Positions 1 to 64,000 of a stretch of DNA of 64,000 nt are shown here, in pieces (the first letter of the stretch is position 1; every line of letters starts with the position of its first letter). The position numbers and the translations under genes are program-made. The stretch is from Crambe crambe (Eukaryota; Porifera; Demospongiae; Poecilosclerida; Crambeidae): contig OZ004594.1 in NCBI GenBank assembly GCA_963924555.1, positions 558,001 through 622,000 on the forward strand. The letters run 5' to 3'. Below the pieces are notes generated by a model, which did no database searches, was not told the origin of the DNA, and saw only the letters and a program-made list of their open reading frames with translations.

Positions 1-572
1 GGCACCAACTGCACCAGTACAGACTCACATATATAACTTTTATTCTATAATAAATTTTTCTGCCAAACACTCGCTCAGCTTACTCTGTCTTATGCTCTAG
101 CTTTACTCTGTATCTGGCATGCTCGTAGCGGGCTAAGACTTTTTATACACAAATTTGGGCGTAGACTGTTTGAAGAACCATGTGAAGAAAGGAAATACAA
201 TAACTTCAAGAGCTTTGCTAGCTAGCTAGCCATGAAGCAGCATTGCTACATTTGAATTTCAAAATACAAGCTTTTTGTGCTCTTCTACTTCACTTGCCAC
301 CAATGAAGGGCTGTATATATGTGCAGAAGAAAAATCCAGAGAACTGGAGGACTTAAAATAAGAGAAGACAATGAAGAAACCAGGATCGGACGGGATGATC
401 ATCTTGTGCACCCCTACATGAGCAAAGGTGGTATCCATCGCATGACATTCACTCCAAGTTTCCGGAGTACTGTTGCTTCTATGATATGAAGAGCTGGAGA
501 ACTTGAGTACATGTCATATGGTCATGTGATTGGCAGTGCACCAACCGTCATAAAACAGAACCAAAAAGAACT

Positions 573-781
573 ACAATGTTGATGACACTAAAGATCAGGT
601 CTTTGACTACAGGCCACATTACCTACATAGAGAGAGCTATCGCTCTTGATTAGAATCACAATGTCGATGACACTAAAGATCAGGTCTTTGACTACAGGCC
701 ACATTACCTACATAGAGAGAGCTATCGCTCTTGATTAGAATCACAATGTCGATGACAGTAAAGATCAGGTCTTTGACTTCA
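573..781. repeat. 85-bp tandem repeat, about 2.5 copies
   Basis: The unit begins ACAATGTYGATGACA and recurs at 573, 658 and 743, an exact 85-bp spacing. The first two copies are nearly identical over their whole length (both contain AAGATCAGGTCTTTGACTAC). The third copy breaks off near 781. Confidence 0.9.
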
Positions 782-1554
782 GCACATGATAAAAAATCGA
801 AATACAGCACCAAAAGAAAAAGAAAAGGTAGCTATCTAGCTAGTGTTGTTGTTTTTTTTAAGTTTTTTTTTTTTTTTTTTTTTTTTTTTTGATAGCTTTT
901 TTTTAATTTTTTTATGCTTTTATATTTTTTGGGGGGATTCCCACATAGAGCATGAATCAAGGCCTAAGAGAAGAAGTGTCCCACCCGATATTAATGATTA
1001 CCCTGGAATAGTCATGTACAAAGAAATTACAACACAAAACAGACATCACATAGACCAGCTCTTTTACAACAGACAAACAAATAAACTCACATTAATTTTG
1101 TGGATGGTGCCACCTGTCACCAGGGAATGGGTAGGGGATGAGGGGGAGGGGTGGGTGGGTGGGGGGGAGGAGATAGGAGAGAGAAGAGAGATAGGAGAGA
1201 GAAGAGACCCTGACACTGACCTCAGGGAAGGGGGAGGGGACAAAAGGGGGGGGTAGGGAGGCCTAAGGAAGGAGAATGAGAGATACTCCGCCAAAGGAGA
1301 GAAGAGAACAGGAGAGGGCGTTGGTGAAGAAGAGAAGAGGAGAACAGGTGATGTGACGGAGCGACATTTGAGGCCCGTACACAGCACCCAATTCAACCTA
1401 ACTCCCCTGTGTACGGACCTCAACAGCTCGCTGTCTTGACCCCCTGGCGAGGAGTCCCCCCTGCATGCACCCCTGTGGAGTCAATGCAAGGGCAGGGCTG
1501 GCCCCCCTGACTTCCACCGCACCAACAGTAAGGGGACAAGACTGATCTGTCTAT

Positions 1555-1770
1555 AAAAGCTATAAAAAAATCTATAAAAGTATAAATCTATAAAATCTAT
1601 GAAAGTATAAAATTCTAAAAAAGTATAAAATCCTAAAAAAGTATAAAATCCTAAAAAAGTATAAAATCCAAAAAAAGTATAAAATCCTAAAAAAGTATAA
1701 AATCCTAAAAAACTAAAAAAGTATAAAATCCCATAAAAGTAAAAAATCCTATAAAAGTATAAAATCCTAG
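1555..1770. repeat. Short-period AT-rich minisatellite (unit about 18 bp)
   Basis: The motif TATAAAATCCTAAAAAAG and close variants repeat about a dozen times in direct orientation without spacers. No interspersed unique sequence is present, so this is a simple satellite and not a CRISPR-like array. Confidence 0.9.
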
Positions 1771-2288
1771 ATCAGCCTGCCCCCTCATAATTACCATATT
1801 GACTTACTGTTGGTGAGGCTTCCGACAGGGAGGACCGCGGATCACCCACCGCACGTCCCACAGAGCCACCTCTTTGGGGCAGCCAGCAGCCACCCTACAG
1901 CCACAGCCATCTATGATTTTCTTTTTCGCAGAGGGCGGCCAGATGGAGTTCGAGAAGAAGGGGGCCGCCCTGCACGAGTGGTGGCATCATCATCATCATC
2001 CAAAAAATATGCTCTTCTTCTTCGTGCAGGGCGGCTGGTTGTTGCTGTTTTAGAGGAGGAAGAGGAGGTGATGGAGGACCGCCCTCCACGAGTGCTTATA
2101 GTGGTGGCTGTGGCTGTAGTAGTGGTGGCTGCTGGCCTAGATCTTTTGGGCCTAGTCCTTTTGGGCCTAGTTGTCTGTGGTGGTGCCTGTGTTGGTGTCT
2201 GTGGTGGCACCTGTGGTGGTGCAGCGGGTGTCCTGGATCCCAATCTTGTTGTCACCCGCGCCCGCTTTGGAGCGGGACGCGAATGGCT

Positions 2289-4156
2289 TCAGGATCCAGA
2301 AGAACGGGGTCTTCTCCTCCCCGAACATCCTGGCCCTTGCTGCACCTCCGGGAAGCAGTCTCCAGACTGTAGAGGGAGAGAAAGGGAGGGAGAAGGAAGG
2401 AGGAAGAGAGAGGGAGGGAGAGGGAGGGAGAGGGAAGGAGGAAGAGAGAGGGAGGGAGAAAGGGAGGGAGGGAGAGGGAGGGAGGAAGGAAGAGGGAGGA
2501 AGGGAGAGGAAGAGAGGAAGGAAGAGGGAGGGAGGAAGGAAGAGGGAGGAAGGGAGAGGGAGAGAGGAAGGGAGGGAGAGAATAATTATTATAAATCATG
2601 CAGTGTTCAGCCACATGTGTAGCTAGTCTAAGGATTGATAGTAGGTACAACTTTTTTTTCAAAGCCAAAACTTACCAGAAGATTGTCTGTTTCTTTGCGT
2701 ATTATTTTATTCACTTCCCGGAGGACAGCTCTTTCATCCCCTGCATTGCCATCCAGTCCCTGCACTATAGGTGACCCTGGATCCGCCAGCTTCCTGCTTA
2801 TTTTTGCCCTCATATTTTTGAGGGCATCTTTCATATTTTCTTGCTTTAGGCGGTCCAGGGACACCGGCAAGTGGGAGACTTTCAGGTCCTCCACGGAGAT
2901 GTCATGCTCTTCCATTAGATGTTTTAGGTAGGTATTTCCGGCTTGAATGTGATGGTCTTTCCCATCATGTTTAGGGGGGACTCCCCGCCATTGTACGGTG
3001 AAGCAGTTTTTTATTGTGCACATTGGGCATCCCAATAGCATGGAGGGATCAAGACAACGAGCTGCCCTCAGTCGCTCCGTCACATCGCCTTTCTTGGCAG
3101 AATGTGCCTAAAAACAATGGACAAATAAATAAATATTGAGAAGCTGCTTAGTCGGCTCTAGCTAATCGTATGTTATCATTTCCAAATTGTGTAACTTTTG
3201 GAAGTCTCTGAGGTTTTAAAAGAGCTACTCTTTTGGGACAAAATTATAGGACCGGCACATTTGAAATAATGACTCCTCAGTCCTTAACAGCCTCAAATTC
3301 TAATTTTTAACTCACAAGTCGAACGGCTTCATCCTCCTGCCACACTTTCTTTGCTCTAATGAATAATAATGAATAATTTAATTTAAAAAAATCCTGCTGG
3401 GGACAAACATTTAGCTAACTGTGTAGTATATTATAGGAGGGTACATAATAGTCTTCACTATCAATGCAATGGCTGTAGCTACCTTGGTCTTCGATTAGGA
3501 CGACCGGCGGCAGGAGGATGACCGGCAGCAGGAGGACGACTGGCAGCAGGAGGAGGATTGGTAGGTGGATTGGTTCGAGGTGGAGGATTGGTTGGAGGTG
3601 GATTGGTTGGAGGTGGATTGCTTAGAGGTGGAGGATTGCTTGGAGGTGGATTGCTTGGAGAAGGAAGAGGAGGAGGAGGAGGGGCAGAAGGGTAAGGGGT
3701 GGAAGAGGCTAAGGGGTGGTGGGGAAGGTTGGACATGGGGGTTTGGTAGGGGAGTGATGGGGAGGAGGAGGTGGGGGTGGAGGGGGGAGCATGGGCAGTA
3801 TAGTAAATGGAGAGGCCAGTGCTAGGGGAAAAGGAGGAGGAGGAGGAAGAGGAGGAGGAGGAGGGGGAGGAAGAGGGATGAGAGGAGGAGGAGAGGGAGG
3901 AGGGGGTGGTGGAAGGGGGAAGGGCCATGGGTGAAATGGGAGGGGAGGTGATGGAATAAGTGAGGTTGGTGGTGACAGGTGGTGCCACAAGGTCTCTTCC
4001 CCGTGTGCGGGAATCTCTTGGAGGAGGTGGTACCGCTCCACCTCCCCTCAATTGGGAAACTCTTAATGGGAGAGGTGGAGACGCTCCACCCCCATCGAGA
4101 CTAGTTCCCCACAGACGGGTACTTCTCCGTGAGGGTCGACTAGACATGATCTGCAT
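2289..4156 (-). CDS. Unrecognised proline-rich protein with a Cys2-His2-like motif
   Basis: I do not recognise this family. The first exon starts at 4156 (a second ATG lies at 4147) and encodes a Ser/Pro/Thr-rich segment ending in tandem NPPPTNPPP and RPPAAGHPP-type repeats. Its donor is just after 3483. A very short exon (about 3316-3356, AKKVWQEDEAVRL) joins in frame. The next exon (about 2679-3107) carries the only domain-like part: CPMC, then about 26 residues later H-x4-H, followed by a charged helical stretch. A good donor (CTGGTAAGT) ends it. The last exon probably begins after a long pyrimidine tract (CTACAG at about 2370) and in phase stops at 2289. If the donor is not used, the frame runs to a stop at 2628. 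The 3' end is therefore uncertain. The finger could be a BED- or C2H2-like DNA-binding module, perhaps transposon-derived. Confidence 0.45.
2370..2580. repeat. (GGGAGA/GGAAG)n polypurine tract
   Basis: About 200 bp of almost pure purine on the plus strand, built from GGGAGGGAGA and GGAAGGAAGAG units. On the minus strand it is a polypyrimidine run directly upstream of the inferred last-exon acceptor of the proline-rich gene, the same arrangement seen for (TC)n in the reductase genes. Confidence 0.9.
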
Positions 4157-4205
4157 GTGTAGAAAGGAAATAATTAATCACAATAGCTTCAAGAGCTCTG
4201 CTAGC

Positions 4206-4650
4206 TAGCTAGCCATGAAGCAGCATTGCTAGCTACATTTAAATTTCAAAATACAAGCCTTTTGTGCTCTTTTAGGCTTGAGCCTATCCAGCAAGCTAGC
4301 CATGAAGCAGCATTGCTAGCTACATTTGAATTTCAAAATACAAGCCTTTTGTGCTCTTTTAGGCTTGAGCCTATATCCAGCAAGCTAGCCATGAAGCAGC
4401 ATTGCTAGCTACATTTGAATTTCAAAATACAAGCCTTTTGTGCTCTTTTAGGCTTGAGCCTATATCCAGCAAGCTAGCCATGAAGCAGCATTGCTAGCTA
4501 CATTTGAATTTCAAAATACAAGCCTTTTGTGCTCTTTTAGGCTTGAGCCTATATCCAGCAAGCTAGCCATGAAGCAGCATTGCTAGCTACATTTGAATTT
4601 CAAAATACAAGCCTTTTGTGCTCTTTTAGGCTTGAGCCTATCCAGCTAGC
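4206..4650. repeat. 89-bp minisatellite, five copies
   Basis: The unit starts GCTAGCCATGAAGCAGCATT and contains TTTCAAAATACAAGCCTTTT. Copies start near 4206, 4294, 4384, 4473 and 4562, about 89 bp apart and nearly identical. A solitary diverged copy sits at 219-293. Each unit begins and ends with GCTAGC-type palindromic sequence. Confidence 0.95.
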
Positions 4651-5660
4651 TATGGCTAGTAAACTAGCTAGCTAGCTATGTCTATAATGAGTACGTTAAA
4701 CTTCTAAAGCTGGAGTTCCAATTCTGCTATAGCTAAAATAGCTTGCTGGCAGAGAAAACTGTGCATGCAGCTGCTATACATGGTTAAACCATGTTGGCAA
4801 ATTCAAAATGCAAGAGCACAGTTAGCCAAATAGCTGCTAGAGGCTATAGCTAGCTAACCTGGCAGCAAACTAGAAAATGGCAGAACTATAGCTACATATT
4901 GGCAACTTGCAAACTAAGACCACAGTTTCTGTTTCTTGAGAGATTGCTAGCTAGCTAACCAAGCTAAGAATAGCTGAGTCTGATAGCTAACTAAAGAAAT
5001 AGCAGCTATATAGCTAGGTATGTTGGCAATTCAAAACTCAAAGCTAGCTAATGTAGCCAGCAAATATAGCTAGCTATAGCTTAGAGGTTAGCTGGCAGCA
5101 AACTAAAGAAATAGCTAAGGTTAGCTAGCTCACCGTCTTTTGCTGGTATGCTGGGAAGAAAGAAAGACTGCAAACTTCAACCCTAACCGTCATAGAGACG
5201 ACAAAGCTAGCTAGTAAGTTAATGCATGGCATGTCTTCGCTGGCAATAATTAGCTAGTACCGTCTTTGTTGGTAGTGTTTGCAGTCAGGCAGTGCTGCTG
5301 CTTAGTCTCACGATGGCTAGCAAGGTCTAGCCAGCAAGAAAGAGAAAAAAACTGAATTTAAACTGCTGTTTGAGAAATTAAACTTTAGCTAGCAAACAAG
5401 TAGCTATAGATATAGATAGACACATTAGATAAACTAGCAACTTCACTTACCACCACCAATGAAGGGCAGTAGCTATGCAACAGTGAACTTCTACTCAACA
5501 ATGACTTGACTCAATGGCTAGACTCGTACTCAACTCAATGCGCTTACTCGGCATCTGGCGCGGTCGTGGCGGGCGAAGACTTTTTATACACGAAATAGAG
5601 CATGCGCAGATGATCATCCAGTCGGCCTCATGCTTATACTATCTTCTCTTGTTTAGGTAA
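4651..5660. other. GCTAGC-rich spacer, no gene seen
   Basis: AT-rich sequence dense in AGCTAGCT and TAGCTA palindromes. No open frame with splice signals or recognisable product was found on either strand. Its right part (5440-5592) resembles sequence near the window start, which suggests a duplicated or repeat-flanked block. Confidence 0.5.
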
Positions 5661-5769
5661 GCCTAATGCGTGGATGTGCACAGTCGTTTGGTGCGGTTCC
5701 TCTCTTGCAGGCCAGAATCAGATAAATATTTTCCTCTGTTCCTCCCTCTCCTTTCTGAGTCCCTGTCCC

Positions 5770-5980
5770 TCCTCATATGTTCCTCTCCCCCTATGTTCCT
5801 CCCCCTGTTCCTCCCCCTCTCCCTCCTCCTATGTTCCTTCCTGTGTTCCTCCCCGTGTCCCTCCTCCTATGTTCCTCCCATGTTCCTCCTCCTATGTTCC
5901 TCCCCCTGTCCCCCGTGTCCCTCCTCCTATATTCCCCCCTGTTCCTCCTCCTATGTTCCTCTCCTGTTCCTCCTTTTTTC
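5770..5980. repeat. Pyrimidine minisatellite (CCTCCTCCTATGTT variants)
   Basis: Direct, imperfect copies of CCTCCTCCTATGTTCCTCCC with CCCGTGTCC variants and almost no purines except in ATG. It yields long Pro/Ser/Cys-rich open frames on the plus strand and Gly/Arg-rich ones on the minus strand that have no other sign of coding. Confidence 0.85.
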
Positions 5981-6825
5981 ACTCTCCCTCAATAACTTGT
6001 TGCTCAGATTCTGTGTATATCTGCTTAATAGCATAGTGGTCATGGCTACAGAGAATGGAGCAGGACCAAGCCTGCATGCACCCTCATTAAACTTCGTCCA
6101 CCTTAAGAAAAGGATGCCAAGGTGGGTTACAGGGGTGGATCCAAGGAGGGACATTGGGGGCAGCCCCCCTTTTCTAGCTAAGTTGTGGTAGCTTAACTAG
6201 CTTTTACAGCCATGCAGGTGTGGCTCTATTAGGCTTGCTTATGAGCACACTGATCGCATTCAAGTGGGTGTTTCTAATCAAAAGTAGGCGTGGTTTTGAA
6301 CTCCCTCTCATGCACAAGCACATGGATCGAATAGAACCCCCCTCCCCTTTGAAAATTCCTCCACCCCTGGGAAGCTGACTTTATGTATATATATATAATG
6401 CTTTACAGTAGTTATAGTAAATGGAGACAAACGAGCAAGTGGGTTGAGAGAAAAACACAAGAAATATATATAGTTATATACTGATGGTCTGAGTGAACAG
6501 CCATGAGATGCAAATAAAATAGAATAGAAAGAGTACATGAGAGTTAAAAAGTTGGACTGTGAAAAAATTGATAACATCTTGAACATGGACACAAGTAATG
6601 ATAGCTACAGGTTGAAAATTATCCCTGAAGTGGTTCCATAAAAAATTCACTAGATTATGCTTAATGGTGGCAATTGAGACTTACCTTCCTGTTTCCCGTA
6701 AGCCTAGAGACCTTGCATGTAAAGTGGTCAGAGGTGTTCATCCAATGAAGGTCACAAAAACTGAATGGTCAAGTAGAAGGAGAGCCAACACATTATTGAC
6801 CCAGCAAACTGACTGCTTACATGGG

Positions 6826-6990
6826 AGTATACAGTGGAACCTCTGCATGAATATTACAAGGACACTGGGGGACAGTCATAATAATATCGCTTGTAGGGTT
6901 TACACCAATGGGAGTATACATTGGAACCTCCAAATATTAAAAGGACACTGGGGGACATTGGACAGCAAATGGGAACCTCTGAATATTACA
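6826..6990. repeat. Dispersed repeat resembling inverted-repeat termini
   Basis: GGGAGTATACAGTGGAACCTC, then ATATTA(C/A)AAGGACACTGGGGGACA, appears twice in direct orientation (about 6831 and 6911), with a partial third copy at about 6970. Sequence of this kind (a transition at GTGGAACCTC) often marks the ends of short DNA-transposon derivatives. I did not find an inverted partner. Confidence 0.6.
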
Positions 6991-9332
6991 TTCCCATTTG
7001 TATGTATGAGTAATCCAAATATAGGCATATTACAGTCATTGTAGCTAACTTGTAGGGAAGTTGCAGCTCAGGGGGGAAATGTGTGGGACCTTGCATGAAG
7101 ATGTCCTTTGTTGAGAGGTTAACTATTTCTATTGTGTCTCAAAGGTCATGCAGTTCTGTGCTGACAACCTGACTCTAGTTAATGGATGACTTCATCATGT
7201 TTCATGCTGCTGTGTACCATACCATATATGGACACTGAAACTGCAGGATTTTTGTCCATGTTGTCATGTCCCATCAGTGAATGTGTGCACAGCAGTGTCC
7301 ACTCCAGTACACCATCTTCCCAACCTATAGCTAGTAGAAGACACACTGGCCATGGGGCTGAAGTGATGTGTTTTGATGCACGTATGTAGGATGATGTGCA
7401 TCACTGAGTAACAATAACTATACATGTCTGCATTCCTTACAAATGAAGGAGATGGGGTTGTATGTTTTCCAAAGGTGGAGTTAAGGGAGATGTAGTCCTC
7501 ACAGTGTACTGTACACAACTTACAGCCTACGTGCATGAAAGGGTTTGTATCGATCACATGCAGGGAGTGGCAACTCACCACTCTAAATCTGTGCATCCAT
7601 TGCTGATGCAGTACAGGATACAGTCCTTGAAACAAAGGAGAATCTTTTACAAGTAGCTAGCTAGCTAGCTACAACTAACTATGCATATAGCGTGATTACA
7701 ACTGTACCCAATAGAGGGGAATGAAACACTCTCTGAGAGCAGAGTTTTTACTTGTTGAGAATATCACTGATATCTACATTGACTTGGATCAAGTAGAACA
7801 ACAATAATATTATTATACAGATGTTATGTGACTTTCCCACTCAGGTGCTATCGACTGTTGAGTTTGATGGACCTCAAATCCTGTCTTCTGATCGCATGGA
7901 TACAGAGACACATTATACAAATCTCCCCTGCCACTCCCTGGGCGCTTCTGGTGACCAGGAATGAAAGTGACACATGAGAATCGAGATCCCATGTGGACTG
8001 CAGAACTCACTGGTGGTTGCCTTGACAATTTTGGTGACATTAATAGCTCCTATAGCTGTCCTTCACACACTTGGTCACATGACACATCACAGCTATAAAG
8101 ACCAAAGTTTGTATTTAAAGCTTCTGGTAATCATAAAACCATCCACTGTAATGTAGGGTAGGCCTAGGCTTTGAATAATTGTATTTCAATACGGTATGAA
8201 TCATGTGATTGTGTGTCATGTGATATCATATGGCATCAAACCAGCGACTGTGCAATAAGTTCTCTAAGTTGTCTGTCCTGGAGGACTTCCAAGAGAGAGA
8301 TTCGATGGTCGGGTAGTACTTTTTAGCTAGCCTTACATGCTTAGTCCTTATCAACAGACTCTTTTTGAACGTACATATGGCTCAGCGCTATCTTATAGGC
8401 TCACTGTAGCTCTCTTTCTTTCTTCTCCCTCTGTAGGATTATGTTCTGACCAAGAGACTGCTACAAGGGATGAAAGATCTCATAGTAGGTATGTCTGTAT
8501 CAATGAGGTCGTTGACTTCTCTAACTCCTATGATTTGAACTCCTATGATTTGGTGCCAATAATAATAGTGATAATAGCTAAGATGGTGTGCAACTTTGAG
8601 ATATTGATGCACTTCCACTGTTATTACTATTGGTGTTCTTATTATTGTTGTTATTATTGGTGTTCTTATTATTGTTGTTGTTATTATATTTTTTTACTGT
8701 GTAATTATGAAAATTTGACAGAAGCCACGCCCATTCTGGACTGCTACCACACTATTAACCACACGTATGGGATCTATTTATGTACATGTAATAGTTAAAA
8801 CACGGTAGTTTGGTGATTATGGCCAATAAACAACCGAATCCGAGGGCGCAAGACTTTATAATACACGAGTTTCACTTCATTCCTTGAGTCCCTGGCCAGC
8901 CTTCATCTCCATACAGATGCTTCCCTTTATCTCTCTTTAAGGCTTAAGTATTCAGTATAGCTACCTCTGTGTGCAGCTAGAGAACATACATTTTAAGCCA
9001 TACCTAAGCTTAACTCAAAGCTAGATTGCTTACCAGTATACATTTACTCACAAAGGGGTCTTGGTTCTGGCTTCACTAATTCGAACAAAACAAAATGAAA
9101 GGCCTGGGAACATTATTTATCTCCTTTGCCATGGGCATGCGCATAAGGTCAGTGGAGAGTCTAAAAATTTTCTATGTCAAAATCTAGCTCGTCCAAAAAG
9201 AAAATTCGCCTGCATTGGGAATCATCCTATGACTTTATAATACATGAGTTTCACTTTAATAACAATCACAATAATTAAATAAACAATTATATCATACACT
9301 AGTACATGAGTTTCATTTCAGGTGTTTAACAG

Positions 9333-11570
9333 TCAATACCTGCATACAGTTCGTGCATGATAAGCAGCTGCTGTATTGAGCAACTGGTGGTAGAAGGGTG
9401 GGATGACTTTCGGGAGGAAGAGGACAATTTGAGTGAGGAAAATCACCATTGAGTATCCAAAATTGGAGAAAAAATTGCTTGCAAGGAATTCGCCAACTTG
9501 CCTCAAAGCACCCCAAAGTGTGGCACAACTGACGAGCAACACTATCAGACTGATAGCCAGAAAGTTGATCTTTTTGGTGTCCTTAAAGTTGCTTCGCTTA
9601 ATCTTCCTCGTCAAAAAGGCCAAAATAAGCAGAGGAATCAGGAGAGCACTACTTAGGCCATAAATGATTGCTATCCACATAGTCATGTAGTTGCTATGGC
9701 ACATCCATGACATCAGGTAGTATGGTGGTTGCCCTGATTTCCTCACTATTGTCTTAGTAGGTACCAAGTGATTGATATCCAGTGAGAGCCAGAGGATGAA
9801 TATGCTTATTTTGATCAGCATGATTAGAAGCACCCACACCATCAGACGAGAGTCAGCCCATCTCTTTCCGACCTTGCCAAAATGATGGAAGATGTAGTAG
9901 ACTCGCAGGAGGTGGAGAAGAAGAGGAGCCAATACCAGATCGATACCAATCACACTAGACATCACTTCAATATTACAATAAGTCAAAGTTGAGTGACTAA
10001 AGTTGGAGAGCAGTCCATTCGCGATGATGGAGTGAGTAGGGGTGATCAGTGTGATGAAACACCCTGTGGATATGCAGATACTGAGTGGGAAACTCGATGC
10101 CTTGATTGCTGGTTTGTTGCGATAAACCAAGAAGAAAACGAGACTGACAGAGTTGAGGAGGAATAGAAAGCCTACCCATAGTAGGAGAAGGACAGTGTAT
10201 GGCAAGGGAAAAGTTCGGTTAACAGTTCTCAATGTGTCCAATGGGAGAGGGAGAAGTGATGTCAAGTTTAAGTCCAAGGAGCCATTTCTAAATTCGTACC
10301 AGCCTACTATCATTGGGCGACTGTTATTTATGTGAAATACCTTCAATCTCAGCCGATCACGAGCTCTTCTCCTGAACTCCACGCATCCAGTTCTACCTTG
10401 GAATTCTAATTTTTCCAATTTGCTTTCGATCACATGGGTGGCTTCACCATTCCCAAACTTATAGTTGTTGAACAGTAACCCCCTATGGACCAACTCTAAA
10501 ATAGAGGCATTGACAGCAAGTGACAGGGCCCAGACAGAATCATAGAGAACATTCGCATATGAGTTCATCTCATCTGAAGAATTCATCTTCGTGTCTCCAA
10601 GCACAGAGAAACTGTTACAGTCATCATCCGAGTTCAGTTCATGGACCAGAAAGAGGACACCTCCTATCGATTGATTCCCACATATCAACGAGGAACTGAA
10701 AGGGATCTCATCTTTAGGATCCAATCCAACGAAAATCCAAACATATTCGGGCCATACGAATCCTTTTGAGTGAGCACTGCAAATGATTGAGGTAGCAGTT
10801 TCTGGGGGGACAAAAGCGATGATGATGTTAACTGGACTGTTTTTCAGAGCTCTGAGGAAGAGAGAGATGGATAAAGCATCTTTGTAAATGATCTCATAGT
10901 GGAAGAAGATCTCCACTACACTCTCATTGTCATTGCTGACAGCATTTTGTAAGAGTTCGGCAACTTTTGCATAATTAGAAGTGATAAAGCTGTTTCCCCC
11001 TACTCTGACCACACCCAATCTCCTCCAGCTGAACCCTCGGAGCACTGCAAGTAGAGCTTGTACAAGACTCCTTGATGATGGGAGCATGCTAAAGAGGTGA
11101 GGGAGGAAGGGCATACCTCTTTTATTGGAATCCATCAAAGAAGTTCCTGCAATTTGAATGCGTTCAGTCCTTCTGTGACCGATAACTGGAGAGTAAACCT
11201 CTGCAACTTTATTGCAGAACAGACCTACAGTTCCAATAATGGTTGTGTCGGAAGAAGTCAGGTTTTTAACCAATGAGTCAATCCCTCTGGTTGGATCACA
11301 AAACGGCACAAAGATGGGAACAATCTGTAGGTGGAATTGCTGCAAAATTGCTGGATTTTTGTTGATGTGTCTTGCGGCAGCTTGAGCCCCTGTTACAATG
11401 TGTTCTGACTGGTACCAGGAAGGCTGGAGAATGCCATCCCCTGAATCTTGTCCAGAGAGTATTGCAAGGATCTGTAGCTGAGAAGATGAATTTGTACTGA
11501 TGTTGGAACAATGAACAGAGTTGAAAGATAGCATCAATATTATCAACACTGAGCTCAAACTGCTCTCCAT
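9333..11570 (-). CDS. GABA-B-type metabotropic receptor (class C GPCR), intronless
   Basis: A class C G-protein-coupled receptor of 745 residues in one uninterrupted frame. It has an N-terminal signal peptide (about 1-21), a periplasmic-binding-protein-like Venus-flytrap ligand domain (about 28-440) with several N-glycosylation sequons, and seven membrane segments (about 455-725). Family signatures include IKASSFPLSICIS after the first helix and NFKDTKKINF before helix six, both typical of class C receptors. There is no cysteine-rich linker between the flytrap and the helices, as in GABA-B receptors and unlike glutamate or calcium-sensing receptors. The cytoplasmic tail is very short and has no coiled coil, so obligate GABA-B-like heterodimerisation through the tail is not supported. 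Nearly all other genes in the window have introns, so the single exon is notable. The ligand cannot be told from the sequence. Confidence 0.9.
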   Translation of the reverse strand: MESSLSSVLIILMLSFNSVHCSNISTNSSSQLQILAILSGQDSGDGILQPSWYQSEHIVTGAQAAARHINKNPAILQQFHLQIVPIFVPFCDPTRGIDSLVKNLTSSDTTIIGTVGLFCNKVAEVYSPVIGHRRTERIQIAGTSLMDSNKRGMPFLPHLFSMLPSSRSLVQALLAVLRGFSWRRLGVVRVGGNSFITSNYAKVAELLQNAVSNDNESVVEIFFHYEIIYKDALSISLFLRALKNSPVNIIIAFVPPETATSIICSAHSKGFVWPEYVWIFVGLDPKDEIPFSSSLICGNQSIGGVLFLVHELNSDDDCNSFSVLGDTKMNSSDEMNSYANVLYDSVWALSLAVNASILELVHRGLLFNNYKFGNGEATHVIESKLEKLEFQGRTGCVEFRRRARDRLRLKVFHINNSRPMIVGWYEFRNGSLDLNLTSLLPLPLDTLRTVNRTFPLPYTVLLLLWVGFLFLLNSVSLVFFLVYRNKPAIKASSFPLSICISTGCFITLITPTHSIIANGLLSNFSHSTLTYCNIEVMSSVIGIDLVLAPLLLHLLRVYYIFHHFGKVGKRWADSRLMVWVLLIMLIKISIFILWLSLDINHLVPTKTIVRKSGQPPYYLMSWMCHSNYMTMWIAIIYGLSSALLIPLLILAFLTRKIKRSNFKDTKKINFLAISLIVLLVSCATLWGALRQVGEFLASNFFSNFGYSMVIFLTQIVLFLPKVIPPFYHQLLNTAAAYHARTVCRY

Positions 11571-11880
11571 AGCTAATCTGTGCTTTGATGGATACTAAAA
11601 CGAATTATTTGTGCTTAAGTCATTTACCATTCCTAGTGTGTTTTTTTTCCCTGAAAGTAAACTTTCCCACTATACTAAAAACCATTTTCACAATAATTAG
11701 GGCTCAATTAGCGCATGCTCAGTAAAACGTACGTGGGTGGTGGGTAAGAGTTCTGTGGTATTTTCACCTGTTACGTGCGCGCGTGGCAAAGTCAATACTA
11801 AATCACATCGTTGAAAATTGTGCACTGAATACAATAATGGATTGATGGAAAAGCTGTTTGATAATCTTGTCCTACAGTCT

Positions 11881-13237
11881 TCATCCATTCCACCAACTCA
11901 CTAATCCTAAGCCTGACTCACTCACGGAACCCTAAATTATGATGCAGATATAGATTATGGTACACTGACTGTCATATCAATGTTGATATCACAATATTGA
12001 GCACTTACTATGATGGAATAAGGTGCTATGGTACTATTGTCATGATTACCAGACAGAGCAGCTGCATCTTTATTTGGCTTTGGTTGAACTGCATGCAAAA
12101 TTTGGGGGGTTAGAGAAGGAAAAAAATTCCAATCAAGGGAACACACACCATCAGTTGGTAATGTGTCATAAAAGTTCTCCTCCACTACTCGGAACCGAAT
12201 GTCCTCATCCAAATCCATGAACATGTCATGTGACCCATCTTCCGTCTTGTACTCCCACACCCACAAATGTTCGCTTGTATCACTGGGAAAGATTAGGAGG
12301 TCAAGAAGTATAGATACCCAGGGATTGGATCAAATGTGGTGTGTGCAATCTTTTTAGAAATGCTCTTTAGGATACAATCTCTTTGGATGTTGGAGACTTT
12401 GATGTGGAATCGTGATGTCATTGAAGAAACCTAAAGAGACTGTTGGAAGAGAGAGATGTAGGATATTGATTCTGGTCAAGATGGTGCCTTTACCTCTGAC
12501 TCCTTCCGAGCTGCAGCTTCTGATCTTGCCCACTAATATCTCATCAACGAAGGGGCGAAACACTACAAACCGGAATCTGACTATAAATAGAATAATTTTA
12601 TAATGGTCTGATAGTCTGTTATCTCTGCCAGAGTCTGGCCATCTAAACCTGAATAAGATCACTATACCTTTGGTATGTGAGGCACCATCTCCTGGCAAAA
12701 TATATGAATCCTCAACATGGACAATATCGTGAAGAATAATGCACAATCCCACATTATGCACCACCTGATACAATTAGGCCATAGTAATTGTTTCTCAGCT
12801 CCTCAAATTTGGATGCCTCCCCAAGAAAAAATATTAGGGTCAAAGTTCAAATTAGCTCTCTTGATGCAACTACTCTTTGAAAGTGGCATTTTGACTACAC
12901 CCTTTTAATTTATACCTCCCCCTCCTCAATTTTTGTCTGAGAACAAGGAATTAAATTACCATGGCCTTAATAATTAAATTTGGGAACACCCCTTTAATTA
13001 AATAAATATTTAAAATTGCCTCCCTACCTACTCAAATTTTGACAGTTTTTGCCTGAGAGACAAGTAATTTATTTACCATGGCCTTATTAATAATAATTAT
13101 TTTCTACTAATTTTATCCATTCATACTTTATTTGCAAACTTCTTGTTCAGTTGATCGGAGAGCTCTTGACCCATATCTTGAGAGAATCGGTGAGGCTCTA
13201 TTCTCACTATATCCTGTAGCTCTGTTAGCACAAACAT
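11881..13237 (-). CDS. POLR3H: RNA polymerase III subunit RPC8 (POLR3H)
   Basis: A stalk subunit of RNA polymerase III, partner of the RPC9 homologue, acting in the nucleus in initiation at tRNA and 5S genes. The first exon (about 13139-13237) encodes [15 protein letters not shown] and a helix ending LNKKFANK, the conserved RPC8/RPB7-type N-terminus. Later exons (12.8-12.35 kb) encode [17 protein letters not shown] and [17 protein letters not shown]. Further exons give SLGFFNDI and [16 protein letters not shown] with DIRFRV. The last short exon, after an AG at 11932, reads [16 protein letters not shown] and matches the C-terminal signature of the family. The inferred joins keep phase. It is head-to-head with CHID1, with about 100 bp between start codons, so the two probably share a bidirectional promoter. 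Confidence 0.9.
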
Positions 13238-13339
13238 GGCTAGAAGATGGAAAAGGGTCACCCTAGCTTTTATATAGAACGACCCGTTCCAACATTATCT
13301 GTGACCTATATGCTTCTTCTGTCCTCCTTCTGGACGAGG

Positions 13340-15557
13340 ATGGAACTGAAGAGGTGGATAATCCTCTTGCTTTGTTATCTGCTCCTCTCCTCCTCTGCTT
13401 CTGACGCTACTCTCAGCAAAAAAGACAAGAAAAAGAAGAGAAGTCCAAAAGAGGTGAGGGAAGGATCAGTAGGATACACTCAGAGAATGGTTTAACTGAT
13501 GTGATGTAATTATGTCATAGGAGCAATCTGGAGTAAGTTCAGTGATAGAGCGTGGGTTAGTGACAAAGCAGCCCAAGTGGAAAGACATCACTTCCAATCA
13601 CCACCTCTACTCTCACTCTGGCAAGAATGTCAAGAACTTTGCAGGCATATCTCTAGCCTATGTGACCCCGGTATGATAGTGGTTGCACTGGGAAAAAGAT
13701 TTCAATTTTTTATTTTCCCTCCATTATGATTTGTTTGTAGTGGAATAACCATGGTTATGATACAGCCAAGTGGTTCAGTTCAAAGTTCACCCATGTTTCA
13801 CCAGTATGGCTTCAAATACGAAAGTTAGCTGTTAGCATTATTCTGAATGATATCCAGTGAGCTACTGTATTTCTTACAGGTATGGACAGAAACTTGAAAT
13901 CACTGGAACACATGACATAGACAAAGGTATTGCTCTACTCCTTCTGTGTCAATTGGAGAGATACAGTATTGTGGCTCTATAGGTTGGGTTGCTGAGGTTA
14001 AAGCTAGTGGAAATGGGGTTAAAATCTTGCCAAGGATTCTCTTCGAGGGCTGGAGTGTTGCTGACTTCCGAGGTATATTCACTGATTTGGAAAAAATGAC
14101 GTCTCTTGGGAACTACATGAGAAGCCAGCTGGAAGTGAGTCGATAATGAATGGTGGGGGTATTTGATCATGTGACAGTCACATGTTATCCTCCAGCTCTA
14201 TGGGTTTGATGGAGCAGTGCTTGAGGTGTGGAGCCAGTTAGGAGGTCATCATAAGAAGTGAATTCAACTGTTGTTGTAAAATTTTACTAGTAGGAAAAAT
14301 ATTTCGTGGGAAATTGCTTCCCCCTTTCAGGCACAAAAATATTTACCCCACCTTCATTCCTCCATTCCTCCATTCCTTCATTCCTTCATTCCTTCATTCC
14401 TTCATTCCTCCATTCCTTCATTCCTTCATTCCTTCATTCCTTCATTTGCTTGTACCATATTTATTTATCTTTTCTTCCTCTTCCCTTTAGTGATTTAGCT
14501 ACATTAGTGAAGGCCATTTCCAAGAGCTTCAGAGCTCACAATCTGGAAACCATTCTTGTCATACCAGCACAGAGAGGGAAAGGGTGAGTGTTGAAGGAAG
14601 AGTACACGTTTTGCTTCTCCATTACTCGTTTGCTTTTGCCCCAGAGAAGGAATCTTTGCATCTTCAGACTTTGAGAGACTTGTGGATCACGTGGATGGAT
14701 TCAGTTTGATGACTTATGATTATTCTCAACCTGGCAGGTGAAACCTCCATTCTAAACCTTCCCATCCTTATTAACCCTCCTCCATCTCTTCCCTCCCTCT
14801 TTTCTAGCCCTGGGGCAAACTCCCCTCTGGACTGGGTGGAAGAGTGTGTGCTATCCCTTGTTCCCCAGTTCTCTCCTGCACGGCAGAAAGTGTTGCTAGG
14901 ACTCAATTTTTACGGCTACGACTTTACCACATCAGACATGAATCGTAAGCACCCTTATGATGTACAGAGGACTCCTTCCCCTCTTGGGGTCCAATAAAGA
15001 GAAGGGTGGGGTCCTGATTAGAGGGGTAGCCAGTCCAGATCATTTCATTAGAGGAGTGGTCTCGTTTCAGGGGTCTAGATTCAGTACAGTGTATGATACT
15101 TGAGTGATCGTGATTTGCACAGTACACCAATGTAGCCCTGTTACTCCCACACTCCAGCTCTTGTTGGACCACAGTATCTGAAGCTCCTCGAGGCCCATAA
15201 ACCCAAGATGAAGTGGGACTCTCATTGTGCTGAGCACCACTTCCAATACAAGTGAGCGAGACAAAGTAGCTAAATAGAGAAACTGAGTCAAAGAGTGGGT
15301 TGAAGCCCCACCCCAGGTGATGGGTCGTTGTAACTATAAATTTGCATTTTTCCCCCTCAGATTTGGAGGGGTGAAACATGAAGTATATTTTCCAACACTG
15401 AAGGTACTCACTTCAGGGCTAGAGACACATATCCCGTTATGCATCTGTTAATCTGTAGTCCATAGCATCTCGACTGAGTCTGGCTGAAGAGTTGGGCACA
15501 GGAGTGGCCATATGGGAAATAGGTCAAGGTCTGGACTACTTCTATGACTTACTGTGA
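13340..15557 (+). CDS. CHID1: Chitinase domain-containing protein 1 (CHID1), secreted/lysosomal
   Basis: A glycoside-hydrolase-18-fold protein of the CHID1 (stabilin-1-interacting chitinase-like) family. The chosen ATG gives a signal peptide ([16 protein letters not shown]) followed by a Lys-rich segment. Exons then encode [69 protein letters not shown] and [11 protein letters not shown]. They continue with [46 protein letters not shown] (exon 15141-15252) and YFPTLK, and end [20 protein letters not shown]. Order and spacing agree with the full-length animal protein, so the gene looks complete with about ten exons. The GH18 acidic strand here reads [11 protein letters not shown] without the canonical DxxDxDxE, as in other CHID1 proteins, which argues for carbohydrate binding more than chitin hydrolysis. 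An ATTCCTTC minisatellite sits in one intron (14.35-14.45 kb). Confidence 0.9.
14345..14446. repeat. (CATTCCTT)n microsatellite in a CHID1 intron
   Basis: About a dozen direct copies of CATTCCTTC/CATTCCTCC lie within the intron upstream of the exon that encodes the [12 protein letters not shown] segment. Confidence 0.9.
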
Positions 15558-15686
15558 CTTAGTTTATTTATGAAATTAATATGTAATTGTGATGTGAGGA
15601 TGATGTAATCATCAATGATAAAAATTCAGCTAAAAATTCAGTTGAAAATTGTAATGGGGTGAATTCCTTCCATTGAAATTAACGTC

Positions 15687-16088
15687 CTATGAATCTTTAG
15701 TGGCCTTGTGATTTTGAACCTCAAGCATTTCTTTTTCCTGTTCCAGTTGGTCTCTGATTTTCTCCCTGCGGTGAGGTGCCATTTTATCACTGATGTCCTT
15801 AGTGAGAAATTCCATCACACCTTTGTCCTTCTCTCCATATTGCCGTATAAACCCGAAGTATAAATAAATCCCAAATAAGGTTAATCCTAGTGGGATACCA
15901 TATCTCCCCATCCTCTGTTCTTGTTCAGTAAAAACATAGGCATCATTCACTTTAAAGGCGTGTGCTTTGCTGTTCAGAAATGGCTTGGGTCCATCTCTTC
16001 TCCTCCCTCGTTCTGTCAGACACCTCACGGCACCGCAGCTGCTACATTTTATCTTCTGTGCATGTATCTTCAAACATCGTAATGCCAT
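15687..16088 (-). CDS. Small single-pass, probably mitochondrial membrane protein (UQCC4/CCSMST1-like?)
   Basis: An uninterrupted frame of about 133 residues from the ATG at 16088. The N-terminus is basic (MALRCLKIHAQKIKC) and could be a mitochondrial presequence. One hydrophobic helix (about residues 68-85, IPLGLTLFGIYLYFGFI) is followed by a charged stretch ending in a likely coiled coil (QLEQEKEMLEVQ). The length, the KPFLNSKAHAF element ahead of the helix and the acidic segment after it recall the CCSMST1/UQCC4 family, complex III assembly factors of about 130 residues. The match is from memory and weak, so I give no symbol. ACCGGAA motifs (ETS-like) lie just upstream at about 16163 and 16201, a plausible promoter. 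Confidence 0.55.
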   Translation of the reverse strand: MALRCLKIHAQKIKCSSCGAVRCLTERGRRRDGPKPFLNSKAHAFKVNDAYVFTEQEQRMGRYGIPLGLTLFGIYLYFGFIRQYGEKDKGVMEFLTKDISDKMAPHRREKIRDQLEQEKEMLEVQNHKATKDS

Positions 16089-16159
16089 AGCTAGTTGCAA
16101 TTATTTCGAAATAATGCGCACTGCACTGCTGGCCCCGCCAGCGGCCAGTCGTTACGCAA

Positions 16160-16210
16160 CCAAACCGGAAGTCAATTGAGCCCCATTGAAATTTAATTTT
16201 ACCGGAAATG
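16160..16210. promoter_or_regulatory. Paired ETS-like motifs upstream of the small mitochondrial-type gene
   Basis: ACCGGAAGT and ACCGGAAAT lie about 75-115 bp upstream of the minus-strand start at 16088. ETS-type ACCGGAA motifs are common at housekeeping promoters in animals. Function here is inferred from position only. Confidence 0.4.
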
Positions 16211-16214
16211 TCAA

Positions 16215-16779
16215 TTCTTGCCGTAGGTGCACGGTGAATCAAAACAGCACCTCCAGAAAACGTTTTCTTATTCCGTTACCTGTGCATTCTTGGACTTGAA
16301 ATTTGTTAGCGAGGACACACAACCTTCCTAGTACACTATTAACGCACTTAATCGCTTACAACTGCCAAAATCCACTTGCACGGGCACCAAACACGTAACA
16401 TACCTGTTTTGAAAGGATGTACTAACTAGCGTGGTATAATATTTTCCGACACAGATCTAAAGCTTTACTTTCTCCAACACTATTCAGACATCCTTAGCTT
16501 ACAATCATCCAAGTATGGACTTGTGCACGATCGGCAGCAGTGTACTTAGCGCGTGCAAAGTCCAGCTGCATTCACTGTGCAGCTGAAAGTGGTTAAGGTA
16601 AGTGTACTTGTGGTTTATAATTGTATGTAGGTTGATAAGTAGGTAAACAATCCTATTACTTAGTATTTCAACTGCTGCTGAGTGTATTCTGAGGGAGAGA
16701 AGGAACAAACGAATATACATGGTAATATTTTATCATTAAAAAAGGTTATCAGTACACTAATACATATAGCTATAGTGCA
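16215..16779. other. Spacer, no gene seen
   Basis: AT-rich sequence between the small minus-strand gene and the transposon relic. I found no open frame with support and no clear repeat. Confidence 0.5.
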
Positions 16780-18475
16780 ATGACAGAGCAGACCACCAGC
16801 CTCACAGAAGCCTGCTACCTCTGCCATGGAAAAATCCATCTGAATACGCCATCCAAGTGGAGGGTTACAGGTACATATCAAGCCTTGATGTCCCTGAAGA
16901 TGGAGTAATCTGTCAAACCTGCAGAAGGGATATAACAAGGGTAGTACTTGCAGATCCTAGCCATACACCTAGGTGGCTGGTTACTTTTCCAAAAACAAGG
17001 ACATAATTGCATAAATCAGCCTTTATAGTGCCAGAGAGTTAAGGCTATTTCACCTCAAAAATCTGATCATGGCCTTAGAAGCTGATCCAGTAGTCTGGTG
17101 TAGCCGACCCTTTACCTTCCTTTTCTTGGGGGTGGGGGGAAGGAGAAAGGGTCTGGTGACTCTAGCATATACAACTTGTGTCATTTTTGAACATTACATC
17201 ATGGCAATCATAAACCGTGTGCAAGTAATTTGCGTGAAAAGCAGTAGTTAGAGAAAGGAGAATTCTTGGAGAGTCTAAGAAATGGGGATCAAGTGACAAG
17301 AGCCTTGGAGTCACAACAGTGTTTGAATAGTACGTCCCATACACCTAATGCTCGCTCCCCTAGCCTCATAATGCCGTATAAGTCAATTGATCCACCTGCT
17401 GATAACTTCTCATCTCACTTGAAACAGCTAGCTACAGCCACGATCGATCCCATCAAGGGCTTATCGAGTCGATCTTGATCCCATAGAAAAGCAAGGGGCA
17501 GGCTCCAAAAAGTGGTAGAAACAAAAGTTTATGGCTATATCACATGATGAATCCAAGTGTTGTTTTTCATGCGCGACACAAGTCGTTGATGCTAGAGTCA
17601 CCAGACCCTTTCTCCTTCCCCCGCCCCCAAGAAAAGGAAGGTAAAGGGTTGGCTACATCAGACTACTGATCCAGAGCTAGGCAAGCTCACACCATCAGAG
17701 CTACCCCATGTTCTTCAGACACTGTTGGTATGTACTGGCTGTGATTATGTGTCCTTTTTCAGTGGGATAGGTAAAGCCACTTTTCTGCTTCCTTATTACT
17801 AGAAGTACTGCTTCAGGAACCTTTATTTTATAACTTTAGTGTCCAAAATGGGCACAAGGCGAACCAACTAGCCACTGGCTAATACTAAAGCTGCCTAAGG
17901 GTTACCCTTAAACTGGAAGTCAGGCTATTTTGGAATTCCTACAATTAGTGGGTACGGTGTACTTCAAAAGGTTTTATTACACAATGTCCGGCCACCCACT
18001 ACTCTATGTTCAATAACCTGGGATTGTCGGTGGAAGAACAGCATCATAAATGGCTTGATGACATCCGTGGTTCAGAACAAAATTTGAAAATGGGATGACA
18101 GCCTCCAATGAAGCACTGGAAGAGATCCTGCTGGGTTCTGCACCTGTGGGGACAATACTTCAGTCACTATCATAAATATTACAGATGGTCCATAAAGAAT
18201 AACTCACTCGCTGTAGTGTGAGACACTAATGAAAACATCAAGACCATCAGGAATAGACTTGAGAGTTTGATAAGAGGTTACAGGTGTGCGAACCAATTGT
18301 AGAAAGAAGGCGAACTCTTGCTCAGCTGGATATGAATGCAGAAACTGCTGCAACACCACAGAGAGAGATCATGATGTTGATATTATGGACTTCGTTTTTT
18401 AAGATGAAATTGACTTTGAAAGTGAGGATGATAGATGGATTTATTGTAGCTCTATTATTATTATCATTCTGTAAT
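16780..18475 (+). pseudogene. Decayed transposon-derived gene: CxxC motif, PIN/XPG-like segment, C-terminal Cys-rich motif
   Basis: Scattered in-frame fragments separated by stops and frame changes. The start reads MTEQTTSLTEACYLCHGKI and continues, in another frame, with VPEDGVICQTCRRDITR, giving two CxxC pairs. Downstream of an inserted element, 17.68-17.78 kb reads LPHVLQTLLVCTGCDYVSFF then SGIGKATFL. This resembles the GCDY...GxGK turn of XPG/FEN-type nuclease domains seen in large repeated animal ORFs. Near 18.28-18.47 kb one frame reads TNCRKKANSCSAGYECRNC, a CXC-type cysteine array, then DRWIYCSS. The architecture recalls Academ-like DNA transposons, which encode an XPG-type nuclease and a cysteine-rich terminus. 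That family name is inference. Clearly broken and not functional. Confidence 0.6.
17091..17665. mobile_element. 575-bp non-autonomous inverted-repeat element with 9-bp target duplication
   Basis: The left end reads TAGTCTGGTGTAGCCGACCC and the right end, reverse-complemented, TAGTCTGATGTAGCCAACCC. Terminal inverted repeats run about 85 bp and include CTTGGGGGYGGGGGRAGG. The element is flanked on both sides by CTGATCCAG (17082-17090 and 17666-17674), a perfect 9-bp target-site duplication. It lies inside the relic gene, and removing it restores continuity of the flanks. No coding capacity is evident. The same termini bound the larger RecQ-bearing element at 36316-43034. Confidence 0.9.
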
Positions 18476-18933
18476 CTCGTGGATTATATTTTTCGACACC
18501 TATACATCTACTTTAAAATGACATATCTACTGCTAAAATAACTATCTTTAACATACCTGGTTATTGAATTGTGCACGCTTTCCAATGTTGTCCTAGAGCG
18601 CGCTTTCCAACGAGACCCAAGTACAGCTCTTTAATCCATCTAACAGAAGTTCCCCGTTAAAAACAGAGTGCCCAGCTATCTACACTCCATAAACACATAG
18701 CTTGTTTTTACAGCTTTCCTGCATAGGTACTTCAAGCGTGGCCACTGAAAACTGCTCTAAAGTAGAGTAGAGAGGCTAGAACTACCTACCACTTCTTCAA
18801 CAAAAAATTGCCCACGTGGCAAGTCAAATATGACGTCATAAAAAATTAAAATTTAAGGTTGCGTAACGACTGCCGCCCACTTAATTTTTTGCGTCGTAAT
18901 TATCATTTAATACTGCACTGCTAACGGGTAAAA

Positions 18934-20379
18934 ATGAAGGTGATTGTTGTGATCCTTTGCCTGGTTGTGGCCGTATCTTCTAAGGACGAGGAATACAAAA
19001 GCCATTTTCAAGAGCAGCAAGAAACTCTGCAAGGAATAGGTCACTTCTTTGGAAAGTTGAAGGAGACCGTTAACGAATATCGCCAAAGTCATGATCTGAA
19101 GTAAACCAATTAAGTGCTGATTGATAAAAATAGAGATAAAACTGTTCTTCTTACTTAGCTACTTTTTTTCCCCTGCTTATTTAGGAACAAGGTCAGGATT
19201 AACCCAACGAAATGTCTTCATGACAGCAGTGAACTAGCTTCCCAGAGGTTCCATATGTGTGAGAACTTCTTGACTAGCTTCAGCCCCAGTAACATCAACA
19301 TCACTGCGGCTAATAATTTCTGTCACCAAGATTGTGCTCGGTACCTTATAAACCTCCTTAATGCCGTGGTGAAAGATTGTGGCATACATCCGGCAGACAT
19401 GGTAAATCATGAGGGGATGGTAGGGCAGGGTTCAACAGTTGAGTTGAATGCAAGCAGTATCTGCCCCTTAAAGTAGTCATCATGCTGTCTTACCCACTAT
19501 GTAGTAATCTGGCCCCTAATTATTTCTGTATTCGATATGAACAACCAAATTACTTTTTCTCTCCTTTCACACACAGCCCACAAGGCTCCAACAGCAAGAA
19601 ATTCTGGAAATGTGTGGTATGAATCCAAGCAACCATAAGTATTGCATAGAAATCTGGAAGACTTTTAGCACCCCAAGCATGATAAGCCGAGACTATGTGG
19701 TAAGTAATGGTGTGTGAGAGCAGCCAAGCAAGAGGCAAGACAAGTATAGCTAGCTAGTCTTCCTTATATATCACAGCACTGTCCATTCCTAGGTTGTTCC
19801 ACAACTGCCATCATGAATAAACAGTACTAACCACCTTTGTAAGGTTTTGTGGGTTACTTTCAAGGCTTCCTGGAGGGTGAGGGGGCATACCTTGAATCTT
19901 GGGTGTTCTCTCCCAAGGGATTCCCTTCCAAGGGATTCCCTCACCCCAAGAAGAATTCAAAATTAAATGTGATTCTCCAGCATGGCTGTGGACTGACTTA
20001 GTCTCACTTCGTTATTCTTATAGACCTGTCTAAGTCAGTTTAATGGCCAAGGACCTTGTCCGGATGTTTGTAAGAAAGTAAGTTTCAATTATTGCTATAT
20101 TAAACAGAAACAAAAACATCCGCTTGGCATACTGATTACAATTATAATAACTTGGTACATGGTATAGGCTGAAAGATGGGTCCAAACAGCATTCAACTGT
20201 TGCTACTGGAGTATTGTGCAGTACAGCAAACAGAACAGGTGTGTTGGCATTCCTGCAATATTGGCTCCTTTGATGCCTTCTTCTGTCTTTTCCATCACAG
20301 GCTTACTGAGGGAGTGCTGGATGGGAATGAGTGGATTTCATGTGGCATGAAGGAGCCCACTCAATGCATACAGCATTGA
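18934..20379 (+). CDS. Small secreted cysteine-rich protein, paralogue 1
   Basis: An unrecognised family of small secreted proteins. Exon 1 (18934-19101) gives a signal peptide (MKVIVVILCLVVAVSS) and a charged helical segment (FFGKLKETVNEY). Exon 2 (about 19186-19401) contains CLHDSS, FHMCENFLTSFSP, NINITAANNFCHQDCARYL and VVKDCG. Exon 3 (19577-19700) has LEMCGMNPSNHKYCIEIW. Exon 4 (about 20024-20080) has FNGQGPCPDVCKK. Exon 5 (about 20169-20240) has FNCCYWSIVQYSK. Exon 6 (20301-20379) ends ISCGMKEPTQCIQH. Spaced cysteines and a leader imply an extracellular disulphide-bonded fold. The next gene is a paralogue with the same exon plan. Function unknown. Confidence 0.75.
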
Positions 20380-20585
20380 AATGTAAGAACAGTTCAATGT
20401 GTTGTAGTGTGCAGCCCTTTCATAGCTAACTCTGGCATGCACCAAACTACAATGTGTATGTGACTTTTTGGTATGTGACTTTGTAGGACCCTGAAGATTA
20501 TATAAAGTACAAGAAGGAAAGAACAGACTTAAAACTTTCATTGAGATTTAAATACTTCGTCATGACGTCATAATCGATAGACTAC

Positions 20586-20593
20586 GCATGCGC
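20586..20593. promoter_or_regulatory. GCATGCGC (NRF1-like) motif upstream of cysteine-rich paralogue 2
   Basis: The palindromic GCATGCGC lies about 80 bp before the ATG at 20672. The same octamer occurs near the starts of other genes in this window (33096-33106, 43145-43152, 43180-43187). It matches the core of the NRF1 recognition sequence. Role inferred from recurrence and position. Confidence 0.45.
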
Positions 20594-20671
20594 ATAAATG
20601 AAATTGAATCCCTCGATCCGGCTCCCCAAGAGATTTCATCTGAGATTTCGTCTAAGTACAAGCTCGTCAAG

Positions 20672-22157
20672 ATGAAGGTGGTTGCAGTGATTCTGTGCCT
20701 GATTGTGGCTGTATCTTGTGACGATAGAAAGCATGAAGGTCGTCTTCAGGAGAAGAGGAAGATTTTCCATGAAATGAGTCACCTTTTGGGGAAATTGAAG
20801 GAGACTGTCGATGAACAGATCCACCGTCATAAATTCAAGTAAAATGATTTATAGCTATGCAGTAAAAATACTTTGCTCTAGCTTTTGACTACATGATATG
20901 AAGGGCCCTGGGGTTGTATGTTTTATCCTGGTAGGATGCATTTAATATCAAGAGTCTGGTCATATCTAGATTATGAACATTGTTACAGGAGAGATGTTGA
21001 CATTGACCCTGTGAAATGCCTGAACGACAGCCGGCAGTTATCTTTGCCCAGATTCCATGTGTGTCAGGACTTCTTCACCAGTTTTAACCCTGAGAATATC
21101 AACGTCACAGCAGCCAACATGTTCTGTCGCCAACACTGTCCAATGTTCCTGCTGACTATACTCCACCGAGTGGTGCAGGATTGTGGTATATCTCCCAGTG
21201 ACTTGGTAAAAGCAATAATCATTGGCACTAGGCATGCAGTGTTAATAATATTCATTGATCATAAGACTCCATTGAGAATCACATAATGATCATAAGACTT
21301 AGTTAAGTCATAACATGCCATGCATGCATGTATTTTTATGCATGCATGCTGCATAAATACATAATCTAGCTCAGGAGTTGGAGAATAATATTGTTCTATT
21401 TGCAGCACTGAAAGAGAAAACCGCTTTATTTCCCTTCTGAATTATATATATATAGCCTTCACAAGTGGAACAGCAGCTGATGTTGCAGATGTGTGGTGTG
21501 AACCGAGTCAATCACAAGTTCTGCACAGAGACCTGGACGAGTTTTAGCAATGCTTCGATAAGCCAATCTTATGTGGTAAGTGCAGGTAACCAATCAAACT
21601 GCAAGGCAAAATGGATTGATCATTGGGTGTACTATTACTTCAGGAGTGTGTAGCTCAGTATGATGGCCAAGGGCCTTGCCCATCTGTCTGTAAAACAGTA
21701 AGTGTCCTTTCTATGCAGTCTTCAGACCAGCTAGCTATTATATTACAATGTATGTGTAGGCTGAGGACTGGGTCACAGAGACTATCGGTTGCTGCTACTG
21801 GGGTATTGTTCAGTTTAGTCGGCAATCAGGGTATGTAGGACTTAGCTATAATAACAGCTAACCAGCTATCATTAATCTCTATATCAACACTCAGTTTTGA
21901 CGAAGGAATACTAAAGGATGATTTCTGGAGCTTATGTGGCAAGAAGGAGCCCATGCAGTGTCCAACACCCAGGGATAATAACGTAAGAAATAGTTTCCAA
22001 GGAGAAAAAATGATATCTATTTATGCCATGCTATTATTAATAGGGTCCTGGTCCCACTGGAGGTCCTGGTCCCACTGGTCCAACTAGAGGTCCTCGTCCC
22101 ACTGGTCCAGCTAGAGGTCCTGGTCCCAGAGAGATTCTGAGACGTGGTGTTCTGTAA
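20672..22157 (+). CDS. Small secreted cysteine-rich protein, paralogue 2, with a collagen-like tail
   Basis: Same exon plan and cysteine spacing as the upstream gene. It has a signal peptide (MKVVAVILCLIVAVS), exon 2 (about 20991-21207) with CLNDSRQL, FHVCQDFFTSFNP and NINVTAANMFCRQHC, and exon 3 (about 21457-21574) with LQMCGVNRVNHKFC. It then has a short exon reading YDGQGPCPSVCK, one with GCCYWGIVQF, and one (about 21897-21982) with FWSLCGKKEPMQC. Unlike paralogue 1, a further exon (22044-22157) adds a Gly-Pro-rich tail of GPGPTG/GPTRGP units and a basic end (EILRRGVL). The tail has irregular Gly-X-Y-like periodicity. Function unknown. Clearly a tandem duplicate of its neighbour. Confidence 0.75.
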
Positions 22158-22297
22158 GAAACAGAGGTCGTCAAGAAGAAAACTGAACTTTAAATATTAT
22201 CTATTTGTTGTTTACATTTTTAACCCTTTACCTATCCAAGATGATGTTTTATTAAAAGATGATAACTGCAAGTGTCTTTTCTTCTCTAATCAGAATA

Positions 22298-25146
<2,849 letters not shown>

Positions 25147-25417
25147 CAGCCATGGCTAACAATAGTCCTCATTTATAAAAGTGCAATTATTGTCCATGCA
25201 TAGGTAACTTCTTCTTCTTGTTTGTTGTTTGATGTTGTCTTCTTATTGTTGTCATGGTCCCACACTAAAACATCCTTTAATTAAAATTGTAACAAGTGAT
25301 AAGACAGCATTCCTTAATAATCAAAATTTCAAATTTCAAAAATCGCTTGTTTCCTCATAGATAGAGAAACACGAGAGAAGGATAAAGGTGTTATTGGATG
25401 TAAGTTATTTGAAAGTA

Positions 25418-26462
25418 GAGTAAGTGATCAATCATCAGACGGATCAATTACCGGACACTTTCTGGCATCTGGTTTATACCAGTACCTAAGATTTAGGTAT
25501 CAAAAGATAGGCCATTGGAAACTGATTCAGAATCCTGACTTTCAGTCATGGCTGTTAATTTATATAGATTTTATACATCATTAAAGCAGGTGTCCGAAAA
25601 AATCAACAAACGTATCATATTTCAGACGGCTACCAGTTTATGGCAGAGTATTCTAGGTATGATTGTCAAAGTTGGAAGACTGGAAGTTCGATCCTTCCTC
25701 TATCTGTGTCTCCATCTATAGAAGTCAAGCTTCAAATTCCACTGCATTACAAACCTGAACTTATAGGCACTTTTAGGTAATCAATATTCAGACAGCAAAA
25801 AAATGGGTTGATTAGTAATTGACCCTTCACACTGAGACAGATTAACACCACCAGTGGAATCAGCACCTTCTGAATGTAATATACCTGAAAATAAATGGTA
25901 CTCATTATTGCTTGTTTTTGTGATCCGTAGGTGCAGCTCTCAATAGCCATGTAAAAAAATTGAACAATTATTCATAAAATCATAACTGTTCATAGTTTAG
26001 TTACAAAACTTGTTACAATGGGCAAAAAGGGGATGCTGATTCCACTGGTGGTGTTGAATCTGGCTTATATTCGTGGAGTGAAGGATTAAATTACTAATCA
26101 ACCCATTTTTGCTGTCTTACCTAAAAGTGCCTATAAGTTCAGGTTTGTAATGCAGTGGTATTTGAAGCTTGACTTCTATAGATGGAGACACAGATAGGGG
26201 AAGGATCGAACTTCCAGTCTTCCAACTTTGACAATCATACCTAGAATACTCTGCCATATGTCTGAAATATGATAAATTTCTCTGATTATTGATATTTTCG
26301 GACACCTGCTTTAATGATGTATAAAATCTATGTGAATTAACAGCCATGACTGAAAGTCAGGATTCTGAATCAGTTTTCAATGGGCTATCTTTTGATACCT
26401 AAATCGTAGGTACTGGTATAAACCAGACGTCAGAAAAAATGTCCGGTAATTGATCTGTCTGA
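25418..26462. mobile_element. Foldback (long inverted-repeat) element with pogo-like termini
   Basis: Two arms of about 430 bp (about 25435-25868 and 26037-26462) are reverse complements with high identity, separated by about 170 bp. For example GGTTTATACCAGTACCTA on the left is matched by TAGGTACTGGTATAAACC on the right. The left terminus, TA then GAGTAAGTGATCAATCATC and AGACGGATCAATTACCGGAC, is similar to the pogo element end at 37500 (GAGTGAGACACCAATTATC, AGACACC...AATCGGAC). The right outer end is more degraded. No coding potential is seen. It is most simply a non-autonomous derivative mobilised by a pogo-type transposase. Confidence 0.75.
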
Positions 26463-27527
26463 TGCGCTTGATTCATGCCCTCCAGTCACTGCAAGCACCT
26501 CAGGCCCATAGCAGGAGGCACATAATACATAGCAATAGCCTGTTAAGATTGAGGGGTGCTCGTTTGCAGGGAGGAGTTGCTTGTTGGAATGCTAGACTAC
26601 TTGACCTTAAAGCAGTTACCTCCAGTATTATTTGCCCCACTGTTTTGAGGGTGCTCCTCATCTGGAATTTCCACAGGAAGGCCAAACCCCCTGTTTAATT
26701 TTATGACCCAAATGCTGACTCAGCATAATCCTTGTGCACCTCTGCCGGGGAAGTGGGTGGGGTCTTGAGACCCATGTACCCCATGGCACTATTGAGCATA
26801 ACATGTAATGAAGGTTCTCCATGTTTGAAGTCTGCAGCTCAAATGCCTTGCATGCTAGACCCCAATTTTTGACAGACCATAATACCCCCATACGGGTCTG
26901 CTGAGGGAACCCACCACCATAAACTCTGGTGACTTACACACTGTACTAGGTATGGGCCTAAGGGAGGATATGTTGAGACAGTTTGCAGGCCTATGAACTT
27001 CATCTATGCTAGCTATAACTAGCTAGCTAAATATTCACGATGGAGAGCTGCTGAGAAGTTGTGGAAGAATGGAAACTGTCAGTAAGCTGATTACCTATGG
27101 CTAGCTGATGTTTGCATAATATGACACACTTCTCATAACTTGTAAATAATGCAGCCATTATTGAATGTAAATTGACACTTTTTGTGATTCTGTCGTTAAT
27201 ACTATAGAGCCAGTTAGCTAGCTACTTGTGATTCTGTCATTAATGTGACAGTTATGTAGAATCCAGCTAGCTAGCTATGGGGGGAGGCCCCCAGGGTATC
27301 TCCAATTAAGCGTGGGAATTATGATGAGTATGGGGAATCTCCTTTGAAGAAGGTAGTCCCCAGGGTTACCCCCAATCTTATTAAAGTGCCTATATTAAAC
27401 AGGGGGAGTTTTTCTGACGAGGGGGAAGTCCCTGGGTTCTTCCCAATTCCACAATAATAAAGCAATCATGTGTATATATACAGGTCCCTATATAAAAGCG
27501 GACCCATTTAAAGACTCTGATAGCAGT

Positions 27528-27752
27528 TGACAGCATAGCTTTGTCAAGTGGCTGTAGTTCTCAGAATCTCTTAGTAATCCTTGGGTGCCATTTCCTGAAT
27601 AATTATATTCACCCAAAGAGCTCCCAACCTATGATATCGTGACAGCATAGAAGTCAAGTGGCTAGCTATAGTTCTCAGAATCTCTTAGTAATCCTTGGGT
27701 GCCATTTCCTGAATAATTATATTCACCCAAAGAGCTCCCAACCTGCTTATTA
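27528..27752. repeat. 112-bp tandem duplication
   Basis: Two adjacent copies begin TGACAGCATAG (27528 and 27640), both contain CTTAGTAATCCTTGGGTGCC and end CAAAGAGCTCCCAACCT. The second copy has a small GCTA insertion. Confidence 0.9.
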
Positions 27753-28096
27753 TTCTTCAGAAGTACTCTTACGGATTCTTATAGTAAGTAGCTGGATAGA
27801 ACTCCCAGCCTGCTTATAACATAGCCGACAGATTCTTCAGAAAAATACTCTTTATATTCTTGTAGTAAGTAACTGGATATCTATGAAGCCTAGCCTCAGG
27901 AGTAAAAGAACAATGTTATATATACTGTGTGATTTCCCAGAATATATAGCTGCATGAATAGGTCATCTCTGCTATGTGAGATTTAGCTAATTGACTTTCT
28001 AGAATGAAATGGAAGAAGCCAGGTTGAATCAGCTATGAAACTAGTTCTAAGTAGTTTAGCTTTAACATCAAAAGATTTTTTTTTTAAAATAGGAAT

Positions 28097-31210
<3,114 letters not shown>

Positions 31211-31298
31211 TAGACATTGCAATTCAGAAGCCATCAGTATTATATTTTTAAGCATGCAGACTGGTATTATTTTATCACAAGAACAGAACTAGTTAGCC

Positions 31299-33086
31299 TT
31301 AGCTGTGTGTACAATCATTTTTAAAATCACTTCCTTCAAATATGCTGAGCAGATTGTGTGCCCTTGGGTCCAATAATCCATTCACCCTTAGTTCTTTTTT
31401 AACAAGTTCAAAGTTAGAACTGTTCACGAAGTTGGCTGAGATGGCCAGCGACTTGTCGAGGTTCTCAACACGGTGAGGAGAAGAAGCGGGGACAAAAAGG
31501 ACCTCTCCAGCACGCAAGACGCACTCCAGTGGATGTGTGAGGGCTAGGAGGGGGTGGCTGGAAATGGCATTGGAGTCCTCTAAATCTGATAGATCCACTT
31601 CAAAGATGGCATCCGTTGAGTTGTGGTAAATGGGAGAGAGGTAAGGCAGATCACCAGGAGGGAAGAAAATCCACCTAATTTATAATCAAAGTGAAATAAT
31701 GGGTCCAAGAGAGATTCCAAATTTATCCTACCGTTTCCTGCCTTCAAACAGAGCCATCCAGAAGTTGGAGCCAAAGGCATCAACGTGGAGTCCGCTGGTG
31801 ATGCCTGCTGGGGCCACAAAGAGGCTGGGCCAGCTGTCACGGTACAAACTTCCCTCTGGAGTTTTCTGGAGATAATTATCAGTAAAATAGTCAGGAATCT
31901 TCAAGTCTTTCATTAAGTCTGGACAATTCAGGGGCAAGCTCCAGTCGAATAAATATGAGAGTGAATCTAAAAATGAAGAGCGTACGAGTTCTGCCAGTTT
32001 AAAATGATTTCATCTGTTTTACCTTTCTTCTGATGATCAAGAGAGTCAATAAAAGCGCCCACTTGGCTCTCTCCAGCACACTCAAGTTGAGCCCATTCTA
32101 TACTTCCCGAGACAACACGCTTTAAAGGTGCTTTTTTGTGCCCTATTACCTATAGCAGAGAGAATACACAGAATTAGTGATGTCACACAACAAAATCATC
32201 CATTAGTTATTAACTTTTTTAATGTACTCGAGTGTCCATGGTCTAGTCGTCATCTTCTCCACAAGATCAGTTAAAATGACTGGTGTGTGAGTCAGGACAT
32301 ACTTGTCATAGAACTCAGTGCAGCTGATACTAGAAGAGGATCTTCTTTCGGTACTGCATAGTGTGAGACAATCATGCTTAGATATTATTTGGGGTTTTAC
32401 TGGTAAAGGGTCAATTTTTCCAGTGTGTGGATTGAGATGGTTTAACCTGAGTAAACTGAAGCATCTTAAGTTCTTCAAGAGGAATTCTTTCCAACTTCTT
32501 TTTCCCTTCTTCTTTCCTCTCCTCCACTGCCTTCTGTCGTTCCAGGACTTGTATCAGCCACTCCACTTCTTCACAATCCTTAGCAGCCACTCTTCTGGCA
32601 TCTTGTGCATGCTGAAGGGCAGCTGCAGTGCAATGGTGTTCAGCACCAAGCAAGTGGTAGCAAGTAGCCAGTGAAAAATTAACATCATAAGCATCTGAAG
32701 CATCCCTCAAGAGAGAAAGTAAGAAGTCTATCCGAGATCGTAAAAAATCCTTTGCCGAACTCAATCTATATTAAGTTTCAGATACTTATAGAAGTCAGTC
32801 ATCAGATGTCCACTTACTTGGAGACATGAAATAAGATTGTGTTGGGATTTATGGATTTGATGCCTATTTCCATAGAGTCTCCTCCAGTTTTAATTTTGTC
32901 TTTCCACCATCGTGCTAAAAGACCATCTGCCTTGATGGACGGGCTCGATTGAATCCAACGGGAAATCTTTCTGCTTTCTTCCTCTATGCCATCACACACT
33001 TTTCTTCTCTTTCTAGATGCCTCCTGATCTCCATTTTCTTTAGCTACTGCTGTAGGAGGTGGCCATTCAGTTATAGGCTCCTCCAT
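31299..33086 (-). CDS. JmjC-domain (cupin-8 type) Fe(II)/2-oxoglutarate oxygenase
   Basis: Likely a 2-oxoglutarate-dependent hydroxylase or demethylase of the small JmjC group. Start chosen at 33086 (MEEPITEWPPP), just downstream of an NRF1-like motif. The N-terminal third (exons about 33086-32820 and 32765-32440) is helical, with a basic KRRK stretch (possible nuclear signal) and a repeat-like region (LATCYHLLGAEHHCTAAALQ) that may be a TPR-type scaffold. The C-terminal half carries the double-stranded beta-helix. FYDKYVLTHTPVIL leads into it, WPSLFVAPAGITSGLHVDAF supplies the H-x-D iron ligands, FWMALFEGRKRWIFFPP follows, and VPASSPHRVENL supplies the distal His. The metal-binding residues are therefore intact. 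Two introns of about 60-70 bp lie near 32.15 and 31.7 kb. I cannot assign it to one human orthologue. Confidence 0.82.
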
Positions 33087-33095
33087 CACCTTCAA

Positions 33096-33106
33096 TGCGC
33101 ATGCGC
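33096..33106. promoter_or_regulatory. TGCGCATGCGC (NRF1-like) between divergent genes
   Basis: A perfect 11-bp palindromic motif, 10 bp upstream of the JmjC start codon and 111 bp upstream of the plus-strand dispanin-like gene at 33217. It is well placed to serve a bidirectional promoter. Confidence 0.55.
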
Positions 33107-33216
33107 TAGTCCCATGACGTTTTGCATTTGATCGACCAATGAGAATTTTGGTGATGTAATACAAATTATTTTCCCGGGAAACTTGCTGACGAGAGACTCA
33201 CTGTTCTGTGACAAAG

Positions 33217-35303
33217 ATGCCTCTGATGGAAAGAAACATGGAAGCACGCGGTCGGGGAGATTCTTCTTCAACCACCAGAAACAAATTTATTCACCCCATG
33301 CCCAAACCCAGTGAGTTGAATATCCAAATGTCATTCTTTCTTCAGGTTTAAACTCACTCCTCTCTTCTCTTCTCCTTTTTCTTCCTTGCTTTCCCTCTGC
33401 CCTCTACTTTAGCTGACTCTCAAGCTGAACACTTGTGCAAAGAAGCTGCCCTAAAGTTGAACACCATTTGTACCAACTCCACAGGAAAAGCACCATTTAG
33501 TGTCGGAGCCACAGAAATAAAGGGAACATCATTTTCTCTTGAAACTGATGGAGAGAGAGGAGAACTGCCTTTACAAACTAGCACACCAGATGCCACTGTT
33601 GAAAATATATATGAGAATGTGCAGTCTAACTTCCACAACACTTTGGAAGAAGAAGTTATTTATGAGAATATGGCTCCTCTCTATCAGATTCCTCTTAGGG
33701 ACAGGGAATTGAAGGATCTCAAGACTTCAATCATGTACCCTCCACCTCCCCCTCCCTCTCCAGGAAATTCTCAGCTTAATTCCTCTTCAGCTGCTGCTTT
33801 GGATGTGACACCTGCTCCCTCACCATCCCCCGCAACTGTGTTAGGTGTGAAGGGAGTGTGCATTCAGCCCCACACCAAACAGTACGAGAATGTCGTGATG
33901 CGCTATCAGGCTGTTTCAAATGCATCTCATTCACGCAAACCCCCCCTTCCACCTCTGCTGGACGGTAACTGTGGTCAAGATGGGGCAGATGAAGAGAACC
34001 CACTGGCAAGAGACAATGTAGCAGCTTCAGTCACTAACCAATACAAGACATCGACAGCAGATAAAAATTATGTAAGTTGAATGCTTGTCTATGCAATCAA
34101 GAGCACTTCTCTCTTTATTGCACATACAGTAATTAACTTGTCTTTTTCTTCTTGCTAAAAGATTCCTCCCACAAGTACCACTTCAACAGGAACTCCCACT
34201 AATATGGACCCCCTCACCAAAACAGCTCCTTCCTCGGGTACGGACCCCCTCACCAATGCACTTCCTCCCTGTGGTACTACAGATGCCTCAGCTCCTCCCT
34301 CTGGTACAGATCTCTTCACCAATGCAGTCCCTCCCACCTGTACTGACCCCCTCACTAATACAGCCCCTCCCACTGGTATGGACCTCATCACCAATGCAGC
34401 CCCTCCCACCTGTACAGACCCGGACCCCCTCACCAATGTAGCCCCTCCCGCTAACTGCAACATGACCCAGCAACCCAACAACCTTCCTCCTCCGTACAGT
34501 GTAACCCAACCTGCCAGTGCTGGCTCGTACTACCCTCCCTGCCAACAGCAGCAAACAGCTCCTGCACCCCAACCAATCATAGTGACCCAGGTATAGATAA
34601 TTACTGGTGCTCGGGGAGTGGGATAGGTGGCTACAGTTTACATAATCATGTAGATAAAGTTACATGTACTTCAAACTCTTGACTAATTACGTTTGTTCTT
34701 CAGAACACAAATGCCACCACACAGCAAAACGCTGGCATGATGGGTGGTTATGGCTGGTTGCCATGGAGCTACTGGACTAATTGGAGAGATACTCGTGACA
34801 ATACTGCTGGCTACCTTCCTTTCTCCATTGCTTTGATTGTGCTAAGCATCTGTAATCCCACTCTCCTTGTCTGCTCCATTCCTGCCTGCATCGGGTCACT
34901 GCTGGTGAGCAGAGAATACAGTGAATAAGTGCACCATTGGAGGTTGTGGTGAAAGTGTATTAGTGCTCCTTTCAGAGCGTCCTTTATTAGAGGTTAAGGT
35001 GGCCATTATTAAACATCAATGTGCTAACTCTTAGTTCATGACTTGAATTTGTTACCATGATTACAGGCTCTGGGGATCGAGGATGTCCACTATGACAGCT
35101 CTGCTCCAAAGAACTTTTCTCTGTTCTGCAATATCTTTGGAGTGACTTGCTGCATCCTACAGTGTCTAAGTTTCACCCTCTTCATTGTCATCTTGGTCAT
35201 CGTGGCAGCTGCCATCAGCCAAAACGGCATAGAAAATTTCTTGAGAGAGTTTTTCGGCATTTCAACATATGACTCTTATATACCAAAAGAGCTTCAGTTT
35301 TGA
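33217..35303 (+). CDS. Dispanin/CD225-like membrane protein A with tyrosine motifs
   Basis: A long disordered cytoplasmic region followed by a two-helix membrane module. Exon 1 starts at 33217 (MPLMERNMEARG). The large exon (about 33413-34072) carries IYENV, IYENM and YENVV, tandem tyrosine motifs with Asn at +2 as preferred by Grb2-type SH2 domains (one is also YxxM). The next exon (about 34162-34590) is Pro/Thr-rich, with repeats of the type DPLTNxAPPxGTD. An exon at 34704-34900 then encodes the first hydrophobic segment (YLPFSIALIVLSIC). The last exon (35067-35303) encodes FSLFCNIFGVTCCI and a second helix, and ends YIPKELQF. The two-helix layout and cysteines match the CD225/dispanin pattern of the related genes downstream, but overall similarity is low. 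Function unknown, possibly signalling at membranes. Confidence 0.65.
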
Positions 35304-35656
35304 CCCCTCCACCCTCCTCCTCCCTCCCCCTACCCACCCAGAACAAAGCAAAGCAAGTAACTACATGTACCAATTATTTGTTCACTTATTGTCTGTATTT
35401 GTAATGGTAATAACAATTGTCACAATTATTTCATTTTGCAAAGAAAAAGGTAAAGAAAACACCTAAAAATACAATTAAAACTATAATTCCAATGAGGACT
35501 ATGATGCAAGTGAACTCTCCACACCTAGCAAAGCCATCATGGAGTGAACTATTGGACACCCTTGCTATCATCTTTCTGTCTAATGCTTCTTCCTGCATGC
35601 ATGCACAATGTCAATGATAGTAGAGCTCATATTCTAAATGAGATCTATGTGATAGT

Positions 35657-36049
35657 CTAACTGACCTTTGCAGTCTGTTCTCTCCTCCCCTTTGGCAGTG
35701 TTGTGCTGCCCTGAAGCTCTAATTCCTTCTCTTTCTCCAACACTTGGTGCTTCAGTCCGGATTGCAGTCGAATCACTTCCGAGTACCTCACTGATGAACT
35801 GGAGATATTACTCCCACCTTTCTTCTCCCTATAAACAGGACTCCAGGAGTGGTATACATCAGTCTCCAGAGCAGGGTCGGCTTGATAGGGTGAAAATGAA
35901 GGGGGTGGGTCTCTGTGAGGTGCTGTATCAATGGGACGAGTTTCGGGGACTGATACGACCACAGGCGTAGGCTTTATAATGGGAGCCGCCTTCCTCCCTG
36001 CTGGTCTTGGGGGAGCTCTTGGTGGCGGTGCTGAGGGAGCTTCGTTCAT
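35657..36049 (-). CDS. Small proline-rich protein, unrecognised
   Basis: A single frame of 130 residues from the ATG at 36049 (MNEAPSAPPPRAPPRPAGRK). It has class II-like SH3-binding PPRAPPRP near the start, a central Pro-rich segment and a short C-terminal heptad-like stretch (HQVLEKEKELELQ). No membrane segment. It lies tail-to-tail with dispanin A and is immediately left of the transposon insertion. It could be a short adaptor or the first exon of a gene disrupted by the insertion. Not recognised. Confidence 0.4.
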   Translation of the reverse strand: MNEAPSAPPPRAPPRPAGRKAAPIIKPTPVVVSVPETRPIDTAPHRDPPPSFSPYQADPALETDVYHSWSPVYREKKGGSNISSSSVRYSEVIRLQSGLKHQVLEKEKELELQGSTTLPKGRREQTAKVS

Positions 36050-36643
36050 CTTGACCTAGGCAGCAAAAGAGTGGGAGTGGCTCGCTGTGCGCTATAATGG
36101 TTACGTCATCATTATGCGCGCGCGCCGCGCCCCTAGCTATTTCTTTCTAGATACGAACGATTAGCTTCCCTCCTGGCAAACAAATGGGACAACCCCTATA
36201 GGCCAGCAATGTCCTGGCTGAACTGCCGCCTCATGTTTTCCCTACTCAGATCAGCAATTCGGTGCATCCGAGGTTCTTCTCCAGGACATCCTATTATAAC
36301 TTCTGAGGCTGAACTTAGTCTCGCGTAGCCAGACCCAATTCTTTCTTTTTTCTTGGGGGCGGGGGAAAGAAAGGGTCTGGTCAACTCCCGTAGAGCGTTT
36401 TGTTCTGAGTGCACCCAAATTCCGGTGCGCGCTAATTGACCACCACTTAGTTAGCGGTAAGGTGATAACCGCCGTGGTTACCATGAATCTTATTAAAGTC
36501 CATTGCATTAGCTTGTGCAAAAGTGATCTGAGTTATTTAGGAAAAACTGCATGCATGGAATAACAGGAGCCAGGTAAGAAATGATATCATCACAGTTAGC
36601 TAGCTAACTAACTAATCCTTGCAGCTTTAAGGCTGAGCTGAAT

Positions 36644-36860
36644 GTGCTGTTTAACAAGTTGGGTTTGTGGAAACTGCAGACTGTGATGCTAGAAGCAACA
36701 AAGATGCAATGTCTCACTCTGAGTAGTAAACTAAAAGCCAAAAGAAAGTGGCTATCCCAAGCTAATGCTTCTAGCAGCCTTAAAAGAACTGTATCGCAAC
36801 AACCAGTGGAATCAGAGAGCACTAATAAGAGCACTAATAAACATTCTCCTCCTGTTCATG
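36644..36860 (+). other. Short open stretch inside the RecQ element
   Basis: A plausible exon follows an acceptor TTGCAG near 36623: FKAELNVLFNKLGLWKLQTV and about 50 more residues, basic in the middle (KLKAKRKW), ending at a possible GTAAG donor at 36859. It could be the remnant of a second element-encoded protein running convergent to the helicase. Not recognised. Confidence 0.3.
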
Positions 36861-36991
36861 TAAGTCTTATTGTTATTCTTGTGCATCACACTGACTATTT
36901 ACTTTAACAGGTAAATATTGACTACCATTCAGGACAAAAGAATACACCTTGGAGGAAAAGAACCATCAAAAGAGTTGCACAAAGGAGCTAG

Positions 36992-37461
36992 CTACAAGGA
37001 GCTACGATTTCTTAGGAGAGACTCTGGGTTAACGAACAGAAGCTGCTTCCCTTGCAACACATTTCTAATTGTTTCAGGGTCATCTTGGGCTTCACCAATG
37101 AAGTCTGTAACAATTCCTTTTGGGGAAAACTTGGCCTTTTGATCGATCATTATAGCTGTCAGAGGACTGATGCACACGACAATACTGCCTATAGTATAGC
37201 ACATAAATTGAAGGGGACAGCTAGCTATAAGTGTGTATGGAAATTGTTCTTACCGTTCAGCTTATCGAAGAGAATAGGTAGGACTCCATATATAATAGAT
37301 TTACCATACCCGGTTGGCAGAGATACAAAAGTATCTTTACAAGACACTAATGCCCAATGGCTTCTTTTTGCTTCAGCTTCAATGCATGCAGAAATGGTAT
37401 CTTCTAAGGCCTGTGTCAGTGTAACTGAAGGAACATCAGGAGCAACAGAAGGATCAGCCAT
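36992..37461 (-). pseudogene. Truncated RecQ-like DNA helicase (N-terminal motor motifs only)
   Basis: Exon 1 (37461 to about 37262) starts MADPSVAPDVPSV and carries the Walker A motif in LPTGYGKSIIYGVLPILFD. A donor follows at DKLNG. Exon 2 (about 37195-36992) encodes IVVCISPLTAIMIDQ (helicase motif Ia) and LLFVNPESLLRNRS, then stops. The DEAH box, the second RecA-like domain and any RQC or HRDC domain are missing, so this is a deleted copy and cannot be an active helicase. It starts just inside the element's right terminal repeat, which suggests the element's own promoter is in the repeat. Confidence 0.75.
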
Positions 37462-37883
37462 GATAAAATGCAAAACAGACTTTAATAAGATTCATAGTAG
37501 AGTGAGACACCAATTATCAGACACCACCTATAATCGGACGCCGTATTCCAGTTTATAAAGCTCCCCCAAATATAATTTAAGTACATAAAAATAGTAGTTT
37601 GAGTGTCTAAAAATTATTCCCCAAAAGAGTAGCTATGCTTCAAAATTACCGTTGCAACAGTTGATTGTTTCACAGTCCGAAATACATCGATTCTCGCATG
37701 CTTACCTCAATGTTCGAGCGCTTAACAAAAACCTTGCTTTCTAGTAATTCAAGGCATAAATTATCCCACAAATGATTAGGTTTGTGCCATAGCTATCACG
37801 TTAGAGAGAGAAAAAGTTTCTGACCTTTTCAATAAACTGCTGGCATTCTCATGATCAAAGAATATACGGACGGCCGATCTTAC

Positions 37884-37891
37884 GCATGCGC
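37884..37891. promoter_or_regulatory. GCATGCGC motif in the pogo 5' region
   Basis: The same octamer found at host promoters in this window, here just inside the left terminal repeat and about 700 bp before the transposase ATG. It may be the transposon's promoter element, with an intron in the 5' untranslated region. Confidence 0.35.
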
Positions 37892-38284
37892 GCATAATCA
37901 ATTGTCGATCGATCCGACGGAGAAGGACTGAAGAGTGTTGTAGAGCTGCTTAACTGCCTGCTGGTGCTGCTGGTGACCAGGTTTGTTTTGTAGGTAGTGC
38001 ATGTGCTTCATTTACAACTAGCTAGCTATAGAGCTATAGATCTAGTTGCCTGTTGCAGAGCCAATTCGCAAAATCAGTCTAAGCTTAAGCTTATCTGCAC
38101 TGAGATTCTTCCCTTTTGGAATGATCACATAATTATTCCCCTATTAATATAGCTATGCCATTCTAAGGCCTTAGATTTCAGTATTTAAATCATACCAACA
38201 AAAATAAGTAAAATACTGAAGAATCGGAGCCATGAGCTAGCTATTTCATTATAATTTCATGTTTGAGCATTATGTCCTGAGGTG

Positions 38285-38470
38285 TGCAATACAGCAGATT
38301 GCAGTGATCTTGCAACATGAAATCCAGAACAGCAAAACCAAAATTTACATAGCCTCCTTTCAAATGACTTTGGAGTTGGGCTACTTGAAAGGAGGCTATG
38401 TAAATTTTGGTTTTGCAGTTTTGGATTTCCTGTTGCAAGATTACTGCAATCTGCTGTATGCACCTGTTGA
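38285..38470. repeat. Hairpin (inverted repeat) inside the pogo 5' region
   Basis: CAGCAGATTGCAGTGATCTT through to TAGCCTCCTTTCAA is followed, after about 20 bases, by its near-perfect reverse complement (TTGAAAGGAGGCTATGTAAA to GCAATCTGCTGTATG). The arms are about 75 bp. It could be a tiny foldback insertion or a structured leader of the transposase transcript. Confidence 0.85.
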
Positions 38471-38587
38471 ATGATCAGAGCTATCATGTTTATACAGGGA
38501 GGAGCTAAACTACTACTAATTTAATATGGCTCCAAAGACTATAACCATACACTTCCTATATAATGTCAACTTTTGTATTCTTAGAGA

Positions 38588-41500
38588 ATGTGGCCTAATC
38601 TTCCCTTAAAAGAGCGTATTTTCAAGTCTTCTGGTGCGAAACATTCTTACACATGTACCTCCACCGAAAGACCAACTAAATATAAGACTTACAGTTGTGA
38701 AAAACTTCAAAGAGCACTTCATGCAGTAGCATCCAGTGATATAAGTGTTCGTCGTGCAGCTGAGGAATACGGGATTCCAAGATCTACACTCTGGGATCAT
38801 GCCTCTGGTCGTGTAACTGGCTTACGTAGCGGTCCACCGACCTACTTAACAGAAGAAGAAGAGAGGGAACTGGAGATGTTTCTTGTTGGATGTGCAAAGG
38901 TTGGTTTCCCACGGTCACGTCAAGATGTAATGGAAATTGTGAGTAACAAGCTTGGTCATCAAGTGTCGAATGGTTGGTGGGACAATTTTTGTAGGAGACA
39001 CCCCAATCTAACTTTGAGAGTTGGTGCTCCACTCTCCAAGGCCAGGGCCATGGCTGCAGATCCAGGATCACTTCGTGAATATTTTGATGTTCTTGAAGAT
39101 ACACTCACAAAAAATAATTTGATGGATAAACCAAATTTAATTTTTAATATGGACGAATCAGGCTTTCCACTAAGTCCTAAAGCAATTAAAGGAATCTACA
39201 GCTGCGATGAGAGACATCCTGTTACAGTTACCTCTGGAGACAAGACTCAAATAACTGTTGTTGCCTGTGTTAGTGCTGCAGGTTATTGTATTCCCCCTAT
39301 GATCATTTGGGACAGGAAGAACCTTGCCCATGATTTAACAATAGGAGAAGTACCAGGTACTGTGTATGGACTTTCTATGAAAGGATGGATCGACCAAGGC
39401 TTGTTTAACGAGTGGTTTATAAAGCATTTCTTGAAGTATGCACCAAGTACACGACCTTTACTTCTTATATTTGATGGCCATTCGTCGCACTATTGCCCTG
39501 AAACTATAAGTTTAGCAGCAAAGCAAGAGGTCTTGCTATTCACACTACCTCCGAATACAACCAATCTTACGCAGCCATTGGACAAGGGATGTTTTGGTCC
39601 CTTAAAAGCAGCCTGGAGAAAAGCATGCCACCAGTTTATAATGGCACACCCAGGACAAGTCGTCACACGGTACAATTTTGCTACACTTTTTAATGAAGCT
39701 TGGATGAACTCGATGTCAGTAAAAAATATTACTGCTGGCTTCAAAACGACTGGTATAGTGCCGTTCAATCCAAGTGCTCTCGAATTAGTATCAGAATCAC
39801 AAGAGCCAACACTGACCACGTCTTCAAATCTTGCCTATATACCATTTTATAGTCCATGCCATAAATGTGCACAAAGACGTCCTTTCCTGGATTCGTATTC
39901 AGCCAATGAGGATGATGGTTTAGAAGGTTCGATTATGATGCCCGAGTTTGAAGAGAAAGAAGGAAGTGCTAGTGTTGAGAATATTGTGGTATTAGCTGAA
40001 AGATCAAAAAGTTTCATGAATCTCCAGGTCCCTTCTCCAATTTATAAAACTAAAATGCATCAGCCAAAGAAATCCAGTCGGGTTTTGACCAGTGAAGAAA
40101 ATTTAAGGCTATTAAAGGAAAAGGAAAAAAAGAAGACAGAAGAAGCTGAGAAAAAGAGAAAGAAGAAGGAAGAACAAGATAAGAAAAGGGAAGAAAATGC
40201 AAAGAAAAAGAAGAAGAAAGAAGAGGATGCAAAGAAAAAAGATCAGACAGAAAAGGAGGCAGATGCAATTGTTCGAAGCAAATTAGATTGTCCAGATTTT
40301 ACTGAGGAAGAGCTCATTTTGTTCAAGCAGCGGTATGACAATGGTTATGACTTGCTACATGATGAAAGATACAATTTGTGGGTGAAACTGAAAATTATAG
40401 AAGATACCAGTACAGGCAAGTTCAATTAGAGAGCTTTACTCATGTTTCATGTGACTACTAACACAGCTGCAGGGTTTTATTTAACCTGTTTTGATAAGGT
40501 CTAGACTACACCATGGATAGTGTCATAATTGTCATTTCTCACCCTTTTTTTGTGTAGCTAGAGCTATATATCTAACTAGTGATGTTACTATACAGGACAA
40601 CCAACAAAGAACTCGAGCCAAAAGGAACAATTACAATTAAAGGAGCAGAGGAAGCTTGGACGTGAACTAAAGGCAGTGGAGAGAAAAAAGAAAAATATAG
40701 CTGGCAAAACTAGGGAAAGTGTAGCACCTGCAGTGACTTGTAAGTGGCTTGAAGCTATACTATAATCATTGCACTCTATAATTTGACTAACATAGCTCCT
40801 GGGCATGTGTTCACTGAACTAGAATTAGCTCTATTTGAGAGTCGATTTGAAGAGGGGTACGATATCAATACTGATACTCGTTACAATGCCTGGTTAAGTA
40901 AGTGCAAAAATATTTTTAAAATTTCATAATTATCTTTTCACTATTCAGAAGTCAGAACCGATCAGCGTGAAAGTATGCAACCTGTTTACTCCAAATATAT
41001 AATATAATACTGTATGATTCATTTTTCCCAGAAACATTTCTGGAGTCTACATTTACAAGCAGCACACCAGCCCCCCCTACTACCCAACCCCTTGGTCGTG
41101 GTAAGCGTGTGATGATGAGGGGAGCTGGATCTCTCAGTGACAAAGGCAAGAGTCTAATCTACATACTTGTAATTTCAGTCTGTACGTAATTCTCTGATTC
41201 TAAATAGTACCCCCTGCCAAACCCCGTGGAAGTCGTGGTACCCAAAACAGAGAGATTGATGGATCAGTCACAGAGGAAGAAGATAAAGAAGAAGCAGCAA
41301 TCGGTAACCAGTCACACACTTTTAAATGATTACGTTTATTTTTACTTTTCACTTTAGTACCCCCCTCTGGCCATGGTAAGCGTGTGACAAGGAGAGCTGC
41401 ATCTCTCAAAGGTAAAATAAAAAGTATGTGTAAAGGCAAGAGTTGTCTAAATAGTAGTGCCCCCATGTAGGTCATGGTGCACAAAGCAAAGAGACCAATC

Positions 41501-42061
41501 CCAAATCCTCAGCTGGCCGTGGCAAGTGTATGAGGGGAGCTGCATCTCTCAAAGGTAAGGCAAAATCTGATCTACACTTGTAATTCTCAGTACAACTTTA
41601 AATAGTGCCCCCTGCCAAACCCCATGGAGGTCATGGTACCCAAATCAGAGAGACTAATCTATTAGTCACAGAGGGAGAGGATGAAGAAGAAGCAGCAATT
41701 GGTAAGCAGTTACACACTTGTGTGAGTGTGAAAAATGGCCCCCCCCCCTCCCTCCCTATAGTCATGGTAAGCATGTGGTAATGAGGGGAGCTGCACCTCT
41801 CAATCTATGTTATGCACTTCTAAATAGTGCCCCCTACTAAAACTTGTGGAAGTCAAGTTAATTGGTAGTGGTCCTTTTTCTGTAGGAAGTGATATCGAGA
41901 TTACAGTCAGCAGCAAGTGCTCTGAAAGAAAGTGTGCCCACCCTAGAGCAAGAACATGGGTGCAATGTGGATTATGCAGTAGATGGTGGCACTGCATGTG
42001 TACAAAACTTACAAGAGCTAAGGCTCAAGAATGCAACTTTATTTGTTCTGTTTGTAGCTAG
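38588..42061 (+). CDS. pogo/jerky-type transposase, multi-exon, with repeated C-terminal cassettes and a PHD finger
   Basis: The main exon (38588 to about 40416; unspliced it runs to a stop at 40429, 613 codons) encodes a psq-type helix-turn-helix (about 35-75, with VRRAAEEYGIPRSTLWDH). A CENP-B-like second DNA-binding region and a DDE_1 catalytic core follow: NMDESGF, LLIFDGHSSHY and TQPLDKGCFGPLK supply the three acidic residues. After a Lys/Glu coiled coil comes FTEEELILFKQRYDNGYDLL. A GC-AG donor (ACAGGCAAGT) then allows splicing to 40595, and further exons continue in phase 1. They encode a second copy of the small domain (FTELELALFESRFEEGYDIN), basic cassettes (PLGRGKRVMMRG, GHGKRVTRR, GRGKCMRG) alternating with acidic VPPAKPxG...EEAAI cassettes, and a PHD finger (about 41886-42061; CSERKC, WVQCGLC, WHCMC, CNFICSVC). 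The core is intact. The extension is read by eye. Confidence 0.85.
41030..41830 (+). repeat. Tandem exon duplications in the transposase 3' part
   Basis: Two exon types recur. One contains TGCCAAACCCC(G/A)TGGAG and TCACAGAGG(A/G) and ends GAAGAAGCAGCAAT (41209-41303 and 41609-41702). The other contains GG(C/T)(C/A)(G/A)TGG(T/C)AAG and GCTGCATCTCTCAAAG (about 41090, 41360, 41510, and a decayed copy at 41760). Surrounding intron sequence is also similar, so whole exon-intron units were copied. Confidence 0.85.
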
Positions 42062-42871
42062 CCGAGTATATTTCAATCTATATATTATTTGCTCTGATAC
42101 TGTCAAGCCTGTTTGTGAATTGCCTGTGTTTACCCTGATTGTGCTGTGTATGCCCCATGTTTACCTGCATATACCCATCTGTTTAGCTCCAAAAATTGCA
42201 TAGGATACTGGAAGTGTATGTTTTACTGTGTAAACTCGCCACCAGTATACTAGGTCCTAAATCAAGCCTTACCTCAGTAAAAAAAATAATTTTGGACCAC
42301 TGAATAAGAGCCTCAAGAGTACTAATGCTACTCGAAATCCGTGACCCAGTACAGAGGTCTCGACCTCCACCCCCGTGCTTAGGAGCCAAAGGGGAAGTGG
42401 TAGTGGTACTGTGTACAGGAGCTTGTGCCAAGGCAAAGTAGCCAACTCACCATGCACAACATGCCTTATGTTACGTCTTCTTGATAATCGTAATACAAAT
42501 TCGGATGTCCGACTACGTAAGAACTAATTGAGTGCTACTGGGAAGGTCAAAGTTGTTTTTCTCACTGTAAAGTGATTAAAAATAATGTAGTGTAATGTTT
42601 TCTCACATTATTTGTGACAAGGATACTAGGAAGCAAGATTTTCGTTAGGCGTTCGAACATCAAGGTATGCGTACGAAAATAGATTTATTTCGGACTCTCT
42701 ACAATTGGCTACTGCGACGGTAGTTCTGAAGCATAGCTACTCATTTTAGGAAGAAATATTAGACACTCCTACTACTATAATTTCATACTTCAACCATATT
42801 CAGTGGAGTTGTATGGACTAAAATACGGCGTCCGATTATAGGTGGCGTCTGATAATTGGTGTGTCACTCTA

Positions 42872-43033
42872 ACCACGGCGGTTATCGCCTTACCGCTAAC
42901 TAAGTGGTGGTCAATTAGCGCGCACCGGAATTTGGGTGCACTCAGAACAAAACGCTCTACGGGAGTTGACCAGACCCTTTCTTTCCCCCGCCCCCAAGAA
43001 AAAGGAAAGAATTGGGTCTGGCTACGCGAGACT
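42872..43033. repeat. Right terminal inverted repeat of the RecQ-bearing element (outer part)
   Basis: It is the reverse complement of 36317-36488 with only a few mismatches. It contains CCACGGCGGTTATCGCCTTA, GGTGGTCAATTAGCGCGCAC and the CCAGACCC...GGGTCTGG sub-terminal palindrome. Confidence 0.95.
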
Positions 43034-43144
43034 AGGCTGAACTCTCTGTCTCCACAGCCACCCTTGAGTTTTGCTTTTTGCTCTTTGCTTCATTTTACTT
43101 TATTTGCGCCTTTACACATGTCACCCTGTGTTTATTTCTTTCAC

Positions 43145-43187
43145 GCATGCGCAAAATAATAACATGGAATGTCTTTCACGCATGCGC
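43145..43187. promoter_or_regulatory. Two CACGCATGCGCAA motifs upstream of dispanin B
   Basis: TTTCACGCATGCGCAA occurs at 43141 and again at 43176, about 90-130 bp before the ATG at 43272. A degenerate version (TTTCACGCATGAGCAA) lies about 85 bp before dispanin C (ATG 44874). Conservation between paralogous promoters supports a regulatory role. Confidence 0.55.
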
Positions 43188-43271
43188 AATGGAGTTATTA
43201 TTCCCCTTCGATCTCGATCTTATGCTCAGCTCCTGCCAGATTAGCTAGCCAACGACTTCACAAATATCATT

Positions 43272-44554
43272 ATGGAGTATAAAGGTTAGATATGAGTGTA
43301 GCTATTAACAACAGAGATAAGAGGGGTGATTTTAATTGAGGGGGAATGCTATATCATGTCATTGTATTAATATTAGTACTATTATTATTATTCATTGTGT
43401 TTCCAGAGATGAATGATGTAGCTGGATCACCTCCACCTAACCCTGAGACCTCGTACCCAGAGCCTATGTATGAGGCTAACTCTGAGGATGCTTCAAAGCC
43501 CTACAATCCTTCAAATCCTCACCCACCTCCTCCCTATGGCTACTCACAGACCCCATCTGTGACCTCCTATGCACCAGCACCCCCAGTATTTCAACAGCAG
43601 TCCACCAACGTGAGTAGATTCCATCTAATAAATGATTCTGAGTCTCTTTGGCCTTCAGATAGCAAAATGATGGTAGCTGAATTCAATACAGAATCAGCAC
43701 CCTTTTTTGTCTATAGAATAAATAATGACACACTTGGGATTCATCCTTCGTATATCAGAGGTTGCCTCTGACTTTATTGAGAGGTTTGTCCTCTTGTTTC
43801 ATATACCAAGTTTTGACAGTAAGGAGGCACTGATTTCCACTGGTGGTAGCTATTGAATCTAGTTTAATTTCAGTGTGAAGAGTCAAATCTGTTCAGGTTT
43901 GGTATTTGAAGATACAAAATAGGAGAAGTGGTATGTCCTCCAACTTTGATAATTGATAATCGTACCTGCCAGATATGTATCTGATGATTAAGAATCTCTA
44001 GTTTGGCTTCATGACGTGTTTATGTTACAGGAAAGATTCATTGCATAACTTCAGGTCTGGATTCCAAGCTTTAAAGCAGTAGCTAGCTAGCTAATTGATC
44101 ACTTGCAAGTTATGGTTTCATCCTGTTTACTAGAATGTGGTCATAGTGCAGCAGCCTCAGACTTCTATCATCCGAGTGGATCTCACACCAGCTAACACCT
44201 ACATGGTTTTGACTCTCGTGTTGATGGTGCTCTGCTTCTTCCATGGGAACCTACCAGCATTTGTCTGCCTCATCCCTGCCCTCATTTGTTCTTCTTCAGT
44301 GAGTTCATTTTGCAATGCTAGAGTGTTGAATTTGTTATTACTATTATTAGGCTATGGACCGTAACAATGCAGGGGAGTACGATGCTGCCAAGCAATATGG
44401 GACCTATTCCCTGTGGTGTAACATCATTTCTATTGCATACTTTGTCCTGAGCATGATTGTAGCAGTGATTGTGGTGGCGGTCCTTGTCAGTAGGGGTTCC
44501 GCTGTCAGTTGCTGTACCTCCTACCAGCAAGATGATTACAGCTGCTCCTGTTAA
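43272..44554 (+). CDS. Dispanin/CD225-like membrane protein B
   Basis: Exon 1 is only 13 coding bases (MEYK). Exon 2 (from 43407) encodes EMNDVAGSPPPNPE and a Pro/Tyr-rich cytoplasmic region with PPPYGY and APAPPVFQQQ. After an intron, the exon at 44136-44299 carries VVIVQQPQ and the first hydrophobic segment (YMVLTLVLMVLCFFHGNLPA, FVCLIPALIC). The last exon (44352-44554) has DRNNAGEYDAAKQYG, a CD225-like intracellular loop, and the second helix (IISIAYFVLSMIVAVIVVAV), ending in a Cys/Tyr-rich tail. IFITM/dispanin proteins have this two-helix plan with an xxAGDYxGA-type loop. Palmitoylatable cysteines flank the helices. Paralogues C and D share exon structure. Confidence 0.78.
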
Positions 44555-44873
44555 CTGAGTTGAAAGGAACATCTTTCAAGCCAGATTATTATAGTAGCTA
44601 GAGACTCATATCTTCTTCAAGCAGTGTGAACAATTAATCAGATAGATTGTTTGGTGAAGATGACAGATGGTGAAACATGTTGCGAATTGCATAAATAATT
44701 ATTTATCTCCAACCAGTGTATGTGCACGTGTGTGATAAGCTACCCACCGCGCGTGCGCGTGTATGTTTATGCATTTTCACGCATGAGCAAAGCAGTTATT
44801 TTTCTGCTACGTCATCATTCTCCCCATATCGCAACTTAGTTAGCCAACTGAAGCCAACAACTTCACACTTCAC

Positions 44874-45889
44874 ATGGATTATAAAGGTTAGATATAGTTT
44901 TTGGGAGTAAAATGATAGCCTTGTAACTGTTACTATCAGTAATTAATTATAGGGGGTGGGTGGGAGGGACCAATTCTCGCCCCGATCATTATACACCTAT
45001 TCGTTGTTTTCCAGAGATGAACAATGTAGCTGGATCACCTCCACCTTACTCTGAGAATGCTTCAAAGCCCTACTACTCCCCAAATCCTCGCCCTCCTCCC
45101 CCCAGTGGCTACTCGCAGACCCCTTCACACCCACCTGTGACCCCCTATGCCCCAGCACCCCCAGTGTTTCAACAGCAGTCCACCAATGTGAGTAAGATAT
45201 GTCAAGTTAACCATCATAAGTGGTTATAATATCTTTAATCTTTGGCCTGTTGACATGACTGGTTTGTTTTCATGGCGTATTTTGGGTTATGATTATAAAA
45301 CAATAATTTGGTGGCTGTTCCACTGTGTGATGTTACTAATTATGCTGAAATACTCTTTCACTCGATCACTCATGCTTCACCTTGTTTACTTCCCCCTCAC
45401 AGAATGTGGTTGTAGTGGGGCAGCCTCAGGCTCCTCGGACCTCTGTTGTCCATGTCCATCACACACAAGCCAACACCTACATGGTTTTGACTCTCGTGTT
45501 GATGGTGCTCTGCTTCTTCCATGGGAACCTACCAGCATTTGTCTGCCTCATCCCTGCCCTCATTTGTGCTTCTTCAGTAAGTTCATTGAGACATACACAC
45601 AAGATTTTGTTTTTATCAGCACATTTTTTTTTGGCGTGTATGCTGGAATGTTTATTAGGCTTCAGACCATAACAATGCCGGAGAGTACAGTGCAGCCAAG
45701 GATTGTGGGACGTATTCCCTGTGCTGCAACATCTTTTCTATCATCTACTTTGTCCTGCTCTTCATTGCAGCGATAGTTGTGGTGGTGATCTACTTCACAG
45801 TTGGTTTCAATATCGCTATCAATACCAATTGCTGTCCCTCCTACCAGCGATATGTCCCCTATACCGGCTGCACCTGTTATGATAACTGA
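44874..45889 (+). CDS. Dispanin/CD225-like membrane protein C
   Basis: A recent tandem paralogue of B. Exon 1 is MDYK, followed by EMNNVAGSPPPYSENASKP and a shorter Pro-rich region (PPPPSGYSQTPSHPP, APAPPVFQQQSTN). The exon at 45404-45575 gives VVVVGQPQAP and a first hydrophobic segment identical to that of B (YMVLTLVLMVLCFFHGNLPA). The last exon (45660-45889) has DHNNAGEYSAAKDCGTYSLC and a second helix (FSIIYFVLLFIAAIVVVVIY), and ends with a Cys-rich tail (YTGCTCYDN). The near-identity of the first-helix exon with B contrasts with divergence elsewhere, so gene conversion is possible. Confidence 0.78.
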
Positions 45890-46080
45890 GTGGAAAGGAT
45901 CAGAACCAAAACAACTCATAAAGTACTGTTTTTTGTTTGCTACCATAGTGGCTAGAAACTTCATAATTTCAGTGGCTAGAAACTTTATAACTTCGTTGTC
46001 TTATCTTACTGCGTGAACAACTTATTGATACATGATTGTGCTTTGATATACTGATATATATAATGGGTTATGGATCATTG

Positions 46081-47251
46081 TCAATTGTCAATGTCTGGAG
46101 GACCAACAGGAATAATCAGGGTACTGGTGAGAAATAAGGCCAAGATGATGATCCCTGTTATTACCAGACAGATGTAATACACTACCATGAGAATGTTACA
46201 GAAGAGGGCCATATTCCCACAGTTCCTAGCTCCATTCAGATCACCAGCGTCATTGTGGCTTGATGCCTACACAAAAGGAATGGAAATCGAAGCTGAAAAA
46301 ATAACACTCAGAACTGTGGTCATTTTGATCAGAGAATTTAATTTCTTGCTTACCGTGAGGGCACAAATGAGGGCTGGGACCAGACACAGGAAGGCAGGTA
46401 GATTCCCGTGGATGAAGCAAATCACCATGAGGACTGTGGTGAGCGTGAGGTAAGTCTTAGCCTGAGGGACTACATGCACGGTGGTATGTGGGTAAATCCC
46501 AGGTTGACCAACCACTACCACATTCTAGAAAGCAATAGTAAATCAGCATCATCTTCTTTACATCGTGTTAGTTAACAGGGACTACACCAATCACTGTACT
46601 GGTGAAAGATGTCCTTTACATAACCCTAACTTCCATGTCATGAGACACACACACACACACACACTGTAACCCCCCAAAAGTATAATGCACACAGGTTCAA
46701 AAGAGGGAGGAAAACTGGAGGTTTACGGAGATCTACTTTGTATATGGAATTCTAGGAGAAGGGCGAATGCCCCTCCTCCTTGCAGTTGCCTGGGCCCAAA
46801 TAATAGGGACCGAGGGTGAGAGGTAATTGATCAACTCGTAACTCACAGTATTAGTTTGCTGCTGTAACATTGGTGGAGCAGGTGCATACTGGGCCCCCAT
46901 AGGTGGCTGCTGGGGATAACTAGGGATCCCTTGATACTGGGGTGCTGGAGGGTGTGCTGCCTGCTGGGGCTGGTAAGAGGTATGATCTGGACGGCCGTAC
47001 ACTGGATTGTAGGGAGGCTGTTTTCCGGCATTTTGGCCCTGTTGGGGAGGAAGTCCCTGAGGCGCTTCGTATTCGTAAGCAGGTGGCAGGGAATGAAGTG
47101 ATTCGGGATGGGATGAAGGCAGTTGGTTAGCTTCTGGGTAGCCAGTTGTGGATTGGTATCCAACTGTGGACTGGTAGCCAGGTTGATTTACAGCTACGTC
47201 AGACCCAGGGATCGCACCGTAACCTCTAGAAGTAGGACCTCCAGATGCCAT
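46081..47251 (-). CDS. Dispanin/CD225-like membrane protein D
   Basis: Minus-strand member. Exon 1 (47251 to about 46848) encodes MASGGPTSRGYGAIPGSDVA, YQST repeats and a Pro/Gln/Tyr-rich region ending APAPPMLQQQTNT. Exon 2 (about 46525-46355) gives VVVVGQPGIYPHTTV and helix one (YLTLTTVLMVICFIHGNLPA). The last exon (about 46268-46081) has SHNDAGDLNGARNCGNMALF, the CD225 loop, and helix two (ILMVVYYICLVITGIIILAL), ending VGPPDIDN. The exon phases match B and C. Confidence 0.78.
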
Positions 47252-48029
47252 CTTCTTTCAGCTCTGATTTCCACATGTGCACATGCGCACCCCGCACGAC
47301 AATTTGCAGGAAATTGAGACCCTTAATCAGATTCTGACGATAAGGCCAAACCAACCTGTTTCTCATCAGCTCCTTCATTGATTTTTGCCAAAATTGAAAA
47401 ACACAAACAAAACTTTTTCTCAGTCTAATCATAAATAGAGACTCATTGTGAGTAATTTGTGACAGCTGCTTAAGTTAGGCAACAAAAAAATGCTCTTTTT
47501 AATGGCACACACACTAGCTAGTTAGCAGCTTTATGTAGACCAAGTTAGCTAGGCTGGCTAGCTATTAAAATAATCTGGCTACATTACTCTGTGCAGCTGG
47601 AAAGTCCTCGTATTTTTGTTTTTGTTTTCGCATGCAGCATTGGATTTTTCATATTTTTGTGATAAGAAACAGGAAATTTAATTGGTCTGGCCTAACAAAA
47701 ATCTTGCAACATTCACACGGGAAAGAACCATACTAATATTCTGGAGACTTAACATTGACTTTAGCATCAAGTTGCAGCTTTAATAGGTGTATTAGTAGTA
47801 CAGAAGATTTTTTTTAAGCATCCTGCGCTACTACAATGTTATCAGGTTACCACATTATTCCCTGATATGAAAGTTAGTTTTGTGGGCTGGCGTTGGAACC
47901 AGAGCAGCAGATGATAATGTTGCTAGATATTTTTTAGGAAGAAAGTAACTTTATACACCAGTCTCAGGCTGAATGCTTGATAGTAAGTGTATTTCAAAGC
48001 TGAATGGTTTAAGTTTATGAATCTGTTAA
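47252..48029. other. Spacer, no gene seen
   Basis: AT-rich sequence upstream of dispanin D. No supported exon and no clear repeat apart from scattered TAGCTAGC. Confidence 0.5.
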
Positions 48030-48039
48030 TGGTCAGATA

Positions 48040-48500
48040 TTAGCTCTGAGATATAAAATGAAGGAGATCACCACAACTGTCTGGCAGATGTAAAACGATA
48101 TCACGAAATTGTTGCAGAAGAGGGCTGAGTTCTCGTACGTAGTCCCAGGCTCTGTCCACATCACCAACATCATAATAGTCTGATGCCTGCACATGAAATT
48201 TGAAAATATGGATAAAATCCAGATTTTAGCATACAAACTGGATTTTATGGATGATACACACAAACATTCGGTAGTCTGGGGTAGCGGCTATGCCAGATTA
48301 AACATTTGGTGTATTCAGTTACCTTGAGGTCATAAATGAGGGCTGGGACTAGACACAGGAAGGCATCTCCCCTGGATGAAGCAAATCACCATCAGGACTG
48401 TGCGGTGAGAGTGAAGTAAGTCCTAGCCCTAGCCTGAGGGGCTACATGCGCAACGGTATGCGGGCGAGTCCAGGTTCCCCAACCACTACCACATTCTAGA
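48040..48500 (-). pseudogene. Dispanin-like pseudogene E
   Basis: A decayed copy of the two membrane exons of gene D. The upstream part (48500 to about 48325) reads NVVVVGEPG, then loses frame before QARARTYFTL and again within the first helix (a deletion around the HGNLPA equivalent). The downstream part (about 48186-48045) begins ASDYYDVGDVDRAWDYV and needs a frame change to continue as ENSALFCNNFVISFYICQ. Several independent frame breaks and no recognisable Pro-rich first exon mean that it is not functional. Confidence 0.7.
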
Positions 48501-48842
48501 GAGCATTCTAGAGAGATATATAAGAGATCCACAGTAGGTTGCAGGGCTGTGGAAACTGCCCAAAACCATAGAACCCTGCCGGGGATGAAAGTTCCCCAGC
48601 CCCTTGGGCCTTGGCTCATGCTCTTGGGACCTAGTTAGCTAGGAAAATTCATGATTCTCACAGTAGCTATTGACCACAGGCCCGCTTTTTTCGCAGGGCG
48701 GTGGCCTGGGTACGAGGCTATGGCCATTTTCAGACGCCATCGACTTTTTTTTGCAGAAGCTAGCTAGCTACAAATTACAATGCTACAAGCAATAATATCT
48801 ACAGCGTTCAGAAGTCAATTAGTAAATTCTTAAATTCTTTCT
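48501..48842. other. Spacer, no gene seen
   Basis: Short AT-rich interval between the pseudogene and gene F with no supported coding sequence. Confidence 0.5.
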
Positions 48843-49992
48843 TCATAATATTGGAAGGTTAAACACATACTTCAATATCAAAATGAGAAATCCTACAATC
48901 ACCAAAAGTATGAACTCTATGATAGCCATAGAATCACATATCAAAACCATGGTGATGTATTTTCTTGATTCTTCGTACATTCTGTGTGTATTTAAATCTC
49001 TTGCCTGCATGATTTTAATAAACATGATGATCATCATACTTGAAGTAGCTAAGGGAAGACAAACCTTTATGGAGCAAGCTAGTGCAGAGAGAGAAAACAA
49101 AACTGCTGGCAAGTTCAGATGAGCAATACAACAGATGAGGAGTGCAAAGGTCATGCCAAGGTAGTCGTTGCTAACACGGGAGGCATTAGGAATGGTTCTT
49201 GCTTGCATTGCATTGGTGGTGAATCTGTGGGTATGGTTCGTGAGTGCAGGTAACTGAAATGAAGAGAAATTTTGTCAGTTTACAAGTTATTTTGTTTTTA
49301 GTTTGTTTTTTTTTTTAAAGTAGGATGGTCAAATTAGCACCTTCTCTAACATGTAAATACTCCTGAGAAGAACTATAAGGTAGGCTCTTGTCTTCACACC
49401 TCGCTCAGATACTCGGATAGAATTGAAGCTAGACCCATACGAAGCTTATTAATTAATCCATTAATATTACTATTCTTAGCCTCACAGTATGTGGAGAGAA
49501 TTGAGGCTCATCTGAAGGAATGTATCCTGGAATTTGAATGGGAATGAAGTGTCCTCCATGGCTATGCTGATGGACATAGCCCAATTGTCTCTCCCTCCTC
49601 TGATTGTGGTCATCAATTTCAGAGTAGTGGGGGAGTTCTTGTGTCGTGTAAGGGATGAAGAGTGGATGTTGTGGGGGACCACTGTACGAGGGTGGAGCAG
49701 AGACGATAGGATCAGTTTGATTTTCAGCTCTTTGGCCTGCTCTGGTTGTTACCACATTAGCGGTGGTGGAAGAAGACATTACTTCTTGTTGCCTGATGGA
49801 ATCTGGGATTGTATTGAGGGTTGCAGTATCTGGTTCTACACTTCTTTCTCGTGGAACAGTTTCTAATTCCGTATCATTATCATTATTCGGTGCTCTCTCA
49901 ATCTCCGCATTTGAAGTGCTGACCACGCTCTCCAAATCTTCCACTTCAACGCTCCAGACATCACGACACCCTTGGTGACTATCAGAGTTCAT
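48843..49992 (-). CDS. Dispanin-like two-helix membrane protein F
   Basis: Start at 49992 (MNSDSHQGCRDVWSVEVEDL). The first exon (to about 49485) is acidic and disordered, with ERAPNNDNDTELE and a Pro/His-rich end (SAPPSYSGPPQHP). The second exon (about 49255-49068) gives the first hydrophobic segment (YLGMTFALLICCIAHLNLPA). The last (about 49012-48843) gives ARDLNTHRMYEESRKYI and the second helix (IAIIEFILLVIVGFLILIL-type), ending FNLPIL. The intron positions and xHLNLPA motif tie it to genes B-D, but it is a diverged member. Confidence 0.68.
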
Positions 49993-50125
49993 AGCAAACA
50001 CGAAGATGTGTCAACTCAAAGGTGCCAATTTTGCAATCGAGCCCCGCCCCCATCAGATTGGGGGTGTGGTTTAACTTTTAATAAATCTACTGTAACTAGA
50101 TTAAGATGACTGTCACAATAGCTAT

Positions 50126-51642
50126 TTAATCAAAAACTCGTCCAATGAAATGTAGCAGCAGGAAGGTGACAATGATGGCCAACCCCATGAGTATGTGGAA
50201 AATGATGGCAGTAATGCTGCAACAGAGAGACCATTCAGAATACGTCCGTGCTTTGTCTTGATATCCAACCTCATTGCAGTTACGAGTCTGTAGAGTAAAA
50301 AAGATAATTCCACTGCTAATTTGCTATTTAAAAAAGGTGCTAGTTAGCTATGGCTATTTACCTTATGAAAGAAAAGGGGCAGTTCTACTGCTAGCCTAAC
50401 TACATACCTTAAAAGAAAGGGCCAACGATGGAAGCAGACAGAGGAGTAAGACTGGGATGTTGAGGCAGAGAGCTGAGAGAATCAGTAATACTTTCACAAA
50501 CTTGAGGTAGTCTCGAGGTGGAGTGGGTGGTGGAATACCTCTGCGATCCTAAAAAAATAATAATTATGTAGCTAACTCACCAACCTAAATTATTAAAAGA
50601 GCAAATGATTCATTTTTGCCCCCCCCCCCCCCCCACTTCAATTAGAAAGTTATTCCTATACACCTATGACCTATGACCTATGACCTATGACCTATGGTCC
50701 TTATCATTAGGTATCACTTACGGGTATTGGAGGTTGAGTGAATCTGCTGATATTGGTGGCCGTCTCCAATGTCTTGACATTACTTGAGGAGAGAGGGAGA
50801 TAATAACCATCCTCAAACATGTAAACATTCCCAGACTCTGGATTGATGAAAATGGGAAGAAACTGGTTATCAGCTGCCGTAGAGACGTGGATGGCCTGTG
50901 AGCTGGCCCTGAATAAAGAAGGGTTGGTACCAGCTGGAGAACTGTTGGCGCGTGAGATCTGAGTTGGAACAAAGCCTGCATTTCCTACTTGAGGGGTGGT
51001 AGGTCTGGATAGTGGTGTGGGTGCTCTTTGACGAGCGGGATCAAGGATAGGTGTAGAGGTGTAGCGGAACATGCTGGGGTCTGCCAAATCCTTGCTGTGC
51101 TTCTGGTAGACAGTAGAGAGCGGATCGACAATGCTGGTTTCATCGGCACTCAGCTCCCTCATCTCATACTCTGAAATGGTATCAAGAGAAGGAGCGCTGG
51201 GAGCTGGTCGCATTGATCCTCCAGACCCATGAACCTTCACCAAATGTGACATCTGTGGTCTCCATTGGTTGTAGTACTCACTATTAGTGATTGCAACTGA
51301 GTTTCTCCAGTGTTGTGCCTTTTTACTCGATCGTGGTGTGGAGAGTCGCATGTGCACTGGACTGCTACTAACAGCGTTCATCCCAGTTGGGAGGGAACTG
51401 GTACGAGACATGGAGGAGAAAGAGTTGGTACGAGAAAGCTGTTCATTATCTGACGGATGAGCTATAGGATAAGGAGCGTAACTTCCAACTGAAGCTGTGC
51501 GATCTACAATAATTATAATAGAGAATAAAAAAGGTGGACCTTATCTAGCTATCTACATACCATTGAATAAGCCTCCTAGCTAGCCTTCCTAGTGATCTAC
51601 TACTTGCCAAAGTCAATTATTAGTATCTATACCTGAATCCAT
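50126..51642 (-). CDS. Dispanin-like two-helix membrane protein G with long Ser/Thr-rich N-terminus
   Basis: Exon 1 is a short start (MDS, ATG at 51642). The large exon (about 51503 to 50725) is Ser/Thr/Pro-rich and contains SRTNSFSSMSRTSSLP, ISEYEMREL, SMFRYTSTPILDPARQR and PTPLSRPTTP, typical of phosphorylated disordered regions. A small exon (about 50548-50410) gives IPPPTPPRDYLKFVKVLLIL and the first hydrophobic segment. The last exon (about 50289-50126) gives TRNCNEVGYQDKARTYSEW, a CD225-like loop, and the second helix (ITAIIFHILMGLAIIVTFLL), ending IGRVFD. It shares layout and exon phases with the rest of the cluster. Confidence 0.68.
50659..50697. repeat. (CCTATGA)n microsatellite in an intron of gene G
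   Basis: Five to six direct copies of CCTATGA just upstream (plus-strand order) of the large exon of gene G. A C-run of about 17 lies at 50620. Confidence 0.85.
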
Positions 51643-52938
51643 GATTTCTGTAGCTCCAAGAACAACTGACTATGGCTAGCTAAATCCTGACTGAATTGTT
51701 TTGTTAGTTGGTAACATGAATTTGCTATAGGAATGGTACTGCACAGGCTTCCCACTTTAGCTACACATAGCAACCACTTTCACTGTTAGTATAACCTTAA
51801 GTCTGTGAGTGTCTTCATACAAATATGTTTTAATAGAGGAAGTCATAACAGAGAAGCTTGATGTGATGCTTGCACAGTACCATTGTGGTTAATGTTCAGG
51901 GAGGTTCCATTATTTTAGTGTTTATGAATTTAGCTAATATGTTTACTGCATGGAAGCAGGGGGGGGGGTCGGACAAGGTCAATTATTGCTGAGTAGGCAT
52001 AAATACATTTTTGAAGTTGCTATTCCTCGAGATGTGTACGCTTTGAATGAACTTGAATTGGACTGTAGATAGATCTAACAGGTAGATTTCTGAAAATCGA
52101 CTGAACCCCAATCCATCCCCGTCCTGTTTTGGAGATTCAGAAAAAGGTTAATTGCTAACTGAATTTCAAAGCCCAGCTAAAACTGGTTTGCTTTCTAGCA
52201 ACTAGCTTACTATGTAGATCTTTCTTGTGCCAAGGTAAAATCATCTACAAATGCTTAAAGCTGGAGAAACAGCCTATCAAACATCACATTCCAACCATTC
52301 TTTACTGTGCGTCTATTCTTGCAAAGCTTTAGCTTTGCGAGCCAATTTCGCGAAAAGCTTGTCCTATTAAATGACTCAGAAAGTGGGCATGACTTTGACC
52401 CTTTATGGACGTCCCTTGGACTCCATGATTGGACTTGAGATTTTACTTATGGACTTGATACTTGATACTGCATATTGAACTTTGAGTCTGACCTTTTTGA
52501 GATTGAGACTGGTCATTTGGACTTGACACTGGTGAATTTGGACTTGAGACTGGTCAATTTGGACTTGACACTGGTGAATTTGGACTTGAGACTGGTCAAT
52601 TTGGACTTGACACTGGTGAATTTGAACTTGAACTTTCATTTGATACTTTAAATTTGAAGTCAAGACTTACACAGTTTGCACTTGATACTTAATATGATAT
52701 TTTTGTCATGAATGGATTGCCATACAGGATATCTATAGGAAGTGTATAGTCTTTAAAAAATAGCCCGGAATCACTACCTTAAGTCTGTGAGTGTCTTTAC
52801 AGAGGAAGTCATAACAGAGAAGCTTGATGTGATGCTTACAAACGGATTCAATACTATTTTTCTAGCAGATCATAATGCTAAGTGGTACCATGTGGTTAAT
52901 GTTCCCAGCTAGCTAGAGGTTCCACCATTTTAGTGTTT
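51643..52938. other. Spacer with duplicated block and minisatellite, no gene
   Basis: Between gene G and TOP3A. It contains two copies of a block of about 170 bp (about 51790-51945 and 52776-52948) and a TTGGACTTGA minisatellite (52491-52630). No supported exon. Confidence 0.6.
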
Positions 52939-52948
52939 ATGGATTTAT
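51790..52948. repeat. Direct repeats of about 170 bp (51790-51945 and 52776-52948) flanking 0.8 kb
   Basis: Both copies contain CCTTAAGTCTGTGAGTGTCT, GAGGAAGTCATAACAGAGAA, GTGGTTAATGTTC and ATTTTAGTGTTTATG. Each has a different small insertion. The second copy reaches the possible upstream ATG of TOP3A (52939). Confidence 0.85.
52491..52630. repeat. 42-bp minisatellite (TTTGGACTTGA...)
   Basis: Units of 21 bases alternating ACTTGACACTGGTGAATTTGG and ACTTGAGACTGGTCAATTTGG, repeated about three times as a 42-bp pair, with degenerate units outside. Confidence 0.9.
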
Positions 52949-55900
52949 CGACCCTTTACCTAATACATTTATTGGCTGGAAGACTCATGGCTGCTGCTGC
53001 TGGTTCTCGCACTTGCAAAGTGCTCAACGTGGCAGAGAAGAACGATGCAGCCAGGGAACTATCAAATGTCATGGCTAGAGGGCGAGTTCAAAGAGTGAGT
53101 CCACATTGCAGCATGGCAGCTGCTACCTAGTTTAATACTATGAAGTTCCCAATAGAGGGAAGGATGCTCAAAATACAATAAAATTTATGAATTTGATTTC
53201 AATATTCTTGGTATGGTAAGTGGAACGCTCTATGAGTTGTGGAGGTATTGATGTTGTTTTGATTGGTTAGAATGCTCACATGATCATGACGTCAGTGTCA
53301 GGACACCTGCTTGCCTTGGACTTTTTGATGGCCTATAGGAACTGGTGAGTGGAGAGTAACTTCATACACCTCCATTTTTGATAGTGCGTGCTCTTGTTTT
53401 GATACCTCTTGGATCACTACGGTGTGTGGAGGACAGGAACAGCTGTACCCCTGAGACTCTTTTCTCAGCAGATATCCACTCTTATTGCCCAGACAACCTT
53501 ATTCCAGTAAAAGTATGTTAGAAGGGAAAAATAATTGACATAAATTGTTCAAAGATTTAAGCTAAAATTTTTGTAACAGTCTAATAATGTTACTGTCCTT
53601 TCCCATAGAAAACATTGGAGAGGGAAATACGTGGTTGCCAGCATCTGATTCTGTGGACCGATGGAGATAGGGAAGGGGAGAATATTGCAGATGAAATAGT
53701 TCATGTCATTACAAAAGGTTAGCAATGACTGGGAGTTACGTAGGTTGAGGTTTTATCCTTTATTCTATTATGAGTACAGCACATAATGTGATGATTACCT
53801 CTGATTTCCCTGTACATAGTGAAGTCTCGAGGGTTATCGATACATCGAGCACGATTCTCAGAGATCACACCTCAGTGAGTAAGCATCAATGAAAGGGCTG
53901 GCTTTTTAAAGAGTCTTCTTCTTCTTCTTTTTATCTTGACCATTACTCCAGATCTGTCATGAATGCATGCAGGAATTTGGGTGTACTCAATCAGAGAGTG
54001 TCTGACGCAGTCAACGTTCGGAAAGAACTGGACTTGAGAATTGGTATATTATATTTGGAGTTTTCTACTATGGATGTTGTCCACTTGATGGTGATTTATT
54101 TATAGGTTCAGCCTTCACTAGATTCCAGACGAAACTTTTGTGCAAGGCTTTTCCGTCCATCCTTGGTGACCAGCTGGTCAGTTATGGTCCCTGCCAGTTC
54201 CCGACTCTCGGCTTTGTCGTGGAAAGAGTAAGGACATTATGGAAGGAGACTTCCTTCCTTCATTCTCCATTGTTGTGTTTTCTCTTGAGCAGTACAAGGA
54301 AATCCAAGCCTTCATTTGTGAAACGTTTTACAAAATCAAAGGTCAAAGATGAAAATTGCCACATTTGTGGCTAGAATTCCACACCATTCTTTTTTAGTGA
54401 AGGTGAATTTTTTCTTTTCATTTCTTTCCTGATAGTGACACACGAAGTAGGAGAAGAGAAAGTGGAATTTAGTTGGCAGAGGTGAGAATATATAACTGAT
54501 AACACTCTGAGTCTGACTTGACTCCAGCTATCATTTAAAAACTTTGTTCTAGGGTTCGGGTATTTGATCACACGGTGTGTCTGATCCTTTACCAACTGTG
54601 TCTAGAGGTGAGTGCTGATCCTTGTGAGAATAAATAGAATCCTCTCCTTTATTCTAGAATCCTATGGCTCATGTTCTTGGTACAACTAGTCGTCCACGCA
54701 GCAAATGGAGGCCCCTCCCACTTGATACTGTGGTGAGTGGAAAAAACCATACCCACCTTCATTCATAACGTACCCTTTTGACCTTGTATATGTCTTCTGT
54801 ACCAGGAGCTGGAGAAGCTGGCCTCTCGCAAGCTAAGGATCAGTGCGAAAGAGACCATGAGAATCGCCGAGAAGTTGTACACTCAAGGGTTTATCAGTTA
54901 CCCTCGCACAGAGACCAATATCTTTCCTGACTCCTTTGACTTCAGCTCCATCATCCAGCAACAGACCAGCGATCCCCAGTGGGGTCACTTTGCCTCCCAG
55001 TTGATGACTGCTGGCCCCACCCCTCGTCAGGGAAATAAGACAGACAATGCCCACCCTCCCATATACCCTGCTAAATATACAAACACACTCAGTGTGAGTG
55101 GGTTTATCCCAATTAATGCCCAACAGATTATTTCTTTGGCTCATGTCATTCAGGGGAATGAGAAGCGAATCTATGAGCTGGTGGCTCGACACTTCCTTGC
55201 CTGCTGTTCTCAGGTGCATTTCATCCATGTACGACGTAGGACTCATATTAGTGTTTTAACTTTCTTCTTTAGGATGCCAAAGGGCAAGAAACTAAAGTGG
55301 AGATACAGATCTCTGAAGAGATTGTAAGTCAAAATGGGCAGACATTATTATGATTTTTTTTTCTCCTTTTGTTTTGATGTTTAGTTCACAGCTCAAGGAC
55401 TGATGATTTTGGCAAGGAACTACCTTGATGTGTATCCATATGATAAGTGGAACGCCAAGGTACACTTTGAAATATCTGTTCTCCGATTAAAACTGGACGG
55501 ATTAACTTTCTCTTCTTCCTCAGACCATTCCTGTGTATGAGACAGGTAGTTCTTTTCAACCGAATTCTATAGAGGTACGTATATTACTCCTTGGTGCTGA
55601 GAGACAGCTGCTGCAACTCTCACTTTTACTCTCGTTAATTTTGTACAGATGGTGGATGGGGAGACCACACCCCCACCTCTACTCCAAGAGGCAGACCTCA
55701 TAGGACTTATGGAGAAACACGGCATTGGTAAGGGATAGAATCGGGAAGAGAGCAGTGCTAGGAGTGCTAGTAGTATTGACTATAACAATGACACGTAGGG
55801 ACTGATGCCACCCATGCTGAGCACATTGAGACCATCAAGACTCGGAACTATGTGGGTGTGCAGGACGATGGAGGTTTCATTCCGGGTGAACTGGGAATGG

Positions 55901-58679
55901 GACTTGTGGAGGGTGGGTGTGTGTGGAATGGAATTCCTCCATCAGTTGTTTGTTTGTTTGTTTGTTTGTTTGTTTGTTTGTTTGTTGTCAGGTTATGACT
56001 CCATGGGGTATGAGTTATCCAAGCCACAACTTCGAGCAGAACTGGAAGCTGATTTGAAGAGGTTCAGTCTCAATTCAAATGTACATGTATAATGGTACTT
56101 ATCCTTTCTTCCTCCCTCTCCTCTCCTCCCCTCCCCTCTCCCATCCCCTCACCTCCCCTCCCCTCCCCTCCCCTTCCCTCCCCTCCCCTTCCCTCCGCTC
56201 CCCTTCCCTCCCCTCACCTCCCCTCCCCTCCTCTCCTCTTCCCTCCCCTCCCCTCCGCTCCCCTCCCCTCTCCTCTCCTCCTTCTCTCCTCATCAGAATA
56301 TGTGAAGGAGTCAGATCCAAAGAAGGTGATTTACTCAAAGTTACTACAACAACTCTTTGATCACACTATTTTTCTCGTTCCTCTTTCATCTTAGATGTCC
56401 TCTCAGAAATGATTCTCAAATACAAGGAAGTCTTTCTCAATGCAAAGACGCAGGTGTGTGTTGCCATCATTTCATATTCAATGGGTTTTCTCCTCCGTGG
56501 GTATGAGAATGTTTTTTCACTCTCTCAGGCACATCAACTAGAACAGGCCCTCTCCAAGTATTTTGGACCATCACAACCAGTGACCACAGATGAAGGTAGG
56601 TATTGAAGTATGTATGCTCTATCACTCTATCAAATGGGTGTGGTTTCTGATGTAGCCCCACCCACACTGAGTGAGACTATCAGAAAATGTCCTGAATGCA
56701 AACAGTATAACCTCGTTATCAAGAAGAAGCAAGATGGAGGGTAAGTATATGTATATAGGTACTTAATGTTTAGTTACATTGTGTGGTTTGCTGGTTTAGT
56801 TACATGTTGAGTTGTCTGGGCTATCCCGAGTGCAGAACTGTTCAGTTTTTCCCCAAGTCTGTGGCAGAGGCAAAGCATGACAACACTATGTGTACAGAAG
56901 TAAGGACTCTCACTTTCTCTCTCTCTCTTTCACACTCCCACCCAACTGCCCCACCCCCCGTCTCGTACTACCCCAGTGTCAGCCGCAGCCGGTACACAAA
57001 ATCTTGTTCCGTTTCAAGGAAGGCTCTGTGCCCCTGTATGTCGGTCCTGAGCTGGTGGCTTGTTCCACGTGTGACCCAGTCCTGAAGGAGGATCTCAACT
57101 TCCCTCCCATTAAGATCACAACTTCAAGTGGCAGCTCTGCTAGAGGTATGTATAATGTACAATGTAAAGAGGAAGCCCCTATAATAACTAGAGGTACCCA
57201 TGTATAATGTAAAGCCCCTATAATTAACAGTTCAAGTGGCAGCTCTACCTATGTATATATAACATAAAGAGAAAGCCCCTATAATTAACTGTTTGTGCTC
57301 TGCAGGTGCTGGAGCGTCATCATCCTCTAGTTCTGGACACAGATCACAGGGAGGAGGGTCCTCTGCGTCATCCGTGGGAAGGGGAGCAAGGGGAGGGGCT
57401 TTATCTCGACCCATGGGAAGAGGAACAAGGGGAGGAATCTCGGGAAGAGAATCAAGAGGAGGCGCTTCATCTTCGTCCGTGGGAAGGGGAGGAGCTTCTT
57501 CATCATCATCATCTTCCTCTCTGGGAAGAGGGAGAAGGGGAGGAGCTTCATCGTCCTCATTCAGGGGAAGTGAATCGGCAGGAGATTCCTCTAATTTTAA
57601 TGGCAGAAGAACAGGAAGCAACTCGTCCTTCAATGGAGGCAGAACAAGTTTGACTGGTACTCGTTCATCTTTCGGAGGGGAAATAAGTTTGACTGGTGGT
57701 CCCTCGTCCTTTGGAGTTGGAACAAGTTTGACTGGTGGTCCCTCGTCCTTTGGAGTTGGAACAAGTTTGACTGGTGGTCCCTCGTCCTTTGGAGGTGGAA
57801 CCTCATCGTTTGGAGGAGGAACAGGTGCTGCAGGAAGTAATGGCAGTACTCAGTCATTCAGAGGAGGAAGAGGTTGGAGCAGGAATGAAGACTCGTCCTC
57901 CAGCTCTAGTTCAGGATACTTCTCCAATACATTTTATGCCCCTGGGGCTGGAGACAGCACCTCCAATCCCACTACATGCAACTGTGGGAAGCAAGCAATT
58001 CTCTTGACTGTGAGAAGGGAAGATAGTTCAAATAAAGGTGTGTGGTATTCTCTCAAACTCAATTATGTCACCTCCTCATTTTGTAACTGTAGGACGGCAA
58101 TTTTACAAGTGTCCTAACCAACAGGACAGTGATTGCAACTTCTTCTTGTGGGCCGACCAAACTCCATCTGCCACACCCAGTTCTCATCACATGACTTCAT
58201 TCTCGGGTAGTATGAATTCGATTGTTAACGACCACAATCAACAGAATCAAATAAAAAGGCAGCCTGGGCTTCTGTCAGTACAAAGGTCAAAAAGGGGTGG
58301 AGCTCATAGGGGAGGCAGGAAAGGAGGAAGTGTGTCTGATAGGGTGATGTGTGTGATGTGTACCTGTGGTGACGAGGCAGTTATGCGGACAGTGCAAAAG
58401 GAAGGACCAAATAAGGGAAGGCAGTTTTACGTGTGTTCCAAGTCCCGTGAGGAGCAGTGTGGGTTCTTCGAGTGGGCGGATGATCTCCCTGCTGGATCCA
58501 GTGTGCCTAGCTACTCCACAAGAGGGAGGAGGGGATATGGAAGAGGACGAGGGGGTAGGGGGAATGCTGGTTCTACCGAGGGTGGTGGCGGTGGTGGTAG
58601 AAAGAGGGCTCCTCCCACATGCAGTGTCTGTCAAGAAGTGGGACACACTAGACGGACATGCCCAAACATGATCACATGA
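52939..58679 (+). CDS. TOP3A: DNA topoisomerase III alpha (TOP3A)
   Basis: A type IA topoisomerase that passes single strands to decatenate DNA with BLM/RecQ and RMI partners in the nucleus, and in mitochondria in animals. The TOPRIM domain starts [20 protein letters not shown] and carries [11 protein letters not shown]. Next come [33 protein letters not shown], and the catalytic tyrosine in [14 protein letters not shown]. They are followed by [46 protein letters not shown] and [18 protein letters not shown]. After a CPECKQY-type zinc ribbon is a Gly/Ser/Arg-rich linker (about 57305-57890), two GRF zinc fingers ([40 protein letters not shown]) and a CCHC knuckle ([14 protein letters not shown]). 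There are at least 15 exons. Two in-frame starts exist: 52939 ([15 protein letters not shown]) and 52987 ([11 protein letters not shown]). The longer could add a mitochondrial leader. Confidence 0.93.
55945..55987. repeat. (TTTG)n microsatellite in a TOP3A intron
   Basis: About ten perfect TTTG units inside a short intron immediately 5' of the acceptor for the [12 protein letters not shown] exon. Confidence 0.93.
56105..56292. repeat. (CCCTC/CCCTT)n polypyrimidine tract in a TOP3A intron
   Basis: Almost pure pyrimidine with CCCCTCCCCT units, ending shortly before TCATCAG and the next exon. This is a further case of an intron whose 3' half is an expanded pyrimidine repeat. Confidence 0.9.
57305..57890 (+). 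repeat. Repeat-encoded Gly/Ser/Arg linker of TOP3A
   Basis: Within the coding exon, units such as [10 protein letters not shown] and, later, three nearly identical 45-base units encoding [13 protein letters not shown] (57660-57800) build a flexible linker between the core and the GRF fingers. RGG/RG motifs suggest arginine methylation or nucleic-acid contacts. Confidence 0.8.
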
Positions 58680-59134
58680 CCATAAAGAACAAAATCAAGA
58701 AAAGAAAAAAAGTCATATGAAATGACAACATCACATGATAATGATTCCATGGTTACACAATTCCATTATATTAGTCAGTGAGTGCAAGTTGTGTTAGTTT
58801 GGTTGGCTTATCTTGGATCTTGGTCATCTACAGCAATAAAGGAAAATGATCTTGACTGCATGCAAAAGGTAATTTCCCCCTGGGCTATATTTTGTCTTAA
58901 TGCTTAAAACGAGTGATGTCTTAAACAGGTGGGCTTGGAACGAAAACAACCCTATATGGACCTCTTTATCAAACATTCCTACTTACACTTTATTTATATC
59001 TCACCCCCTTTATTATCAACCCAGTCTGTACTGTTTAGCTCATTATCCATCAATTGGCTGTGCGAGAGTAGAGCTACCACTAACATTACCAAAAAAAAGA
59101 AGCTCAAATTGACATTGATGGTTACTGTACAGTT
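58680..59134. other. Convergent intergenic interval
   Basis: Between the ends of TOP3A (+) and the proline-rich gene (-). A possible polyadenylation signal AATAAA lies near 58837. No further gene seen. Confidence 0.5.
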
Positions 59135-62100
59135 CTAACACATCCGTTGCATGGCAACAAATATATCCACATACCTGATCTGTTTGCGGAAGTTGTTTTG
59201 TAAATCTTGCACGACACTGAGAGGCAGTTTCTGATCTTGTAGACTCGGTCTGCTCCTCCTCCTCATGACACTCTTATCTCTGAAAGTAAAGCAAAAAAAT
59301 ATTACACGATCATTTCTCAAGAAATCAAAGAAATTTTTCAATCACAAAAGACTCTCTTAAAACTACTCAATCTTCTGTGGCATTACGATAATGATATTGT
59401 ACAGTGAACATGGTCTCTGTAGAGAACTTGCTTGCTGAGCAGTGACATCTCTTATTGGGTGCAAGCCACTTGTTCAGGTCCAGAAGCATCTTATTGTGAT
59501 GCGTTGTTCACGCCCCGTCTATCAGCAACCTCTCAATCATGGCCCACTGCAGTCCAACACTTGTTCACACCATGTGTGTACAGCTAGGAGCCACAGCACT
59601 CTCAAGTGTTTATGACTAGACTCCTAACATTACGGAGCATTGTACCTGAATAAATTTTCTTCAAATTCAAAGTTGAGTGGTGACTTTGAAGTGGGCGTGG
59701 TGGCTGGTGGTTTGCCGAAACTGACTGGTGGTTCCTGCTCCAGAGCCTGCGACCTTCGCAAGTCCTCTTCGGAGGTCACTGTGGAGGTGAAGGAGGAGCG
59801 GAAGGGAGGGAGGATGAAGGATGATGGGGTTCCGTTTGAGGTGATGCTCAGAGGGGACACCACTTTGGGGATTCTGTGCAAGTCCTCACTGATTGGTGAG
59901 AGTGGTGATGGTTTGCTACGACTCCTAGAGCAAGTGAAGAACGAGAAGAAGTAACTAGTTAGTTTAGGTAGTATGTACAGTGAGTGAAACCCTGTCTAAT
60001 CAGACTATCTCTCTATTAATGATCCACCATGTCCCAACAGCACTATTTTAAAGAGACCACTTCCACTTGTATAGGTGGTCACAGTAAGCAGGTTTCATTG
60101 TTATAAATGTGGGACCCTTCTCTAAAAGATAGTGAGTCAATATTATTTCACAGACAGCTGCTATTGTGTGCTGGTGGTCTTGCATGAGCTCTGGCATACT
60201 GATATCTGGGCATGTTTGTCATAGCACGCTGTTATGTCTGCTGCTCAATTGACGTACTATTCATGGAGCTGTGTCGACTTGGGTGTTGTGGATTTTCAAG
60301 CCAACACCATCAAGTCTAGTAGACACATTAGTGCACTTTTGATCATACTTTTTAGCGTTAACATTGCACAGCCACAGCATATGCATTCACCACAAGGTGT
60401 GTGTGGGGGGTTTCTCAAGGTTATCTGACAAACAACTAACTTTTCTTGCCGTGATTCCTTCAGAGTTGGTGTAGAAGGTGGAGTCCAAGGAGGAGGAGGC
60501 GGGGCTTTCCACAACGGCTTCCTGATTCCCCCACCTTTCTTTCTTGTCACCCTTGGGGGCATCAGAGGAACCTTCTTCTTGTTGTCCCTTGTCAATGCCA
60601 CAGGGGCCAGGGGAACATAACTACTGCCAGTCTCTAATGACACTTCCCGACTGAAGGCTCTCTTAACTGGTACGGGAGGACTTGCCAAAGTGGCCTTCTT
60701 TTCCAGACTTTCCAAAGCAGTCTTCTTTTCTAAACTCTCCTTCAGATCCATCCCAGATATATTTCGCTTCGGGGAAGAAGAAAGAGCACTCCTTCCTTTG
60801 CTGTTAACTCTAGCTCTGGGAATCGGAACAAATGGTGAGCTTGAGGTCACTCCATTCACTATTTCTTCTTGATTTTCTTGTCTATTTATTACTATCTGAC
60901 CCGTTGCTGGTAATCCTTTACTGGTCAGTCTGGTCCTGGGAATTGGACGAGTGTGAGAGGGAACTTCATCCTCTCCCCTCTCCATGCCAGGTGGGTGTGA
61001 TGATGTCATGATGACATCACTGTCTTCTCTCATGTAGCCAAATTTCTTCTGGCGTGGTTTTGGTAGAGGTGGCTTTGGCTTGCCTGCAGCAGCATCATCA
61101 GAGCCAGATGGAGGAGGAGAAGGGTGTGGTTTTGACGGATGGGAAAGCACAGAGTCCGTACGAGTTGAACCATTTGGAACAATCTCAAAACTGTAAACAA
61201 TAAATAAGCAAAGGATAACAACAATTTTAGGGTGATTCCCATAAGAAATTAAAGGGGCATTCCCCCTAACCTGCAGGAGTTTTGTTTCGTGACTTCTGTT
61301 TTAGGTTTCCTTGGTTTTACTGCTGGAGGAAGAATCGGTTGCTTGACTGGTTTGTTGGGTTGTGTCAAAGTGCTAGAGGAGTGGGTAGTATCAGGTGACT
61401 GGTTGGATCCAGGCAAAGCTCGTGCAGAGTGTAGAGCATCGAATGATAAGCTCAACTGTCGCACTGGAGAGTTAGCATCGAGCGATTGGTTGGCTCGTTT
61501 CAGAGATTGCACAGTTGGGATGGTGTCATGTGATTGGTTGAAGATGTGATTTTGTACAATACCATTAAATTTTGAATTCAGTACTTTTTCCTGAGAGTTT
61601 GATTTCAGTGTCCTGGGGTCAGGCAGGGGCATGTTATCAGGTCGAACTTGTGACTTTGGGCCAAATTTGGGATGCATTTTATTCTCACCATCTTTTTTTG
61701 GAAACGGCGGTCTAGGGGGAGGGGGGCGTGGTGGGAATTTGCGGACATCTCGGCATTTCTGATGTTGAGTTGGTATACATGGAGGAGTGATATGAAGGAT
61801 GTGTTCTAGATTCTTTTTAGGTTGGGGAGGACGAGCAGGAGATGGGTTGGGATGGAGTTTTTTTACAGGATGAGGGTTACTTGCATGATGAAGAACTGGA
61901 GGCAATGGGTTAGGATTGAGAGATTTTACAGGACGATAATTATTCACAGGACAAATGGGAGGAGTTAATGGTTCAGGACAGAGAGCATCCATAGAATCAA
62001 TATCATTTGCAGGAGAAAAATCATCAATTTGCTCTGAATTTCTATAAACAATGATAATAATTTATACGAGATACTGTACATACCAATACCAGTATTATAG

Positions 62101-62734
62101 GGTCTTTATTTAGTCAAAAAATTTACTCACTATTTAATTACAAATCACAAGGCTATGGATGAGTAAGAAATGATTGCAATATGGTCATGCAAGTCATTGA
62201 GTCTCAACTCGAGCAGATCCAGGTTCAGCTATTGTGCTAAACATCTTCCTAATTCATAACAAGGTCCTTTGCATATTATATTTTGATGTAGCTATTCGTA
62301 ACGGGCATGATTTCTAGTCAAGTATGCAAAATTCTATTGTATTGCCAACCCATCAAAGGAAAGGGCTCAGACAAAGTGGGAGGATCACATTCATGACTTT
62401 AGCTCTCGGTTTCTGCAGGTAGAAGACTCACCTGATCCTGAGTTCTCTTGCTGGTGACCTCCGGGGTTTCGGAGGTGGTCTCTTGCCAGACCCAGAGGGG
62501 TAGCGAAGGTAGGATAACTTATGCTTGGGCCCAAGATTCACATAATCTTCATCTCTAAGACTATCTCTAGAGAACAGCAGATTGAAATTAATATGAAAAA
62601 GAAATAATTATCAATTTTTATTCTTACTTTTTCTTATCTTGAAGAGCCTTCTTTGGCAAAGGAAGTGGTCTTTTGGATTTCTTTCTAACATGCCTGCCTC
62701 CATAACCAGCGTTTCGATACTGCTTTAAAGACAT
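59135..62734 (-). CDS. Large proline-rich adaptor-like protein, unrecognised
   Basis: Exon 1 (62734 to about 62633) starts MSLKQYRNAGYGGRHVRKKS. Exon 2 (about 62566-62433) contains RDEDYVNLGPKHK, a YVNL Grb2-type SH2 motif, and KRPPPKPRRSP, an SH3-binding class motif. Exon 3 (about 62041-61271) is Pro-rich with repeats (NNYRPVKSLNPNPLPP; NPHPVKKLHPNPSP) and PPRPPPPRPPFPKK. Exon 4 (about 61193-60442) has PKPPLPKPRQKKFGYMREDS, repeated PIPRTRLTSKG / PIPRARVNSKG motifs and APPPPPWTPPSTP. Exons at about 59920-59648 (KPSPLSPISEDL) and 59280-59135 (RRRSRPSLQDQKLPLSVVQD) close the frame. Every inferred junction keeps phase. No catalytic domain is visible. Best read as a scaffold for SH3/SH2 proteins or actin regulators; the family is unknown to me. 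Confidence 0.65.
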
Positions 62735-64000
62735 TCTGTACGGTAGCTAGCTGCAGCCTTTGCCCCACAGCTCACTGACTACTTCGTCTACTATGGCTTC
62801 GGATCAATCATGTAAAACATTAATGCTATTAATGCTAGATATTGTAATGCCTTATAAGTAGAGAATAGGGCCACAACAATGGAATGTAGAGTAGCTAGTG
62901 AAAATCGTGTTCTATTTTGGCTGCACTTGCACTGAGGCTGCAGGATTCTGCATTGCTATGCTTTAGCTATCGGATTGATGTCCACATAAGTGCTAAAAGC
63001 GATTGTTTGAGCTAAAATGCTAAGTAGATGGCTATGTGACGCTTCTCTAGTCAACATAGTCTAACACTTGTATTTATAATGCATTTCCATGGTATAACTA
63101 AATATGTTTTATGCATCACCATAGTGACAGTTTGAAGAACAGAGTCTGTTTTTAAAATAGCTGTTTGAGTTATCTCTTTGTGCTCTCATTTTATGCTGTG
63201 TTAGTTCATAACTTAAACCTGCTACACCAGAAGACCCTGAGCGTTACATACATGAACACAGGTAACTACAACGATGGACATTGCTGTAACATAAATGCAT
63301 ACAATTGTAATATATAGTCATAAATCGATTGATAAAATGTTAACGTCACTGTCCATTGATCATTGAATGAGGGACAAAGGTGGTGCTTTCTTTTTTTTGC
63401 AGTCGTTTGTTAGTTTAGTCCAGAGAGTGAGTGTAGACTGGCTTAGATTGCCGGCTCCTTCTTGCCGGGATTTTCTTTTTCTTACTGCCCACTACATAGC
63501 CGGGAGCAAAATTAACCTGCCAGATCCAAACAAACAAACACACACTAAATATGGACGAATAGCAGGAAGCTAAACAAAAACATCACAAAGAAATAACAAA
63601 AAACGAGGTAGTGTTACATGATTACTTTATAAGCACATGCATGAGGTTAATGTTAATGAGTTTAGACTCCTTGAGAGGAAATGTAATGACGCAATCAAAG
63701 TGTCATTAGGTGAAACCAGCAGGAATGCTAAAAACAGAGGCTTGACAAGTGTTTAGATCATGGTGAGCCTTTTTATATGGTACTCACTGGCCTGGGGTAA
63801 GGGTTGTTGTAGTGGAGGGCTTTATTTGGAGAAGCAGTTAGGTAGGTAGGTAGGTAGGTAGTCGTAGTGCAGCAGCAAATATTGGACCCGTTGAAAAAGG
63901 AAAAATGTTGCACAGCTAAAAACTGTCATCAAATTTCAGGACTTACTTACCAATCTCAAGTCTAGAGGTTGCTTCTTTCAAACATATCTTGATTTCCTCT
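62735..64000. other. Right-edge spacer, no gene seen
   Basis: AT-rich sequence upstream of the proline-rich gene. A GTAG microsatellite lies at 63838-63862. No supported exon on either strand. The promoter of the minus-strand gene should lie just right of 62734. Confidence 0.5.
63838..63862. repeat. (TAGG)n microsatellite
   Basis: Six direct TAGG units (TTAGGTAGGTAGGTAGGTAG). Confidence 0.9.

Follow-up and report, generated by a model that had tools for sequence, protein, structure and literature searches.

Why should a cut-and-paste DNA transposon carry a RecQ-type helicase? The question is raised by a locus in the window, the 64-kb stretch of DNA analysed here within a 143-Mb assembly (G000:C17:558001-622000), where a helicase fragment lies between inverted termini that are flanked by a perfect 9-bp duplication. 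The account that we hold to be very probably correct is that of a non-autonomous, internally deleted member of the AcademH type of cut-and-paste transposons, which would have been mobilised in trans and was later split by a pogo-type insertion. As a member the locus is ordinary and non-autonomous; the transposon lineage is known but has seldom been described, and placing the locus there means that its RecQ sequence is no longer stray cargo.

The outer element and its helicase remnant

The termini of the element lie at 36316 and 43034 and start TAGTCTCGCGTAGCC. The original prediction had described them as inverted, with perfect 9-bp flanks, and both claims are borne out: the two 165-nt arms (36316-36480 and 42870-43034) show 99% complementarity, and GGCTGAACT is found at both sides (Table 1). 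The terminal repeat, put at ~195 bp, is indeed an inverted repeat, but its length is closer to 187 bp and its right copy is split by a nested element, across which the repeat continues. The interval 36307..43043 is thus not the single element that had been proposed, since 5.37 kb of it belongs to the nested pogo-type element; the outer element comprises 1.35 kb (36316-37499 plus 42870-43034), with 187-bp terminal repeats and a helicase remnant.

Table 1. Features of the outer element, the nested element and a related element in the window (positions are those of the window)
Feature	Position	Strand	Basis or remark
Related terminal-repeat family element, 575 bp (TAGTCTGGTGTAGCC), duplication CTGATCCAG	17091..17665	.	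Relative, outside the outer element
Left target-site duplication, 9 bp GGCTGAACT	36307..36315	.	Flank comparison
Left terminal inverted repeat, ~187 bp	36316..36502	+	Other copies match 36316-36500/36502 at both ends
Stop-to-stop frame, left end	36608..36907	+	No Pfam match above the cut-off
RecQ-type helicase remnant, exon 2 (SPLTAIMIDQ, NPESLL), ends in stop	36992..37192	-	Frames, Pfam DEAD
RecQ-type helicase remnant, exon 1 (ATG, Walker A LPTGYGKS)	37250..37461	-	Frames, Pfam DEAD
Right terminal repeat, inner 22 bp	37478..37499	-	Includes one of the two TA copies (37498-37499) that the pogo insertion produced
Nested pogo-type element, 5,370 bp, target TA	37500..42869	.	Imperfect ~249-bp terminal inverted repeats GAGTGAGACACC
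HTH_psq + DDE_1 transposase frame, 614 codons	38585..40429	+	Pfam match
Right terminal repeat, outer 165 bp	42870..43034	-	Begins with second TA copy
Right target-site duplication, 9 bp GGCTGAACT	43035..43043	.	Flank comparison

The RecQ-type helicase fragment is also real. It occupies two exons on the minus strand, with borders set by eye from splice signals, and the joined exons match Pfam DEAD at E 6.1e-9; taken singly, the exon frames gave no Pfam match at E 0.001. The 165-bp terminal repeat has at least 42 matches in the genome (40 of 306 first-look candidates scored), and the helicase segment is kept in eight copies, the window copy included. In L035, L040, L046, L047 and L048 the end of this segment, at 37499 in the window, is joined directly to the outer terminal repeat, and L037 and L044 have the same junction in rearranged or truncated form. 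L047 and L044 carry other insertions within the segment, and L048 retains only 46 bp of its second terminal repeat. In copies of ~0.6-0.9 kb the internal segment is reduced to its edges, with lower identity; in some, these take in the start of helicase exon 1.

Could the truncated helicase have been retained as a functional protein, for example as a repressor of transposition, the role of the KP protein of the P element? Its persistence in eight copies would suit such a role, as would the shared frame of the window copy and L035 across both exons, but six of the seven other copies, with L035 as the only exception, have at least one indel inside the exons that is not a multiple of three relative to the window. 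L040 has lost 11 nt at the Walker A motif and 10 nt at the start, and the indels of L046 are of the same sizes. An 11-nt stretch common to three copies is absent from the window, and either state may be original. We consider retention for a function very unlikely. Because the frame varies among copies, a relic of internal deletion, rather than a conserved product, is the best reading of the fragment, and the best explanation of the window copy is that it keeps both ends and the first two exons of the helicase and makes no working protein.

Terminal repeats, duplications and hairpins

A genome count of the terminal motif TAGTCTNGNGTAGCC gave 596 sites, and a reversed control gave none; positions were taken for the first 100 of these sites. 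A perfect 9-bp duplication flanks 28 of 36 terminus pairs, a sample that consists of fetched copies, leaves out L048, L050, L052 and L054, in which the second terminus could not be placed, and omits many unfetched genome sites with the motif. The remaining eight pairs comprise L035, which has 8 bp, and seven with neither 9 nor 8 bp (L037, L041, L045, L049, L058, L062 and L063), one terminus being truncated in each of L037 and L041. The flanks of the copy at L049:292-910 are inverted, not direct, repeats (AGTTCCAAC / GTTGGAACT).

Two longer terminus pairs were rejected as elements. The 7.8-kb pair of L058 was considered as an autonomous element and has no duplication at its ends; by eye, its frames appear to be those of a retrotransposon and another gene. 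The 34-kb pair C6:7165053/7199325 dissolves into two loci, in that the first terminus pairs with a truncated one at a distance of 1.2 kb (L037) and the second with one at 0.8 kb, the latter pair having a perfect duplication of its own (L038). The related 575-bp element elsewhere in the window shares its duplication and near-identical adjoining flanks with L055, on another contig, so the two are not independent, and a larger repeated stretch seems to contain the window element.

At the small end of the size range, tiny hairpins of 57-112 bp still carry the shared 21-base termini. Eight of these (L061, L064, L077, L078, L079, L080, L081 and L082) have perfect 9-bp duplications, and two others examined (L062 and L063) do not. 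The 74-bp copies L080 and L081 have one and the same sequence but sit at different sites within different 9-bp duplications, which suggests that such hairpins may move as units.

These copies bear on a proposal about the G-rich part of the termini. The terminal repeat does hold the predicted palindrome CCAGACCC/GGGTCTGG and the run GGGGGCGGGGG, which by eye sits between the arms of the hairpin, and it had been suggested that this run might give a G-quadruplex on which the helicase could act. G-quadruplexes can be unwound by RecQ enzymes, and the G-run pattern is present in 29 of the 36 terminus pairs, so that a requirement for it in transposition would have some appeal; however, the pattern is absent from L063, from the 5,681-bp relative L059 and from five tiny copies (L061, 83 bp; L078, 73 bp; L080 and L081, 74 bp; L082, 57 bp), and all of these except L063 have perfect 9-bp duplications. 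Given these six G-run-free copies, the run was unnecessary for those insertions, unless it was lost afterwards. A G-run-free 33-base terminus has 20 occurrences in the genome. The suggested G-quadruplex link is not upheld, and a requirement for it strikes us as highly improbable.

What, then, might a helicase do at these ends? One speculative idea, to which we assign a low but not negligible probability, is that it is active in transposition by resolving the subterminal hairpins rather than a G-quadruplex, with a hairpin of 57-83 bp as the minimal mobile unit. If true, this would offer a compact system in which to test what a DNA transposon needs a RecQ enzyme of its own for. The hairpin copies provide very short natural substrates for probing the role of the helicase.

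Fuller relatives, a partner gene and the AcademH lineage

The original prediction held that the window copy is deleted, that a fuller relative should exist elsewhere, and that searching the genome with the terminal repeat and the helicase fragment could find full-length elements between paired termini, with the complete helicase and any transposase. A fuller relative does exist. Outside the copies of its own segment, the best match of the window remnant by E-value is C9:4430682-4431041, at 49% identity, and an exact 21-base terminus lies 223 bp ahead of it. The element so delimited, L076 (C9:4430459-4433908), is 3,450 bp long with a perfect 9-bp duplication ATATTGATC; its termini are 88-91% identical to those of the window over 90 columns, and it contains DEAD and Helicase_C frames on the plus strand and a frame of a second gene, DUF6589, on the minus strand. 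Over 107 columns, the helicase of L076 and the window remnant share 46% identity. The helicase frames of L076 are broken, so that it is at most a candidate autonomous element; the window copy is a deletion derivative.

The same design recurs in L059, a 5,681-bp element with the 9-bp duplication CCAGCACAC, RecQ on the plus strand and DUF6589 on the minus strand; on the left it has a terminus of the related TAGTCTGGCGTAGCC type, and on the right the terminus is reduced to an outer TAGTCTGG and an inner 37-nt repeat. L057 has the same RecQ and DUF6589 pair, and a search for element ends around it found none. Because of the gene layout in L059 and L076, the stop-to-stop frame at the left end of the window element, which gave no Pfam match above the cut-off, could by its position perhaps be a remnant of the first exon of the DUF6589 gene.

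Might RecQ nevertheless be chance cargo, captured by an unrelated element with terminal inverted repeats? In many copies that share these termini, little or nothing of the helicase segment is left, and such helicase-free termini had been named in advance as a sign of chance co-location. They do exist, but as abridged derivatives, in many of which the borders of the internal segment survive, and the linkage is not fortuitous because L076 unites these termini and a 9-bp duplication with RecQ frames and DUF6589. The pairing of RecQ with DUF6589, moreover, recurs across the genome, and we regard chance capture as extremely improbable.

How regular is this pairing? DUF6589 has at least 110 genome matches, which form 80 clusters by start coordinate, and RecQ at least 106 in 70 clusters, in which ordinary host RecQ genes may be included. 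A RecQ match lies within 6 kb in 40 of the 80 DUF6589 clusters, and in 32 of the 35 clusters built from the 36 best DUF6589 matches, although several of the paired loci are recent copies of each other and hence not independent; when 80 and 70 clusters were placed uniformly at random in 1000 trials, such pairs averaged 0.7 and never exceeded 4. Wherever orientation was read, the two genes are convergent. A universal pairing is disfavoured, because the other 40 clusters have no RecQ match within 6 kb. The design of L076 and L059, together with the recurrent pairing, makes the helicase a regular gene of the transposon group.

The repeated pairing also supports DUF6589 as the likely transposase of the lineage, and suggests that it serves as the transposase of these elements. 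In an alignment of DUF6589 relatives (113 sequences), the acid is conserved in the motifs GGDQL (29/30) and EDWH (26/29), counted where a letter is present, and in DLHMEH the D is found in 101/101 and the E in 101/104 sequences; any of these acidic residues may be catalytic. A divergent member, L083, keeps the three D residues of these motifs and has M in place of the E of DLHMEH. The DUF6589 profile had no solved-structure match among PDB sequences. Its database relatives include records named Amphimedon queenslandica and Ephydatia muelleri; in the paper library used, neither DUF6589 nor RecQ together with Amphimedon gave a paper, and the DUF6589 link may already have been published outside it or with a different name for the protein. 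The frame at L083:1633-6699 exceeds 1,600 codons and joins DUF6589 to a long C-terminal part that looks nuclease-like by eye; the suspicion of an XPG-like nuclease there had no Pfam or PDB support. L083 possibly belongs to another Academ-type lineage.

These features place the group among known transposons. AcademH is a lineage of the Academ superfamily (Kojima 2020, as cited in PMC10045372 and PMC10799480), and the relevant passage of PMC10045372 gives duplications of 9 or 10 bp for AcademH and of 3 or 4 bp for AcademX, tied to the encoded helicase or nuclease; the corresponding part of PMC10799480 lists DEAD and Helicase_C among the domains from AcademH, KolobokH or Helitron. The notion of RecQ as unusual cargo accordingly does not stand, a helicase being named as the enzyme of AcademH in PMC10045372 and of KolobokH in a passage of PMC9587614. 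Set against the description of AcademH in these citing papers rather than against reference sequences, the group agrees in combining a DEAD and Helicase_C helicase and a putative transposase with terminal inverted repeats and 9-bp duplications. The helicase gene lies inside the element in L076 and L059 and survives as a remnant in the window, the duplications are perfect at 9 bp in the majority of pairs counted above, and the partner gene, which may or may not encode an Academ-type DDE transposase, is DUF6589 with its conserved acidic residues. The window copy differs from AcademH as described in being non-autonomous, with a truncated helicase whose frame varies among copies. KolobokH, likewise a DNA transposon with a RecQ helicase, fits less well: the passage in PMC9587614 gives TTAA-specific 4-bp duplications for Kolobok and reports KolobokH from fungi only, whereas the duplications here are 9 bp long and varied in sequence. 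The pertinent parts of PMC4522978 and PMC8290104 hold nothing decisive on membership.

The course of events that we envisage for the AcademH-type element is as follows. The DUF6589 protein, as the putative transposase, would recognise the terminal TAGTCT..GTAGCC and the subterminal repeat, excise the element and insert it with a 9-bp stagger. The RecQ protein would help in processing the DNA, presumably by unwinding ends or hairpins. The window copy would have been mobilised in trans by such proteins. A pogo-type element later inserted at a TA in the right terminal repeat and inflated the length to 6.7 kb, and the apparent strangeness of the span is due to this nested element.

The nested pogo-type element

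In a comparison with 26 stretches (L031-L056), only the window copy has the sequence 37500-42869 between the helicase segment and the outer repeat. This sequence has its own inverted repeats, which are imperfect (80 and 82%), and TA flanks it at both sides. Because other copies lack it, and because of its inverted repeats and TA flanks, it is a pogo-type element that entered the right terminal repeat at a TA. Its HTH_psq and DDE_1 transposase is of a type that we take to be the pogo group of Tc1/mariner, with which it also shares the TA target duplication; the outer element, with a duplication of 9 bp and not TA, is unlike that group. The transposase has four other full-length copies in the genome, at 99-100% protein identity and without stops, and these near-identical copies, together with the open frame in the window, suggest recent pogo-type activity. 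The ends of these four copies were sought in eight short stretches, two of which showed an end: in L066 a TA lies directly 3' of the copy (CACTC followed by TA), and in L068 directly 5' of it (TA followed by GAGTGAG).

That the 6.7-kb span is instead one transposon, with the DDE_1/pogo transposase as its enzyme and RecQ as an accessory gene, would account for both genes lying between the same 9-bp duplications but has next to no probability, given that seven copies of the helicase segment reach the outer repeat without pogo sequence between, that pogo copies elsewhere have TA at the 5' end (one) or the 3' end (another), and that the pogo element has inverted repeats of its own. A reading in which the helicase fragment forms a small element of its own, with a 22-bp repeat and a TA target, was also discarded: other copies show these 22 bp to be the innermost part of the longer repeat.

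A Cys-rich C-terminal piece of the pogo element gave no Pfam match. Inside the element, at 38284-38463, lies a near-perfect palindrome of ~170 bp, of which a 170-bp copy with 100% identity is found on another contig (L056:1513-1682), and its 3' part holds degenerate direct repeats at 41070-41802.
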